The notes under the pieces were generated by a model, which had not been told where the DNA came from, searched no databases, and was given only the letters and a program-made list of their open reading frames with translations. This document shows, in pieces, positions 1-54,274 of a stretch of DNA of 54,274 nt. This DNA comes from an uncultured Christiangramia sp. GTDB taxonomy: Bacteria; Bacteroidota; Bacteroidia; Flavobacteriales; Flavobacteriaceae. The stretch covers positions 1 through 54,274 of the forward strand of contig NZ_CAJWRQ010000006.1 in the NCBI RefSeq assembly GCF_913046405.1. Reading direction: 5' to 3'. Made by a program: the position numbers and the translations under genes. The stretch's first letter is position 1; each line of letters starts with the position of its first letter.

Positions 1-170
1 CCGCTGGAGGAATCGATCTAAAAGAGGTAGATTTTCAAACATTTGAAAGCAAACTACACCCTAATCTATATTTTGCTGGAGAGATTTTGAATATAGACGC
101 AATCACTGGAGGTTTTAATTTTCAGAATGCGTGGACAGGTGGATTTCTTGCTGCAAAGGCTATGAGTTAA
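1..170 (+). CDS. C-terminal end of HI0933/YhiN-type FAD flavoprotein (partial)
   Basis: The frame starting at base 3 is open from the window edge and encodes about 55 residues before TAA at 168-170. It contains NLYFAGEILNIDAITGGFN and then NAWTGGFLAAKAMS, the typical C-terminal FAD-binding end of HI0933-like (YhiN, aminoacetone-oxidase-like) flavoproteins. The sequence shows the FAD-contacting GE.L...G..GG.N...A..TG pattern. The 5' part lies outside the window, so length and start cannot be judged. It converges on the tspO-like gene and overlaps its end by 11 bp. The exact substrate of this family is not settled. Confidence 0.85.
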   Translation, partial: AGGIDLKEVDFQTFESKLHPNLYFAGEILNIDAITGGFNFQNAWTGGFLAAKAMS

Positions 171-639
171 GCCGCCAGATCTCGAAATTAAAAGCAAAGG
201 CCAGAAGAATCCATACCGCATATGGAATAAGCGTATATGCAGCTGTATTACTTACGATCTTAAACCATTTTATGGTGAAAAGTGTAACCACAAACAGCAG
301 TGCCAGATCCAACATCGCCAGGACTGGTTTTTCAAGTGCAAAGAACAGCAGGAACCAGAAACCATTCAGCAATAACTGGAAACCAAAATGGTAAAGTGCT
401 GTTTTCACCCATTTGTGATAGAAACCTTTACTCCAAACGATTCCAGCAGCGACTCCAAGCAACACATACATAAAAAGCCAGATCGAGCTTAAAATATCGT
501 CTTTGACGTAGAACCAGGGTTTTTGCAGGCCTGTATACCAATCTGCCATTCCAGTTTGAATAGCGACCGCACCAAGCAGACCGAAGACAAGACAAATGCC
601 TACCGCAAAAGTGCTTCTTATGAGAAGATTTGTGGTCAT
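160..639 (-). CDS. tspO: TspO/MBR family membrane protein
   Basis: This 159-residue protein matches the TspO/translocator protein family in length and pattern: five hydrophobic segments, an early W-Y-x-x-L-x-KPW block (residues about 33-42), a W..MY..LG..AG segment and a C-terminal tryptophan-rich helix. Family members bind tetrapyrroles and sterol-like ligands in the membrane and modulate stress or porphyrin metabolism. It is transcribed away from the mevalonate genes, with a 95-bp divergent intergenic region. The 3' end overlaps the neighbouring flavoprotein gene by 11 bp in convergent orientation. Nothing in the sequence shows its ligand in this organism. Confidence 0.93.
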   Translation of the reverse strand: MTTNLLIRSTFAVGICLVFGLLGAVAIQTGMADWYTGLQKPWFYVKDDILSSIWLFMYVLLGVAAGIVWSKGFYHKWVKTALYHFGFQLLLNGFWFLLFFALEKPVLAMLDLALLFVVTLFTIKWFKIVSNTAAYTLIPYAVWILLAFAFNFEIWRLNS

Positions 640-710
640 ATCTGGTTGGTTACTCTTACTAAAATAGCAATTTATTTAAAAGGAAACATCTCCATATCTT
701 TACATAAAGT

Positions 711-718
711 TATCTTTG
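711..718 (+). promoter_or_regulatory. Putative Bacteroidota -7 promoter element for mvaD
   Basis: TATCTTTG fits the phylum-specific -7 consensus TAnnTTTG and lies 17 nt before the mvaD ATG. No clear TTTG is seen at the -33 position, so this is a half-supported promoter. Confidence 0.45.
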
Positions 719-734
719 ACAAAAATTTTTCAGA

Positions 735-1817
735 ATGACGCATCAGGAATTTGTGCCCTCTATGTATTCAAAGGAAATAAAGTCGGGCAAGGTGAGCTGG
801 CAATCCCCAAGTAATATAGCACTGGTCAAATACTGGGGTAAAAAGGAACATCAAATCCCTGCAAATCCTTCCATTAGTTTTACGCTAAATCATTGCAGGT
901 CTACCACTAGTCTGGAATTTCAGAAAAAAGAGGATAAATCTGACAGTTTTGAGTTCGATTTCTATTTTGAGGATAAACCTAAAGAAGATTTCAAACCTAA
1001 GATTCAGAAGTTTTTTGAGCGCATTCAGGAATACTGCCCATATTTAAATGATTATAATTTTGTTATAAGAAGTGAAAACAGCTTTCCTCACAGTAGCGGC
1101 ATCGCCTCTTCTGCTTCCGGGATGAGCGCGCTTGCTCTTTGCATTATGGATCTTGAAAGCCAGCTAGATCCTGAAATGAGCGAAGATCACTTCCAAAGAA
1201 AAGCATCTTTCCTGGCAAGACTTGGTTCCGGGAGTGCCTCCAGAAGTATCCAGGGGGATCTTATGATCTGGGGAAAACATAATAAATTTGACAGTTCATC
1301 AGATCTTTTTGCCATTAGATATGAAGATGAATTACATAAAAACTTTCAGAATTTCCAGGACACGATTTTACTTGTAGACAAAGGTGAAAAACAGGTGAGC
1401 AGTACGGTGGGTCATGATCTAATGCATGGACATCCCTTTGCTGAAGAGCGCTTCAAACAAGCTCACGAAAATCTAAGCAAACTGATTCTCGCATTGAAAT
1501 CTGGTGATTATTCAGAATTCATAAAAATCGTGGAAAGTGAAGCATTGACACTTCACGCCATGATGATGAGTAGTCAGCCGTATTTTATTCTTATGAAACC
1601 AAACACACTGGAAATCATCAACAAAATCTGGAAGTTTAGAGAAGATACCAGTATCCCCGCTTGTTTCACCCTGGATGCTGGCGCCAACGTTCATTTACTA
1701 TATCCTGAAGATCACGCTTCTAAAGTTTTAGAGTTCATTAAGAATGAGTTAGTTGCGTATTGTGAGAATGGACACTATATTTGCGACCAGGTTGGGAATG
1801 GAGCAAAAAAATTGTAA
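735..1817 (+). CDS. mvaD: Diphosphomevalonate decarboxylase
   Basis: This 360-residue GHMP-fold protein catalyses ATP-dependent decarboxylation of mevalonate 5-diphosphate to isopentenyl diphosphate in the cytoplasm. Visible marks are the N-terminal SPSNIALVKYWGK block with the NPSISFTL strand, the phosphate-binding HSSGIASSASGMSAL loop near residues 118-132, and GSGSASRS near 163. The start at 735 follows a -7-like element; a second in-frame ATG at residue 10 is possible, because family members often begin close to the SPSNIAL block. It heads a run of isoprenoid genes, 42 bp before a second GHMP kinase, which supports a mevalonate-route assignment. Confidence 0.95.
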   Translation: MTHQEFVPSMYSKEIKSGKVSWQSPSNIALVKYWGKKEHQIPANPSISFTLNHCRSTTSLEFQKKEDKSDSFEFDFYFEDKPKEDFKPKIQKFFERIQEYCPYLNDYNFVIRSENSFPHSSGIASSASGMSALALCIMDLESQLDPEMSEDHFQRKASFLARLGSGSASRSIQGDLMIWGKHNKFDSSSDLFAIRYEDELHKNFQNFQDTILLVDKGEKQVSSTVGHDLMHGHPFAEERFKQAHENLSKLILALKSGDYSEFIKIVESEALTLHAMMMSSQPYFILMKPNTLEIINKIWKFREDTSIPACFTLDAGANVHLLYPEDHASKVLEFIKNELVAYCENGHYICDQVGNGAKKL

Positions 1818-1859
1818 TTTTAACAAGTTTACGGCTACATTTCTGCCTGTTGAACCTGA

Positions 1860-2804
1860 ATGCTTATGAAAGGACCTTTATTTTACTCAAAAATTCTTCT
1901 CTTCGGAGAATACGGGATCATTAAAGATTCCAAAGGTTTATCGATTCCATATAACTTCTATAATGGTGCCCTGAAGTTGTCTGATAATGACACCGAACAG
2001 GCTAAAAAATCGAATACCAATCTGCGTAAGTTTGCTGCTTACCTTGAAGCACTTCAGGAAAACAATCCGGAACTTGTGAAATTTGATATTGAAGCTCTTA
2101 AGGCTGATATTTCCAGCGGAATGTATTTTGATTCAAGTATTCCTCAAGGTTATGGTGTTGGTAGTAGTGGCGCATTAGTTGCCGCTATTTATGATAAATA
2201 TGCCCATGATAAGATCACCGTTCTTGAGAATCTTACCCGGGACAAATTATTAAAGCTAAAAAAGATCTTTGGAGAAATGGAATCGTTTTTCCACGGAAAA
2301 TCTTCAGGACTGGATCCGCTAAATTCATATTTGAGCATACCTATTCTTATTAATTCCAAAGAAAATATTGAACCTGCAGGAATTCCTTCTCAAACCGAAA
2401 ATGGAACTGGAGCTGTATTCTTACTTGACAGTGGAATTACTGGAGATACTGCACCAATGGTGAGTATTTTCATGGAGAATATGAAGCAGGAGCCTTTTAG
2501 AAAAATGCTGAAGGACCAGTTCGTTACTCAAACAGATGCCTGTGTGGATGACTTTTTGAAAGGAGATGTAAAATCGCTTTTCAAGAACGTAAAGAAGCTT
2601 TCTCATACCGTCCTGGATAACTTCAAACCAATGATTCCTGCGCAGTTCCATAAACTGTGGCAAAAAGGGATCGAAACCAATGATTACTACCTGAAACTTT
2701 GTGGGTCTGGTGGTGGAGGTTACATCCTTGGTTTTACTGAAGATATCGAAAAAGCAAGAAAATCGCTTAAAGGATACAACCTGGAAGTAGTTTACAACTT
2801 CTAA
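1860..2804 (+). CDS. GHMP kinase, probable mevalonate kinase
   Basis: This 314-residue kinase has the three GHMP signatures: an N-terminal KILLFGEYGII segment, the ATP loop GYGVGSSGALVAAIY near residues 97-111, and the C-terminal LCGSGGGGYILGF motif. The FGEYG start resembles mevalonate kinases, and the gene follows mvaD by 42 bp and precedes a prenyltransferase by 10 bp, so phosphorylation of mevalonate is the best reading. Phosphomevalonate kinase activity cannot be excluded from sequence alone. The start could also be the methionine two codons downstream (1866). Confidence 0.82.
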   Translation: MLMKGPLFYSKILLFGEYGIIKDSKGLSIPYNFYNGALKLSDNDTEQAKKSNTNLRKFAAYLEALQENNPELVKFDIEALKADISSGMYFDSSIPQGYGVGSSGALVAAIYDKYAHDKITVLENLTRDKLLKLKKIFGEMESFFHGKSSGLDPLNSYLSIPILINSKENIEPAGIPSQTENGTGAVFLLDSGITGDTAPMVSIFMENMKQEPFRKMLKDQFVTQTDACVDDFLKGDVKSLFKNVKKLSHTVLDNFKPMIPAQFHKLWQKGIETNDYYLKLCGSGGGGYILGFTEDIEKARKSLKGYNLEVVYNF

Positions 2805-2814
2805 ACTCAATTTT

Positions 2815-3720
2815 ATGCCAGGGATCGCGAAAAAGCGCCTGCTACTGAAAATACTCAGTTTATTTTCTGTAGTTAGGGGATATAATATATTGGTGGTCGT
2901 CCTTGCGCAGTATTTAACTTCAGCATTTATACTTGCCCCAGATAAACCATTGCGGGAAGTATTTTTAGATGCTAACCTGTTTTTCTTGATCCTGGCTTCC
3001 TCTACTGTGATCGCTTCAGGATATATTATCAACAACTTCTACGATAGCGAAAAAGATCTTATTAATCGTCCCAAAAAAACGATGCTCGACCGGGTGGTTA
3101 GTCAGCGTACAAAATTATCAGTTTATTTTATTCTGAATTTTGCTGCAATCTTTTTTGCCAGTTATGTATCATTCAAAGCGGTGGTATTTTTCAGTATATA
3201 CATCTTCGTGATCTGGTTCTACTCACATCGCCTGAAAAAGATCCTGTTTCTGGGGAATTTAGTCGCTTCCATTCTTGCGATCACTCCATTCTTTGTGATC
3301 TTCGTTTATTATAGAAATTTTGAGACGGTCATATTTATTCATGCCGTATTTCTCTATTTGATGATCCTTATGCGGGAACTTGTAAAAGATCTTGAAAACA
3401 TGCAGGGTGACCTCGCCCAGAATTACAGAACCATACCTCTTGTATTCGGAGAGCGATGGAGCAAATTCTGTCTTGCTGTATGTGCTGTGCTTGCCATCAT
3501 ACCTATTTACCTGTTGATCACTCAATTTCAGACAGGTTACATGAATTATTATTTTTACACTTCACTGCTACTGCTCGGTGTTTTTCTTCTACTCTTATAC
3601 TTCAGTAAAGCCAAGTGGCAATACCTCCTATTACACAATATTTTGAAATTGATCATTGTTGTAGGCGTATTCAGTATTCTGCTTATTGATCTACAGGAAG
3701 TGCTCAACCGGGTTTTTTAG
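2815..3720 (+). CDS. UbiA-family prenyltransferase (geranylgeranylglycerol-phosphate geranylgeranyltransferase-like)
   Basis: This 301-residue membrane protein has about eight hydrophobic segments and the first UbiA aspartate motif as NNFYDSEKDLINRP (residues 73-86); a second aspartate pair is in DLENMQGD near residue 190. UbiA enzymes attach polyprenyl chains to an acceptor. In flavobacteria this gene is usually annotated as a geranylgeranylglycerol-phosphate geranylgeranyltransferase, the archaeal ether-lipid enzyme; other acceptors such as quinone precursors are possible. It is 10 bp downstream of the GHMP kinase, so precursor supply and use are genetically linked. No tail in the sequence identifies the acceptor. 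Confidence 0.82.
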   Translation: MPGIAKKRLLLKILSLFSVVRGYNILVVVLAQYLTSAFILAPDKPLREVFLDANLFFLILASSTVIASGYIINNFYDSEKDLINRPKKTMLDRVVSQRTKLSVYFILNFAAIFFASYVSFKAVVFFSIYIFVIWFYSHRLKKILFLGNLVASILAITPFFVIFVYYRNFETVIFIHAVFLYLMILMRELVKDLENMQGDLAQNYRTIPLVFGERWSKFCLAVCAVLAIIPIYLLITQFQTGYMNYYFYTSLLLLGVFLLLLYFSKAKWQYLLLHNILKLIIVVGVFSILLIDLQEVLNRVF

Positions 3721-3779
3721 GGTAATACCCTCATCTTAAAAGTTTTCTCAAATACTTAGCATCCTCATGCGGGATAACG

Positions 3780-3787
3780 TATCTTTG
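3780..3787 (+). promoter_or_regulatory. Putative -7 promoter element for the pseudouridine synthase
   Basis: TATCTTTG, identical to the element before mvaD, ends 14 nt before the ATG at 3802. This implies a very short leader. The -33 element is not clear. Confidence 0.4.
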
Positions 3788-3801
3788 CAAAAATTTTGGC
3801 A

Positions 3802-4641
3802 ATGAGCAGAAACGATAGATCTACAGGTGGTAAGAATAGTGGTAGACAAGGTGGTGGTACCAGGAAAAAATCTCACGCACGCGGGAATGCTCCGGTAAAG
3901 CCGAAAATGGAGAAGAGTCCGCTTTCCAATACCGAAGGTATTCGTCTTAATAAATATATCGCAAACTCTGGAATTTGTTCCCGTAGAGATGCAGATATGT
4001 ACATTGCTGCAGGAAATGTTACTGTGAACGGGAAGTCTGTTACAGAAATGGGTTATAGGGTAAAACTTGAAGACGATGTTCGTTTTGATGGTCGCCGAAT
4101 CAACCCGGAGAAACCACAATATATACTTCTGAATAAACCTGCTGGATTTTTTGTAACTGGAAACCCTGAAAAAGGTGGTAAAACTGTGATGGAGCTTGTT
4201 TCAAAAGTGACCGATGCCAGAGTTAGTCCGGTAGGTAAATTAGACAATCAGGCCAAGGGTCTCTTGCTATTCACCAATGATGGAACTCTTGCTAAAAAAC
4301 TGGCCAAACCTAAGAACGGAATACGCCAGATCTACCACGTGACGCTTAGTAAAGCTCTTTCCAGGGAAGATCTTGAATCTATCGAAAAAGGTGTTTTCCT
4401 TGAAGGTTCTAAAGTGATCGTGACCAGCATTAGCTTCATTGACGACAAACCTCATACTGAAGTTGGGATCGAACTTTACAGCATTAAGGAACATATTGTA
4501 ACCAGGATCTTTAAGAGCATGGGGTACGATGTAGAAAGCCTGGATCGCGTTGTTTTTGGAGGTCTAACCAAGAAAGATCTATCTCGCGGGCGCACCAGAA
4601 ACCTTACTGAACAGGAGGTTATCAATCTTGGAATGCACTAA
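3802..4641 (+). CDS. rluB: RsuA/RluB-family rRNA pseudouridine synthase
   Basis: This protein isomerises a uridine in rRNA. A basic, glycine- and lysine-rich extension of about 45 residues precedes an S4 RNA-binding domain (RLNKYIANSGICSRRDAD), followed by the catalytic domain with LLNKPAGF and the active-site block VGKLDNQAKGLLLFTNDG, whose aspartate is the nucleophile. ATG at 3802 is preferred over the in-frame TTG at 3796, which would add only two residues. Assignment to RluB rather than RsuA or RluE rests on general similarity. The low-complexity N-terminal extension is common in this phylum. Confidence 0.88.
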   Translation: MSRNDRSTGGKNSGRQGGGTRKKSHARGNAPVKPKMEKSPLSNTEGIRLNKYIANSGICSRRDADMYIAAGNVTVNGKSVTEMGYRVKLEDDVRFDGRRINPEKPQYILLNKPAGFFVTGNPEKGGKTVMELVSKVTDARVSPVGKLDNQAKGLLLFTNDGTLAKKLAKPKNGIRQIYHVTLSKALSREDLESIEKGVFLEGSKVIVTSISFIDDKPHTEVGIELYSIKEHIVTRIFKSMGYDVESLDRVVFGGLTKKDLSRGRTRNLTEQEVINLGMH

Positions 4642-4742
4642 TTCATTTTTTAGCTTTTCTATTTTCATTTTTTAAATACATTTACCACGTCAAAAGTCGG
4701 ATCAATTTCCCTGGCTTCCTGTCGATCTATAGGTAATTGAAT

Positions 4743-4822
4743 AAAGATATCTTTTTATTAGCTGAAAAGCCTTCAGCATTGCAACTCCATGACGATCAGA
4801 TTACTATCGTTACGCAATGGAG
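4743..4822 (+). promoter_or_regulatory. Structured leader upstream of the arginine decarboxylase
   Basis: In the 277-bp gap before speA there is a palindrome AAAGATATCTTT (4743-4754), a hairpin GCTGAA/TTCAGC (4761-4766 with 4772-4777), and a larger hairpin with CTCCAT/ATGGAG (4785-4790 with 4817-4822) enclosing ACGAT/ATCGT (4792-4796 with 4806-4810). CATTGC (4777-4782) can instead pair with GCAATG (4814-4819), competing with the outer stem. None is followed by a T-run, so these are not simple terminators. A short in-frame ORF across 4737-4922 looks accidental. Regulatory function is inference. Confidence 0.4.
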
Positions 4823-4918
4823 CGAGCCTATCTCTTATCTTAACATTAATTTATTAGTCGATCTTTTTGACCCTATCAATTATTATCTAATTTTTAGCTC
4901 TAAAATCATTTACGCAAA

Positions 4919-6322
4919 TTGAATACAAAGTACAGCGATCTCATAGACCAGACTTATTACTTTCCACAGGAAGAATTTTCACTGGAAGGAACACAATTAA
5001 AATTTCATGATATTGATCTTATGAAGCTTGTGGAGCAGTATGGCGCTCCCCTCAAGTTTACATACTTGCCTAAAATATCACAGAATATCAATAGGGCAAA
5101 AGGCTGGTTTCAGGCCGCTCTGGAAAAACATGATTATAAAGGTTCCTATAATTACTGTTATTGCACTAAAAGCTCCCATTTTGAACATGTTCTCAAGGAA
5201 GCTTTAAGAAATGACATACACATTGAAACTTCTTCAGCTTTTGATATTAACATTGTTGAAAAGCTTAAAGCTGCAGGAAAGATATCCAATGATCATTGGG
5301 TAATTTGTAATGGCTTCAAAAGAGATCAATACGTTGAAAACATAAGTAGACTGATCAATAGCGGACACAAAAAGTGTATTCCTGTGATCGATAATTACGA
5401 AGAACTGGATTTACTTTCAGAAAAAGTGGACGGGAAATTCCAGGTAGGAATAAGAATCGCTTCTGAAGAAGAGCCAAAATTCGAATTTTATACCTCAAGA
5501 TTGGGAATTGGATACCAGAACATCGTTCCTTTTTTTCATAAACAACTGAAGGATAACGATCAGGTTGACCTTAAAATGCTACATTTTTTCATTAACACCG
5601 GGATTCGCGATACGGCCTACTACTGGAACGAATTGAATAAATGTTTGAAAGTATACACCAATTTAAAGAAACTATGCCCTAGCCTGGATAGCCTGAACAT
5701 TGGTGGTGGATTTCCTATCAAGAACTCACTGGCATTTGATTATGATTATGCTTATATGGTTGATGAAATCATTAACCAGATCAAACTAACCTGTGAAGAA
5801 GCTGGCGTAGATGTTCCAAATATCTTTACTGAGTTTGGAAGTTTTACTGTTGGTGAAAGTGGCGGTGCGATCTACGAGGTTTTATATCAGAAACAGCAGA
5901 ATGACCGTGAAAAATGGAATATGATCAACTCTTCGTTCATCACTACATTGCCAGATACCTGGGCGATCAGCAAGAAATTCGTCATGCTGGCAGTAAACAG
6001 GTGGAATGATGAGTATGAAAGAGTTTTGCTGGGAGGACTAACCTGCGACAGTGACGATTATTATAATTCTGAACAACATACCAACGCGATCTATCTTCCG
6101 AAGTTTAAAAAAGAGAAACCTTTATATATTGGGTTCTTCAATACCGGTGCATATCAGGATACGATTGGAGGTTTCGGCGGATTACAGCATTGTCTTATTC
6201 CGCAGCCAAAACATATTTTAATCGACCGGGATGAAGATGACACGATCACAACGAAACTTTTCAGCGAACAACAGAACTCTGAAGACATGCTAAGTATTCT
6301 TGGCTATGATAGAAATAATTAA
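4919..6322 (+). CDS. speA: Arginine decarboxylase (PLP, alanine-racemase fold)
   Basis: This 467-residue protein decarboxylates arginine to agmatine in the cytoplasm. It shows the PLP lysine block YCYCTKSSHF with K84, the glycine-rich GGGFPIK loop, and the GGLTCDSDD active-site segment near the C-terminus. The start is taken as TTG (4919), because NTKYSDLI and the following QTYYFPQEEF resemble the usual N-terminus of flavobacterial homologues and no ATG is nearby. It is followed by agmatinase (51-bp gap) and a deoxyhypusine-synthase-like gene, forming a polyamine operon. At 467 residues it is shorter than the E. coli-type SpeA (over 600), as is usual for the flavobacterial form. Confidence 0.9.
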   Translation: MNTKYSDLIDQTYYFPQEEFSLEGTQLKFHDIDLMKLVEQYGAPLKFTYLPKISQNINRAKGWFQAALEKHDYKGSYNYCYCTKSSHFEHVLKEALRNDIHIETSSAFDINIVEKLKAAGKISNDHWVICNGFKRDQYVENISRLINSGHKKCIPVIDNYEELDLLSEKVDGKFQVGIRIASEEEPKFEFYTSRLGIGYQNIVPFFHKQLKDNDQVDLKMLHFFINTGIRDTAYYWNELNKCLKVYTNLKKLCPSLDSLNIGGGFPIKNSLAFDYDYAYMVDEIINQIKLTCEEAGVDVPNIFTEFGSFTVGESGGAIYEVLYQKQQNDREKWNMINSSFITTLPDTWAISKKFVMLAVNRWNDEYERVLLGGLTCDSDDYYNSEQHTNAIYLPKFKKEKPLYIGFFNTGAYQDTIGGFGGLQHCLIPQPKHILIDRDEDDTITTKLFSEQQNSEDMLSILGYDRNN

Positions 6323-6373
6323 AACGATACCTTAACCAACTAATAAACAACTAACTAAACAATTCAATTAGCC

Positions 6374-7249
6374 ATGAGCAAAAAGAATTACGCCGGGATA
6401 CCCGATAAATATGCTCGTATAGACGAAGCAAAAGTGGTATTGATTCCTGTGCCGTATGATGGAACCAGTACCTGGCAAAAAGGAGCCGATAAAGGTCCGG
6501 ACGCATTTTTAGACGCTTCAGAAAATATGGAGCTGTATGATATCGAGACAAATACCGAGGTTTACAAAAAGGGAATCTACCTGGCACCACCGGTGACCGA
6601 GGATTCTTCTCCCGAAAAGATGGTCGAAGCGGTTTACAAAACCACCAAAAACTATATTAAACAGGAGAAATTCGTAACTCTATTCGGAGGTGAACATTCA
6701 GTTTCTATTGGTAGCATCAAAGCTTTTAATGAATCTTTCTCAGACCTTACGGTAGTACAACTGGATGCTCATGCAGATCTAAGACCTGAATACGAAGGTT
6801 CGACCTGCAACCACGCCTGTGCGCTTCATGAAGCCAGTAAGACCACGAATCTTATTCAGGTAGGAATACGCTCCATGGACATTTCAGAAAAAGATCATAT
6901 GGACGAGAATCAGGTATATTTCGCGCATGATCTTTATGAAGACTGGCAGGAAGATGCGATTGGACAAATGACTCCAAACGTGTTTATCACCATAGATCTT
7001 GACGCTTTTGACCCGAGTATCATGCCTTCAACCGGTACTCCGGAGCCAGGCGGATTATTCTGGTATGAAACCCTGGAATTTTTGAAAATGATGTTCAAAA
7101 AAAAGAATGTAGTTGGCTTTGATATCGTAGAACTTTGCCCGGATAAGAAAGAGAAATCTTCTGACTTCCTGGCTGCAAAACTTTATTACAAAATGCTGAG
7201 CTACAAATTTAAATACCAAAATTTCACAGAAGAAGACGAAGATGAGTAA
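6374..7249 (+). CDS. speB: Agmatinase
   Basis: This 291-residue ureohydrolase converts agmatine to putrescine and urea. All manganese ligands are visible: H108 in GGEHS, D131/H133/D135 in DAHAD, and D208/D210 in DLDAFDP, followed by the substrate-loop GTPEPGG. The family length is normal. Its 3' end overlaps the next gene by 8 bp, which suggests translational coupling. Position directly after arginine decarboxylase supports agmatinase rather than arginase. Confidence 0.95.
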   Translation: MSKKNYAGIPDKYARIDEAKVVLIPVPYDGTSTWQKGADKGPDAFLDASENMELYDIETNTEVYKKGIYLAPPVTEDSSPEKMVEAVYKTTKNYIKQEKFVTLFGGEHSVSIGSIKAFNESFSDLTVVQLDAHADLRPEYEGSTCNHACALHEASKTTNLIQVGIRSMDISEKDHMDENQVYFAHDLYEDWQEDAIGQMTPNVFITIDLDAFDPSIMPSTGTPEPGGLFWYETLEFLKMMFKKKNVVGFDIVELCPDKKEKSSDFLAAKLYYKMLSYKFKYQNFTEEDEDE

Positions 7250-8213
7250 AGGACATATTTCCCAATTTATAGAAAAATATTACCTGCATTTTAATGCGGC
7301 GGCGTTAGTAGATGCTGCAAAAGATTACGAAAAACAGCTGCAAGGCGGTTCAAAAATGCTTGTTTCTCTTGCCGGGGCAATGAGTACTGCAGAGATAGGA
7401 AAGATCTTTGCCGAGATGATTCGCCAGGACAAGGTGCATATCGTTTCCTGTACCGGGGCAAACCTGGAAGAGGACGTCATGAATCTTGTAGCACATTCAC
7501 ATTATAAACGAGTTCCAAATTATCGAGACCTTACCGCTCAGGATGAGTGGGATCTATTGGAGAAAGGTCTAAACCGGGTTACAGATACCTGTATTCCTGA
7601 GGAAGAGGCTTTTCGTAGAATTCAGGATCATATTTTTAAGATCTGGAAAGATGCTGAAGAAAAAGGAGAACGTTATTTCCCGCATGAATTTCTGCATAAA
7701 TTATTGTTAAGCGGAGTTATGGAGGAGCATTACGAGATCGACTTAAAAGATTCCTGGATGTATGCTGCTGCGGAAAAGAACCTGCCCATGGTGGTTCCTG
7801 GATGGGAAGATTCTACTTTGGGAAATATCTTCGCTTCATATGTGCTTAAAGGTGAACTGAAGGCCAGCACTATGAAATCTGGAATTGAATATATGACCTT
7901 CCTTGCCGACTGGTATACTGAAAATTCCAAAGATGGAATTGGATTCTTCCAGATTGGTGGTGGTATTGCCGGGGATTTCCCAATTTGCGTGGTTCCAATG
8001 CTTTATCAGGATATGGAGCGTACGGAAACTCCTTTCTGGAGTTATTTCTGCCAGGTATCGGACTCTACAACCAGTTACGGTTCGTACTCCGGAGCTGTTC
8101 CAAATGAGAAAATCACCTGGGGGAAACTTGACATCAACACTCCTAAACATATTATTGAAAGTGATGCGACCATCGTTGCACCGCTCATATTTGCCTATCT
8201 CCTGGATATGTAA
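7242..8213 (+). CDS. Deoxyhypusine-synthase-family protein (polyamine aminobutyl transferase)
   Basis: This 323-residue protein belongs to the deoxyhypusine synthase family, whose members transfer an aminobutyl group from spermidine to a lysine or an amine with NAD. The family's catalytic lysine appears to be kept in KITWGKL (K295), matching the W-G-K block of true DHS, and the NAD-binding GGG segment (IGGGIAGDFPI) is present. Bacteria lack eIF5A, so protein modification is unlikely by default; homospermidine or spermidine-type synthesis fits better, because the gene overlaps agmatinase by 8 bp and follows arginine decarboxylase. The actual product is not known from sequence. Confidence 0.88.
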   Translation: MSKGHISQFIEKYYLHFNAAALVDAAKDYEKQLQGGSKMLVSLAGAMSTAEIGKIFAEMIRQDKVHIVSCTGANLEEDVMNLVAHSHYKRVPNYRDLTAQDEWDLLEKGLNRVTDTCIPEEEAFRRIQDHIFKIWKDAEEKGERYFPHEFLHKLLLSGVMEEHYEIDLKDSWMYAAAEKNLPMVVPGWEDSTLGNIFASYVLKGELKASTMKSGIEYMTFLADWYTENSKDGIGFFQIGGGIAGDFPICVVPMLYQDMERTETPFWSYFCQVSDSTTSYGSYSGAVPNEKITWGKLDINTPKHIIESDATIVAPLIFAYLLDM

Positions 8214-8237
8214 TTAACAAATAATTACCTTACATTG

Positions 8238-8283
8238 AAGCTGCTCAACAGGCGAAATTGCCTAATATTGAGCAGCTTTTCTG
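8238..8283 (+). terminator. Intrinsic terminator of the polyamine operon (nested hairpin)
   Basis: An 11-bp stem, AAGCTGCTCAA (8238-8248) with TTGAGCAGCTT (8268-8278), encloses a second 4-bp stem AGGC/GCCT and is followed by TTCTGTTTTA. It begins 24 bp after the last polyamine gene and ends just before the next gene's start. Confidence 0.8.
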
Positions 8284-8294
8284 TTTTATATTCC

Positions 8295-8873
8295 ATGAAG
8301 AAACTGGTTTTTTTTATCCTCGTCACCATCTCAATACAATCCTGTAATACACCACGTTATGTGTTCTCCAATAATTCGCAAAAAACTTACAGTTTTCCTG
8401 AAGGCACCTATTTACTAAATATCATTGATGCCCCAGAAAGCGTTCGGCTTGAATTGCGAGAGCTGATTTTTGACAAATTAGAAGATCGTATCCCCGATGG
8501 GAAACTAGTGAGCATACAGGACACGCCGGTGACTTTGATCAACTCACAGCCTGGTTTCAATAACTCCGCTGAATATCTTGAACAATTGTCCTCAAGAGCA
8601 AAAGGCTATGACTATTTTATCAATATTAAAGCTGAAAAGCCTGCAGACGATCTTGGATCTCTACAGATAGGGAATATCGATCCTGGTGAGGCCAATGTGA
8701 CCAAGGTGTCGCTGGAAATCATTAATTTAAATGAAAAAGTTAGGGTTTATAACAGCCACGTACGGTCTGAGTTGAAAGTTCCTGATGATAGTAAGGATTT
8801 TGCATTCTCTGTAAGTGCTCAATCTATGATGAAGAATAGTTTAAAGAAGATCCTCAAAAGAATGAAGAACTAG
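8295..8873 (+). CDS. Hypothetical lipoprotein
   Basis: The preferred start is the ATG at 8295, giving 192 residues that begin with a charged MKK, a hydrophobic stretch and a lipobox-like SIQSC, so the mature protein should be a lipid-anchored exported protein. An upstream in-frame ATG at 8235 would run through the terminator hairpin and is unlikely. The rest has no motif I recognise. The stop is immediately followed by the start of the LAB_N membrane protein (no gap), so the two are probably co-translated and may share an envelope function. Confidence 0.75.
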   Translation: MKKLVFFILVTISIQSCNTPRYVFSNNSQKTYSFPEGTYLLNIIDAPESVRLELRELIFDKLEDRIPDGKLVSIQDTPVTLINSQPGFNNSAEYLEQLSSRAKGYDYFINIKAEKPADDLGSLQIGNIDPGEANVTKVSLEIINLNEKVRVYNSHVRSELKVPDDSKDFAFSVSAQSMMKNSLKKILKRMKN

Positions 8874-9512
8874 ATGGAGAACTGGCCAATATTTGCAATA
8901 GGTTTTCTAGCGCAGCTATTATTTAGTGCTAGACTGATAAGTCAATGGTTTCTTTCGGAAAAATCCAAGGAAGTTGAAACTCCCGTATTGTTCTGGAAAC
9001 TCAGTTTACTGGCCTCTATCTTGCTGTTTACCTATGGATATTTGCGGGATGATTTCGCCATCATGTTAGGACAGTTCCTCATCTACGGAGTATACTGGAG
9101 AAATCTTTCTTTAATGAACGAATGGAAAAACCGAAATATCTTCTTTAAAGGCCTGGTCATTATTTTCCCATTTGCGATTGCCGCCTATATCACTTTTTTC
9201 GGAACACAAACCTGGGATGATGTCCTTAGGTCTGAAAATATTGCCGGCTGGATCATCGCTTTAGGTCTGGTAGCTCAAATTGTATATACCTCAAGATTTT
9301 TTTACCAGTGGTATTATTCTGAAGTAAATCAGGAATCTTCATTACCGCTGGGTTTCTGGGTCCTTAGTTTAATAGGTTCCAGCTTGCTTTTTACCTACGG
9401 AATATTTCGAGAAGACCCGGTACTTATGGCTGCACATTTCTTTGGTGCACTCATCTATATGCGTGATATCTATCTTCTGAAGAAATCTAATAAACCCGAT
9501 CCACAGGCTTAG
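8874..9512 (+). CDS. Lipid-A-disaccharide synthase N-terminal domain (LAB_N) membrane protein, duplicated
   Basis: This 212-residue protein has about six hydrophobic segments arranged as two copies of the LAB_N domain. Each copy carries AQ(L/I)x(F/Y)(S/T)xRxxxQW, then P(x)4FWxLSLxxSxLLFTYGxxRxD, and an aromatic Y.R end (residues about 13-85 and 125-205). The catalytic LpxB glycosyltransferase domain is absent, so it is not LpxB. It begins one base after the preceding lipoprotein stop, and its end overlaps the convergent GT-C gene by 26 bp. In other flavobacteria such proteins sit near DPM1-like GT2 genes, which suggests work on lipid-linked sugars; this is inference. Confidence 0.85.
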   Translation: MENWPIFAIGFLAQLLFSARLISQWFLSEKSKEVETPVLFWKLSLLASILLFTYGYLRDDFAIMLGQFLIYGVYWRNLSLMNEWKNRNIFFKGLVIIFPFAIAAYITFFGTQTWDDVLRSENIAGWIIALGLVAQIVYTSRFFYQWYYSEVNQESSLPLGFWVLSLIGSSLLFTYGIFREDPVLMAAHFFGALIYMRDIYLLKKSNKPDPQA

Positions 9513-10845
9513 AACTTTTCTGAAGGAATAGTTCATACAGGAAATATCCAATTACTATAATATATTCTGAGGCTACCAGCCATAGATTTTCATCATATTG
9601 AGCATTGGAATAAGCCGAATAACTCAGGATGACCAGCAAGGACCAGATGAGCATAAGTCTAAATCTTGTGAACACACTTAGAAAGAGTGGAATTGCCAGA
9701 TACCAGGGATGCACAGTTGTGGACAGAAGTAGATAAACAGAAATACCAAATAGCATACTTCTTATCAAGCTCTGCATCGTCCCATTCTTCCTCAGAAAAG
9801 TCAGAAGTAGAACCGCAACAAATGTGATTACGGGTAAGATCTTGCCAGCGGTCTCAATGATGTTATAGCCTTTCACCTGGAAACCTATCCACCTTACCAG
9901 GTAATATAATGAGGCATTAAATTCAAACTTGCCAAACCATAATCCAACACTCGCCATAAAATTCGCCATTACCTCTTCGGAATAAAATGGTGCAAAAGAG
10001 ATCACTAGTGTTAGGATTATCAGACTATAAAATCCAAGCAACTTTACGAAAGACAGCTTCGAATTCTTCAGAAAAAAACCAAAAAATAGTGGCAGAAAAA
10101 GCAGTGGTAATAGTTTGACAGAAATGGACAAACCAAGCACTATAGCAGAAGCTATCCAGCGATTATTATGTAATAAATAGAGTGACCAGGCCAGGAAAAA
10201 CACCATGACCGATTCAAAATGCAGGTTTCCCGTCATTTCAATGATTATGAAAGGATTGAGAATATAGAGAAAGATCCTATCCCTGGACATTCCGAGATTT
10301 GAAAGCAAACGAGCACCAAAAAACACTGTGCCGAGATCGGCCAGAATAATTAGCGATCTTAGAAACATCACATTCAGCAATTGGCTGGAATTTGCTAGAA
10401 ACGAGGAAACTGCAAATAGCAGCTGATTAACCGGTGGATAGTTTGAATAATGTCCTGCGCTAAGGCTTCCCATTCCCTGTAATAAAACTTCGGTATTCGA
10501 AAAATTAAGCTCATTAGAAATTTCCGAAGGAATAAATAGATATGGATTAATCCCTGCATTAATAAGCTGGCCATCCCAAATAAATCTGAAATAATCCTGT
10601 GAAAGTTCTGGAAGTGCGAATAAGAAGACTAATCTAAATATGATCGCGAGTATGACCAGGAATTTGAAATTGTGACGAAGTAAGTTATAAAGCTTGTAAC
10701 TAAGTATGCATAAGGCTGTATAAAGCATCACCAGCCGCCCAAAATCTTCGCGGTCTACTCCATATGCAAAAGTCCAGTAAAAGGCTACACAGGAGAGCGC
10801 TATAAGCATTGGGAATTTGTAAAGCCTGAGCAGTTTTAGATCCAT
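9487..10845 (-). CDS. Polytopic GT-C-type glycosyltransferase (mannosyltransferase-like)
   Basis: This 452-residue protein is almost entirely hydrophobic, with about 11-13 membrane segments. After the second or third segment it has an acidic loop LSQDYFRFIWDGQL followed by GINPY, and then NYPPVNQLLFA, which match the first-loop pattern of GT-C enzymes that use polyprenyl-phosphate sugars. It would add a sugar, perhaps mannose, on the outer face of the inner membrane. It is last in a run of three minus-strand glycosyltransferases, 29 bp after the CslA-like gene. Sugar and acceptor cannot be read from sequence. Confidence 0.75.
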   Translation of the reverse strand: MDLKLLRLYKFPMLIALSCVAFYWTFAYGVDREDFGRLVMLYTALCILSYKLYNLLRHNFKFLVILAIIFRLVFLFALPELSQDYFRFIWDGQLINAGINPYLFIPSEISNELNFSNTEVLLQGMGSLSAGHYSNYPPVNQLLFAVSSFLANSSQLLNVMFLRSLIILADLGTVFFGARLLSNLGMSRDRIFLYILNPFIIIEMTGNLHFESVMVFFLAWSLYLLHNNRWIASAIVLGLSISVKLLPLLFLPLFFGFFLKNSKLSFVKLLGFYSLIILTLVISFAPFYSEEVMANFMASVGLWFGKFEFNASLYYLVRWIGFQVKGYNIIETAGKILPVITFVAVLLLTFLRKNGTMQSLIRSMLFGISVYLLLSTTVHPWYLAIPLFLSVFTRFRLMLIWSLLVILSYSAYSNAQYDENLWLVASEYIIVIGYFLYELFLQKSSKPVDRVY

Positions 10846-10874
10846 TCCGGTACGAAGATTTCCGACTAAGTTAG

Positions 10875-12350
10875 TTAAACTTCAGACTTTAAACTTTGAA
10901 TGAAAACGAAACCAAATCCGGCGAAAAGCATAAGGTGGAAAATAATGAGTCCGAATTCCTGAAGTCGGAATGCGCTATAAATTGCAAAGCCAAAATAAAG
11001 AAACAGTACGCCTTCAATAATGATATTTCTTGAAAACTTGCCCGATAGATATTTATTACCCTTCCATTTACCACCACTTTCTCCAATATTGAATTTTGGA
11101 GTTCTTATAAATTCTGAGCGTTTCCCGAGATGGCCTTCCAGAACAGCGAGTGAGTTATGAACTGAAAATCCCATCGCTATTGAAAAAAAGGTGAGAAACA
11201 TCCCTACAAACTTAAGAAAGGATCTGAGTCCTTTTCCATGTATTCTTGACCAGGCAACATAGTAACAAAGAAAAAAGATAAGCGTACTTAGAGCAAATAC
11301 TGCGACCAGATTAAAATACCAGTCGAAAGCCGGATTGGAATTCTTGATGTAAAGTACCGGCAAACTTAGCACCGCAAGAAACAAAACGATCAAAAACATA
11401 CTGGAGTTCAAAAGATGAAAGAACCCATGAAACTTGGTACTGAATGATGCCGATTTATCTCTTAGTAATTTTCCATAGTTCTTCCTGAAATTTTCGGCAG
11501 CACCTTTGTTCCATCGAAACTGCTGACTCCTTGCTGCACTAATCACCACGGGTAATTCGGCTGGAGTTTCTACATTTTCAAGGTATTTGAATTCCCATTT
11601 TTTCATCTGGGCCCTATAACTGAGATCAAGATCTTCTGTAAGTGTATCGCCACTCCAGTTCCCTGCATCGAGAATACAATCCTTTCGCCAGATTCCCGCT
11701 GTCCCGTTGAAATTAATAAAATTGCGACCAAAATTTCTCCCGGTTTGTTCCAGTATAAAATGAAAATCAAGCGCGAAAGCCTGTATCCTGGTTAGTAGCG
11801 AATAATCACGATTTAGATGTCCCCAACGGGTTTGCACCACACCAATCCTGGAATTTTTAAAATAGGGCAATGTTTGTTTTAGCCAATTTCTGCCAGGTAC
11901 GAAATCTGAATCAAATACCGCGATATACTCTCCACGAGCGATTTTCAGACCTTCTTTCAAAGCTCCGGCCTTAAATCCAGTGCGTGTTTGCCTGCAGATA
12001 TGCTGTATATCCAATCCTTGCTGGCTAAGACTTTTAATAAGTTTAGAAGTGATGTTTACAGAATCATCTGTAGAATCATCCAGGACCTGGATTTCGAGTT
12101 TTTCCCTTGGATATTCTATTCTGGCAATATTTTTCAGTAACCGTTCAACTACGTATTCTTCGTTATAGAGCGGCAATTGTATGGTAACAATGGGGTAGTC
12201 ATCATTCGCTTCGAAGTTGAATTTTTCTGAAGTGTCACTAGACTTTATAGCTTTGAAGTAATTTAGCAAAAGGTGTAGCTGCGAGAGGCTGTAGATGAAA
12301 ATAACCAGCAACGCAAACGTGTATAGTATGATCACCAGAAGGTCTATCAT
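10875..12350 (-). CDS. Processive GT2 of the CslA / beta-mannan-synthase type
   Basis: This 491-residue GT2 has an N-terminal membrane segment (1-30), a cytoplasmic GT-A domain and four or more C-terminal membrane helices from about 310. The processive signature is complete: D91-D92 in VLDDSTD, D147-S-D149 in FDSDF, TED (238-240) and QQFRW (276-280). Segments such as LPLYNE, RIEYPREKLEIQVLDDSTD and FNGTAGIWR resemble plant CslA glucomannan synthases and ceramide glucosyltransferase-like bacterial enzymes. The start overlaps the upstream DPM1-like gene by 4 bp. A beta-linked hexose polymer is likely; mannose is inferred from similarity and the nearby GH113-like enzyme. Confidence 0.82.
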   Translation of the reverse strand: MIDLLVIILYTFALLVIFIYSLSQLHLLLNYFKAIKSSDTSEKFNFEANDDYPIVTIQLPLYNEEYVVERLLKNIARIEYPREKLEIQVLDDSTDDSVNITSKLIKSLSQQGLDIQHICRQTRTGFKAGALKEGLKIARGEYIAVFDSDFVPGRNWLKQTLPYFKNSRIGVVQTRWGHLNRDYSLLTRIQAFALDFHFILEQTGRNFGRNFINFNGTAGIWRKDCILDAGNWSGDTLTEDLDLSYRAQMKKWEFKYLENVETPAELPVVISAARSQQFRWNKGAAENFRKNYGKLLRDKSASFSTKFHGFFHLLNSSMFLIVLFLAVLSLPVLYIKNSNPAFDWYFNLVAVFALSTLIFFLCYYVAWSRIHGKGLRSFLKFVGMFLTFFSIAMGFSVHNSLAVLEGHLGKRSEFIRTPKFNIGESGGKWKGNKYLSGKFSRNIIIEGVLFLYFGFAIYSAFRLQEFGLIIFHLMLFAGFGFVFIQSLKSEV

Positions 12351-13039
12351 TTAAAACTGTATTTGAAGATCCATCCTAATATTTTTACACCTGCAAAGAT
12401 AGCACCTTTAAGTGTTCCTGAAACTTTGGAAACCCCGATCCGATTTCGATAATGCACTGGGATCTCGGAATAATCTAAATTTTTCCGAAGTGCTTTTAAT
12501 TGCATTTCTACCGTCCAGCCATAGGTTTTATCCTGCATCTCCAGCTGAAGTAATTTCTCATATTTGATCGCTCGAAAAGGTCCAAGATCTGTAAACGTAG
12601 AATTGAAGAACAATTTCATCAAACTTGTAGCCAGCCAGTTTCCAAAGATCTGCGGAAAGGTCATCGAACCAGTTTCCCGCCATTCTTTTACCCTCGCTCC
12701 TACAACGAAATCTTTGTTATCATCAATGATCGGCTGAATGATCCTTACTAATTCTGAAGGATAATCTGAATAATCTCCATCCAGAAATACAATAATATCT
12801 GGTTTAGCCGACTGTTCAGAGATGTATTGCATTCCTCTTAAGCAGGCATAGCCATAGCCTTTTCTATTCTCCCGCAGCACAGTAGCACCTGCGGCGGCAG
12901 CATTTGCTTCAGTAGCATCTGTAGAATTGTTGCTAACCACGATCACTTCTTCCACGATATCAGGAATGTCCTTGATCACTAAACCTATTGAATCGGCTTC
13001 GTTAAAGGCTGGAATGATCACTTTAATGGAAGAATGCAT
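12347..13039 (-). CDS. DPM1-like family 2 glycosyltransferase
   Basis: This 230-residue soluble GT2 begins with VIIPAFNEADSIG and has the metal-binding FLDGDYSD segment, like dolichyl/polyprenyl-phosphate mannose or glucose synthases. It would make a polyprenyl-phosphate sugar, which could feed the GT-C enzyme two genes downstream. It lacks C-terminal membrane helices, as do short DPM1 forms. Its end overlaps the CslA-like gene by 4 bp (ATGA), a sign of coupled translation. Sugar specificity is unproven. Confidence 0.83.
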   Translation of the reverse strand: MHSSIKVIIPAFNEADSIGLVIKDIPDIVEEVIVVSNNSTDATEANAAAAGATVLRENRKGYGYACLRGMQYISEQSAKPDIIVFLDGDYSDYPSELVRIIQPIIDDNKDFVVGARVKEWRETGSMTFPQIFGNWLATSLMKLFFNSTFTDLGPFRAIKYEKLLQLEMQDKTYGWTVEMQLKALRKNLDYSEIPVHYRNRIGVSKVSGTLKGAIFAGVKILGWIFKYSFK

Positions 13040-13094
13040 GCGTAGTTATTCAGTTCAGCTTAAGAAGTGCGAAAATAAGCGAACTCCTTACAAT

Positions 13095-14690
13095 TTATAA
13101 GCTTTTCTGCTTCAGAAGATCCAAAAGATCTACATTATCTCCCACAACTCCATCTTCTACCGTGATCCGGTTACTGGTAGATCCATTCTCCAGTTTAAGT
13201 ACACCTCTGGGACAAACCGCTGAGCAGATTCCGCAGCCAACACAACTGGATCGAACGATGTTCTCACCTTTTTGCGCGTATGCCCGTACATCGATCCCCA
13301 TTTCGCAATAGGTAGAACAGTTTCCACAGGAAATACACTGGCCACCATTGGTCGTAATTCTGAATTTTGAGAATAGACGTTGTTGCATTCCTAAAATTGC
13401 CGCCATTGGGCAACCAAATCTACACCATACGCGATTTCCGAAAATTGGATAAAAACCGGTACCAATGACTCCGCTAAATATCGACCCTATCAGAAAACCA
13501 TAAGCCTGGCGTAGGCTTTCTGCATTAAATAAGAATAAATTCTGTCCGCTGAAATAGTGAAAAGCTATTAATCCCAGGATGATCACGAGGTATCCAATTG
13601 CACCGTATCGTGCGTCTTTCTGTAATTCTTCTCTCTTATAATACCAGATCGCTGCAAACAGCAAGGTTAGAAATGTCCCAACACCAATCAGGAAAACATC
13701 GCGTGTAAGCCAGTATTTTGAAGAATCATAACCAAGGTAACTGTAGATGACAGCGGTAGTCATCAAAACCACAAAAACAAGCACGCTATGCACCACCCAT
13801 CGCTCAACTTTCCAGGCGAAAAGACTCTTATCTGAAAGTTGGCGGTATGGATCACCTGCAGTTTCAGCGAGACCTCCACAACCACATACCCAGCTGCAGT
13901 ACCATCTTTTTCCGTATTTGTAAGTCAGAATCGGGGTGATCACAAAAATTGAAACCACACCGAAAATTAGCAAAGCCAGCCCTATATTACCTGAAGAAAG
14001 AAAACCATCTACCCTGTATTGTTCGAAATTATAATAATTAAGCGGCCAGATATTCTTAAGATCATAATACGGCAGGTTCATCCCATCGTCATTAAGCCTG
14101 GACATAAATTCAGGAATAAGAAATGCGAATGCCAGCTGAAAGAACATCACACTAAAAGTTCTTAGTTTCTCATAGCGGTTATGCCGGTACTTCCAAAGAA
14201 ATTTCACTCCAAAAGCCAGAATGGCGATGGTATATAGAGTTCCATACACGAACCACTGGCTCGCCGGATTGCCACTTAGCAAATAACTTAGAGGATCGAA
14301 AAGAGCGATCAATCCAACGTTACCCCCTTCTGCCCGTAAACCAAGATATTGGGGATAAAAATAAAGCAATATATAGAATCCGGTCAATCCAACACCGGTA
14401 AGATAAGCAACGTACCCGCGGCTGGTCATACTCTTAAACCATACTCCATCGTTCTTAATGCCTGCATGCGTTCCCGAATAGGTAGCCTGAGCGAACCACA
14501 CAATTCCTGCAGTGATCGATCCTAGAGCAATACTTAGCCAAAGAACCTTGTTAGGGAAATTTAGATTTAAAGCAGCGAGACAAAGAATGATGAGTCCAGA
14601 CATCCCCAGCAAAGTCGATAATTTCTGTCCTGTATTGAGAGATGCTGCAGCTTCGCCGGTTACAGACATATTTTGTTCAATTCTACTCAT
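13095..14690 (-). CDS. NapH/CcoG-like polytopic membrane 4Fe-4S protein
   Basis: This 531-residue protein has about 10 membrane helices, two paired-cysteine membrane motifs typical of NapH/NosR-like proteins (CSWVCGCGG and CRFGCPMA), and a C-terminal dicluster ferredoxin domain with CISCGNCSTYC and CVGCGICSAVCPRG. It should pass electrons between a reductase and the membrane or periplasm. Its start shares one base with the stop of the FAD reductase gene (TAATG), so the two are translationally coupled and likely form a reductase pair. The acceptor is unknown. It is separated by 55 bp from the glycosyltransferase run. Confidence 0.85.
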   Translation of the reverse strand: MSRIEQNMSVTGEAAASLNTGQKLSTLLGMSGLIILCLAALNLNFPNKVLWLSIALGSITAGIVWFAQATYSGTHAGIKNDGVWFKSMTSRGYVAYLTGVGLTGFYILLYFYPQYLGLRAEGGNVGLIALFDPLSYLLSGNPASQWFVYGTLYTIAILAFGVKFLWKYRHNRYEKLRTFSVMFFQLAFAFLIPEFMSRLNDDGMNLPYYDLKNIWPLNYYNFEQYRVDGFLSSGNIGLALLIFGVVSIFVITPILTYKYGKRWYCSWVCGCGGLAETAGDPYRQLSDKSLFAWKVERWVVHSVLVFVVLMTTAVIYSYLGYDSSKYWLTRDVFLIGVGTFLTLLFAAIWYYKREELQKDARYGAIGYLVIILGLIAFHYFSGQNLFLFNAESLRQAYGFLIGSIFSGVIGTGFYPIFGNRVWCRFGCPMAAILGMQQRLFSKFRITTNGGQCISCGNCSTYCEMGIDVRAYAQKGENIVRSSCVGCGICSAVCPRGVLKLENGSTSNRITVEDGVVGDNVDLLDLLKQKSL

Positions 14691-15976
14691 TAGGTGCTTT
14701 GTAAATTGTTTGTAAAACTTTTAAAGATCTCAGCCTCGTGATGCTCATAAAATTCGGGATCAAAATTGGCTGCTTTGAGGTTTGATAAAACGTGGTTTAT
14801 CGTCTTTCCTTCATTCAGCCATTTATCGAATACCTCCTGTCGCATTCGTATTCCGAAGGTATTGATGCCCTTGAATTTTCCTGTTTCAGTATCAAAAGCG
14901 ATCGTAATCGCCTTTTCTCCACTTTCGTGCTGCCAGTGAAAATGCTGCTCATTTACACCAGGCTTATTAAACACCCAGCCATATGTTTGATATTCTATAT
15001 CGAAGAATTTAGCAGAATTAAACCAGTTACCTGGTTGGTAAGGAGTTCGGTTTCCATTAATCGTTCTGGCTACAGTTTCACCCATGATTCTGCCAGTGTA
15101 CCATACTGCTTCCACCGGTTTTCGTTCTCCTATGGCTTTTCTTTGTTGTGCACAATCACCAATCGCGTAAACATCTGGAATACTGGTTTCGAGAAATTCG
15201 TTCACGAGGATGCCTTTTTCGGTTTCAATTTCAAGGTTCTCAAGAAAGTTGATATTAGGTTTTACACCCGCGCAGAGACCAACAAATTCGCAAGTGATCT
15301 CTTCTCCAGATTTGGTTCTAATACCACGAACGTTACCCTGTTCATCTCCAAGAATCTCCTCAAGTTCTGTTTCGTGACGAAGGTCTATTCCATGCGCCAG
15401 GATATGCTCTGATATCATCTTTGCATCCTGTGGTGGCAATACGCCGCTCCAAAAGCCTTTTTCTCTCACCAGTAAAGTCACCGGAATCTTGCGTGTATGC
15501 AGCATTTCTGCCAGTTCCACGCCAATGAGTCCGCCACCAATGACAACCGCCTGCTTGATATTGGAGGTTCTTTCTTCCAGTTTTTCCAGGTCTTGTTTGG
15601 TGACCATTCCCTGCACGCCATTGAGATTTTCTCCGGGCCAGCCAAAGCGATTTGGTAAGGAACCGGTAGCCAGAATAAGCTTGTCGTAGTGCAATGTTTC
15701 TTCGGAAGAAAAACTAAGTTCTTTGTGTTGAAAATCTATGTGATCAACCCAGGCATTCTTAAGTTCTATTCGATTCTTTTCCCAGAACCAGTCTTCATAA
15801 GGCTTTAGATGGCCCCATTTCATATGTCCCATATAGACATACATTAAAGCGGTACGTGAGAAAAAATAGTCAGATTCCCCGGAAATTACGGTGATCTTGC
15901 AGTCTGAAGCTTTTCTAATATGCCGGGCAGCAGTGATACCAGCAATTCCATTTCCAATGATAACGATATGCTCCAT
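14690..15976 (-). CDS. NAD(P)H/FAD-dependent oxidoreductase (NirB/rubredoxin-reductase-like)
   Basis: This 428-residue flavoprotein has an N-terminal FAD motif IIGNGIAGITAA, a second NAD(P)-binding motif VVIGGGLIGVELAEML near residue 150, and the C-terminal FAD motif VYAIGDCAQ. It lacks an obvious redox-active cysteine pair, so it resembles the reductase module of NirB or rubredoxin/ferredoxin reductases. Its stop overlaps the start of the membrane Fe-S protein by one base, making an electron-transfer partnership likely. It is divergent from the GH113-like gene with a 95-bp gap. Confidence 0.87.
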   Translation of the reverse strand: MEHIVIIGNGIAGITAARHIRKASDCKITVISGESDYFFSRTALMYVYMGHMKWGHLKPYEDWFWEKNRIELKNAWVDHIDFQHKELSFSSEETLHYDKLILATGSLPNRFGWPGENLNGVQGMVTKQDLEKLEERTSNIKQAVVIGGGLIGVELAEMLHTRKIPVTLLVREKGFWSGVLPPQDAKMISEHILAHGIDLRHETELEEILGDEQGNVRGIRTKSGEEITCEFVGLCAGVKPNINFLENLEIETEKGILVNEFLETSIPDVYAIGDCAQQRKAIGERKPVEAVWYTGRIMGETVARTINGNRTPYQPGNWFNSAKFFDIEYQTYGWVFNKPGVNEQHFHWQHESGEKAITIAFDTETGKFKGINTFGIRMRQEVFDKWLNEGKTINHVLSNLKAANFDPEFYEHHEAEIFKSFTNNLQST

Positions 15977-16071
15977 TTATTTTTATAATTTGCTACAGGC
16001 CAGAATACACTTAGTAAAGTAAGCCGAAAATAACTACAAACCCAATTATACTACTCAATAATCGCTCAATC

Positions 16072-17100
16072 ATGCAGTGGAAATCGGCACTCCTCATTAT
16101 TCAGATCTTTCTAATGGTCGGTTTACTAACAGCGTCCTGTCAAACAAATCAACGATCACCTAAAATGAATGGGGTTAGCCTGGTTGCTTCCCGGGATTCT
16201 ATTCTCGATACTGAAATAAACTATGTTGCTGAAACTGAAGCCAATTACATTGCCCTGATGCCCTTTGGTTTTCTACCAGGCAGCCAGGAACCTCAGCTAA
16301 AATTTAACATTAATCGGCAGTGGTTTGGTGAACGCAAGGAAGGTATTGAGCATACTGTTTCAAAATTAAGAGAGCGAAATCTAAAGATCATGGTAAAGCC
16401 GCAGATATGGCTTCGGAATGGAACATTCACGGGGGATCTTAAATTTGAAACTGAAGAAGACTGGAAGCAATTCGAAGATTCTTATGCTGAATTTATTCTT
16501 TTATATGCTGAAATTTCAGAAGAACTAGATGTGGAGTTATTCTGTATTGGAACCGAACTTTTCAATTTTGTAAGCAACAGACTCGACTTCTGGAAAAACC
16601 TGATTTCCGAAGTGAGAAAAATATACAGCGGTGAAATAACTTATGCTGAAAACTGGGATAAATTTGATCAAACTACGATATGGGATGAACTGGATTATAT
16701 TGGCGTGGACGCTTACTTTCCTCTAAGTGACGAAGCTTCTCCCGATATTGATCAAATAAAAGAAGGCTGGGAACCTCATCTTAATTCACTGGAATCTGTC
16801 TCTGATAAATTTGAGAAGAAGATAATTTTTACAGAATTTGGATATAGAAGTATTGACCATGCCTTGAAAACGCCATGGAATTCTGAACGGGAACATCCCG
16901 GTCTCAATTTTAATTTACAGGCAAATGCTTATAAAGTTCTTTTTGAACAGGTTTGGTCTAAAGAGTGGTTTGCGGGTGGTTTTCTTTGGAAATGGCATCA
17001 ACGAACCAATAGCGGCGGACTCGAAAACTCCAGATTTACTCCGCAGAATAAACCAGCAGAAATAGAGCTGAAAAGCTTTTACGGCAGCTTCAGGAATTAA
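16072..17100 (+). CDS. GH113-like glycoside hydrolase lipoprotein
   Basis: This 342-residue protein starts with a signal sequence ending in LLTASC (C23), so it should be a surface or periplasmic lipoprotein. The (beta/alpha)8 glycosidase features are clear: GTELF with the likely acid/base E162 and FTEFGYRS with the likely nucleophile E255, plus conserved ALMPFGF and MVKPQIW strands. This pattern fits GH113 endo-beta-mannanases. It is divergent from the reductase/glycosyltransferase genes and overlaps the convergent TIGR04283 gene by 11 bp. Mannan cleavage is a family-based guess; it may trim the polymer made by the neighbouring GT2. Confidence 0.8.
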   Translation: MQWKSALLIIQIFLMVGLLTASCQTNQRSPKMNGVSLVASRDSILDTEINYVAETEANYIALMPFGFLPGSQEPQLKFNINRQWFGERKEGIEHTVSKLRERNLKIMVKPQIWLRNGTFTGDLKFETEEDWKQFEDSYAEFILLYAEISEELDVELFCIGTELFNFVSNRLDFWKNLISEVRKIYSGEITYAENWDKFDQTTIWDELDYIGVDAYFPLSDEASPDIDQIKEGWEPHLNSLESVSDKFEKKIIFTEFGYRSIDHALKTPWNSEREHPGLNFNLQANAYKVLFEQVWSKEWFAGGFLWKWHQRTNSGGLENSRFTPQNKPAEIELKSFYGSFRN

Positions 17101-17776
17101 TCCGTTTGCAATAATGAGAACGCAGATCTTCAGCACTAGCACCAAATCTTCTTTTCCAGTAGATCTCAAGAAATAACTTTTGCGTTTTCCAGACACCCAT
17201 ACGCTCGTATAAACGCGCAGAAGTTGTAAGCCATTTCCTGATCACTGTGAATGATCCATGCTCATATAGCCGTTTTATAAATTCGTTGTCTTCGTAAACC
17301 GTATAACTTTCATCAAAACCGCTAAGGAAATGAAATAGATCTTTGGTTACGAACAAAGATTGATCTCCTCCTCTACAGGATAGATGATTAAATTTTGTGA
17401 ATTGTCCCATTAAATTCAACCACCAGTGATCCTTGTCAAAGCGCATTTGAAAACACCCGCAATCATTGCCTTTTCTGACCACCTCCTTGATTAAAATATC
17501 AAAATTTTCCGGTGGATAACTATCGGCATGCAGGAAATACAGCAGTTCACCTTTTGCTTTTTTTGCGCCATAATTCATTTGAACTGCCCGGCCTTTTCCA
17601 GATAGATAATAGGTAACCTTTGGGTGTTCGATGGCAAGACGGGAAGTTTCATCTGTACTTCCACCATCCACAACAAGAATTTCCCGTATATAAGTAGAAG
17701 AAGCAGTTTCCAGGTATTTTAGCAAAGCCGGAAGCTGCTTCTCTTCATTATGGACCGGGATAATGATACTTATCAC
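17090..17776 (-). CDS. TIGR04283-type arsenosugar-associated glycosyltransferase
   Basis: This 228-residue GT2 starts with ISIIIPVHNEEKQLPALL and has EILVVDGGSTDET, GKGRAVQMNYGAKKAKGELL and FLHADSYPP, the TIGR04283 pattern (called transferase 2, rSAM-associated, later arsenosugar biosynthesis glycosyltransferase). It is the last gene of the eight-gene operon, 5 bp after the DUF547 gene. It could join the dimethylarsinoyl-ribose to an aglycone or sugar, but the acceptor is unknown. The 3' end overlaps the convergent GH113-like gene. Confidence 0.88.
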   Translation of the reverse strand: MISIIIPVHNEEKQLPALLKYLETASSTYIREILVVDGGSTDETSRLAIEHPKVTYYLSGKGRAVQMNYGAKKAKGELLYFLHADSYPPENFDILIKEVVRKGNDCGCFQMRFDKDHWWLNLMGQFTKFNHLSCRGGDQSLFVTKDLFHFLSGFDESYTVYEDNEFIKRLYEHGSFTVIRKWLTTSARLYERMGVWKTQKLFLEIYWKRRFGASAEDLRSHYCKRINS

Positions 17777-17781
17777 AGAAC

Positions 17782-18570
17782 TTATTTTGCTTCGTTCAGG
17801 TTCCAGTCGTAGTTCTTGTAGTCTACCTGGGCATTCGAATTGATCTTTACTTCTGAATATTGATTGATGTATTCGATCAAAGATCCATTTTCAGTAAAAT
17901 CATTCTTGTACCAATCAAAAATCGATGAAAGCTTTAGTTGCGAAGCTGAAATTTCATTCTTATCTGAATTGATAAATTCATTTGTAGCCTTTTCCAGTTG
18001 TTTTTCGATATTCTCGCTGGTATAAGCTTCATTAATAAGTTTTGGACAGCTTATGGACGCGCAATTGATCGCAAAGTGAATCCTTGGCTCATCCATTTTT
18101 CGTAACAGACTATTTTCAATGGCACCAAGTGAAATTTCCTTCTTTCCGATTTTGACGAACTCTTTGGTCCATGCTCCGGAAATATCCTTAATACTCTTCG
18201 TTGGATAATTCCGAAGAATAAGATCCACCGTGTACGCATTATAGAGGTTGATATAATATGCCAGAAGTTGATCACGATTCCAGGTATCATCTGGCTGCAT
18301 GGAAGAAAGCATCTTTAAATATTTATCAAGTGCTGGCCGGTCTTTCTGAAAACCTTTATAATCTACCATTCCGTCGTCATCCACATGCTTTTTCAATAGT
18401 TGATCCCAGCCAGAATGATCTACTTTGTCCTCTGCAGCTGCAGAAGTATTTGCAGAATCTGGTGTAGGCAATCCTTTACTGTTGAAGCCTGCGCTCGAAA
18501 TAAGGTTACAGGACTGACAAATAAATGCCCCTGAGACCAGGATTAGAAAACTTAAAAATACCTTCTTCAT
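17782..18570 (-). CDS. DUF547 lipoprotein of the arsenosugar operon
   Basis: This 262-residue protein has a signal peptide and lipobox (ICQSC) and the DUF547 core: LAYYINLYNAYTVDLIL followed by RIHFAINCASISCPKL. DUF547 proteins have a conserved His and Cys in the latter block, which may be catalytic, but no function is established that I know of. The gene lies 16 bp after the ArsM gene and 5 bp before TIGR04283, so it is part of the operon and would act outside the cytoplasm. A role in arsenosugar or arsenolipid maturation or export is inference. Confidence 0.85.
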   Translation of the reverse strand: MKKVFLSFLILVSGAFICQSCNLISSAGFNSKGLPTPDSANTSAAAEDKVDHSGWDQLLKKHVDDDGMVDYKGFQKDRPALDKYLKMLSSMQPDDTWNRDQLLAYYINLYNAYTVDLILRNYPTKSIKDISGAWTKEFVKIGKKEISLGAIENSLLRKMDEPRIHFAINCASISCPKLINEAYTSENIEKQLEKATNEFINSDKNEISASQLKLSSIFDWYKNDFTENGSLIEYINQYSEVKINSNAQVDYKNYDWNLNEAK

Positions 18571-18586
18571 AATCTTATTTTTTTAA

Positions 18587-19555
18587 TTAGCAACATCCAC
18601 CACCATCGTAATGCCAGGTGGACTCACTAATGTAAATATCATCTCTTCCAAGATCTGCCAATGCACCTGCAGTTTTATCACAAATTGCAATTGGCTGATT
18701 CTTCAATAAAATATGTCCTTTTTTATCATCAAAATGATCTTCATCTCCATAATAGATCGCAGCTTTTCCAGTAAAGATACACGGCCCATCTTCTGGCATA
18801 GGATCTTTGATCGCCGCTACTTCAATAGATTCGATATAAATCAATTCATCTGTAGGATAGTTTTTGGGATCCAGAATTCTATAAGGCTTTCTGGCCCTGA
18901 TCTCGATAGTTCCGAAGCCGGCATCGGTCAATGCTTTCACATAATCCTTGATGCTTAAACTTCCGGAAAGACAAAGCGCTCTTAAGCGTTCATCATTTCT
19001 AAGTTCATCATTCATCTCCTGCTCACACGTAGGATCACTCATTACAAGTCTTCCATGCGGCTTTAGCACCCTGTACATTTCCTTTAAAGCCTGAGTAAGC
19101 TCTTCAGTTTTAAAAATATTGAAAAGACAGTTCTGTGCGGCTACATCTATAGAGTTATCTTCAACCGGTAATGCCGTAGCATCTCCTTTTCTAAGATCTA
19201 CAAATTCAGATTTAAACCATGGGTTCTGGGCTTCTGCCTCCACAAAGTTCTTGCGGGACGCTTCCAGCATTTCATCTACCACATCTACTCCAACCACACC
19301 CGATTTCATTCGGGAAAAATAAGCGAACTGTAAAAGTTCCATTCCGCCACCTACACCCACATAAAGTGTACGCGGATTATTAGTCAGATCCCGGGCATGC
19401 ACGGTAGAACCACAACCATAATTCATCTCCTGCATGATCTTCGGAATCTTTAATCCCGGAAGTTCCCAGATCGGGTTCGTAGTGCAGCAAAGTCCCACAT
19501 CTGGTGTAAGTGCTGCTTCACGGTAAACGTCTTTAGTAATCTCTAAATAACTCAT
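18587..19555 (-). CDS. arsM: ArsM-type arsenite S-adenosylmethyltransferase (arsenosugar type)
   Basis: This 322-residue class I methyltransferase has the SAM loop LYVGVGGGMELLQ (64-76) and acidic VGVDVVDEML. The cysteines expected for As(III) binding are present: C48 in YGCGST, C143 in AQNCLFN and C195 in RALCLSG, equivalent to the three-cysteine set of ArsM enzymes. Extra cysteines are C23-C24 near the N-terminus and a terminal GGGCC (C321-C322). It would methylate arsenite stepwise to dimethylarsenic. It abuts the purine nucleoside phosphorylase gene with no gap. The cysteine equivalence is from memory of the family, not from an alignment. Confidence 0.87.
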   Translation of the reverse strand: MSYLEITKDVYREAALTPDVGLCCTTNPIWELPGLKIPKIMQEMNYGCGSTVHARDLTNNPRTLYVGVGGGMELLQFAYFSRMKSGVVGVDVVDEMLEASRKNFVEAEAQNPWFKSEFVDLRKGDATALPVEDNSIDVAAQNCLFNIFKTEELTQALKEMYRVLKPHGRLVMSDPTCEQEMNDELRNDERLRALCLSGSLSIKDYVKALTDAGFGTIEIRARKPYRILDPKNYPTDELIYIESIEVAAIKDPMPEDGPCIFTGKAAIYYGDEDHFDDKKGHILLKNQPIAICDKTAGALADLGRDDIYISESTWHYDGGGCC

Positions 19556-20368
19556 TTATAATCTCTTAAGTAATTCTTTAAATAGTTTAACCATATCAGG
19601 TTCGGCTTTAGCAGCCATTGCCAGAATTTCCTGAATATCTACTTTTTCAAGATTATCCGGATCCCCTTTGTCTGTAATCACAGAAATTGCTGAAACCGGA
19701 ATCCCCAAGTGGTTGGCAACGATCACTTCAGGCACTGTACTCATTCCAACAGCATCTGCACCGATCATCTTTAAATATCTATATTCAGCTCTGGTTTCCA
19801 GTTGAGGCCCCAATACCGAAGCATAAACTCCCTTATGCAAAGTAATATTAAGCTCTTTTGCGGTATGTTCAAAGTGCTCATTCATGGATTTATCATAAGG
19901 TTCGCTCATGTCCACAAAACGTTCTCCCAAATGTTCAACGCCGTGAAAAGCCAGTGGCGAACCACCCTGAAGATTAATATGGTCATCGATAAGCATCAAC
20001 TCGCCTTTACCGTAATCCAGATTAATTGCTCCGGAAGCATTGGAAACCAGCAAACGCTTCATCCCTAAACGCTTCATTACTCTTACCGGGAATGTAACAT
20101 CAAAAAGGCTGTAACCTTCATACAGGTGGAATCTCCCCTGCATGATGACTACTTTCTTTCCTGCCAGGGTTCCAAAAATTAGTTTCCCCTTGTGAAATTC
20201 CACCGTGGCAGTTGGAAAATATGGGATATGATTATAACTGGCGGTTACTTCAATTTCTACATCGTCCAGTAGTTTACCTAAACCTGTACCTAATATGATC
20301 CCAACCTCGGGCTCGCCGAATCCTTTGGATTTCAAATAATCTACCGATTCGTTTATTCTATCTGTCAT
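19556..20368 (-). CDS. Purine nucleoside phosphorylase (trimeric PNP/MTAP family)
   Basis: This 270-residue protein has the PNP signature: GIILGTGLG (phosphate loop), MQGRFHLYEGY, SNASGAIN, and GPQLETRAEYRYLKMIGAD followed by VGMSTVPEVIVA. The residue that sets base choice lies in SVITDKG: an aspartate where human PNP has asparagine (VITNK), a state linked with 6-aminopurines (adenine) in the MTAP branch. The gene abuts arsM and overlaps the TIGR04282 gene by 11 bp, so it may remove adenine from the arsenical adenosine made by ArsS. A general purine salvage role is also possible, because Bacteroidota PNPs often carry this aspartate. Confidence 0.92.
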   Translation of the reverse strand: MTDRINESVDYLKSKGFGEPEVGIILGTGLGKLLDDVEIEVTASYNHIPYFPTATVEFHKGKLIFGTLAGKKVVIMQGRFHLYEGYSLFDVTFPVRVMKRLGMKRLLVSNASGAINLDYGKGELMLIDDHINLQGGSPLAFHGVEHLGERFVDMSEPYDKSMNEHFEHTAKELNITLHKGVYASVLGPQLETRAEYRYLKMIGADAVGMSTVPEVIVANHLGIPVSAISVITDKGDPDNLEKVDIQEILAMAAKAEPDMVKLFKELLKRL

Positions 20369-20972
20369 TATTTATCATTTTTTGAAAAGCCGGATGACCT
20401 TTGATATCCTCCAGCGTATCTATATCGTTTTTTAGTGGCAGCGCTTTATAAGTTCCATCCTGCATGTCCTGAAGACTTTGCTCAAATACGCTCGAAGTAC
20501 TCCATGCTTTATTGATGAATAAAGCTGAATTTAATGATTTCATACCTAAAAGGTAATATCCACCATCTTCAGCAGGTCCGATAACATAATCGTGAGCTTC
20601 AAGTTCTTCAAAAGCATTTTCAAGATCTGTTGTATTAAGATCGTAAAGATCACTTCCAATAATCAAAATTTTCTTGTAGCCTTCGTCGAATCCAGCTTTG
20701 AAAGCAGCTTCCATTTTCTCTCCCAGATCTCCTTCTACCTGCAATCTCTTCTGAAAACCTCCATCTTTCCAGATATCGTCTTCAGCGATATTCCAGGCGT
20801 AATAAACCTGTTTGTTTACGTTGAGTTTACCGGTTATATCTTTCGTATGCTTCAGCAGAAATTTATAAATTTCAAGAGCTTTCTTATCTCCTACTCCTTT
20901 GGCTAGCCTGGTTTTTACCTTTCCAAGAACAGGATTTTTTGTAAATATGATTAGCAGATTTTCTTTTGACAC
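20358..20972 (-). CDS. TIGR04282-type arsenosugar-associated transferase (DUF2064)
   Basis: This 204-residue GT-A-like protein shows LLIIFTKNPVLGKVKTRLA at the N-terminus, typical of DUF2064/TIGR04282 (transferase 1, rSAM-associated). The central IIGSDLYDL replaces the usual GSDCP-type metal segment, and GPAEDGGYYLLG is conserved. It resembles nucleotidyltransferases as well as glycosyltransferases, so it could activate a sugar as a nucleotide for TIGR04283. It overlaps PNP by 11 bp and abuts the rhodanese gene directly, indicating one transcript. Confidence 0.87.
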   Translation of the reverse strand: MSKENLLIIFTKNPVLGKVKTRLAKGVGDKKALEIYKFLLKHTKDITGKLNVNKQVYYAWNIAEDDIWKDGGFQKRLQVEGDLGEKMEAAFKAGFDEGYKKILIIGSDLYDLNTTDLENAFEELEAHDYVIGPAEDGGYYLLGMKSLNSALFINKAWSTSSVFEQSLQDMQDGTYKALPLKNDIDTLEDIKGHPAFQKMINNDR

Positions 20973-21470
20973 CTAATAAATTTTTTCTCCGTTCTTAAGA
21001 TATTTCGACCAGTGTTTTGAAAAAGTATGAACCTTTTCGGTTTCCTTGCCTTTATTGTCATAAACAGGATAGCCGGTATTTTTCCATTCAAAAATTCCTC
21101 CGTACAGATTTTTTACATTTCCAAAACCCAAATTCTGAACCTTGCGAGCAATTTTCTCTGATCTAATCCCTACGGAACAGTATACTACGATCTGTTTATC
21201 CCTGGAAATTGAGTCCAGAACAGTCAGATTAAGATTATCATATCCTATAAATTTTGAATCCTTAAGATGGCTGGTTTTATATTCGTTGCTTTCACGCGCA
21301 TCCAGAATGATCACCTCGTCATTTAACTGATCCATGCGCAGTTGCTCTACGGAAGTGTATGCAACATCACCAGAATTATACTTTTTCAATAGATCTTCCA
21401 GCGCATTCTGACTAAACCCGGAAGTTCCAATGAAAAAAATTAAGCTGAAAATGATTCCCTGTAATTTCAT
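20973..21470 (-). CDS. Exported rhodanese-like sulfurtransferase
   Basis: This 165-residue protein begins with a signal peptide (hydrophobic IIFSLIFFIGTSGFSQ) and has one rhodanese domain. The CH2A-like ILDARES motif and the active loop C98-S-V-G-I-R103 are visible. The loop is six residues, as in sulfurtransferases, not the seven-residue CX5R loop of Cdc25/Acr2 phosphatase or arsenate-reductase types. Location should be periplasmic. It sits 1 bp after arsS and abuts the TIGR04282 gene. A link to thio-arsenosugar formation or arsenic thiol handling is speculation. Confidence 0.87.
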   Translation of the reverse strand: MKLQGIIFSLIFFIGTSGFSQNALEDLLKKYNSGDVAYTSVEQLRMDQLNDEVIILDARESNEYKTSHLKDSKFIGYDNLNLTVLDSISRDKQIVVYCSVGIRSEKIARKVQNLGFGNVKNLYGGIFEWKNTGYPVYDNKGKETEKVHTFSKHWSKYLKNGEKIY

Positions 21471-21471
21471 A

Positions 21472-22527
21472 TTAAGCTACTGTTCCCTGGCAACTACTTC
21501 CTGCACCAGCAGTACAACCGTAGCAATGTTGTGAAATGATAATATTCCGATCATTCAATATATCCTCATTATATTCACTGATATGCTGAACTTTCGAATT
21601 TACTTTTAATTCGAGCATCTGATTAAAATCACAATCGTATAACCAGCCATCCCAACTAATAGAGATAGTATTGGTGCACATCACGTTTTCAACGGCTGCA
21701 GGATTATAAGCCTCTACCAGGGCATACATATAATCTTCATAATTTTCAGAAGCTATAAGGTATTCAAGGAATCGGCTAATGGGTAAATTTGTAATTGCGA
21801 ACAGACTGCCAAAATCGATATTAAAATCTTCTTTTAAAGCTTTTTTGAAGTCCTGCTCCATCGCCTGTTGATCTGTTGGTAAAAATGCACCTGAGGGATT
21901 ATAGACCAGATCCAGTTTTAGACCTGTGCCTTCCTGCGCATAACCTACAGCGTTCAGCATTTGCAGCGCCTTGATAGATTTATCAAAAACACCACTACCT
22001 CTTTGCTTATCGGTTTTTTCTCTTTTATAGAATGGCAATGAAGAAACCACGTGGACATTATGTTTCTTAAAGAATTCCGGTAGGTCGTGATACTTCTTGT
22101 TGGCGAGAATGATCGTTAGGTTTGATCTAACAATGAAATCCTGAATCCCTGCTTTCGCAGCTTCTTCCACAAACCATCTAAAATTCGGATTCATTTCAGG
22201 GGCACCACCAGTAAGGTCCAACGTATGCGCTCCGGTATTCTTGATAACTTCCAGACATTGTTTCATGGTTTCTACCGTCATGATCTCCTTACGATCGGGA
22301 CCAGCATCTACATGGCAATGAGAACAAACCTGATTACACATATAACCAAGATTAAGCTGTAAGATTTCGAGTTTTTTGGGTTTAAATGGCAGATTGTAAG
22401 TTTCTGCGATCTTATCCCGGAAATACGGGAGTTCGCCTTCTTCAAATATGCCTTTGCTTAAAAATTTTAACTGGTTCTTAGGGCTTGAAAGATCATCCTT
22501 ACGCGCCTTCAGGGATTTTGTGATCAT
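21472..22527 (-). CDS. arsS: Radical SAM protein ArsS (arsenosugar biosynthesis)
   Basis: This 351-residue protein has the radical SAM cluster motif C64-x3-C68-x2-C71 (MCNQVCSHC), the LDLTGGAPEMNP SAM-contact strand, and a Cys-rich C-terminal domain with YDCDFNQML and HCYGCTAGAGSSCQG, as in the ArsS/DUF3641 family. Family members are implicated in placing a 5'-deoxyadenosyl group on dimethylarsenic, giving the arsenosugar precursor. It is 44 bp after the AhpD-like gene and 1 bp before the rhodanese gene. The assignment is strong because of the accompanying ArsM, TIGR04282 and TIGR04283 genes. Confidence 0.92.
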   Translation of the reverse strand: MITKSLKARKDDLSSPKNQLKFLSKGIFEEGELPYFRDKIAETYNLPFKPKKLEILQLNLGYMCNQVCSHCHVDAGPDRKEIMTVETMKQCLEVIKNTGAHTLDLTGGAPEMNPNFRWFVEEAAKAGIQDFIVRSNLTIILANKKYHDLPEFFKKHNVHVVSSLPFYKREKTDKQRGSGVFDKSIKALQMLNAVGYAQEGTGLKLDLVYNPSGAFLPTDQQAMEQDFKKALKEDFNIDFGSLFAITNLPISRFLEYLIASENYEDYMYALVEAYNPAAVENVMCTNTISISWDGWLYDCDFNQMLELKVNSKVQHISEYNEDILNDRNIIISQHCYGCTAGAGSSCQGTVA

Positions 22528-22571
22528 ATGGTTGTTTCTACGTATGTTTAGTTCTTCATTTCAGAAAAAAC

Positions 22572-22907
22572 TTACATACTTAGCTTTTTGTATTTATTCA
22601 TCATTTGGACACCATGTACAAGTGTAGCTCCACTTTCAATAGCAGCACCAGCATGAACAGCTTCCATCATCTCTTCCTTGGTAATACCACGTTGTAATCC
22701 ATCCTTGGTATATGCATCGATACAATAAGGACATTTTACAACATGCGCTACCGCAAGGGCGATCAATGACTTTTCACGGGCAGAAAGCGCTCCTTCTTCG
22801 AACACTTTACCGTAGTAGTCAAAAAACTTATTTCCAAGCTCTTCGCTCCATTCAGTAATCTCTCCAAATTTTCTAAGGTCTGCAGGATCATAATAGTTTT
22901 TAGCCAT
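22572..22907 (-). CDS. Arsenosugar-associated AhpD-like (carboxymuconolactone decarboxylase family) protein
   Basis: This 111-residue all-helical protein has the AhpD redox motif CPYC in VKCPYCIDAYT and the following EEMMEAVHAGAAI helix. It matches the small peroxidase-like family found beside ArsS. It probably supplies reducing equivalents or removes peroxides for the arsenic intermediates; methylated As(V) has to be reduced at each cycle. It is the first of the tightly spaced genes, with 44 bp to arsS and 63 bp from the 58-residue membrane peptide upstream. Confidence 0.9.
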   Translation of the reverse strand: MAKNYYDPADLRKFGEITEWSEELGNKFFDYYGKVFEEGALSAREKSLIALAVAHVVKCPYCIDAYTKDGLQRGITKEEMMEAVHAGAAIESGATLVHGVQMMNKYKKLSM

Positions 22908-22970
22908 TTACTATTTTCTTATATGTGTTAATACTAATAATTACGAAAAAACCGAAGCTACAGTTTTAAA

Positions 22971-23147
22971 CTATAAGACTCCGGTTATAGAAAGAATAAT
23001 GAGTAAGAATAAGGCTACTATCGCGATTACTATCCATAACTTAGAACTGGAATTCTGAGTTCTGGTTTCTGTAGATTGATTGACTTTTTGTTCGCTGTCA
23101 CGATCTTCCTTAGGTACAGGCGATGATCTGTCTTTATCTTTATTCAT
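22971..23147 (-). CDS. Small single-span membrane protein (58 aa)
   Basis: A short ORF starts with ATG at 23147 and stops with TAG at 22971. It encodes a charged, hydrophilic N-terminal half rich in D, K, S and Q (residues 1-35), then one hydrophobic helix beginning LWIVIAIVALFLLIIL (37-52) and a short tail. The layout suggests a tail-anchored inner-membrane peptide. It is 63 bp upstream of the AhpD-like gene on the same strand, so it might be the first gene of the arsenosugar operon or a separate unit. No family recognised. Confidence 0.6.
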   Translation of the reverse strand: MNKDKDRSSPVPKEDRDSEQKVNQSTETRTQNSSSKLWIVIAIVALFLLIILSITGVL

Positions 23148-23441
23148 AATTATAGTTTTACTGAAAAATAAACCAAATTCCTAGCCTATGGAATCAGGCT
23201 TTTGTTTTTAACAAATTTTTTCAATTTAACCAATTTCCCAAAATTAGTTCAAGAATTACTCTTTGCTTCTAAAACTATCCATAACACTAACGTTTTTCGC
23301 ATAACCATTATCTCTATTGACAGATTCTCTATTCCAAATTCTTAATTTTTTCACACATATATTAATTTTACGAACGAAGATTTTAAGATTTTTATCTGTA
23401 AAAAGCCTATCTTATTAGGCGAAAAAATAAGTTGTATTTAT
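23148..23441. other. AT-rich intergenic region between the membrane peptide and the AraC regulator
   Basis: This divergent region probably carries promoters for both directions, but I see no full TTTG/TAnnTTTG pair. Two short hairpins are present: AGCCT/AGGCT (23183-23187 with 23196-23200, then TTTTGTTTTT) and GCCTA/TAGGC (23405-23409 with 23416-23420) in the regulator's leader. Both left arms contain GCCTAT, so they might be repeated operator half-sites; this is weak. Confidence 0.3.
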
Positions 23442-24482
23442 ATGAGAATTGATGTTCAAACGCTACCGGTTAATGAAATTGTGCAAAATATAGCGCAATC
23501 GCTGGATGCAGATATACAAAATCGTAGCGGCGAACTTCTAGTTGAAATTCCTTCAGAGTATGGTGAAGGTACTATTCGAGGCATCAGTTTTGACTCCGGC
23601 ATGGGCTATATTACCTACAATTGTAAATTTTCGCAGGATGTTGAAATTCATTTCTCTCTAAATACCGTACACCCCTTAAAATTTATTTTTTGCTCTGAAG
23701 GGAGTATTAGTCATTGCTTTCAGCATAGTGATGATGAGCATAGTATTGACACCTACCAGAACATCGTTGTGAGCAGCAGTGGTTATGACGGACATATATT
23801 ATATTTCAAAAAAGATGTCCAAACGCATGTTTCAAGCCTGGAGATCATTAGATCTGTCTTTGCACATCGGTCCAATTATGATTTTAAAGATCTTGATCCA
23901 ACCCTAAAGCAGCTATTTAAAGATTCAGTTTCGAAAAAGCAATTTTTCTATCAGGGGAATTATAGTATTAAGTCGGCAGACTTAATGGACGAGATCAATA
24001 CCAAAGATTTTACAGGATTTCTTCGTAACCTGTTTCTGGAAGGTAAAGCGTTTGAAATGCTTACTATTCAGATAGACCAGTATCAGGATGATGAGAATGG
24101 CGAGAACCTGCCAAAGATCCTAAGAAAGTCTGATATTGAAAAGGTAAACTATGTTGTCAAAAGAATTCAGGGTGATCTTAGCACAAATCTTTCCGTAGAA
24201 ACCCTGGCGAAAGAGGCTGGAACTAATGTAAATAAACTTCAGGAAGGCTTTAAGTATGTTTACGATCTTACTGTAAATAAATATATGCAGCATATTAAAT
24301 TAGAAGCTGCCAAAGAAATGCTGAAACTTTCAGAAAAGAACATCTCAGAAATTGTAACATCTATCGGACTCAACAATCGTAGTTACTTCTCTAAAATTTT
24401 CAAAGAGAAATATGGTGTGAGTCCTAAGTATTTCCTGCAAACCAAGGCAAGTATCAAAGAAGAAGAATTCGAAGAAAACTAA
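23442..24482 (+). CDS. AraC-family transcriptional regulator
   Basis: This 346-residue protein has a C-terminal AraC DNA-binding domain (about residues 230-335): a first helix-turn-helix in SVETLAKEAGTNVNKLQEGFK and a second in ISEIVTSIGLNNRSYFSKIFKEKYGVSPKYF. The N-terminal 220 residues contain a possible beta-rich sensing part without a recognised ligand motif. It is divergent from the membrane peptide and arsenosugar genes and could control them, which is inference. Its stop overlaps the end of the DASS transporter gene by 4 bp in convergent orientation. Confidence 0.92.
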   Translation: MRIDVQTLPVNEIVQNIAQSLDADIQNRSGELLVEIPSEYGEGTIRGISFDSGMGYITYNCKFSQDVEIHFSLNTVHPLKFIFCSEGSISHCFQHSDDEHSIDTYQNIVVSSSGYDGHILYFKKDVQTHVSSLEIIRSVFAHRSNYDFKDLDPTLKQLFKDSVSKKQFFYQGNYSIKSADLMDEINTKDFTGFLRNLFLEGKAFEMLTIQIDQYQDDENGENLPKILRKSDIEKVNYVVKRIQGDLSTNLSVETLAKEAGTNVNKLQEGFKYVYDLTVNKYMQHIKLEAAKEMLKLSEKNISEIVTSIGLNNRSYFSKIFKEKYGVSPKYFLQTKASIKEEEFEEN

Positions 24483-25969
24483 GATCTATCTCTTAAAAAT
24501 TTCTGCGGAATTACCTCCGGATCAAAACTCCATAAATACGGCAGTAGGAAATAGACTATCAGACTTAGCAATACTATGCTGACTATATTCATCCATATAC
24601 CTGTTTTAATCATATCTGGAATCCTAAGATAACCTGAACCAAATACCACCGCGTTCGGCGGAGTTGCCACAGGAAGCATAAATGCACATGATGCTGCCAG
24701 TGTCGCGCCAACCATCAAGAAATAGGGATGTAGATTCAATGCGATAGCCATTGATGCAAGAATTGGTAGCAACATAGCTGTGGTGGCCAGGTTTGAGGTG
24801 ACTTCGGTAAGAAAATTTACTGCAGCAATCAATACAACCACAAGTAACAATAATGGTAAATTTTCAAGATTCTTTAGTTGCTCTCCTATCCAGATTGCCA
24901 GACCGCTTTCACCAAAACCTTTTGCGAGTGCCATTCCTCCTCCAAATAATAAAATAATTCCCCAGGGAATTTTAACCGCTTCTTCCCAGGTAACCAGTTT
25001 TCTGTTGCTCTTACCTGCAGGAATTAGAAACAGAGCTACAGCCGCGATCATCGCGATAATGGTATCGTCTATGAACGGCAATACTGGCTGTAAGAGATAG
25101 CTTCTGCTAATCCAGCAAAATGCAGTAATAGCAAAAACTGCTAAAACTCTTTTCTCCTGTATGCTCATGTGACCCAGTTCAGTTTTAAGTCGGTCGATCT
25201 CTGCCTTCCCTCCCGGAAATTCAGTTTGTGTAAAACTAAAAGCTTTGCTGGTAAGATACTTCCAGCATATAAAAAGTAGAATGATAGAAACAGGCAAGCC
25301 CAGAATGATCCATTTCGTAAAGCTAATCTCAACCCCATATATTTCTTCAACGATTCCAGCAAAAACCAGGTTTGGAGGAGTTCCAATGAGTGTTGCCACT
25401 CCACCTATAGATGCACTGTAAGCAATAGCTAACATAAGGGCTTTTCCAAAAATCATGTTTTCATTTTCCTCACTTGCCGGGTTGTCCTTTAACTGACTGA
25501 TAATTGCAGTCCCGATAGGAAGCATCATTACCGAAGTAGCAGTATTGCTAATCCACATGGATAGAAATGCTGTTGCCACCATAAATCCCAAAATGATCTT
25601 TTTAATATCAGCACCTATGAACTGAATGATATTTAAGGCGATCCTTCTATGTAAACCCCACCTTTCGATAGCCACTGCGAGTATGAATCCACCTAAGTAT
25701 AGGAAGACATATTTGTGACCGAATGCTGCAGTGGTATCTTCTATACTCCCTGCTCCCGTGAGTGGAAAAAGTATAATGGGCAGTAGAGCAGTTACCGCAA
25801 TGGGAATTGCTTCCGAAACCCACCAGATCGCCATCCACAAAGTTATACAGAGAACATCAAATGCTGCTTCAGGCATAGAACTAGGTGTACCTAACAATTG
25901 TAAAATAACATAAAGAAGTGGCCCCGCTACTAGCGCTATTATTTTGAATCTGGAATTCATATATTTCAA
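24479..25969 (-). CDS. SLC13/DASS-family anion:sodium symporter
   Basis: This 496-residue membrane protein has 11-12 hydrophobic segments and the two repeated S-N-T type signatures of the DASS family: MWISNTATSVMMLPIGTAI in the first half and LTEVTSNLATTAMLLPIL in the second, plus IGTPPNLVFAG and VATPPNAVVFGSG. Such proteins import dicarboxylates, citrate or sulfate with sodium. Substrate cannot be read from the sequence. The gene stands alone, convergent with the AraC gene. Confidence 0.92.
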   Translation of the reverse strand: MKYMNSRFKIIALVAGPLLYVILQLLGTPSSMPEAAFDVLCITLWMAIWWVSEAIPIAVTALLPIILFPLTGAGSIEDTTAAFGHKYVFLYLGGFILAVAIERWGLHRRIALNIIQFIGADIKKIILGFMVATAFLSMWISNTATSVMMLPIGTAIISQLKDNPASEENENMIFGKALMLAIAYSASIGGVATLIGTPPNLVFAGIVEEIYGVEISFTKWIILGLPVSIILLFICWKYLTSKAFSFTQTEFPGGKAEIDRLKTELGHMSIQEKRVLAVFAITAFCWISRSYLLQPVLPFIDDTIIAMIAAVALFLIPAGKSNRKLVTWEEAVKIPWGIILLFGGGMALAKGFGESGLAIWIGEQLKNLENLPLLLLVVVLIAAVNFLTEVTSNLATTAMLLPILASMAIALNLHPYFLMVGATLAASCAFMLPVATPPNAVVFGSGYLRIPDMIKTGIWMNIVSIVLLSLIVYFLLPYLWSFDPEVIPQKFLRDRS

Positions 25970-26129
25970 AAAGCTGAAGATATAGATTATTTCCTCTTAG
26001 CAAAAGTCAAATAAGAAAGCGATAAATCAGTTTATGAAGAATCCAGAGAAGCTTAGAATCAGTTTAATGATACAGGTCGCAAAAAAAAATGTAATCTATA
26101 CGAAAACAAAACGGAAGGAATTGAGCAAA

Positions 26130-26508
26130 TTTTTTTATTTCTGAAGCAAGTTCAGATCTCGAAGCAGGTAAGCAAATCTCCTGAAAATTCCCGGAATTCA
26201 AGTTTGGTGATTTCTCTGTTGAAGTGCTTAAAGTGGAGTATCCCGAATTATAATACTAACCTGGGAAGGTGCGAAAAAAGACATTACCACGGTAACTTTC
26301 GAACTTACTGAAACTAAAAAAACCAAACATTGGTTTCAGTTGCAGAAGAAGGAATGCAAAATGACGCTCAAGGGATTGCCTGGCTCGGTAGAAACTCAGA
26401 AGGTCAGGCAAATTTCCTGGCCTGTCTGGAAGCCTATTTTGAATACGGGATAAATCTCAGGGTAGGTGGTTTTAAATTCTTACGAAATGATCAAAAACCC
26501 CAAATAAA
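26130..26508 (+). pseudogene. Decayed SRPBCC (AHSA1-like) domain gene
   Basis: The conceptual translation moves through frames but keeps the fold's conserved order: GKQIS then a TGA where a tryptophan is expected, then KFPEFKFGDFSVEVLKVEY, then two stops and a frame change to LTWEGAKKDITTVTFELTE, then another change at an A-rich stretch to LVSVAEEGMQNDAQGIAW and NFLACLEAYFEYGINLR. These match the C-terminal two thirds of SRPBCC/AHSA1 proteins. The N-terminal third is not recognisable. At least one nonsense codon and two frameshifts make it a pseudogene. The limits are approximate. The rest of the gap between the DASS gene and groEL shows nothing else except the groEL terminator. Confidence 0.72.
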
Positions 26509-26510
26509 AA

Positions 26511-26531
26511 AACCCGGCAAATTGCCGGGTT
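26511..26531 (-). terminator. Intrinsic terminator downstream of groEL
   Basis: AACCCGGC (26511-26518) pairs with GCCGGGTT (26524-26531) across a five-base loop. On the minus strand it is followed by a T-rich run (complement of the A-run at 26505-26510), 22 bp past the groEL stop. Confidence 0.85.
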
Positions 26532-26552
26532 TCCTGATTATATGAATAATGA

Positions 26553-28220
<1,668 letters not shown>

Positions 28221-28260
28221 CTACAGAATAATTGGTTAATTAATTTCTAGATTATAAACT

Positions 28261-28274
28261 CCAGCGGCTGCTGG
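28261..28274 (-). other. Small hairpin in the groES-groEL spacer
   Basis: CCAGC/GCTGG with a 4-base loop (GGCT) lies 17 bp after the groES stop. No T-run follows on the minus strand, so it is more likely an mRNA stability or processing element than a terminator. Confidence 0.35.
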
Positions 28275-28290
28275 AAAATTGAAGTGAAAC

Positions 28291-28566
28291 TTATACTATC
28301 GCTAGTATATCATCTTCTCGCATGATCAGATAATCTGTTCCTTCCAGCTTTAGCTCTGTTCCGGCATATTTACCGTAAAGAACTGTATCACCTTCTTTAA
28401 CTGTCATCTCATGATCTTTGGTACCTCCACCAACAGCTACAACTTTACCTTTTTGAGGTTTTTCTTTAGCTGTCTCAGGAATAATGATACCAGAAGCAGT
28501 CTTGTTTTCTGCAGCAACAGGCTCAATTACAACCCTGTCTGAAAGAGGCTTAATGTTTAGTCCCAT
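28291..28566 (-). CDS. groES: Co-chaperonin GroES
   Basis: This 91-residue protein has the GroES pattern: [12 protein letters not shown] at the N-terminus, the mobile loop [19 protein letters not shown], and [14 protein letters not shown] near the end. It caps the GroEL ring. It is first in the groESL operon, behind a terminator that separates it from secG. I do not see a CIRCE inverted repeat (TTAGCACTC-type) in the 149-bp upstream region, so HrcA control is not supported here. Confidence 0.98.
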
Positions 28567-28663
28567 TTTATTAAATTTTATTATTAGGTTAATTAATTTT
28601 CAAATACGGGAGACATATTTCTAAAATTATGCCAGCTCTATTTCTCTGCCATAAGGCAAAAAA

Positions 28664-28692
28664 AAATGCCAGCTTGTCATAAGCTGGCATTT
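28664..28692 (-). terminator. Intrinsic terminator between secG and groES
   Basis: A 12-bp stem AAATGCCAGCTT (28664-28675) with AAGCTGGCATTT (28681-28692) and a five-base loop. On the minus strand a run of T (complement of the A-run ending at 28666) follows. It should end the secG transcript and insulate groESL. Confidence 0.9.
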
Positions 28693-28715
28693 ACAAATGT
28701 TGTTGAGTATCTTAT

Positions 28716-29048
28716 CTACTGCTCACTGTCAGTTTGTGTCGCTGGTTGAGCTGCAGGTATTTCAGTATTTACAGGTTCGTCACTTTCGAAAACCCTTGTT
28801 CCAGCTTCTGCCGGCTTATCCATAATAGCTACGTTAGAAAGTAGGATCAAAACAAGCAATAAAGTTGCAAGAGTCCAGGTAGATTTATCTAAAAAGTCTG
28901 TCGTCTTTTTAACTCCTCCCATTTGCTGACCTCCGCCACCAAAAGAAGAAGATAATCCTCCACCCTTAGGGTTTTGAACCATGATCACAACTACCAGCAA
29001 AAATGCTACGATAATTATTAAAGCTAAAAATATAGTGAATGTGCTCAT
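28716..29048 (-). CDS. secG: Preprotein translocase subunit SecG
   Basis: This 110-residue protein has two membrane segments (about 4-25 and 58-78) separated by the SecG motif MVQNPKGGGLSSSFGGGG. The C-terminal tail is acidic and proline-rich with no clear function. It is part of the Sec translocon in the inner membrane. It is 2 bp downstream of the TPR-like gene and ends before a terminator, closing an operon with lptE and the sigma-54 activator. Confidence 0.96.
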   Translation of the reverse strand: MSTFTIFLALIIIVAFLLVVVIMVQNPKGGGLSSSFGGGGQQMGGVKKTTDFLDKSTWTLATLLLVLILLSNVAIMDKPAEAGTRVFESDEPVNTEIPAAQPATQTDSEQ

Positions 29049-29050
29049 TC

Positions 29051-29926
29051 TTAATCGTTATTAGTGTCTTGTAATTTTTCTATTGCCCGAATTTGGTCTG
29101 CAAAGAAACCACTTTTTTCGGGATTTTTCAAAATTAATATTTTATATGCCTGAATGGCTTTTTTATAGTTTTTTTGCTCGAGGTAAACACGCGCTAAAGT
29201 CTCTGTCATCAGAGATTCCTGGCTGGTCATAGAATCTTCGGCAAGATTGCTTTTGGATACAGATTTTACCGGTTTGATCTTAGGATTTTTAGCAATAAAC
29301 TCTTCAATAAGATCAAATTTTCTCTGGCGATCTTCGTTTTCAGGTTCTTCTGCCTCGTTTTCTCTTTTTACAGGTTCTGCCTTGGTTAATTTTAACCATT
29401 CTGAAAATGAATGTGATTCCTTTTGATCAAACTCCAGAGGTTTTCCAATCTCCAGGTTCTCTTCTTCGGAAGATCCACTGGCAACCTCAACATCTGAAGA
29501 ACTATCTTTCATCTGAGCACGCTCGAACAAAGCAGGATCCATAACGCGTTCAGATTCAGACTGCTTCATTTTGATTGCGTCATCCAAATCTATGCTTCGC
29601 CTTCCATGAACTTCTTCATGTTCGTAGACCGTCATTTCCTTCAGTCGGTCTTCCTGCTGCCTGATCTGTCGTGCGATCGTGTTTTGATTAAATTCTTCAG
29701 AAGTAATAAAATCAAAAAGAATATCACGGTCTGTGGTATATGCCGCTGTTTTCTTTAATGCTGAATTGTAACTGAATTCCTGATGTTCTTTCAGCCCCTT
29801 CAGCCTTATAGCCCGACCCGCCTGAAAATAAGGTGCTTTCTCAAGCAAAATTTCCAGTTCCCGCGTTTGTTCTTTAGTAATTTCCGCAGGAGAATTTAAT
29901 AAATCGATGAGTGCTTTTTTTTCCAT
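29051..29926 (-). CDS. TPR-like hypothetical protein
   Basis: This 291-residue soluble protein begins with MEKKALIDLLNSPAEIT and has a charged, low-complexity middle rich in E, K and S. A tetratricopeptide-like repeat is seen near the end: ETLARVYLEQKNYKKAIQAYKILILKNPEK. No signal peptide is present, so it is cytoplasmic. Its start codon overlaps the lptE stop by one base (29926) and it precedes secG by 2 bp. This place in an envelope-biogenesis operon is conserved in flavobacteria as far as I recall; its function is unknown. Confidence 0.8.
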   Translation of the reverse strand: MEKKALIDLLNSPAEITKEQTRELEILLEKAPYFQAGRAIRLKGLKEHQEFSYNSALKKTAAYTTDRDILFDFITSEEFNQNTIARQIRQQEDRLKEMTVYEHEEVHGRRSIDLDDAIKMKQSESERVMDPALFERAQMKDSSSDVEVASGSSEEENLEIGKPLEFDQKESHSFSEWLKLTKAEPVKRENEAEEPENEDRQRKFDLIEEFIAKNPKIKPVKSVSKSNLAEDSMTSQESLMTETLARVYLEQKNYKKAIQAYKILILKNPEKSGFFADQIRAIEKLQDTNND

Positions 29927-30432
29927 TACCAGTCGGTAAGCGCTGCGTTAAAAATATCCTGCGTAATTCTCGTATATATCTCGTCCAGTGCCGTCTCCAG
30001 GTTTGCCCCGATCAATTGTTGCTGTGCCGGATAATCATAATAGAAAGAAAAACGCTTTTCAAAATCCTTTTCCGGTTCCAGTGTATTGTAATAACGAACG
30101 TTTACCGCAATGGTCAGTCTACTTTGCGCAGCGGTATTTTCAGCAGTTGCAGACATTGGCGACACATAGAACTGTGTGATCTCACCTTCAAAGATCAAAT
30201 CCCCATTGGTATTGGTAAGACTCAAACTTGTTTGATTCTGAATAAGGTCCTGCAAAGAGATCGTAAAGGCACGGTCTATTCCCGGTTCCACAAGATCTGC
30301 ATTATTCTGGAAGAAATTTACCTGAAATGTTTCGGCGTCTCCAGTGTCAGCTCCCGTAAAAGAATATGACATACAGGAAGATAAGCTCAAACTCATCAGT
30401 AATACCGTGATAATGCTAAGAAATCTCGTCAT
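29926..30432 (-). CDS. lptE: LptE family LPS-assembly lipoprotein
   Basis: This 168-residue protein starts with a signal peptide and lipobox (MSLSLSSC, Cys at about 20) and then has the LptE layout: a YSFTGAD opening, QIR/TISLQDLIQNQTSL, a beta-strand GEITQFYVSP and a final RITQDIFNAAL helix. LptE holds LptD in the outer membrane for LPS insertion. It is 3 bp downstream of the sigma-54 activator gene and overlaps the next gene by one base. The Bacteroidota form is divergent, so this rests partly on context. Confidence 0.85.
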   Translation of the reverse strand: MTRFLSIITVLLMSLSLSSCMSYSFTGADTGDAETFQVNFFQNNADLVEPGIDRAFTISLQDLIQNQTSLSLTNTNGDLIFEGEITQFYVSPMSATAENTAAQSRLTIAVNVRYYNTLEPEKDFEKRFSFYYDYPAQQQLIGANLETALDEIYTRITQDIFNAALTDW

Positions 30433-30435
30433 TAA

Positions 30436-31701
30436 TTATAGATTGTATTGTTTGATCTTTCGATATAAAGTTCGTTCACTTATTCCTAATTCTTCTGCTG
30501 CAGCCTTGCGCTTCCCACTGTGTCTTTCCAGCGACTTTTTGATAAGCTCCAACTCTTTGTCCTGAAGCGAAAGTGTTTCTTCCTCTTCGATCTCTTCAGC
30601 AAAATAATACTTATCCTTTTCTTCCTGACTTGGTGAAGAAGAATTTTGTTGCGGAATTTGCAGCACATTCAGCTCATCTTCATCAATATCAGCTTCATCG
30701 ATATCATCTCCGCTATTCCCGTAGATCTTTTCGATAAGACCTTCATTCTCATCCTGAACCTGCTTGCTGTCTCCCTCCTGCATCAACTTCAGCGTTAATT
30801 TTTTCAAGTCGTTCAGGTCACTTTTCATATCGAACAAGACCTTATAAAGGATCTCTCTTTCATTGCTGAAATCCCCTTCTTTCTTTTTATCTGAAATTAC
30901 TGCGGGTAGATTGCTGCCAATATCCGGAAGATATTGCCTTAGTTCATCGCCGCTGATATTTCTCTTCTGTTCCAGAACGGAAACCTGTTCTGCAATATTT
31001 CGTAACTGCCGAATATTTCCTCCCCAGCGATATTTTAATAACAAAGCCACGGCTTCATCATCAAGTTTGATCGTGGGCATCTTGTATTTCAATCCAAAAT
31101 CTGAAGCAAATTTCCTGAAAAGCAGATGAATATCACCTTTTCTCTCCCTTAACGGCGGCAATGCAATTTCAACCGTACTTAAACGGTAATAGAGATCCTC
31201 GCGGAATTTGTCCTTTTTGATGTTTTCGAACATATTGATATTCGTAGCAGCTACGATGCGAACATCGGTTTTCTGAACTTTTGAGGAACCCACTTTTATA
31301 AATTCACCATTTTCCAGCACACGAAGCAATCTTACCTGCGTTGGCAATGGTAACTCCCCCACTTCATCAAGAAATATGGTTCCACCATCGGCTACCTCGA
31401 AATAACCACTTCGGGTTTGAGTCGCACCAGTAAATGCACCTTTTTCGTGTCCGAAGAGTTCACTATCGATAGTTCCTTCAGGAATTGCTCCACAGTTCAC
31501 TGCGATATACTTTCCGTGTTTACGATGAGAAAGCGCATGTATGATCTTCGGAATACTTTCCTTACCTACACCACTTTCTCCGGTAACAAGTACTGAAATA
31601 TCTGTTGGTGCAACCTGAATTGCCTTTTCTACTGCACGATTAAGTTTTGGATCGTCTCCAATAATTCCAAATCGCTGTTTAATTGCCTGAACTGATTCCA
31701 T
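30436..31701 (-). CDS. Sigma-54-dependent Fis-family activator
   Basis: This 421-residue bacterial enhancer-binding protein has an AAA+ domain directly at the N-terminus without a receiver domain: Walker A GESGVGKE near 41-48, the sigma-54-contacting GAFTGA loop, Walker B GTIFLDEVGEL, and RWGGNIRQLRN. An acidic, low-complexity linker (about 280-370) leads to a Fis-type helix-turn-helix, KRKAAAEELGISERTLYRKIKQ. It lacks an obvious signal-sensing domain, so activity may depend on level or on partner proteins. It heads the operon with lptE and secG. Confidence 0.94.
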   Translation of the reverse strand: MESVQAIKQRFGIIGDDPKLNRAVEKAIQVAPTDISVLVTGESGVGKESIPKIIHALSHRKHGKYIAVNCGAIPEGTIDSELFGHEKGAFTGATQTRSGYFEVADGGTIFLDEVGELPLPTQVRLLRVLENGEFIKVGSSKVQKTDVRIVAATNINMFENIKKDKFREDLYYRLSTVEIALPPLRERKGDIHLLFRKFASDFGLKYKMPTIKLDDEAVALLLKYRWGGNIRQLRNIAEQVSVLEQKRNISGDELRQYLPDIGSNLPAVISDKKKEGDFSNEREILYKVLFDMKSDLNDLKKLTLKLMQEGDSKQVQDENEGLIEKIYGNSGDDIDEADIDEDELNVLQIPQQNSSSPSQEEKDKYYFAEEIEEEETLSLQDKELELIKKSLERHSGKRKAAAEELGISERTLYRKIKQYNL

Positions 31702-31762
31702 TTAAAACTTCAGTATTATTAGACATTCTTCAGTACAAGTGAGAAGAACGTCATTATTCTCG

Positions 31763-33208
31763 TTAATTATTATCACTATATCCCACTGGCTCCCCTATAA
31801 GAGTAGCACTGGTACAGTCCTTTATTTTTACATTTACAAAATCACCGATTTTATAATTTTGCTTGTCAAATACCACCACGGTATTTTGTGAATTTCTACC
31901 ACTCCAGTGTTGATCAGATTTTTTGGATTCTCTTTCGATCAGTACTTCGGTAATTTCACCTAAGAAGCGTCTGGTTCTCTGTTTGCTATGCTTCTGCTGA
32001 AGATCTACGATCTCCTGAAGGCGTCTTTTCTTTACTTCATGAGGCACATCATCTTCCAGCTTTCTTTCAGCCATGGTTCCGGGTCTTTCAGAATAAGCAT
32101 ACATAAAACCGAAATCATATGTAATCTTCTCCATTAGAGATAAGGTATCCTGATGATCTTCTTCAGTTTCGGTTGGAAAACCGGTGATCATATCCTGGGA
32201 AATCCCGCAATTCGGGATCATTTCCCTGATGTTTCTAATAAGCTCGAAATATTCTTCACGGGTATGCAGCCTGTTCATCGCCTTTAAAATTCGGTTACTT
32301 CCAGATTGTACGGGTAAATGTATATAGTTACAGATGTTAGGATATTTTGCAACCATTTTGATCACGTCCAGCGTCATATCCTGCGGATTGGAAGTAGAAA
32401 ACCTGATTCTCATTTTGGGATGTGCTTCTGCAACAAGTTTCAGAAGCTGTGAAAAATCTGTCGCCGTCGCCTTCTGAATTTCGGTAGCATTTTTAAAGTC
32501 TTTTTTGAGTCCGCCACCATACCAAAGATAACTATCTACATTCTGGCCTAATAAGGTGATCTCTTTAAAACCTTTCGTTGCCAGATCGTTCACCTCTTCA
32601 AGAATACTTTGAGGATCACGACTACGTTCGCGACCGCGGGTAAACGGTACCACGCAAAAAGTACACATATTATCACAACCGCGGGTAATGGATACAAATG
32701 CTGAAACACCATTACTTTGCAACCGTACTGGAGAAATATCTCCGTAGGTTTCCTCCTTACTTAATAGAACATTCATCGCACTACGTCCTTCTTCAATTTC
32801 ACTCACAAGATTTGGCAGATCCTTATAAGCATCTGGTCCCACGACCATATCCACGATCTTCTCTTCTTCCAGGAATTTACTTTTTAGACGCTCTGCCATA
32901 CAGCCCAGCACTCCCACTTTCATTCCCGGGTTTATTCTTTTTACCGCATTGTATTTTTCCAGTCTTTTTCTAACAGTTTGCTCAGCTTTATCACGAATCG
33001 AGCAGGTATTTACCAGAACAAGATCTGCCTCTTCTAACTTTTGGGTAGTATTAAAACCCTCTTTACTAAGAATGGAAGCAACAATTTCTGAATCACTGAA
33101 GTTCATTGCGCATCCATAACTTTCAATAAAAAGTTTCCGGGTATTTTCAGGCTTAGGCTCCATAACTAAAGAGTTCCCCTGTTTTTTCTCGTCTATTGTC
33201 TTCTCCAT
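31763..33208 (-). CDS. miaB: tRNA-2-methylthio-N6-dimethylallyladenosine synthase MiaB
   Basis: This 481-residue methylthiotransferase adds a methylthio group to i6A37 in tRNA. It has the N-terminal UPF0004 domain with its cluster cysteines ([31 protein letters not shown]), the radical SAM motif [20 protein letters not shown] and a C-terminal TRAM domain. Length is normal. It has its own good promoter at 33242-33272 and lies 61 bp from the sigma-54 activator, so it may be read into that operon. It is divergent from the LVIVD lipoprotein. Confidence 0.98.
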
Positions 33209-33241
33209 AAATCTATACTAACCTCCGGGTTTTTAGAATCG

Positions 33242-33272
33242 CAAAGATAGAACTAAACAGAGTTCTGACAAA
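33242..33272 (-). promoter_or_regulatory. Bacteroidota-type promoter of miaB
   Basis: Reading the minus strand: TTTG (33272-33269), a 19-nt spacer, then TATCTTTG (33249-33242). This is a full match to the phylum consensus. Transcription should start near 33235, about 27 nt before the miaB ATG. Confidence 0.75.
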
Positions 33273-33352
33273 GTGACAGAAAAAATTTTCTTAAATCTTA
33301 CGCAACCTTTTCGAAAGTATAGCATCTAACAGATACCTAACCACAATTACAC

Positions 33353-34582
33353 ATGAAAAATTTACTTTTTGTGTTACTACTATCACCACTTTTCCTCTTC
33401 ACTTCCTGTGAAGAGGAAAGTGATGATGAGTTCACTACAGTTGCAGTACCCGTAACTCAGTCCATCGCTGATTTTCGTGCTTCCGTAGAAATTCAGGCTC
33501 CCCGGGAAATCAAAGAATCGGGAAAGATCTACGCCTGGCAGAATTATATATTTATCAATGACAAAAACGAAGGTGTTCACATCATCAACAATACCGACCC
33601 ATTCAATCCCGTAAAAGTTCAATTTCTGAAGATCCCGCGAAATACCGATGTGGCCATTAGGAATAATATGCTTTACGCAAATAATGGAATGGACCTGGTA
33701 GTTTTCGATCTTAGTGACATGAATGCTATTAAAGAAGCAGGCAGGGTCAAAGACATTTTCCCTAATTACTATCGCACCCCACCACCAGGACAGGTAAGTT
33801 TCGTAGACTTCGAAAACTTTGATCATAATACTGAAGTTATTATAGGCTATATCACTGAATCCCGAAAAATAGAATATGCCAGAGGTGATCTGGTCAATGA
33901 GCCTTTCTTCTCAGAAGCAGACGGTGGTGGATCTGGTACCGGCGGAAGTATGGCCAGGTTTACAATAAATGACGACTTACTCTATATAGCTGAAGAGAGC
34001 GAACTCTCTGTAGTAGACATTAGCAATCCTTCTAACCCCGTTGAGCTAAGTAGCGAATATGCTGGCTGGAGTATTGAAACGATCTTCCATTATCAGGATC
34101 ATCTTTATCTGGGTAGTGCGACTGGAATGTATATCTATGATCTTGAGAACCCAGAGTCTCCACAGCAGGTTTCTTTCCTTCAGCACGTACTGGGATGTGA
34201 TCCTGTCGTAGTAAAAGACAATTACGCATACGTGACCATTCGTGGCGGAAACAATTGCGGACAAAATTTTAATCAGTTAGATGTCGTTGATGTTTCAGAC
34301 AAGAACAACCCAAGAATCGTAAGTTCCTACGAAATGAATAATCCCTTTGGCTTAGGCGTAAAGGATGACTGGCTTTTTGTTTGCGATGGCGATGAAGGGC
34401 TAAAAATATTTGATACTAAAAACACCCCCGATCTTAGTCTTGTAGATCAATTTACGAACATTAACACCTATGATGTCATTCCTCTTGATGACAAGCTGCT
34501 AATGATCGGGGATAATACACTATCCCAATATTCCTATAAGGGTAACGAGATTAATTTAATTAGTACATTCTCTTTGAATTGA
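33353..34582 (+). CDS. LVIVD-repeat surface lipoprotein
   Basis: This 409-residue protein begins with a lipoprotein signal (FLFTSC, then an acidic EEESDDE stretch that often marks surface export in this phylum). The mature part has repeated LVIVD-type blades such as VFDLSDMNAIKEAG, VVDISNPSNPVELS, IYDLENPESPQQV and VVDVSDKNNPRIV, so a beta-propeller is expected. The function is unknown; such proteins are common cell-surface lipoproteins in marine Bacteroidota. It is followed by a terminator at 34611. Confidence 0.85.
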   Translation: MKNLLFVLLLSPLFLFTSCEEESDDEFTTVAVPVTQSIADFRASVEIQAPREIKESGKIYAWQNYIFINDKNEGVHIINNTDPFNPVKVQFLKIPRNTDVAIRNNMLYANNGMDLVVFDLSDMNAIKEAGRVKDIFPNYYRTPPPGQVSFVDFENFDHNTEVIIGYITESRKIEYARGDLVNEPFFSEADGGGSGTGGSMARFTINDDLLYIAEESELSVVDISNPSNPVELSSEYAGWSIETIFHYQDHLYLGSATGMYIYDLENPESPQQVSFLQHVLGCDPVVVKDNYAYVTIRGGNNCGQNFNQLDVVDVSDKNNPRIVSSYEMNNPFGLGVKDDWLFVCDGDEGLKIFDTKNTPDLSLVDQFTNINTYDVIPLDDKLLMIGDNTLSQYSYKGNEINLISTFSLN

Positions 34583-34610
34583 TGACCCTTTTTTTGTTTG
34601 GTTTTTTGAA

Positions 34611-34639
34611 AAATCCCCGCTGCCCGGGGATTTTTTGTT
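34611..34639 (+). terminator. Intrinsic terminator after the LVIVD lipoprotein
   Basis: AAATCCCCG (34611-34619) pairs with CGGGGATTT (34625-34633) across CTGCC, followed by TTTTG. It lies 28 bp after the stop and may also stop the convergent TIGR03643 transcript. Confidence 0.85.
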
Positions 34640-34653
34640 TCGAGTAGTTAGCC

Positions 34654-34947
34654 CTAATATTTCTTCTTGCTAATCCTATTACCTGTGATTTGACGCTGAG
34701 CTTTACTTTTGAATCTGCTAACGTCATCACTTCTTAGCTTCTCGTGTTTTGTCTTTCTACCCTGAACGCGTGCTCTCCATTTTCTCCAGTTCCTAGGATG
34801 CATTTGCTCACGCATAAACCTAATGACTTCCTCCTCTTTTAAACCGAACTGAAATTCGATAGCTTCGAAGGTAGTTCTGTCTTCCCAGGCCATGGCGATT
34901 ATTCGATCTATCTGCCTCTCATCTAATTCATATTCTTCTGCGATCAT
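34654..34947 (-). CDS. TIGR03643 family protein (DUF2805)
   Basis: This 97-residue protein has the family pattern: DERQIDRIIAMAWEDRTTFEAIEFQFGLKEEEVIRFMR, which looks like a helix-turn-helix, followed by a very basic tail (RKWRARVQGRKTKHEK). It is probably a nucleic-acid-binding protein of unknown role. It is a single gene with its own -7 element and sits between two terminators. Confidence 0.85.
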   Translation of the reverse strand: MIAEEYELDERQIDRIIAMAWEDRTTFEAIEFQFGLKEEEVIRFMREQMHPRNWRKWRARVQGRKTKHEKLRSDDVSRFKSKAQRQITGNRISKKKY

Positions 34948-34970
34948 AATTCTGTTTATTATTTACATTG

Positions 34971-34978
34971 CAAAGTTA
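34971..34978 (-). promoter_or_regulatory. Putative -7 element for the TIGR03643 gene
   Basis: The minus strand reads TAACTTTG, a match to TAnnTTTG, 23 nt before the ATG at 34947. No clear -33 TTTG at the expected distance. Confidence 0.45.
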
Positions 34979-35003
34979 AACAATTTAATTAGAGGAAATA
35001 AAA

Positions 35004-35029
35004 AACCCTCTACATTTCTGAAGAGGGTT
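35004..35029 (-). terminator. Intrinsic terminator of the rplU-rpmA operon
   Basis: AACCCTCT (35004-35011) pairs with AGAGGGTT (35022-35029); on the minus strand a T-rich run follows (complement of the A-run 34999-35005). It is 21 bp past the L27 stop. Confidence 0.85.
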
Positions 35030-35050
35030 CCAATATAATTTTGAATCTAA

Positions 35051-35311
35051 CTATGCCTGAAAAGGCTCGATAGAAACATAAGATTTATCATCTTTTTTCT
35101 TAGTGAATTTCACTAATCCGTCAACTTTAGCGTGTAAAGTATGATCTTTTCCAGCGTATACGTTATCACCTGGACGGTGAGCAGTACCTCTTTGTCTTAC
35201 GATAATATTTCCCGCAACAGCAGCTTGTCCACCAAAGATCTTCACGCCTAAACGTTTCGATTCTGATTCTCTACCGTTCTTGGAACTACCAACTCCTTTT
35301 TTATGTGCCAT
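35051..35311 (-). CDS. rpmA: 50S ribosomal protein L27
   Basis: This 86-residue ribosomal protein has the typical [23 protein letters not shown] start and the IIVRQRGT motif; it lies near the peptidyl-transferase centre. The N-terminus follows the initiator Met directly, without the cleaved leader seen in Firmicutes. It is 25 bp downstream of rplU and ends the operon. Confidence 0.98.
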
Positions 35312-35336
35312 TTTATTTCGTTTTTAGTAGTTTAAA

Positions 35337-35828
35337 CTAGCTTAATGCAGCAATTAATTCTGCTTTTTTCATTGAAGAATATCCTTCAACACCTTTATCT
35401 TTAGCCATTTCTCTCAGTTCTGCAACTGTATTCTGACTTAGGTCGTTTGAAGATTCTTCTTTTTTAGTTTCCTTCTTAGGCTCTTCTTTCTTAGCTGAAG
35501 TGGATTTTGATCCACCTTTAAGATCGATACCTTCGATAAGAATTTCAGTAAGTGCTTGTCTGTGACCATTTTTGGTTCTGTAACCCTTACGTCTTTTCTT
35601 CTTGAAAACGATTACTTTGTCTCCTTTAAGGTGACGGTTGATCTTTGCTCCAACCAAAGCTCCTTCTATAGCCGGGGCGCCAACAGTAATGCTATCTCCA
35701 TCTGCAGTAAGAAGTACCTTATCAAAAGAGATACTGTCTCCTTCTTTACCTGCTAGGCGATTCACATAAACTCTCTGGTCTTTTGCAACTTTAAATTGCT
35801 GCCCTGCTATCTCTACAATTGCGTACAT
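35337..35828 (-). CDS. rplU: 50S ribosomal protein L21 with C-terminal HeH/SAP-like extension
   Basis: The first 103 residues are standard L21 (YAIVEIAGQQFKVAKDQ start and KKKRRKGYRTKNGHRQ end). A Lys/Glu/Ser-rich linker then leads to a 35-residue module, LSQNTVAELREMAKDKGVEGYSSMKKAELIAAL, which resembles a Rho-N/SAP helix-extension-helix. Total length is 163, about 60 more than E. coli L21. Such extensions are seen in Bacteroidota. It has a full promoter at 35890-35920. Confidence 0.97.
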   Translation of the reverse strand: MYAIVEIAGQQFKVAKDQRVYVNRLAGKEGDSISFDKVLLTADGDSITVGAPAIEGALVGAKINRHLKGDKVIVFKKKRRKGYRTKNGHRQALTEILIEGIDLKGGSKSTSAKKEEPKKETKKEESSNDLSQNTVAELREMAKDKGVEGYSSMKKAELIAALS

Positions 35829-35889
35829 AGCGTATAATTAGTTATATAAATACTTAATAAAATCACTTACGTTTTCACGCAAGCGGGTG

Positions 35890-35920
35890 CAAATATAATT
35901 CTAATTAATTAATTGACAAA
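35890..35920 (-). promoter_or_regulatory. Bacteroidota-type promoter of rplU-rpmA
   Basis: Minus strand: TTTG (35920-35917), 19-nt spacer, TATATTTG (35897-35890). Full consensus match. Transcription should start near 35884, giving a leader of about 55 nt before the L21 ATG. Confidence 0.75.
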
Positions 35921-35944
35921 GGTTTTTGTCCTTTTCAGAATTGT

Positions 35945-36409
35945 TTATAATGTGTGCTTCTTCGCTTCTTTGGTATTCCATGAATCTTTAAATAATTGCA
36001 TGTATGCCAGGGTAAGAACCAAACTTGTAGCAAATCCCATAACAGCTACTACAAATAAGACCACACCTATACTGGTATTGTAATCTGTAATCCAAACCGT
36101 AATTAAATCATCTAAAAAACCTGGATTTATTTCCGTAGAATAAACTCCGAAGAAGATCGTAAATATAATAGTAGCATTGAAGCCCGTTAGCAAACTGGCC
36201 ATAAAGCCTTTCTGATATTTAAATTTATTCCCTTTGTGAAGTCTGTAATGCTTTACAGCCTCGAACATCCCGTAGGCCATGATCACCCCATTGAATAAAC
36301 TATAAATTGGCTGATTGTGAGCATCAAATAGAGAAAGAATTAAAAAATAAGCAATAAGACCGGCGGCAACAGCCACACCGTATTTAATAGGAATACTGAA
36401 TTTACCCAT
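35945..36409 (-). CDS. DUF4199 family membrane protein
   Basis: This 154-residue protein has four hydrophobic segments (about 9-29, 36-53, 70-88, 115-138) with a short basic loop YRLHKGNKFKYQKGF between the second and third. The layout fits DUF4199, which is frequent in Bacteroidota. Function is unknown. It is a single gene, divergent from the M16 peptidase pair (166-bp gap). Confidence 0.78.
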   Translation of the reverse strand: MGKFSIPIKYGVAVAAGLIAYFLILSLFDAHNQPIYSLFNGVIMAYGMFEAVKHYRLHKGNKFKYQKGFMASLLTGFNATIIFTIFFGVYSTEINPGFLDDLITVWITDYNTSIGVVLFVVAVMGFATSLVLTLAYMQLFKDSWNTKEAKKHTL

Positions 36410-36575
36410 AGCAAAGTTGGTTTTATACGTAAATTTCCTAAAATTACGGCGTTTATTGCCTTAATAGCTTGTTAATTTTAACACATTTCGCACAATCTCG
36501 ATAATAAGCTGATTTTACTGTAACAATTTCAGAGGTATACAAACTAATAATGGCAATTGAAAAAACCTTAAAAAA

Positions 36576-37898
36576 ATGATTAACAAACTAGGACTGTTAT
36601 TCTGCTTTTTCTTGATTGGAATCGTAGGATTTGCTCAGGAAGTAGAATTTACTGAGTATGATTTAGACAATGGGCTGCATGTGATCCTACACAAGGATAA
36701 CTCCGCTCCTGTTGTAACCACATCTGTGATGTACCACGTTGGTGGAAAAGACCGTGAAGACGGAAGAACCGGGATGGCTCACTTTTTTGAGCACCTGTTA
36801 TTTGAAGGAACCGAGAACATTCCAAATGGAAAGTGGTTCGAAATCGTTAGTTCAAATGGTGGTAGCAACAATGCTAATACCAGCCAGGACAGAACCTATT
36901 ACTACGAAGTATTCCCTTCAAACAACCTTGAATTAGGATTGTGGATGGAATCTGAAAGAATGCTACACCCAATTATCAAACAAAAAGGTGTGGACACTCA
37001 GAATGAAGTGGTAAAAGAAGAAAGAAGACTACGTATGGATAACTCTCCTTATGGTAACTTATTACCAGCTATGCAGGAGAATATGTTCGAAAATCATCCT
37101 TACAAGGATCCGAACATTGGCTATATGGAAGATCTTGATGCAGCTACTTTAGATGAGTTCAAAGCTTACTTCGATAAATATTATGTACCTAACAACGCAG
37201 TATTGGTTGTAGCAGGTGATATTAAGATCGATGAAACCAAGAAGATGATCAAAGATTACTTCGGCCCTATCCCTTCAGGAGATGAAGTTACCAGAGATTT
37301 CCCGAAAGAAGAGCCAATTACCGAGCAAATCAATGCGAAGTCTTATGACTCAAACATCCAGATCCCGGCTTCAGTAATTGGATACAGAACTCCGGCTTTT
37401 ACTGAAAAGGATTCTTACGTTTTAAATATGATATCTGATTACTTAAGTGATGGTAACAGCTCTAAATTATACAAGAAATTGGTAGATGAGCAGAAGCAGG
37501 CACTTCAAGTTGGAGCTTTCAACCTGGAACAGGAAGATTACGGGATGTACCTTATCTTTAGTATTCCTCAGGGAGAAACAGAACTGGAGACTTTAAATAC
37601 TGAGATCGAGGAAGAGATCGCTAAATTAAGAAGTGAGCTTATTACTGAAAAAGATTTTCAGAAGCTGCAGAACAAAGCAGAGAATAACTACGTAAACTCA
37701 AATTCCAGTATCTCTGGTATTGCAAACTCTCTTGCAAGAAACTACCTTCTTTATGGAGATACTGATCTTATCAACGATCAAATCGATATTTACAGAAATA
37801 TCACCAGAGAAGACATCAAAAGAGTTGCTTCAGAATACTTAAAGCCTAACCAAAGAGTAGTGCTTGAGTATTTACCAGCCAGCGAACAGCCGGAATAA
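36576..37898 (+). CDS. M16 family zinc metallopeptidase (active subunit)
   Basis: This 440-residue protein has a signal peptide (MINKLGLLFCFFLIGIVGFAQ) and the inverted zinc motif HFFEH (HxxEH) in GMAHFFEHLLFEGT, with the third ligand Glu in NEVVKEERRL. It should be a periplasmic peptidase like those of the PqqL/YmxG group. It is followed after 11 bp by a second M16 protein that lacks the zinc motif, so the two probably form an active/inactive heterodimer. Confidence 0.95.
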   Translation: MINKLGLLFCFFLIGIVGFAQEVEFTEYDLDNGLHVILHKDNSAPVVTTSVMYHVGGKDREDGRTGMAHFFEHLLFEGTENIPNGKWFEIVSSNGGSNNANTSQDRTYYYEVFPSNNLELGLWMESERMLHPIIKQKGVDTQNEVVKEERRLRMDNSPYGNLLPAMQENMFENHPYKDPNIGYMEDLDAATLDEFKAYFDKYYVPNNAVLVVAGDIKIDETKKMIKDYFGPIPSGDEVTRDFPKEEPITEQINAKSYDSNIQIPASVIGYRTPAFTEKDSYVLNMISDYLSDGNSSKLYKKLVDEQKQALQVGAFNLEQEDYGMYLIFSIPQGETELETLNTEIEEEIAKLRSELITEKDFQKLQNKAENNYVNSNSSISGIANSLARNYLLYGDTDLINDQIDIYRNITREDIKRVASEYLKPNQRVVLEYLPASEQPE

Positions 37899-37909
37899 TA
37901 ATTAAAAAA

Positions 37910-39985
37910 TTGAAAACAATGAGAAAAAATATACTAACTCTGGCAGCGTTTGCAACGCTAACAGTTGGAGTTTCAGCTCAGATCGACCGTAGCCAGATGC
38001 CCGAACCGGGTCCTGCTCCAAAAGTAAATGTGGACGAACCTGAAACTTTCAAGCTTGATAATGGAATGCAGGTAATGATCGTGGAAAACAACAAATTGCC
38101 ACGAGTTGCCATGTCTCTAAGATTTGACAACGCTCCGCACGCTGAAGGTGCTAAAGCAGGTGTTTCCGGAATTGCCGGTGACCTGATTGGAACCGGAACT
38201 AAAAACATGTCTAAGGATGAGTTCAACGAAAAAGTTGACTTTCTTGGTGCACGCTTAAATTTCTACGCTGGTGGTGCGAATGCAAATACACTATCTAAAT
38301 ACTTCCCCGACGTGCTTGCTTTAATGGCAGACGGGATGATCAATGCAGAATTTACTCAGGAAGAGTTCGATAAGTCTAAAGCAAGAACTATCGACGGTCT
38401 TAAGAGCAGCGAAAAGGATGTTTCTTACAACGCTCGTAGAGTTCGCTCTGCACTAGCTTATGGTAAAGATCACCCTTATGGTGAATTCTCTACGGAAGAA
38501 ACTGTAAACGCAGTAAAACTGGAAGATGTAAAGTCATACTATAACACATGGTTCTCTCCAAAGAACGCTTACCTGGTAGTTGTTGGAGATGTAGATGAAG
38601 ATGAAGTAAAAGATCTTGTAAAAAAGAACTTTTCTTCTTGGACAGGTAAAGCGACTCCGGAAGCTAAAATGCCTGCAGTATCTAATGTTAAGCAAACAGA
38701 GATCAACTTTGTTGATATGCCAAACGCTGTACAGTCTGAAATCGCTCTTGTAAATACTATCAACCTTAAGAAAAAGGATGATGATTACTTCCCGGTTCTT
38801 GTAGCTAACAAGATCCTTGGTGGTGGTGGTGAAGCAAGATTATTCCTTAATCTTCGTGAAGACAAAGGTTATACTTATGGAGCTTACTCAAGCACCGGGA
38901 ATGATAAATATGCTTCAACTTTTGTAGCCAGTGCAAGTGTAAGAAATGAAGTTACAGATAGCTCTGTAGTAGCATTTTTGGACGAGGTTTACAAAATGAG
39001 AAACGAAATGGTAACAGATCAGGAACTGGCAAATGCCAAAGCTAAGATCACTGGAGATTTTGTTCTTTCATTAGAACAGCCTTCAACTATTGCAAATTTT
39101 GCGATGGAGATCGAAACTGAAGATCTTAACGATGATTTCTACGAGGAGTATCTTGAAAGAATCGACAAGGTTACTAAAGCAGACGTTCAACGTGTTGCAA
39201 AGAAGTATTTCCTAGCAGACAATTCAAGAATCGTGATCGCCGGTAAAGGTGCCGATGTATTGGAGAATCTTGAAAAGATGACCTATAAAGGTAAAACTTA
39301 CCCGATCAATTATTATAACAGATTTGGTGAGAAAACTGAAAAGCCAGAGCAAAAACAAGTTGATGCTGATATGAGCGTTGATAAGGTATACAACAAGTAT
39401 ATTGAAGCTATTGGCGGTCGTGAGGCTGTTGAAGGTATCGAAACTGTAAAAATGATCGCTAGTGCAAATGTTCAGGGTAGAGAACTTGGACTTGACATGA
39501 CTAGAACTGCTGCTGGAAAATTAAGCCAGGAAGTAACTATGGGTGGTCAGGTTGTAAGCAAGCAGGTGTTTAACGGTGAGACAGGTTTCGTTATGCAGAT
39601 GGGACAGAAAATGCCATACAACGAAGACCAGATCAAAGCTGCAAAAACTGATGCTGATTCTTTTCCAGAATTAACTGTTGGTGAAGCTAAGATCGAAGGT
39701 ATCGAGCAGGTAGACGGTAAAGATGCTTACGTAGTAAGTGCAGATGAGACTACAAAGAATTACTATGCTGTAGATAGCGGACTAAAAGTACAGTCTGTAA
39801 AAACAGTTAGCCAGGGAGGCCAGACAATGAGCATTCCAACTGGTTACGGTGATTACCAGGAAGTAAAAGGAGTAAAATTTCCTTTCACTATCTCACAAAG
39901 TATGGGACCACAATCTTTTGAATTTAAAGTTTCAGAAATTATGGTGAACGAAGGAGTAGAAGATGCAGATTTCTCTGTAGAATAA
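37910..39985 (+). CDS. M16-like protein without zinc motif, fused to a C-terminal LolA-like domain
   Basis: This 691-residue exported protein (signal peptide MRKNILTLAAFATLTVGVSAQ) has two M16 lobes, but the place of HxxEH reads GVSGIAGDLIG, so it cannot bind zinc. It keeps the R/Y substrate loop region EARLFLNLREDKGYTYG. Residues from about 490 onward form an extra beta-rich part starting DKVYNKYIEAIGGREAVEGI, which resembles LolA-like outer-membrane lipoprotein-sorting domains. It is the partner of the upstream peptidase, and a strong terminator follows. Confidence 0.9.
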   Translation: MKTMRKNILTLAAFATLTVGVSAQIDRSQMPEPGPAPKVNVDEPETFKLDNGMQVMIVENNKLPRVAMSLRFDNAPHAEGAKAGVSGIAGDLIGTGTKNMSKDEFNEKVDFLGARLNFYAGGANANTLSKYFPDVLALMADGMINAEFTQEEFDKSKARTIDGLKSSEKDVSYNARRVRSALAYGKDHPYGEFSTEETVNAVKLEDVKSYYNTWFSPKNAYLVVVGDVDEDEVKDLVKKNFSSWTGKATPEAKMPAVSNVKQTEINFVDMPNAVQSEIALVNTINLKKKDDDYFPVLVANKILGGGGEARLFLNLREDKGYTYGAYSSTGNDKYASTFVASASVRNEVTDSSVVAFLDEVYKMRNEMVTDQELANAKAKITGDFVLSLEQPSTIANFAMEIETEDLNDDFYEEYLERIDKVTKADVQRVAKKYFLADNSRIVIAGKGADVLENLEKMTYKGKTYPINYYNRFGEKTEKPEQKQVDADMSVDKVYNKYIEAIGGREAVEGIETVKMIASANVQGRELGLDMTRTAAGKLSQEVTMGGQVVSKQVFNGETGFVMQMGQKMPYNEDQIKAAKTDADSFPELTVGEAKIEGIEQVDGKDAYVVSADETTKNYYAVDSGLKVQSVKTVSQGGQTMSIPTGYGDYQEVKGVKFPFTISQSMGPQSFEFKVSEIMVNEGVEDADFSVE

Positions 39986-40006
39986 TTATTTCTTCTGAAA
40001 AATATG

Positions 40007-40032
40007 AAAGCCCCGTCTCCGGGGCTTTTTTT
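40007..40032 (+). terminator. Intrinsic terminator of the M16 operon
   Basis: AAAGCCCCG (40007-40015) pairs with CGGGGCTTT (40020-40028), loop TCTC, followed by TTTT. It separates the M16 genes from the convergent EamA gene. Confidence 0.9.
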
Positions 40033-40927
40033 ATTTGGTGCTATTTCTTCTTCCGATAATATTTCTTGAGCGATTCACAATGAATACACCCAGCAGTATC
40101 ACTAATGCCGAAATTAACTGCCAGAAACTAAAGACCTCTCCATCCAACATTCCCCAGCCAAGAGCAACAACTGGAATAGTATAAGTAACTGAAGTAGTAA
40201 ATACAGGATCTGAGATCTGTATCAATTTATTGAAAATGATCATTGCCACACCGGTTCCAATGACACCCAGGATTCCCACGTATACAAGCGATAATTCAAC
40301 TTTAGTAGTAATAGGCTCCAGTTCAAAAAATCCTGAAAAATACAGGATCAAAAGTGCTGGAAACAAGAGCACAAAAAAGTTCCCTGCGGTAATTCCAAGC
40401 GGACTTATATCACTCATCTTAGTCTTGAGAATATTCACGTTAACAGCGTAACATGCCGTTGCTATAATCACCAGCAGACTATAAAAGTAATTCTGATCTG
40501 GATTAATACTCGCCCCGCTAAGGATGAGTCCGAAGGTTCCTAGAAGGCCAATGATCACGCCGGTAATCTTATTCTGTGTGACTACCGCTCGAAAGAATGC
40601 AGCGCCCACAAGCAGCGTTAATAATGGAGTGGTCGCATTTAATATAGAAGCGATGGCACTATCGATTTCGGTTTCAGCAAAAGCGAAAAAATATACCGGA
40701 AAGAATGATCCCAGAGATCCTGAAATTACGATCCATTTCCATTGTTTCCCATTCAGTTTCATCAAACTTCGGAAACCTATAAATATTAGAAACAGTGCTG
40801 CAAAGATGATTCTGAAAGACCCAACCTGCAAAGGACTCAATCCTACAAGTGCTTTTTTGATAAGGATAAAGGAACTACCCCAAACAATAAAAAGGATGAT
40901 AAGATAGATCCACTTGATGTTTTTCAA
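40031..40927 (-). CDS. EamA/DMT-superfamily transporter
   Basis: This 298-residue protein has ten hydrophobic segments in two EamA repeats, starting with IYLIILFIVWGSSFILIKKAL and with the second repeat from about residue 155. Such proteins export amino acids, nucleobases or other metabolites. Substrate is unknown. It stands alone between a convergent M16 operon and the SusD gene. Confidence 0.92.
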   Translation of the reverse strand: MKNIKWIYLIILFIVWGSSFILIKKALVGLSPLQVGSFRIIFAALFLIFIGFRSLMKLNGKQWKWIVISGSLGSFFPVYFFAFAETEIDSAIASILNATTPLLTLLVGAAFFRAVVTQNKITGVIIGLLGTFGLILSGASINPDQNYFYSLLVIIATACYAVNVNILKTKMSDISPLGITAGNFFVLLFPALLILYFSGFFELEPITTKVELSLVYVGILGVIGTGVAMIIFNKLIQISDPVFTTSVTYTIPVVALGWGMLDGEVFSFWQLISALVILLGVFIVNRSRNIIGRRNSTK

Positions 40928-40984
40928 ACCTGAAAATTTTAGTCAGGCGAAGATAATTTTTAAATCTTATGAAAGCATAAAAAA

Positions 40985-41007
40985 ACCATCCCGCAGTACG
41001 GGATGGT
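40985..41007 (-). terminator. Intrinsic terminator of the SusC/SusD operon
   Basis: ACCATCCCG (40985-40993) pairs with CGGGATGGT (40999-41007); the minus strand continues into TTTTTTT. It lies 21 bp after the susD-like stop. Confidence 0.9.
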
Positions 41008-41028
41008 CTATATCTAAAATCAGCAATA

Positions 41029-42357
41029 TTACTGGTTTTCTGTAAGCGGAATTGGAAATTGCTCAAATACATCATCCCCTTCCCTATCGGTAGGTAATTC
41101 ATCCAAACGATCATACCTGCGCACATCCAGCCAGCGATGACCTTCAGCAAACAACGAATATCTTCTTTGCATAAGCATCTCATCAATAAGAGAAGCTTCA
41201 GAACTATCACCACCATAATCATCCAGTCCTGCTGAATTCCTTATTAGATTCAAAGCTTCTACAGCTTCAGAAGGATTCTGATAAATATTTGCTTCCGCAT
41301 AAAGAAGTATTAGCTCCTCATTTCTTATGATCGGGATCGCATCTATATTGGAAGTATATCTGAAAACAGCGTAATCTCCTGTTAGAAAATCGAAGGTTAA
41401 AGGTTCACTTCGCTGGGCAACTTTACTAAGTCGCTCGTCTCCATCCTCAGCATCACTCACGAAATCTGGCTGCACGATCCTTGCTCCGGCTGTTGTCGCT
41501 TCGACTGGAAAGAACAATGGATTCAGGATATCAGTTTGATCTGCACTAAAGTTGTAGTAAATACCCTCATCAAGCATGGAAGCATCCAAGGTGAGAAAAC
41601 TATCTTCTAGGTAATCCAATACCGCAGGAAAATCTTCCTGGTATGCCGCTACCCTCGCTGCAATCGCTTTATTTGCCTCTAAGAATGATCCAGGAGTATT
41701 GAAACCTGAAAAACCAGAAGTAAGCGTAAATGGATAGGAATCGCCTCCATTCTGTAGATCTCCCGCCGCCTCATCAAGCAAAACTCTTATAGCAGTAAGC
41801 GCTGCATCATAACCTAAGAATGGTCCCAGATTATTTTCATCACTCGCCTCTACTCGAACACCGTTTTGATAAGTAAGATTCAAATTAAGCAGCAGTTCGT
41901 GCGCTTTCACAGTCTTTAAAAAACCTTTAGTTACGCTAATTTCTGAGTCTGAAAATTGAGCTGAAACGTCCTGAACTTCTATAAATTCAAGGATCAAGTT
42001 CACATTTTTCACAGTTCTGTACCTGGCCGCCCATGGATTGGTAATATAAAAGGTATTATTATCCAGCACCGCGTTTTCTTTTCCTAAAAGATCTGCAGTA
42101 AATCGTGGATCTGAACTGGAAAATCTCCAGTATTCACGGCCTATCACGCCAAGATCATCATAATAAGTCCCGAGGCTTACGCGCATACTGTAAAGCACAC
42201 CGCCAACCAGATCCTGAAGATCACCTCTGGTTAGATTGTCACGGAAAGCATCTACTTCCGGGTTATTTAGGTCTGAAAACTCTTCAACATCGCAAGCCTG
42301 TAAACCGCTAATTAAAAAGAAGAGTATGAATATTTTAGTTAATGTATTTTTCATCAT
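41029..42357 (-). CDS. SusD/RagB-family outer-membrane lipoprotein
   Basis: This 442-residue protein has a lipoprotein signal (FLISGLQACDVEEF, Cys 22) and SusD features: helical repeats in the first half and the C-terminal RNEELILLYAEANIY, LNLIRNSAGL and RRYSLFAEGHRWLDVRRY blocks. It is the surface glycan- or peptide-binding partner of the SusC channel. It starts 7 bp after the SusC stop. No glycanase, sensor or ECF sigma/anti-sigma gene is next to it, so the substrate is unknown. Confidence 0.95.
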   Translation of the reverse strand: MMKNTLTKIFILFFLISGLQACDVEEFSDLNNPEVDAFRDNLTRGDLQDLVGGVLYSMRVSLGTYYDDLGVIGREYWRFSSSDPRFTADLLGKENAVLDNNTFYITNPWAARYRTVKNVNLILEFIEVQDVSAQFSDSEISVTKGFLKTVKAHELLLNLNLTYQNGVRVEASDENNLGPFLGYDAALTAIRVLLDEAAGDLQNGGDSYPFTLTSGFSGFNTPGSFLEANKAIAARVAAYQEDFPAVLDYLEDSFLTLDASMLDEGIYYNFSADQTDILNPLFFPVEATTAGARIVQPDFVSDAEDGDERLSKVAQRSEPLTFDFLTGDYAVFRYTSNIDAIPIIRNEELILLYAEANIYQNPSEAVEALNLIRNSAGLDDYGGDSSEASLIDEMLMQRRYSLFAEGHRWLDVRRYDRLDELPTDREGDDVFEQFPIPLTENQ

Positions 42358-42364
42358 CTACGTA

Positions 42365-45343
42365 TTAAAAATTAACTGCTAAGTGTAAAAGAAATCTCTT
42401 TGAAGAAGGGAATGGAGTTACATCAACCCCGGTAAAAATTCCGTTTGCTCCAAAGTTGGACACTTCAGGATCATAACTGTTATAATCAAAAATGTTGATT
42501 AGGTTGGTTCCCGAGAATCCAAGTTTGATATTATCTATAGTGCCGTTCAGGAAATCATCATAAACTTCCGCAGGAATATTATAGTATAAACCAAGCTCAC
42601 GCATTCTTAAATATGAAGCATCTTCTACAAAAACCTCTGCAGATGATCCTAACTGACTCACCCTGTAAGGTCCGTTTCCAACCTGACCGTCTGGATCGAG
42701 ATCTACAGTATCATAATCGTGACTGGTTCCATTAAGGTCGGTTAACAAAGTTGTAAGATTCACGTTTTCTCCACCGTTTTTCCATTGCCAAACAAAGGAT
42801 AGATCGAAGTTCTTATAAATTAGCTGAGAGTTGAAACCCATTTGAAAATCTGGTTCGGCATCTCCAAACTTCTGAAATCCATTTTCACCAGGATTAGGTC
42901 CAATCCCAACGATTTGGGTAGCGCTCGAACCTTCTTCAATTCTGAAGGTTCCCAGGGTTGCTCCAAAAGCTCCAATATTAAAAGGATCTACATCAAGCCT
43001 GGTAATTTCTGAAGTGTTCTTATAGAAATTTACCCCAAGATTCCAAGTAAAATCTTCTGTAGCCACAGAAACTGCATCAAGCGTTAATTCTATACCACGG
43101 TTTCGTAACTCCCCGGCATTTACGAATTCACTGGTAAATCCTGAAGAAGGTTCCAATGCGGCCTGAAGAATTAGATCTTCAATGGTTTTGATATAATAGG
43201 TAGCAGAGAAATTAAGCCTGTTTTTAAAGAAGCTTACATCTGTACCAAATTCAAGTTCTTTCTGTCTTTCAGATTCAAGATTACGATCTCCACGCACTCC
43301 AATTAAACTTATTCCAAGCAATCCATCTGTAGAAAAGGTATTATATGAAGTGAAAAGTGCTCCAAACGGCGGGAAATTTCCAGCCTCACCGTATGCTGCT
43401 CTTAATTTAAACTGACTCCACGGACTGCTTTAATTCCAGAATCCGAATTCGTTAAGATTTACCGCTACAGATGCTTTTGGATAATAATATAACTCGTTCG
43501 CATCACCATTATTAGACGATTTATCACCTCTAAGACCTACCGTTGCGATTACTTTATCCTGAAAATTCACCTCTTCCTGAACAAAGAAACCAGAATCTTC
43601 CTGCAGCAATCTCGTTTGGTTCACACCAGTATTCGCTGCCTGATCTACGTTAGTTTCAGAAGCAACGAGACCGGTAGCAGAGATCAATTGCGTATTCCTG
43701 TCAAAATTCTCTCTGGTCACCCCAGCCTGAGTACGGAAGTTGAGATCGTTTCCGGTGAAATAATTATGGACCAGGAATGCTGATAAGTTGTAGTTCTTGT
43801 TTTGAGTATCACCCTGAACCGCAACTCCATTCAATCCACCATTAGATGGCTTCTGAAATTGTAAGGATTTTGGAAATATCGCTCTGGTTTTGAGTCCGTA
43901 GAAATCAAGACCTCCACGAAGGATCAACTCGAGATTAGAACTTTCAGCAGTATAAAGATCAACATTAGCGGTTCCACCTACAATGAACCTGTTCACGGTC
44001 TCATTATTTCGAACCTGATCTCTGGTTTGTAAAGGATTGGAAGCTCCGGCAGGATTATCTGGATAAACACCATCTTCATTAGGGAATAGCTCAAGCCACG
44101 GTGTAGTTCCGGTAAGCGTCACCCCAATCGTAGTTCCTGAGTTATCATTATTAAAAAAACCTCTATTCGCAGATGAATGTGCATAACTGGAACTTAGTCC
44201 AAGCTTAATGAAGTCGGTTGGTTTATGGTCAAGATTCAATCTCAGGGATGTTTTCTTGTAACCTGTCCCTTTAACGATACCTTCCTCATCATTATGAGTA
44301 ATCCCGGTATAAAATCGAGTCTTTTCACTACCTCCGCTCATACTGAAGTTCGTGATACTAATAAGTCCTTTTTCTCCAAAGATTTCTTTTTCATAATCTA
44401 CAAGTGTGCCTTCCTGCTGAGCTTCCAGGAAACTTGCCGCGGCTTCATCGCCAAAGCTATCGCGCACACGCTGCTCGTTATAGTCACGAAGACCTAAAAG
44501 ATTGTTTACTTCTGTCCATCCGGTTGCCTGAGAGAAATTGAAAATAGTTTCTCCTGCCTTACCTTTTTTAGTAGTAATGATGACCACCCCGGCGGCGGCT
44601 CTGGAACCATAGATGGCTGCGGCAGATGCACCTTTAAGTATTTCGATATTAGCAATATCTTCAGGGTTGATATCTGCGATCCTGTTTGACGGGTTATCCT
44701 GGTTAGATGCACTACCACCTGCAGCTGCTGCAGATACTACGTTTAGCCCGGCTGCGATAGAACTATTGTCAATATAAACACCATCAATAATATAAAGTGG
44801 TTGTGTATTACCCTGAATAGAGGTCGCTCCACGAAGTTTTACCGACAGACCACCACCTGGCGCTCCGGAATTTGCACTTACCGTTGCTCCTGCGAATTTA
44901 CCATATAGTGCACCATCAAGAGTGGGAGGGGGCGTTCTACCTGATATTTCACTTGCAGAGAGGGATGACACAGCATTCGCCGCATTCGCACGTTTTACTG
45001 AAGTTGCCAAACCTGTAACGACCACTTCGTCGAGGGTAGCTGAAGATTCAACAAATTGAATAGTCATAGGGGAATTGGAGGTTACCCTGATTTCCTGAGT
45101 CTCAAATCCAAGGTAGGAAAAAACTAAAGTAGTAGGCAGAGATTCTACGCTAAGACTATAATTACCATCAAAATCACTCGTGGTCCCGTTCGTGGTTCCT
45201 TTCTCGATCACGTTAACGAAAGGTACCACCTCACCAGTGGCTTCGTTAATGGTCTTACCCTCCAGCACTTCCTGTGCACACATAATTGTTGAGGTAAGCA
45301 GAAAGAGAATTAACCTGAGAGATACCAAATAAATTTGCCTCAT
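42365..45343 (-). pseudogene. SusC/RagA TonB-dependent receptor interrupted by an in-frame TAA
   Basis: One continuous reading frame of 992 codons is broken only by TAA at 43432-43430 (codon 638). Before it: a signal peptide, a carboxypeptidase-regulatory-like domain (VLEGKTINEATGEVVPFVNV), the TonB box-like LDEVVVTG, and the plug with PLYIIDGVYI and IEILKGASAAAIYGSRAA. After it, the same frame continues SSPWSQFKLRAAYGEAGNFPPF and DGLLGISLIGVRGDRNLESE to the usual outer-strand end HLAVNF. No frameshift is involved. It is either a recent nonsense mutation or a sequence error; SusD downstream is intact. Confidence 0.9.
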
Positions 45344-45428
45344 AATTAATGAATTTATGGTTACATTAACAATAAGACCTTTTTTGCTAAATAATTAAGA
45401 AATATACCGGTGAAGTATCAATAAAACA

Positions 45429-45989
45429 TCAATTCCACTGAAGACTTTCCATTAAATGTCTAATATCCTGTTTGAGGTAATTAGCCGCAGGAACAATGGA
45501 ATCATAATTCGGCAAACTATCGAAGTACACAGAACCAGTAATAAAATGATCTGTACTATCTGTCAGGTAAAACTGCGCCTGGGAGGCGGCGTTACCTTCT
45601 ACCTCATATAACATGCCGTAGGTTTTATGCAGGTCGTTCATGTACACATCCCCTTCTATAGCATCTGCTTTTACAGTATGTTGTAATGGTAGTTTCTGGG
45701 CATCGGTAAGTAAAGAATCCAGATTATTTCGAACAGGCTGATATGTAAGAAAAATCACCCCATTCATAGCATCATAATTAATGTTGATCCAACACGGAAT
45801 TTTATTTCTTGAAGGCGAAATTCGAGCGTCAATGTTTTTCTCAAATGTGTACGGGCAACCAATATTAACCTGTTCATAGTGTGCATCGGGATACTCCAGC
45901 GCAAGGAAGGCTTTTGGTTTTGGTTGTACCTCGTCCTGACAGGAACCAACTAAAAACAAGAGACTTATTATAAAGAATAATTTTCTCAT
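45429..45989 (-). CDS. gldD: Gliding motility lipoprotein GldD
   Basis: This 186-residue lipoprotein (LLFLVGSC) has the GldD pattern FLALEYPDAHYEQVNIGCPYTFEKN and IPCWININYDAMNGVIFLTYQPV. In Flavobacterium johnsoniae GldD is needed for gliding and type IX secretion. Its start overlaps the gldE stop by 4 bp, the same arrangement as known gldE-gldD pairs. It ends 85 bp before the SusC gene. Confidence 0.95.
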   Translation of the reverse strand: MRKLFFIISLLFLVGSCQDEVQPKPKAFLALEYPDAHYEQVNIGCPYTFEKNIDARISPSRNKIPCWININYDAMNGVIFLTYQPVRNNLDSLLTDAQKLPLQHTVKADAIEGDVYMNDLHKTYGMLYEVEGNAASQAQFYLTDSTDHFITGSVYFDSLPNYDSIVPAANYLKQDIRHLMESLQWN

Positions 45990-47308
45990 ACAGGAGCAAT
46001 GTTCAACTTGATTTGCTTGATCCTTTTATCGTCGATCACTTCAATTGAGAACGTATAATTCAGGAATATGATGTCGTCATTTTTCTTTGGAAAACCTCCG
46101 GAGATCTCAAGTAAGAATCCAGCCAAAGTATCTGCCTCTCCTTTTTGATCTTCGAAAACCGTAGGATCTTCGATTTTGGTGATTTTGTAGAAATCTTTAA
46201 GCGGAGTTTTCCCTTCAAAGACGAAGTTATTTTCGTCGAGTTTAGAATAGATAAGGTCTTCGTCATCAAATTCATCACTAATATCACCAACAATCTCTTC
46301 TATTATATCTTCCAGGGAAATAAGTCCGCTGGTTCCGCCGTACTCATCCACAACAATAGCAAGATGATTCTTCTTGTTTTTGAAATCATTCAAGAGATCG
46401 TCGAGTTTTTTATTCTCAGGAACAAAATAAGGTTCACGAAGCAAACTCGTCCAGACGAATTTCTTGTCATTTAAATAAGGCAACAGATCTTTAATATACA
46501 GAATCCCAATAACATTATCTACATTTTCTCGGAAGACCGGAATCCTGGAATAACCGTTTTCAATGATCTCAGGAATTATTTCGTCGTAAGGACTTTCTTC
46601 ATTCAGGGCGAAAATGTCCATTCTTGGACGCATCACCTGCTTAGTATCTGTATTTCCGAAGCTAACGATACCTTGCAGGATTTTCTGTTCTTCCCGGGTT
46701 GTATCTTCTTCGCTGGTAAGTTCCAGCGCCTGGGAAAGATGATCAATGCTTATAAAAGAACGTTGTTTCCCAAATTTATCATGAAAATAGAGCGTTATGG
46801 CTCTCATTGGGGTGCTTAAAGGCGAAAATAGCGTATCCAGAACATTAATAGGATAAGCCATAAAATTGGAAAACTGCACCTTATTTCTACTCGCATATAC
46901 CTTCGGAAGGATCTCTCCAAATAACAAAATCAGGAATGTTACCAGACCTACTTCAAGTATAAATCGCAGATCAATGCCAAAATATGTGGTATTCATCCTT
47001 CCGAAGATATCATCGGTAAGACTATCGAATAGCAGAACAATGGCAATATTGATAAAATTATTAGCCACAAGAATCGTAGCCAGTAATTTTTTAGGTTTTT
47101 CAAGCAGACTGATGACTATATTCTGTGTCTTTGACCTCTTCCCATCTTCAGTAATGAAATTCGCGGGGGTAAGTGAAAAGAATGCTACTTCTGCTCCAGA
47201 GATCATCGCAGAACATAATAATAGCACGAATAACGTTATCAGGCTGATAAGCTGGGTAATTCCCATTGAGGCTAGAAACAAAAGCAAACTGGGAGGTTCC
47301 GAATCCAA
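45986..47308 (-). CDS. gldE: Gliding motility-associated protein GldE (CorC/CNNM family)
   Basis: This 440-residue protein has an N-terminal DUF21/CNNM membrane domain (four hydrophobic segments with FLLLCSAMISGAEVAFFSL), a pair of CBS domains (MRPRMDIFALN through LAIVVDEYGGTSGLISLEDIIEEIVGDI) and a C-terminal CorC/HlyC transporter-associated domain. It is the GldE type because it is joined to gldD with a 4-bp overlap and lies 21 bp downstream of ssb, as in F. johnsoniae. The exact transported ion, if any, is unknown. Confidence 0.94.
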   Translation of the reverse strand: MDSEPPSLLLFLASMGITQLISLITLFVLLLCSAMISGAEVAFFSLTPANFITEDGKRSKTQNIVISLLEKPKKLLATILVANNFINIAIVLLFDSLTDDIFGRMNTTYFGIDLRFILEVGLVTFLILLFGEILPKVYASRNKVQFSNFMAYPINVLDTLFSPLSTPMRAITLYFHDKFGKQRSFISIDHLSQALELTSEEDTTREEQKILQGIVSFGNTDTKQVMRPRMDIFALNEESPYDEIIPEIIENGYSRIPVFRENVDNVIGILYIKDLLPYLNDKKFVWTSLLREPYFVPENKKLDDLLNDFKNKKNHLAIVVDEYGGTSGLISLEDIIEEIVGDISDEFDDEDLIYSKLDENNFVFEGKTPLKDFYKITKIEDPTVFEDQKGEADTLAGFLLEISGGFPKKNDDIIFLNYTFSIEVIDDKRIKQIKLNIAPV

Positions 47309-47329
47309 AGGCTGAAATTTTAGTTAAAC

Positions 47330-47812
47330 TTAGAAGGGTAAATCGTCCTCTTCTTCTGTCTGGTTATAAGGTTTGTTTCTACTTCCGGGACTTTGAGTCG
47401 CCGGTTGTTGCTGCTGCGCAGGTCTATTCTGACTCATTTGCTGATTTCCAGTAGATGGCTCTGCAGAACTTTCATTTTTAGGAGTGAGAAAAGTGAATTC
47501 TGTACAATGGATTTCTGTAGAATATCGCTCGCTTCCAGAATCATCCTGCCATTTACGGGTCTTTAAACGACCTTCGATATAAACCTTGTCTCCTTTTTTC
47601 AGGTATTTTTCACAGATCTCTGCAGCTTTATTCCTAACAACTACGTTGTGCCACTCAGTATTAGTTACTCGTTCACCAGTTGTCTTGTTGGTGTAGCTTT
47701 CGTTCGTAGCAATTGGAAAACGCCCCAGCGATCCTCCACCTTCAAAATAATGCATTTTCACGTCATCTCCTGTATGCCCAATCAACATTACCTTGTTCAA
47801 TGTACCTGTCAT
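47330..47812 (-). CDS. ssb: Single-stranded DNA-binding protein
   Basis: This 160-residue OB-fold protein has the SSB block NKVMLIGHTGDDVKMHYFEGG, WHNVVVRNKAAEICEKYLKKGDKVYIEG and the acidic C-terminal tip DDLPF that recruits replication and repair partners. A Gln/Pro-rich linker separates the two. It lies between mutY and gldE, the usual flavobacterial order, and a -7 element precedes it in the 109-bp gap. Confidence 0.97.
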   Translation of the reverse strand: MTGTLNKVMLIGHTGDDVKMHYFEGGGSLGRFPIATNESYTNKTTGERVTNTEWHNVVVRNKAAEICEKYLKKGDKVYIEGRLKTRKWQDDSGSERYSTEIHCTEFTFLTPKNESSAEPSTGNQQMSQNRPAQQQQPATQSPGSRNKPYNQTEEEDDLPF

Positions 47813-47902
47813 TTCAGTATAATTTTGAAGCCAACAAAGGCTTAGTAAGACTAAATTTATTCTAAAATACTAATTTTTTTTCGCCATAAAGGCAAAAACG
47901 AG

Positions 47903-47910
47903 CAAAGATA
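47903..47910 (-). promoter_or_regulatory. Putative -7 element for ssb-gldE-gldD
   Basis: The minus strand reads TATCTTTG, a match to TAnnTTTG, 91 nt before the ssb ATG and just past the mutY stop. No convincing -33 element. Confidence 0.4.
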
Positions 47911-47921
47911 TAAACAAGCAT

Positions 47922-48974
47922 CTATTTATAATCCTCCGGAAGGAACTCATTTAAAAAATTTTCTATAAGTACCGGTACTGGATAATCCTTCAGGTCATTG
48001 AAAGTGATGGATTCGAGGCTTTCAGCATCAATATTCACAGTCCAGAAGGTTGTGTGCAGATGTTGATGAGATAGTTTATGGACAACCTCCTTCTCATTAT
48101 ATATATCTAGCTCAAAATTTTGATCCCCTACGAGTTCCTGAAAATTCTCTGTATCTATAAGCTCTGCTTCACCAACCGGTTTATTCGTCTCTACAAGCGG
48201 AAATTGATAAAGTCCGGACCAGATTCCCTTTCCTTTTCGTTCTTCAAGAATGGTCTGCTCACCCCTGAAGTGAGGAACCAAATAATTAAAGTATCGATGC
48301 CTGATCTTTGTTTTCTTAAGCTTTACAGGCAGCTCCTTGATTTGATTATTCTTCAAAGCCAGACATACATCATTAAAAGGACAGGTCTCACACAAAGGAT
48401 TTTGAGGCTTGCATTGAATGGCGCCAAATTCCATGATCGCCTGGTTAAAAGTAGCCGGATCCTTATAATCTATAAGCTCCTGCGCTAATGCTTTAAATTC
48501 TTTGATTCCTGGTGTACTATTAATAGGAGTTTCCACTCCAAAAATTCTGGATAAAACCCGGTATACATTCCCATCTACGACAGCAACCGGTTCGTTGAAA
48601 CAAAAGGATGCGATAGCACTGGCTGTATAATCACCAACACCTTTTAATGTCTTAAGTTCTTTATAATGATCTGGAAAATTCCCCTCCAGTTCTTTAGAGA
48701 CCCTAATCGCTGTAGTATGCAGGTTTCTAGCTCTCGAATAATAACCCAATCCCTGCCATAGTTTTAACACCTCCTGCTCCGGGGCATCGGCCAGGGCATG
48801 GACATTAGGATATGCTTCAGTAAAACGCAGGTAATAGGGCAAACCCTGTTCAACCCGTGTTTGTTGCATTATTATTTCGCTAAGCCAGATTTTATAGGGA
48901 TCCTGAGTAGATCTCCATGGTAAGTCGCGTTTGTTTTGCAAATACCATTGCTTCAGTCTTTTGGAAAAAACCAT
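47922..48974 (-). CDS. mutY: A/G-specific adenine glycosylase MutY
   Basis: This 350-residue base-excision enzyme removes adenine opposite 8-oxoguanine. It shows WRSTQDPYKIWLSEIIMQQTRV with the catalytic Glu, the helix-hairpin-helix LKGVGDYTASAIASF and VVDGNVYRVLSR with the catalytic Asp, and the 4Fe-4S ligands C-x6-C-x2-C-x5-C in CKPQNPLCETCPFNDVC. A NUDIX-like C-terminal domain that recognises 8-oxoG follows. It is divergent from HU. Confidence 0.97.
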   Translation of the reverse strand: MVFSKRLKQWYLQNKRDLPWRSTQDPYKIWLSEIIMQQTRVEQGLPYYLRFTEAYPNVHALADAPEQEVLKLWQGLGYYSRARNLHTTAIRVSKELEGNFPDHYKELKTLKGVGDYTASAIASFCFNEPVAVVDGNVYRVLSRIFGVETPINSTPGIKEFKALAQELIDYKDPATFNQAIMEFGAIQCKPQNPLCETCPFNDVCLALKNNQIKELPVKLKKTKIRHRYFNYLVPHFRGEQTILEERKGKGIWSGLYQFPLVETNKPVGEAELIDTENFQELVGDQNFELDIYNEKEVVHKLSHQHLHTTFWTVNIDAESLESITFNDLKDYPVPVLIENFLNEFLPEDYK

Positions 48975-49033
48975 AGTAAATTATGAATCTCCGCAATAAT
49001 AGAGGTTTATTCCGTTATTATTAGTGAATTAGG

Positions 49034-49066
49034 TTTGAAATATTGCAGATTTAATTCTTATATTTG
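49034..49066 (+). promoter_or_regulatory. Bacteroidota-type promoter of the HU gene
   Basis: TTTG (49034-49037), a 21-nt spacer, then TATATTTG (49059-49066). The start of transcription would be near 49073, about 42 nt before the ATG. Confidence 0.65.
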
Positions 49067-49114
49067 CCCCCTTGAAAAATTGAACCCCAATAATTAAATT
49101 TAAATAGCACGAAA

Positions 49115-49405
49115 ATGACGAAAGCAGATATTGTAGCAAACATTTCAGAAAAACTGGGAATGGAAAAGGCAGACGTACAAGCTACTATAGAATCTTTTAT
49201 GGATGAGGTTAAAACATCGCTAGAAAGTGGAGATAACGTGTATCTTCGTGGTTTTGGAAGTTTTGTCGTAAAGACCAGAGCTGAAAAAACTGGAAGAAAC
49301 ATTTCTAAGAACACAACCATTAAAATTCCTGCTCACAACATTCCTGCATTTAAACCTGCAAAGATTTTTGTAGAAGGAGTTAAATCAAATGTTGAGGTAA
49401 AGTAA
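49115..49405 (+). CDS. HU-family nucleoid protein
   Basis: This 96-residue DNA-bending protein has the HU/IHF pattern: MTKADIVANISEKLGMEKADVQATIESFMDEVK, then VYLRGFGSFVVKTRAEKTGRNI, and NIPAFKPAKIFVEGVK. It binds DNA non-specifically as a dimer. It is 63 bp upstream of the small ribosomal peptide, with a short hairpin (ACCGG/CCGGT, 49414-49428) in between that could act as a weak attenuator. Confidence 0.96.
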   Translation: MTKADIVANISEKLGMEKADVQATIESFMDEVKTSLESGDNVYLRGFGSFVVKTRAEKTGRNISKNTTIKIPAHNIPAFKPAKIFVEGVKSNVEVK

Positions 49406-49468
49406 ATTGAAATACCGGACGACCCGGTCTTTCCAAGAAATAAGTATTAATTTAAATGACATTGCACT

Positions 49469-49558
49469 ATGCCAAGTGGTAAAAAAAGAAAAAGACATAA
49501 GGTGGCTACGCACAAGCGTAAGAAGAGAAGAAGAGCTAATCGCCACAAGAAAAAGTAG
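49469..49558 (+). CDS. 29-residue basic ribosomal peptide (bS22/mS38, AURKAIP1/COX24-like)
   Basis: A 29-codon ORF (ATG 49469, TAG 49556-49558) encodes an extremely basic peptide: MPSGKKRKRHKVATHKRKKR followed by RRANRHKKK. It contains the KKRKRHK...KRKKRRR pattern of the AURKAIP1/COX24 (mS38) family, related to bS22 of mycobacterial ribosomes. It is expected on the small ribosomal subunit. It is too short for usual gene-length limits. It lies between HU and RNase E/G, and the terminator stem begins inside its last codons. Confidence 0.85.
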   Translation: MPSGKKRKRHKVATHKRKKRRRANRHKKK

Positions 49559-49577
49559 TGTGACAACTACTTTTTTC
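49552..49577 (+). terminator. Intrinsic terminator overlapping the small ribosomal peptide stop
   Basis: AAAGTAGT (49552-49559) pairs with ACTACTTT (49566-49573), six-base loop, followed by TTT. The left arm includes the TAG stop codon of the 29-residue ORF. Confidence 0.75.
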
Positions 49578-49604
49578 ATTTAATTACAATCGTTCTTTGA
49601 AATT

Positions 49605-49662
49605 GAAACCTTCAGCAAACGAGTTTTGCTAAAAAGGTTTCTTCAGGATTCAAAACCTGTGA
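49605..49662 (+). promoter_or_regulatory. Structured 5' leader of the RNase E/G gene
   Basis: GAAACCTT (49605-49612) pairs with AAGGTTTC (49634-49641), enclosing AGCAAA/TTTGCT (49614-49619 with 49625-49630). A second hairpin follows (CAGG/CCTG in 49644-49659) just before the ATG at 49670. A -7-like TTCTTTG at 49593-49599 would place the RNA 5' end close to the first stem. Autoregulation, as for E. coli rne, is inference. Confidence 0.45.
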
Positions 49663-49669
49663 AAAAATA

Positions 49670-51265
49670 ATGTTTAATCCATCTATGTCTGTAATTATTA
49701 CAGGTATGGATATAAAATCTGGAAGTGTGGACAAAGAATTAATTATCCGGTCCGAACCTTCTGCTGTAGATTTTGCCTTATTAAAAGATGGAAAACTTAT
49801 TGAACTTAACAAAGAGGAGGACAGCACCAAATTCAATGTTGGAGATATTTATATTGCCAAGATTCGAAAAGCTGTTCCTGGGTTAAATGCCGCATTTGTA
49901 AATGTTGGCTATGAGAAAGATGGTTTTTTACACTATCATGATCTGGGACCTCAGATCTCTTCTCTGGTAAAGTTCATCAAACGTGTAAGCACAGGTAAAC
50001 TAAAAGATTATTCTTTAAAGAATTTTTCTATTGAAAAGGATATAGACAAAAACGGCTCTATTGCCGATGTCCTAAAATCCAATCAATCTCTACTGGTTCA
50101 AATAGTTAAAGAACCAATCTCCACGAAAGGCCCCAGGATTAGCTCAGAGCTATCCCTGCCAGGGCGTTATATCGTTCTCGTACCTTTTTCAAACAGGGTT
50201 TCAGTTTCTCAAAAAATTGAAAGCAAAGAAGAAAAGGAACGTTTAAAGAGACTGGTAAAAAGCATCAAACCTAAAGGTTTTGGTGTAATTGTTAGAACCG
50301 TAGCTGAAGGCAAGAAAGTAGCAGAACTGGACAGAGACCTACAGAATTTAGTTGGTCGCTGGACAGGAATGTGTAAAAAATTGTATAAACCTCATCACCC
50401 GTCGAAAGTACTGGGAGAATTGAACAGAGCCTCTTCATTGTTAAGAGATATATTCAATGATTCGTTTACTTCCATTTGCGTGGATGATGAAACACTTTAT
50501 ACGCAAATCAAAGATTATGTGAGCGAAATCGCTCCAGAAAAAGAATCAATCGTAAAGTTGCATCAATCCAATCAACCCATTTTCGAAAAACACGGTATCG
50601 AGAGACAAATAAAAACTTCCTTTGGGCGCACCGTATCTATGAGTAAAGGCGCCTATCTGGTAATTGAACATACTGAAGCTATGCACGTCGTTGACGTAAA
50701 CTCCGGTAACCGTTCCAATAAATCCAAAAACCAGGAAGACACTGCGTTAGAGGTTAACATGATAAGTGCCACAGAAATTGCCCGGCAGTTACGCTTGCGT
50801 GACATGGGTGGTATCATAGTCGTGGACTTTATAGACATGAACAAAGCCGAAAACAGAAAGAAACTCTACGATCACCTGCGTAACGAAATGAGTGATGACC
50901 GTGCTAAGCACAAGATTCTACCTCCGAGTAAATTCGGATTGATACAAATTACCAGACAACGCGTAAGGCCTGAAATGAATATCAAGACCCGTGAGGATAA
51001 TCCAAACGGAAACGGCGAGATCGAAGCACCAATTAGCTTGGTGAATAAGATCAAAGTCGATCTTGAAAAGCTTATCAAGAAAGATCATAAAAAGATCACC
51101 CTTAGCGCACATCCCTTTATTGCAGCCTTTTTAACTAAAGGCTTTCCATCTCCCCGCTCCAAGTGGTTTGTTGACCACAAAAGGTGGGTGAAAATTTTAC
51201 CTCGCGATGCTTACACGTATTTAGAGTACCACTTTCACGATAATGACGGGAAAGTGATCCAATAA
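49670..51265 (+). CDS. rng: Ribonuclease E/G family endoribonuclease
   Basis: This 531-residue enzyme cleaves single-stranded RNA in mRNA decay and rRNA maturation. An S1 RNA-binding region (VGDIYIAKIRKAVPGLNAAFVNVGYEKDGFLHYHDLG) precedes the catalytic DNase-I-like part with MHVVDVNSG and IIVVDFIDMNK, the two metal-binding aspartates. Length matches RNase G, without the long RNase E scaffold. The start is uncertain: homologues often begin near DKELIIRS, so ATG 49706 or GTG 49727 are alternatives. A terminator follows at 51270. Confidence 0.95.
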   Translation: MFNPSMSVIITGMDIKSGSVDKELIIRSEPSAVDFALLKDGKLIELNKEEDSTKFNVGDIYIAKIRKAVPGLNAAFVNVGYEKDGFLHYHDLGPQISSLVKFIKRVSTGKLKDYSLKNFSIEKDIDKNGSIADVLKSNQSLLVQIVKEPISTKGPRISSELSLPGRYIVLVPFSNRVSVSQKIESKEEKERLKRLVKSIKPKGFGVIVRTVAEGKKVAELDRDLQNLVGRWTGMCKKLYKPHHPSKVLGELNRASSLLRDIFNDSFTSICVDDETLYTQIKDYVSEIAPEKESIVKLHQSNQPIFEKHGIERQIKTSFGRTVSMSKGAYLVIEHTEAMHVVDVNSGNRSNKSKNQEDTALEVNMISATEIARQLRLRDMGGIIVVDFIDMNKAENRKKLYDHLRNEMSDDRAKHKILPPSKFGLIQITRQRVRPEMNIKTREDNPNGNGEIEAPISLVNKIKVDLEKLIKKDHKKITLSAHPFIAAFLTKGFPSPRSKWFVDHKRWVKILPRDAYTYLEYHFHDNDGKVIQ

Positions 51266-51269
51266 CAAG

Positions 51270-51303
51270 AACGCCTTTCAAGCAATTGGAAGGCGTTTTT
51301 TTA
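51270..51303 (+). terminator. Intrinsic terminator of the RNase E/G gene
   Basis: AACGCCTT (51270-51277) pairs with AAGGCGTT (51290-51297), loop of 12, followed by TTTTTT. Confidence 0.9.
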
Positions 51304-51418
51304 TGCCCTATTCTGAAATTGCCAATTGGCATTTGAGCAACAATTCTTTGGCATTGGTTTAACTACAGCCATTTATTCTTCAGCTTAATTTTATCTTATT
51401 AACCATTTAAAATTAATC

Positions 51419-51901
51419 ATGAAAAATTTAAAAGATTTATTCGAACACCAACTGAAGGATCTCTACAGTGCAGAAACCCAATTATTAAAAGCTCTTCCTA
51501 AGATGGCTGAAAATGCTACCGATGCTAAGCTGAAGAAAGCATTTGAAGCGCACCTGGAAGAAACCAGGGAACACCAGCAACGCTTGGAAGAAGTTTGCAA
51601 GGAACTGGAAATTAAACCAACCGGTGAAACCTGCAAAGCCATGAAAGGACTAATTGCTGAAGCTGAAGCATTTCTAAAAGCAGATGCTGAAAAAGAAGTG
51701 CGTGATGCCGGTTTAATTGCAGATGCTCAAAGAGTAGAACATTACGAGATCTCAGGATATGGAACTGTAGTTCGCTACGCCAAAGAACTGGGTTACGATA
51801 GTATTGCCAAAAAACTACAAAAAACTCTCGACGAAGAATATAAGGCCGACGAGAAGCTCGACAAACTAGCAGAAGGCCGACTGAACAAAAAAGCTAAATA
51901 G
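51419..51901 (+). CDS. YciE/YciF-type ferritin-like protein (DUF892)
   Basis: This 160-residue helical protein starts with LKDLFEHQLKDLYSAETQLLKALPKMA and has the ferritin-like Glu/His pattern (HLEETREHQQRLEEV, then DAQRVEHYEISGYGTV) of the DUF892/YciF family. It is probably a di-iron stress protein. It is a single gene between two terminators, 117 bp after the preceding one. In that gap a 10-bp palindrome (GCCAATTGGC, 51319-51328) is seen. Confidence 0.93.
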   Translation: MKNLKDLFEHQLKDLYSAETQLLKALPKMAENATDAKLKKAFEAHLEETREHQQRLEEVCKELEIKPTGETCKAMKGLIAEAEAFLKADAEKEVRDAGLIADAQRVEHYEISGYGTVVRYAKELGYDSIAKKLQKTLDEEYKADEKLDKLAEGRLNKKAK

Positions 51902-51920
51902 TACAATCAGATAAGCATTT

Positions 51921-51948
51921 AAAAACCTTCCATTCAGGAAGGTTTTTT
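51921..51948 (+). terminator. Intrinsic terminator of the YciF-like gene
   Basis: AAAAACCTTCC (51921-51931) pairs with GGAAGGTTTTT (51937-51947), loop ATTCA, with a T-run continuing in the right arm. Confidence 0.9.
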
Positions 51949-51990
51949 ATGTTTGAACTTTTAATTTTTAGCAATTAGAGTTCAAAATTC

Positions 51991-51998
51991 TATATTTG
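51991..51998 (+). promoter_or_regulatory. Putative -7 element for the small membrane protein and recX
   Basis: TATATTTG matches TAnnTTTG and ends only 4 bases before the ATG at 52003, so the transcript would be nearly leaderless or start at a later codon. No clear -33 element. Confidence 0.4.
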
Positions 51999-52002
51999 GA
52001 AC

Positions 52003-52203
52003 ATGAGAAAATTTCCTCTTATTGTAAGCAGTGTCACCCTAATCCTGGGGTTTGCCTTCTATGGGGAGATTATTACCTTCAATTTAGGTGATACGTATTA
52101 TCTAATCCCTGCGGAAGTTGCGCTATTTTCAATCTGGTTTTTAATTACTATCATTTACTGGGCGTTTCAATTGAAAAGATACCTGTCCCGAAATGAAGCA
52201 TAA
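52003..52203 (+). CDS. Small two-span membrane protein
   Basis: This 66-residue protein has two hydrophobic segments (about 5-20 and 32-55) and a basic C-terminal tail (KRYLSRNEA). It overlaps recX by 11 bp, so translation may be coupled. No family recognised; function unknown. The promoter element is almost at its start codon. Confidence 0.7.
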   Translation: MRKFPLIVSSVTLILGFAFYGEIITFNLGDTYYLIPAEVALFSIWFLITIIYWAFQLKRYLSRNEA

Positions 52204-52666
52204 ATTCAAATCTTATAGTGTAGAAGAAGCTTTACAGAAGTTGATGCATTTCTGCGCTTACAGAGATCGCTCTCAGAAGGAAGTAGAAGACAAATTGAAT
52301 GAAATGCATATGATCGACGCCGCAAAGGAAAAGATCATCATAGAACTCATGCAAGAAGGCTTTCTAAACGAAGAACGTTTTGCCAGAAGCTTTGTAAGAG
52401 GAAAATTCAGAATTAAAAAATGGGGCCGTATTAAGATCACTCAGGAATTGAAGAAAAGGGGAATTTCGTCGCCTATCATTAAAATGGGACTTACCGAAAT
52501 CAAAGAATCTGATTATCGTACAACGCTTTTTGAACTTGCTGAAAAGAAACTTGAGAAGATCAACGAACCAAATGAATACAAAAGAAAAGGTAAGCTGGCA
52601 GATCATCTAATGCGTAAAGGTTATGAGTCTTCCCTTGTTTTTGACTCTATCCAGGAAATACTTTAG
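52193..52666 (+). CDS. recX: Regulatory protein RecX
   Basis: This 157-residue all-helical protein modulates RecA. It has the RecX three-helix repeats: ALQKLMHFCAYRDRSQKEVEDKLNE, then LMQEGFLNEERFARSFVRGKFRIKKWG and ITQELKKRGIS. It overlaps the upstream small membrane gene by 11 bp and the convergent cupin gene by 4 bp. recA is not in the window. Confidence 0.94.
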   Translation: MKHKFKSYSVEEALQKLMHFCAYRDRSQKEVEDKLNEMHMIDAAKEKIIIELMQEGFLNEERFARSFVRGKFRIKKWGRIKITQELKKRGISSPIIKMGLTEIKESDYRTTLFELAEKKLEKINEPNEYKRKGKLADHLMRKGYESSLVFDSIQEIL

Positions 52667-53541
52667 TCGATCTTATTTTTGCTATGCGTATTCCTTATTG
52701 CCTGCTCATTCTTGTAATCGATCCATTTTTGTCCGCGTAATTTTCGCATATAATTATCAAAATGCCTCATAAAAACAAGGTTATATATAGCCTTGGAAAA
52801 GTTTGTAAGCGTTCTTGGAGTTGCCCGTAAACTCATGGAAAAACCGGCAGTAAGATAGGTCATATGATGCCAGTAACCTTCAGGCATATACAAAGTCTCT
52901 CCGTGTTTAAGTTCTGTAACGAAGCCTGTGGCTTCCTTAAGCGCAGGAAATTTGTCATAATCCGGATTTGTAAAATCTATATCCTCGCGGCTTATCAAAG
53001 CGTGTGGCACCTTATATAAATATTTACTTTCAGAAGGTGGAAATAAGATACAACGCTTTTTTCCGTGGAAATGAAAATGGAGAATATTCGCATAGTCTAT
53101 GTCATAATGCATAAACACCTTACTGTTCTCTCCGCCAAAAAAAAGCATAGGTAACTGCTTTAAAAAACGCAGACCCATATCCGGAAAATTGAAATCTTTT
53201 TGAAGCGCGGGAACTTCCTTCATTAAATGATATAGAAATATTCGGTAATTCGTAGGTTCTGACTTTAAAAGATCTACATAATCCCGCATTTTCATTTTAG
53301 TATGCGGCTCGTTGAATTTGAATTCTGAACTAATTGGGCGATCATCATACAATGGCACTTCCTTGTCCCCGGCAACATCACTTATATACTGCAGATTCCA
53401 TTTTTCGTAAGCAGGCCAATCCTCGATTAAACGTTCGATCACCACTGGCTTTTGCGGTCGAACATAATCTCGCACAAAATCTGCTTTGGAAATGGTCTTA
53501 ACCTTCGGTATGTTCTCAAGTCTCATAAATTCATCCTTCAT
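52663..53541 (-). CDS. Cupin-like/JmjC-type dioxygenase-like protein
   Basis: This 292-residue protein has the cupin_8/JmjC layout: RPQKPVVIERLIEDWPAYEKW, a metal-binding H145-Y-D147 in FMHYDIDYANILHFHFHGKKR, and a distal His in LYMPEGYWHHM (H225 or H226), which would complete an Fe(II)/2-oxoglutarate triad. It could hydroxylate a protein or small molecule. It overlaps its upstream paralogue by 4 bp. The substrate is unknown. Confidence 0.88.
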   Translation of the reverse strand: MKDEFMRLENIPKVKTISKADFVRDYVRPQKPVVIERLIEDWPAYEKWNLQYISDVAGDKEVPLYDDRPISSEFKFNEPHTKMKMRDYVDLLKSEPTNYRIFLYHLMKEVPALQKDFNFPDMGLRFLKQLPMLFFGGENSKVFMHYDIDYANILHFHFHGKKRCILFPPSESKYLYKVPHALISREDIDFTNPDYDKFPALKEATGFVTELKHGETLYMPEGYWHHMTYLTAGFSMSLRATPRTLTNFSKAIYNLVFMRHFDNYMRKLRGQKWIDYKNEQAIRNTHSKNKID

Positions 53542-54274
53542 TTAATACCGGCATAGCGATGTGTACGCTCAATTGCCTTGCGGTTTTTATAGTCTACCCA
53601 TTTCTGACCCTTCAATTTACGCATCAAATTATCATAATTCCGCATAAATAGAAGATTAGATATAACCTCTCCCAGATCTGATGGTTTAGTGGGCAGCGAT
53701 CTAAGCGTGAGTGACAAACTTGGAGTTTCATATTTCACCCAGTGCCACCAGTGACTGGGAATATACAAAGCATCTCCGTGTTCTAAAATGCATTCAAAAC
53801 CTCGGGCTTTTGCTAAAGCAGGATATTTATGTAGATCTGGATCATCAATATCAATGATTTCCATACTTACTATAGAATAGGGCACCTTGTATAAAAAACC
53901 TGTTTGATCTGGTGGATACAGGATAATACGCTTTTTGCCTGCAAAATTGAAATGGAAATTATTTGCAAGATCCATATCGTAATGCATAACGACCTTAGAA
54001 CCTTCTCCTCCAACGAATAATACCGGGAGTTTCTTAAAAAACTTGATTCCCAGTTCCGGATACTCAAAGTCTTCAATAAGTTCCGGGCAGTTCTGAAGTA
54101 AATTAAAGAAGAACATCCGCAGATCTGTAGGACCATTCTCTAGGATATCTATATAGTCTTTGAAAGGTATTTTTTGAGCAGGACCATGAGAATTAGAATG
54201 ACCGCTGGCAGGTTTGCCGTCATACAATGGAACGATTATCTCTCCTGCTTTCTCTTTGAAATAATCAAAATTCC
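53538..54274 (-). CDS. Cupin-like/JmjC-type paralogue (5' end beyond the window)
   Basis: The frame stays open to the window edge, so the true start lies outside; an internal TTG at 54227 is not the start. It is clearly homologous to the adjacent gene over its whole visible length (for example LPVLFVGGEGSKVVMHYDMDLANNFHFNF and the ending MRKLKGQKWVDYKNRKAIERTHR). It keeps H-Y-D and the distal WHWV histidine, so both copies may be active enzymes. Tandem duplication with a 4-bp overlap suggests a shared role on related substrates. Confidence 0.87.
   Translation of the reverse strand, partial: NFDYFKEKAGEIIVPLYDGKPASGHSNSHGPAQKIPFKDYIDILENGPTDLRMFFFNLLQNCPELIEDFEYPELGIKFFKKLPVLFVGGEGSKVVMHYDMDLANNFHFNFAGKKRIILYPPDQTGFLYKVPYSIVSMEIIDIDDPDLHKYPALAKARGFECILEHGDALYIPSHWWHWVKYETPSLSLTLRSLPTKPSDLGEVISNLLFMRNYDNLMRKLKGQKWVDYKNRKAIERTHRYAGIK

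Follow-up and report, generated by a model that had tools for sequence, protein, structure and literature searches.

The window, a stretch of 54,274 nucleotides from an uncultured Christiangramia sp., contains a run of eight co-directional ORFs between positions 17090 and 22907, all on the minus strand (Table 1). From the AhpD-like gene onwards they are separated by 44, 1, 0, −11, 0, 16 and 5 bp. The ORF strands, coordinates and gaps bear out the initial annotation, which had described an eight-gene run in one direction with gaps of −11 to 44 bp, and judged from the gaps alone the genes are predicted to form a single operon. Scans for promoters and terminators gave 19 of the former (21.0 expected) and five of the latter (5.1 expected), i.e. 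chance level.

Table 1. Genes of the cluster, followed by three possible further members
Gene product	Coordinates	Strand	Model	Bits	Cut-off	Remarks
AhpD-like CxxC protein	22572..22907	−	TIGR04169	200	120	
ArsS radical SAM enzyme	21472..22527	−	TIGR04167	441	300	
Rhodanese-like protein	20973..21470	−	NF045521	197	145	Cys98
TIGR04282/DUF2064 protein	20358..20972	−	TIGR04282	207	134	Predicted CofC-like nucleotidyltransferase
Trimeric-type purine nucleoside phosphorylase (PNP)	19556..20368	−	NF006054	343	218	Asp233, Ile245
ArsM arsenite methyltransferase	18587..19555	−	NF038099	570	400	
DUF547 lipoprotein-like protein	17782..18570	−	Pfam match			
Family-2 glycosyltransferase	17090..17776	−	TIGR04283	225	182	
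FAD/NAD(P) disulfide-oxidoreductase family protein	14690..15976	−				Possible further member
NapH-like membrane 4Fe-4S protein	13095..14690	−				Possible further member
Second family-2 glycosyltransferase	12347..13039	−				Possible further member

A profile search with the TIGR04282, TIGR04283, ArsS and ArsM models had been proposed at the outset, and all four proteins score above the curated cut-offs. Seven of the eight genes do so with NCBIfam models, and the DUF547 gene has a match in Pfam only. Five of the families are named in NCBIfam for the ArsM/ArsS arsenosugar system, and a sixth, the rhodanese, by its neighbourhood. The initial annotation, an arsenosugar operon, is supported in part. 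Most of its genes already carry NCBIfam names, the cluster is of a catalogued and common kind, and what is new here is the evidence on the middle and late steps.

The surroundings of ArsS were compared in the best 80 of 590 confirmed relatives, several of whose loci end at contig ends. Near ArsS in these 80 are AhpD (76), TIGR04282 or its paralogue (75), PNP (61), rhodanese and ArsM (51 each), DUF547 (39) and TIGR04283 (32), and because the same genes recur in this way, their grouping is not a matter of chance. AhpD lies immediately upstream of ArsS in 79 of the 80 (plain in 75, fused to a phosphoesterase in three, and in L054 with a small antisense ORF between); at the sole locus lacking it, L010, the contig begins just before ArsS. 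Cysteine residues are conserved as well: the radical SAM motif CxxxCxxC of ArsS is kept in 80/80, C59 and C62 of AhpD in 76/76, C98 of the rhodanese in all 51 copies, and ten ArsM cysteines in every one of the 47 proteins, out of 51, that are at least 300 residues long. The AhpD-like protein would probably supply reducing thiols, either to ArsS or to the arsenical itself. The rhodanese-like protein has a signal-like N-terminal stretch, seen by eye. The DUF547 model was of good quality (pLDDT 90.2), yet none of its 19 PDB matches had an E value of 0.001 or less; this gene is also present in the proteobacterial clusters.

The bounds 17090–22907 are probably too narrow, and three same-strand genes at 12347–15976 may belong to the cluster as well. 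Among the best 80 of the 590 relatives, the FAD/NAD(P) disulfide-oxidoreductase gene is found near ArsS in 14 loci, the NapH-like gene in 12, and the second family-2 glycosyltransferase in 10. The first of these lies immediately behind PNP in L004 and L011 and adjoins TIGR04282 in L133; the last occurs also in L130 and L132.

The arsenosugar pathway of Synechocystis employs the same two enzyme families, ArsM and ArsS, and the assignment of the window copies to it is supported by family membership, since both score above the curated cut-offs; PNP, rhodanese and DUF547 are additions of the window cluster. The primary papers on the two steps are reportedly Xue 2019 and Cheng 2021. ArsM and ArsS are named as catalysts of the initial arsenosugar steps in PMC8552651, and the transfer of a 5′-deoxyadenosyl group to dimethylarsenic by ArsS is cited in PMC12159101 and PMC8552651. 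The arsinothricin cluster arsQML likewise combines ArsM with a radical SAM arsenic enzyme (PMC8552651); the latter differs in that it transfers a 3-amino-3-carboxypropyl group (PMC12159101).

The TIGR04282 protein is named a glycosyltransferase at NCBI, a function which the fold search does not favour. Its structure model (pLDDT 93.9) was used as a Foldseek query, and there is no characterised glycosyltransferase among the first 20 matches, the first appearing at rank 21. The 20 include CofC, FbiD, 3-phosphoglycerate guanylyltransferase, IspD, glucose-1-phosphate cytidylyltransferase, KdsB, HddC and GlmU, and the predicted model thus has the fold of an NTP transferase. It resembles the guanylyltransferases CofC and FbiD of the F420 pathway in both fold and sequence, yet scores only 35 bits with the CofC model TIGR03552 (cut-off 105), so that it is not CofC proper, and its predicted substrate is another. 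The modelled fold suggests a CofC-like nucleotidyltransferase, predicted to make NDP-arsenoribose. It had been proposed that this enzyme activates a sugar or an aglycone; given its likeness to nucleotidyltransferases, the arsenoribose-1-phosphate that PNP would make is the more likely substrate and the aglycone the less likely one. TIGR04282 has been used as a soil metagenome marker (PMC11237643), and one such gene is labelled fbiD in PMC8801600. Proteins in which TIGR04282 and TIGR04283 are fused, in both domain orders, exist in other families; this and its own family make the proposed role of TIGR04283 as the joining enzyme plausible, i.e. that of a predicted arsenoribosyl transferase.

The phosphorylase in the window belongs to the PNP family (343 bits with NF006054) and falls short of the model for S-methyl-5′-thioadenosine phosphorylase (MTAP; TIGR01694, 107 bits against a cut-off of 275), a member of the same superfamily. 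MTAP fills the slot of PNP in plasmid clusters of Acinetobacter, Burkholderia and Cupriavidus, which strengthens the earlier proposal that PNP removes adenine. The two also share a hydrophobic residue, in place of His, at position 245 of the window PNP, a presumed site in the 5′ pocket. This residue is Ile in the window protein and Ile or Val in 58/58 readable ArsS-linked PNPs and in 17/17 from genomes with ArsS elsewhere; the equivalent is His in 8/8 of the other PNP type, and Val or Ala in two MTAPs. The window PNP is accordingly a predicted phosphorylase of a 5′-modified adenosine. PNPs with Ile or Val at 245 also stand alone in six ArsS-less genomes, and therefore arsenic is not what this pocket arose for. 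Asp233, which may determine the use of 6-aminopurines, was considered as an arsenosugar-specific adenosine switch; every readable PNP examined has it, so that it is not diagnostic.

A five-step route from arsenite to an arsenosugar can be drawn up from these genes, and we would give it an even chance of being what the operon does. ArsM, by the known function of its family, would methylate As(III) to dimethylarsenic, to which ArsS, as known for its relatives, would add the 5′-deoxyadenosyl group of SAM, probably with AhpD as its thiol partner. PNP would then split 5′-dimethylarsinoyl-adenosine by phosphorolysis into adenine and 5-dimethylarsinoyl-ribose-1-phosphate, TIGR04282 would convert this arsenoribose-1-phosphate with an NTP to NDP-arsenoribose, and TIGR04283 would transfer the arsenoribose to a glycerol- or lipid-like acceptor. 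PNPs yield an alpha-1-phosphate and family-2 glycosyltransferases invert. If both hold here, the product would therefore be a beta-riboside, as in natural arsenosugars, which are given in the beta-ribofuranosyl form in PMC10456119. Among the open-access matches listed, no paper places PNP, MTAP, TIGR04282 or TIGR04283 in arsenosugar synthesis, and we found no substrate tests for steps three to five in the open-access literature.

Of 120 Flavobacteriaceae genomes sampled, each from a different genus, 93 have ArsS and 27 lack it. TIGR04282 occurs in 93/93 of the former against 6/27 of the latter, PNP in 93/93 against 18/27 (G058 being counted on a partial match under the cut-off), TIGR04283 in 81/93 against 5/27, and the NF038099 type of ArsM in 73/93 against 0/27. 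PNP is beside TIGR04282, within 2 kb, in all 93. This constant adjacency speaks against the view, which we consider unlikely, that PNP serves purine salvage only (recovery of adenine or clearance of 5′-deoxyadenosine), with TIGR04283 alone or other enzymes removing adenine and attaching the aglycone. The source genome already has a separate DeoD-type PNP, MTAP occupies the same slot in proteobacteria, and many fold relatives of TIGR04282 work on phosphorylated substrates. What salvage would explain is that several ArsS-less genomes carry PNP by itself and that several other lineages lack a phosphorylase near ArsS: neither PNP nor MTAP was found there in the seven non-flavobacterial Bacteroidota loci scanned (two on short contigs) or in three of the six plasmid organisms scanned.

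The initial annotation had called the route self-contained, which as a rule is not supported. NF038099 ArsM is missing from 20 of the 93 ArsS-positive genomes, and in 17 the distance between ArsS and PNP exceeds 12 kb or the two are on separate contigs. TIGR04283 is missing from 12 of the 93. The PRK11873 type of ArsM exceeds its cut-off in only nine of the 20 (one with an internal stop), leaving 11/93 with neither model above its cut-off. These 11 would fit a cluster devoted mainly to uptake and processing of algal organoarsenicals, in which ArsS modifies imported dimethylarsenic, as would the SusC and SusD genes in 12, and a symporter-like protein with a phosphoesterase in 13, of the best 80 of 590 relatives; the window cluster has ArsM and is without SusCD, and we regard this explanation as very improbable.

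The late module (TIGR04282, PNP and TIGR04283) is not bound to arsenic: rhodanese-TIGR04282-PNP-(DUF547)-TIGR04283 is retained in five Flavobacteriaceae genera that have neither ArsS nor NF038099 ArsM, and ArsS-less members of other families have TIGR04282-TIGR04283 pairs or rhodanese, TIGR04282 and PNP (L144, L145, L140). It is therefore possible, if clearly less probable than the five-step route, that AhpD-ArsS(-ArsM) is an arsenic part plugged into an older, general rhodanese-TIGR04282-PNP-DUF547-TIGR04283 module, which would glycosylate or dispose of 5-modified riboses from 5′-deoxyadenosine or MTA. The separation of ArsS from PNP noted above agrees with this, as do the result of a genome search, which gave no MTAP or MTAN match in the source genome, and the distribution of TIGR04282 among 296 Bacteroidota, where 60/175 ArsS-less genomes have it, against 119/121 with ArsS. 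However, ArsS without TIGR04282 is rare (0/93 Flavobacteriaceae, 2/121 Bacteroidota), all parts are combined again in the proteobacterial clusters, and 71 of the 73 genomes with ArsM have it no more than 12 kb from TIGR04282, so that arsenic chemistry accompanies the late module. Some of the five genera may moreover be remnants, since G089 has a PRK11873-like methyltransferase (230 bits, cut-off 263) and in G016 there is an ArsS-like match of 55 bits, partial and C-terminal.

Arsenosugars are the main organic arsenic in seaweeds, and flavobacteria are abundant in the sea. To our knowledge, the loss of adenine and the attachment of the aglycone have been open for decades. We tentatively propose, with slightly less assurance than for the route itself, that the missing second half of arsenosugar synthesis consists of PNP in flavobacteria or MTAP in proteobacteria, recruited independently, a CofC-like enzyme making the unreported NDP-arsenoribose, and an inverting glycosyltransferase, and that it is present in most Flavobacteriaceae genera. 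The comparison assigns one named enzyme to each step and offers an intermediate, NDP-arsenoribose, that can be searched for, and it suggests flavobacteria as potential makers of arsenosugars.

On the minus strand of the window, genes for an AhpD-like protein, ArsS, a rhodanese, a TIGR04282 protein, a purine nucleoside phosphorylase (PNP), ArsM, a DUF547 protein and a TIGR04283 protein follow one another with gaps of 44, 1, 0, -11, 0, 16 and 5 bases, and the claim in the initial annotation of an eight-gene co-directional cluster, with its order and gaps, is sound. Seven of the eight products exceed curated NCBIfam cut-offs, including all four for which that annotation had proposed an HMM search (ArsS, ArsM, TIGR04282 and TIGR04283); the DUF547 protein is matched by Pfam only. 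NCBIfam already gives arsenosugar names to these four and to the AhpD protein, and the nearest named relative among the matches listed is Christiangramia portivictoriae (98% ArsS identity). Clusters of this kind are catalogued and widespread. The DUF547 protein, also encoded in arsenosugar clusters from other phyla, gave a confident model without a PDB fold match.

In a set of 120 Flavobacteriaceae genomes, each from a different genus and the window's own among them, 93 had ArsS above its cut-off. The 93 genomes with ArsS, compared with the 27 without, carry TIGR04282 in 93 versus 6, PNP in 93 versus 18 (the copy in genome G058 being a partial match below cut-off), TIGR04283 in 81 versus 5 and NF038099 ArsM in 73 versus 0; Fisher p-values for such co-occurrence overstate independence, because the genomes share ancestry. 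All 93 carry TIGR04282 within 2 kb of PNP. Among 296 Bacteroidota genomes, TIGR04282 is found in 119/121 with ArsS and 60/175 without. Of the 20 genomes having ArsS without NF038099 ArsM, nine encode a different ArsM that exceeds the PRK11873 cut-off, in one case interrupted by an internal stop; the remainder may use environmental dimethylarsenic.

Gene order was compared in the best 80 of 590 confirmed ArsS relatives (the 80-locus set). AhpD is immediately upstream of ArsS in 79. PNP is seen in 61, some loci ending or carrying inserts before it is visible, and is directly preceded by TIGR04282 in 49, with a T9SS-sorted DM13 protein intervening in 10 and another arrangement in 2. ArsM is missing from 29, part of which are cut short; in L004, L011, L067, L071 and L077 the genes flanking it on both sides are there and ArsM is not. 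In 17/93 genomes ArsS and PNP are either over 12 kb apart or on separate contigs, and ArsM adjoins PNP in 13 of these 17 PNP regions (L110-L126), all of which were examined.

The window TIGR04282 protein is matched weakly by CofC models at the sequence level. Its AlphaFold2 model (37 sequences, pLDDT 93.9) has the uncharacterised 3cgx as top fold match, followed by CofC, FbiD, 3-phosphoglycerate guanylyltransferase, IspD, glucose-1-phosphate cytidylyltransferase, KdsB, HddC and GlmU; glycosyltransferases make up 7 of the 50 matches listed, the first at rank 21. The nearest characterised relatives are thus nucleotidyltransferases, contrary to the NCBI name, and the residues invariant among the 37 sequences (K19, R21, L22, D107, D135) would fit an active site of that type. 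The family has 86 members in the 80-locus set, 22 of which belong to a divergent paralogue; since over the whole family the K is kept in 64/85 and the R in 65/85 aligned sequences, most or all of these 22 have lost the motif.

An S-methyl-5'-thioadenosine phosphorylase (MTAP) is encoded near TIGR04283, TIGR04282 and ArsS in three proteobacterial plasmid clusters, with TIGR01694 scores of 315, 312 and 276 against a cut-off of 275 bits. These three are among six organisms whose plasmids carry an ArsS match spanning 85% or more of the query; the stretches read from the Thiodictyon, Hymenobacter and Pseudanabaena plasmids contained no MTAP. MTAP acts on 5'-substituted adenosines, and its presence in the PNP slot favours the view that the ArsS product is cleaved by phosphorolysis. 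Ile245 of the window PNP aligns with His of the other PNP type and Ala or Val of two MTAPs, residues that presumably correspond to His257 in the human PNP and Val233 in the human MTAP. Ile or Val occurs here in all 58 readable copies of the 80-locus set (61 in total, three truncated there) and in 17/17 copies from genomes with ArsS elsewhere; 20 further copies have Ile or Val in 12 (one, in L103, being a gene that also belongs to the 80-locus set) and His in 8. As six of these 12 stand alone in ArsS-less genomes and Asp233 is present in every readable copy, neither residue is arsenic-specific. Besides the operon PNP, the window's own genome (90% complete) encodes one of DeoD type, together with a uridine-phosphorylase-like protein; it gave no MTAP or MTA nucleosidase match, so MTA or 5'-deoxyadenosine may be further substrates of the operon PNP.

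Single-protein fusions of TIGR04282 with TIGR04283 occur in other families of Bacteroidota, ordered TIGR04283-TIGR04282 in L130 and L132 (the TIGR04283 domain of the latter scoring 169 bits, below the cut-off of 182) and TIGR04282-TIGR04283 in L136 and, by profiles built for this analysis, L131, which supports consecutive steps. What speaks most strongly against an exclusive role in arsenic chemistry is the module rhodanese-TIGR04282-PNP-TIGR04283 in five genomes (G001, G016, G034, G089, G113; with DUF547 in three) having neither ArsS nor NF038099 ArsM over cut-offs; G016 has a 55-bit ArsS-like match, partial and C-terminal, and G089 a PRK11873-like methyltransferase below cut-off (230 versus 263 bits). 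Three loci from other families (L140, L144, L145) hold similar partial modules without ArsS; the other seven of the ten ArsS-less TIGR04282 regions examined showed no module partners, TIGR04282 itself being missed by the ORF scan in two (L147, L148). On these ArsS-less modules rests the alternative that the late genes are an older general module for 5-modified riboses, into which arsenic chemistry was plugged later.

Genes for a FAD oxidoreductase, a NapH-like protein and a second glycosyltransferase lie beyond the convergent GH113 gene in the window and immediately after PNP in L004 and L011; given the shared strand and this direct adjacency, the operon may in fact extend to eleven genes. A SusC/SusD pair, a symporter-like protein and a phosphoesterase accompany the ArsS cluster in L005, L007, L013, L017, L021 and L026, and likewise in L028, L036, L037, L042, L057, L058 and L129. 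A PHO4-type phosphate transporter (8/80 flavobacterial loci of the same set, Acinetobacter, Cupriavidus) and a fatty-acid-hydroxylase/sterol-desaturase protein (20/80, Acinetobacter, Thiodictyon) recur in both phyla; speculatively, this could point to the handling of arsenate and to a product attached to lipid.

Locations of features in the window and in compared loci (L-numbers)
Feature	Location	Remark
Eight-gene cluster	window 17090-22907	
DUF547 protein	window 17782-18570	
GH113-type glycoside hydrolase	window 16072-17100	convergent with last operon gene, 11-base overlap; in 19/80 loci of the 80-locus set
FAD oxidoreductase, NapH-like, second glycosyltransferase	window 12347-15976	same strand as operon
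Phosphoesterase (calcineurin-like)-AhpD fusion next to ArsS	L005:8541-9788	by Pfam
Same	L013:8661-9896	by similarity and length
Same	L017:8743-9948	by similarity and length
Divergent TIGR04282 paralogue without N-terminal K/R motif	L046:11061-11744 and 21 others	usually beside ArsS
TIGR04282, then glutamine-amidotransferase-like domain, one ORF	L135:6508-7974	
Radical SAM protein beside DUF547	L150:10754-12226	proteobacterial; TrsS-like
Same	L109:14063-15460	proteobacterial
Same	L108:7511-9834	proteobacterial
MTAP-bearing plasmid clusters	Acinetobacter portensis; Burkholderia glumae; Cupriavidus sp. KK10	B. glumae: ArsS ~6 kb off, other strand; 1 of 47 Burkholderia records examined

What is new for clusters of this kind is the assignment of the later arsenosugar steps, which is open to testing.
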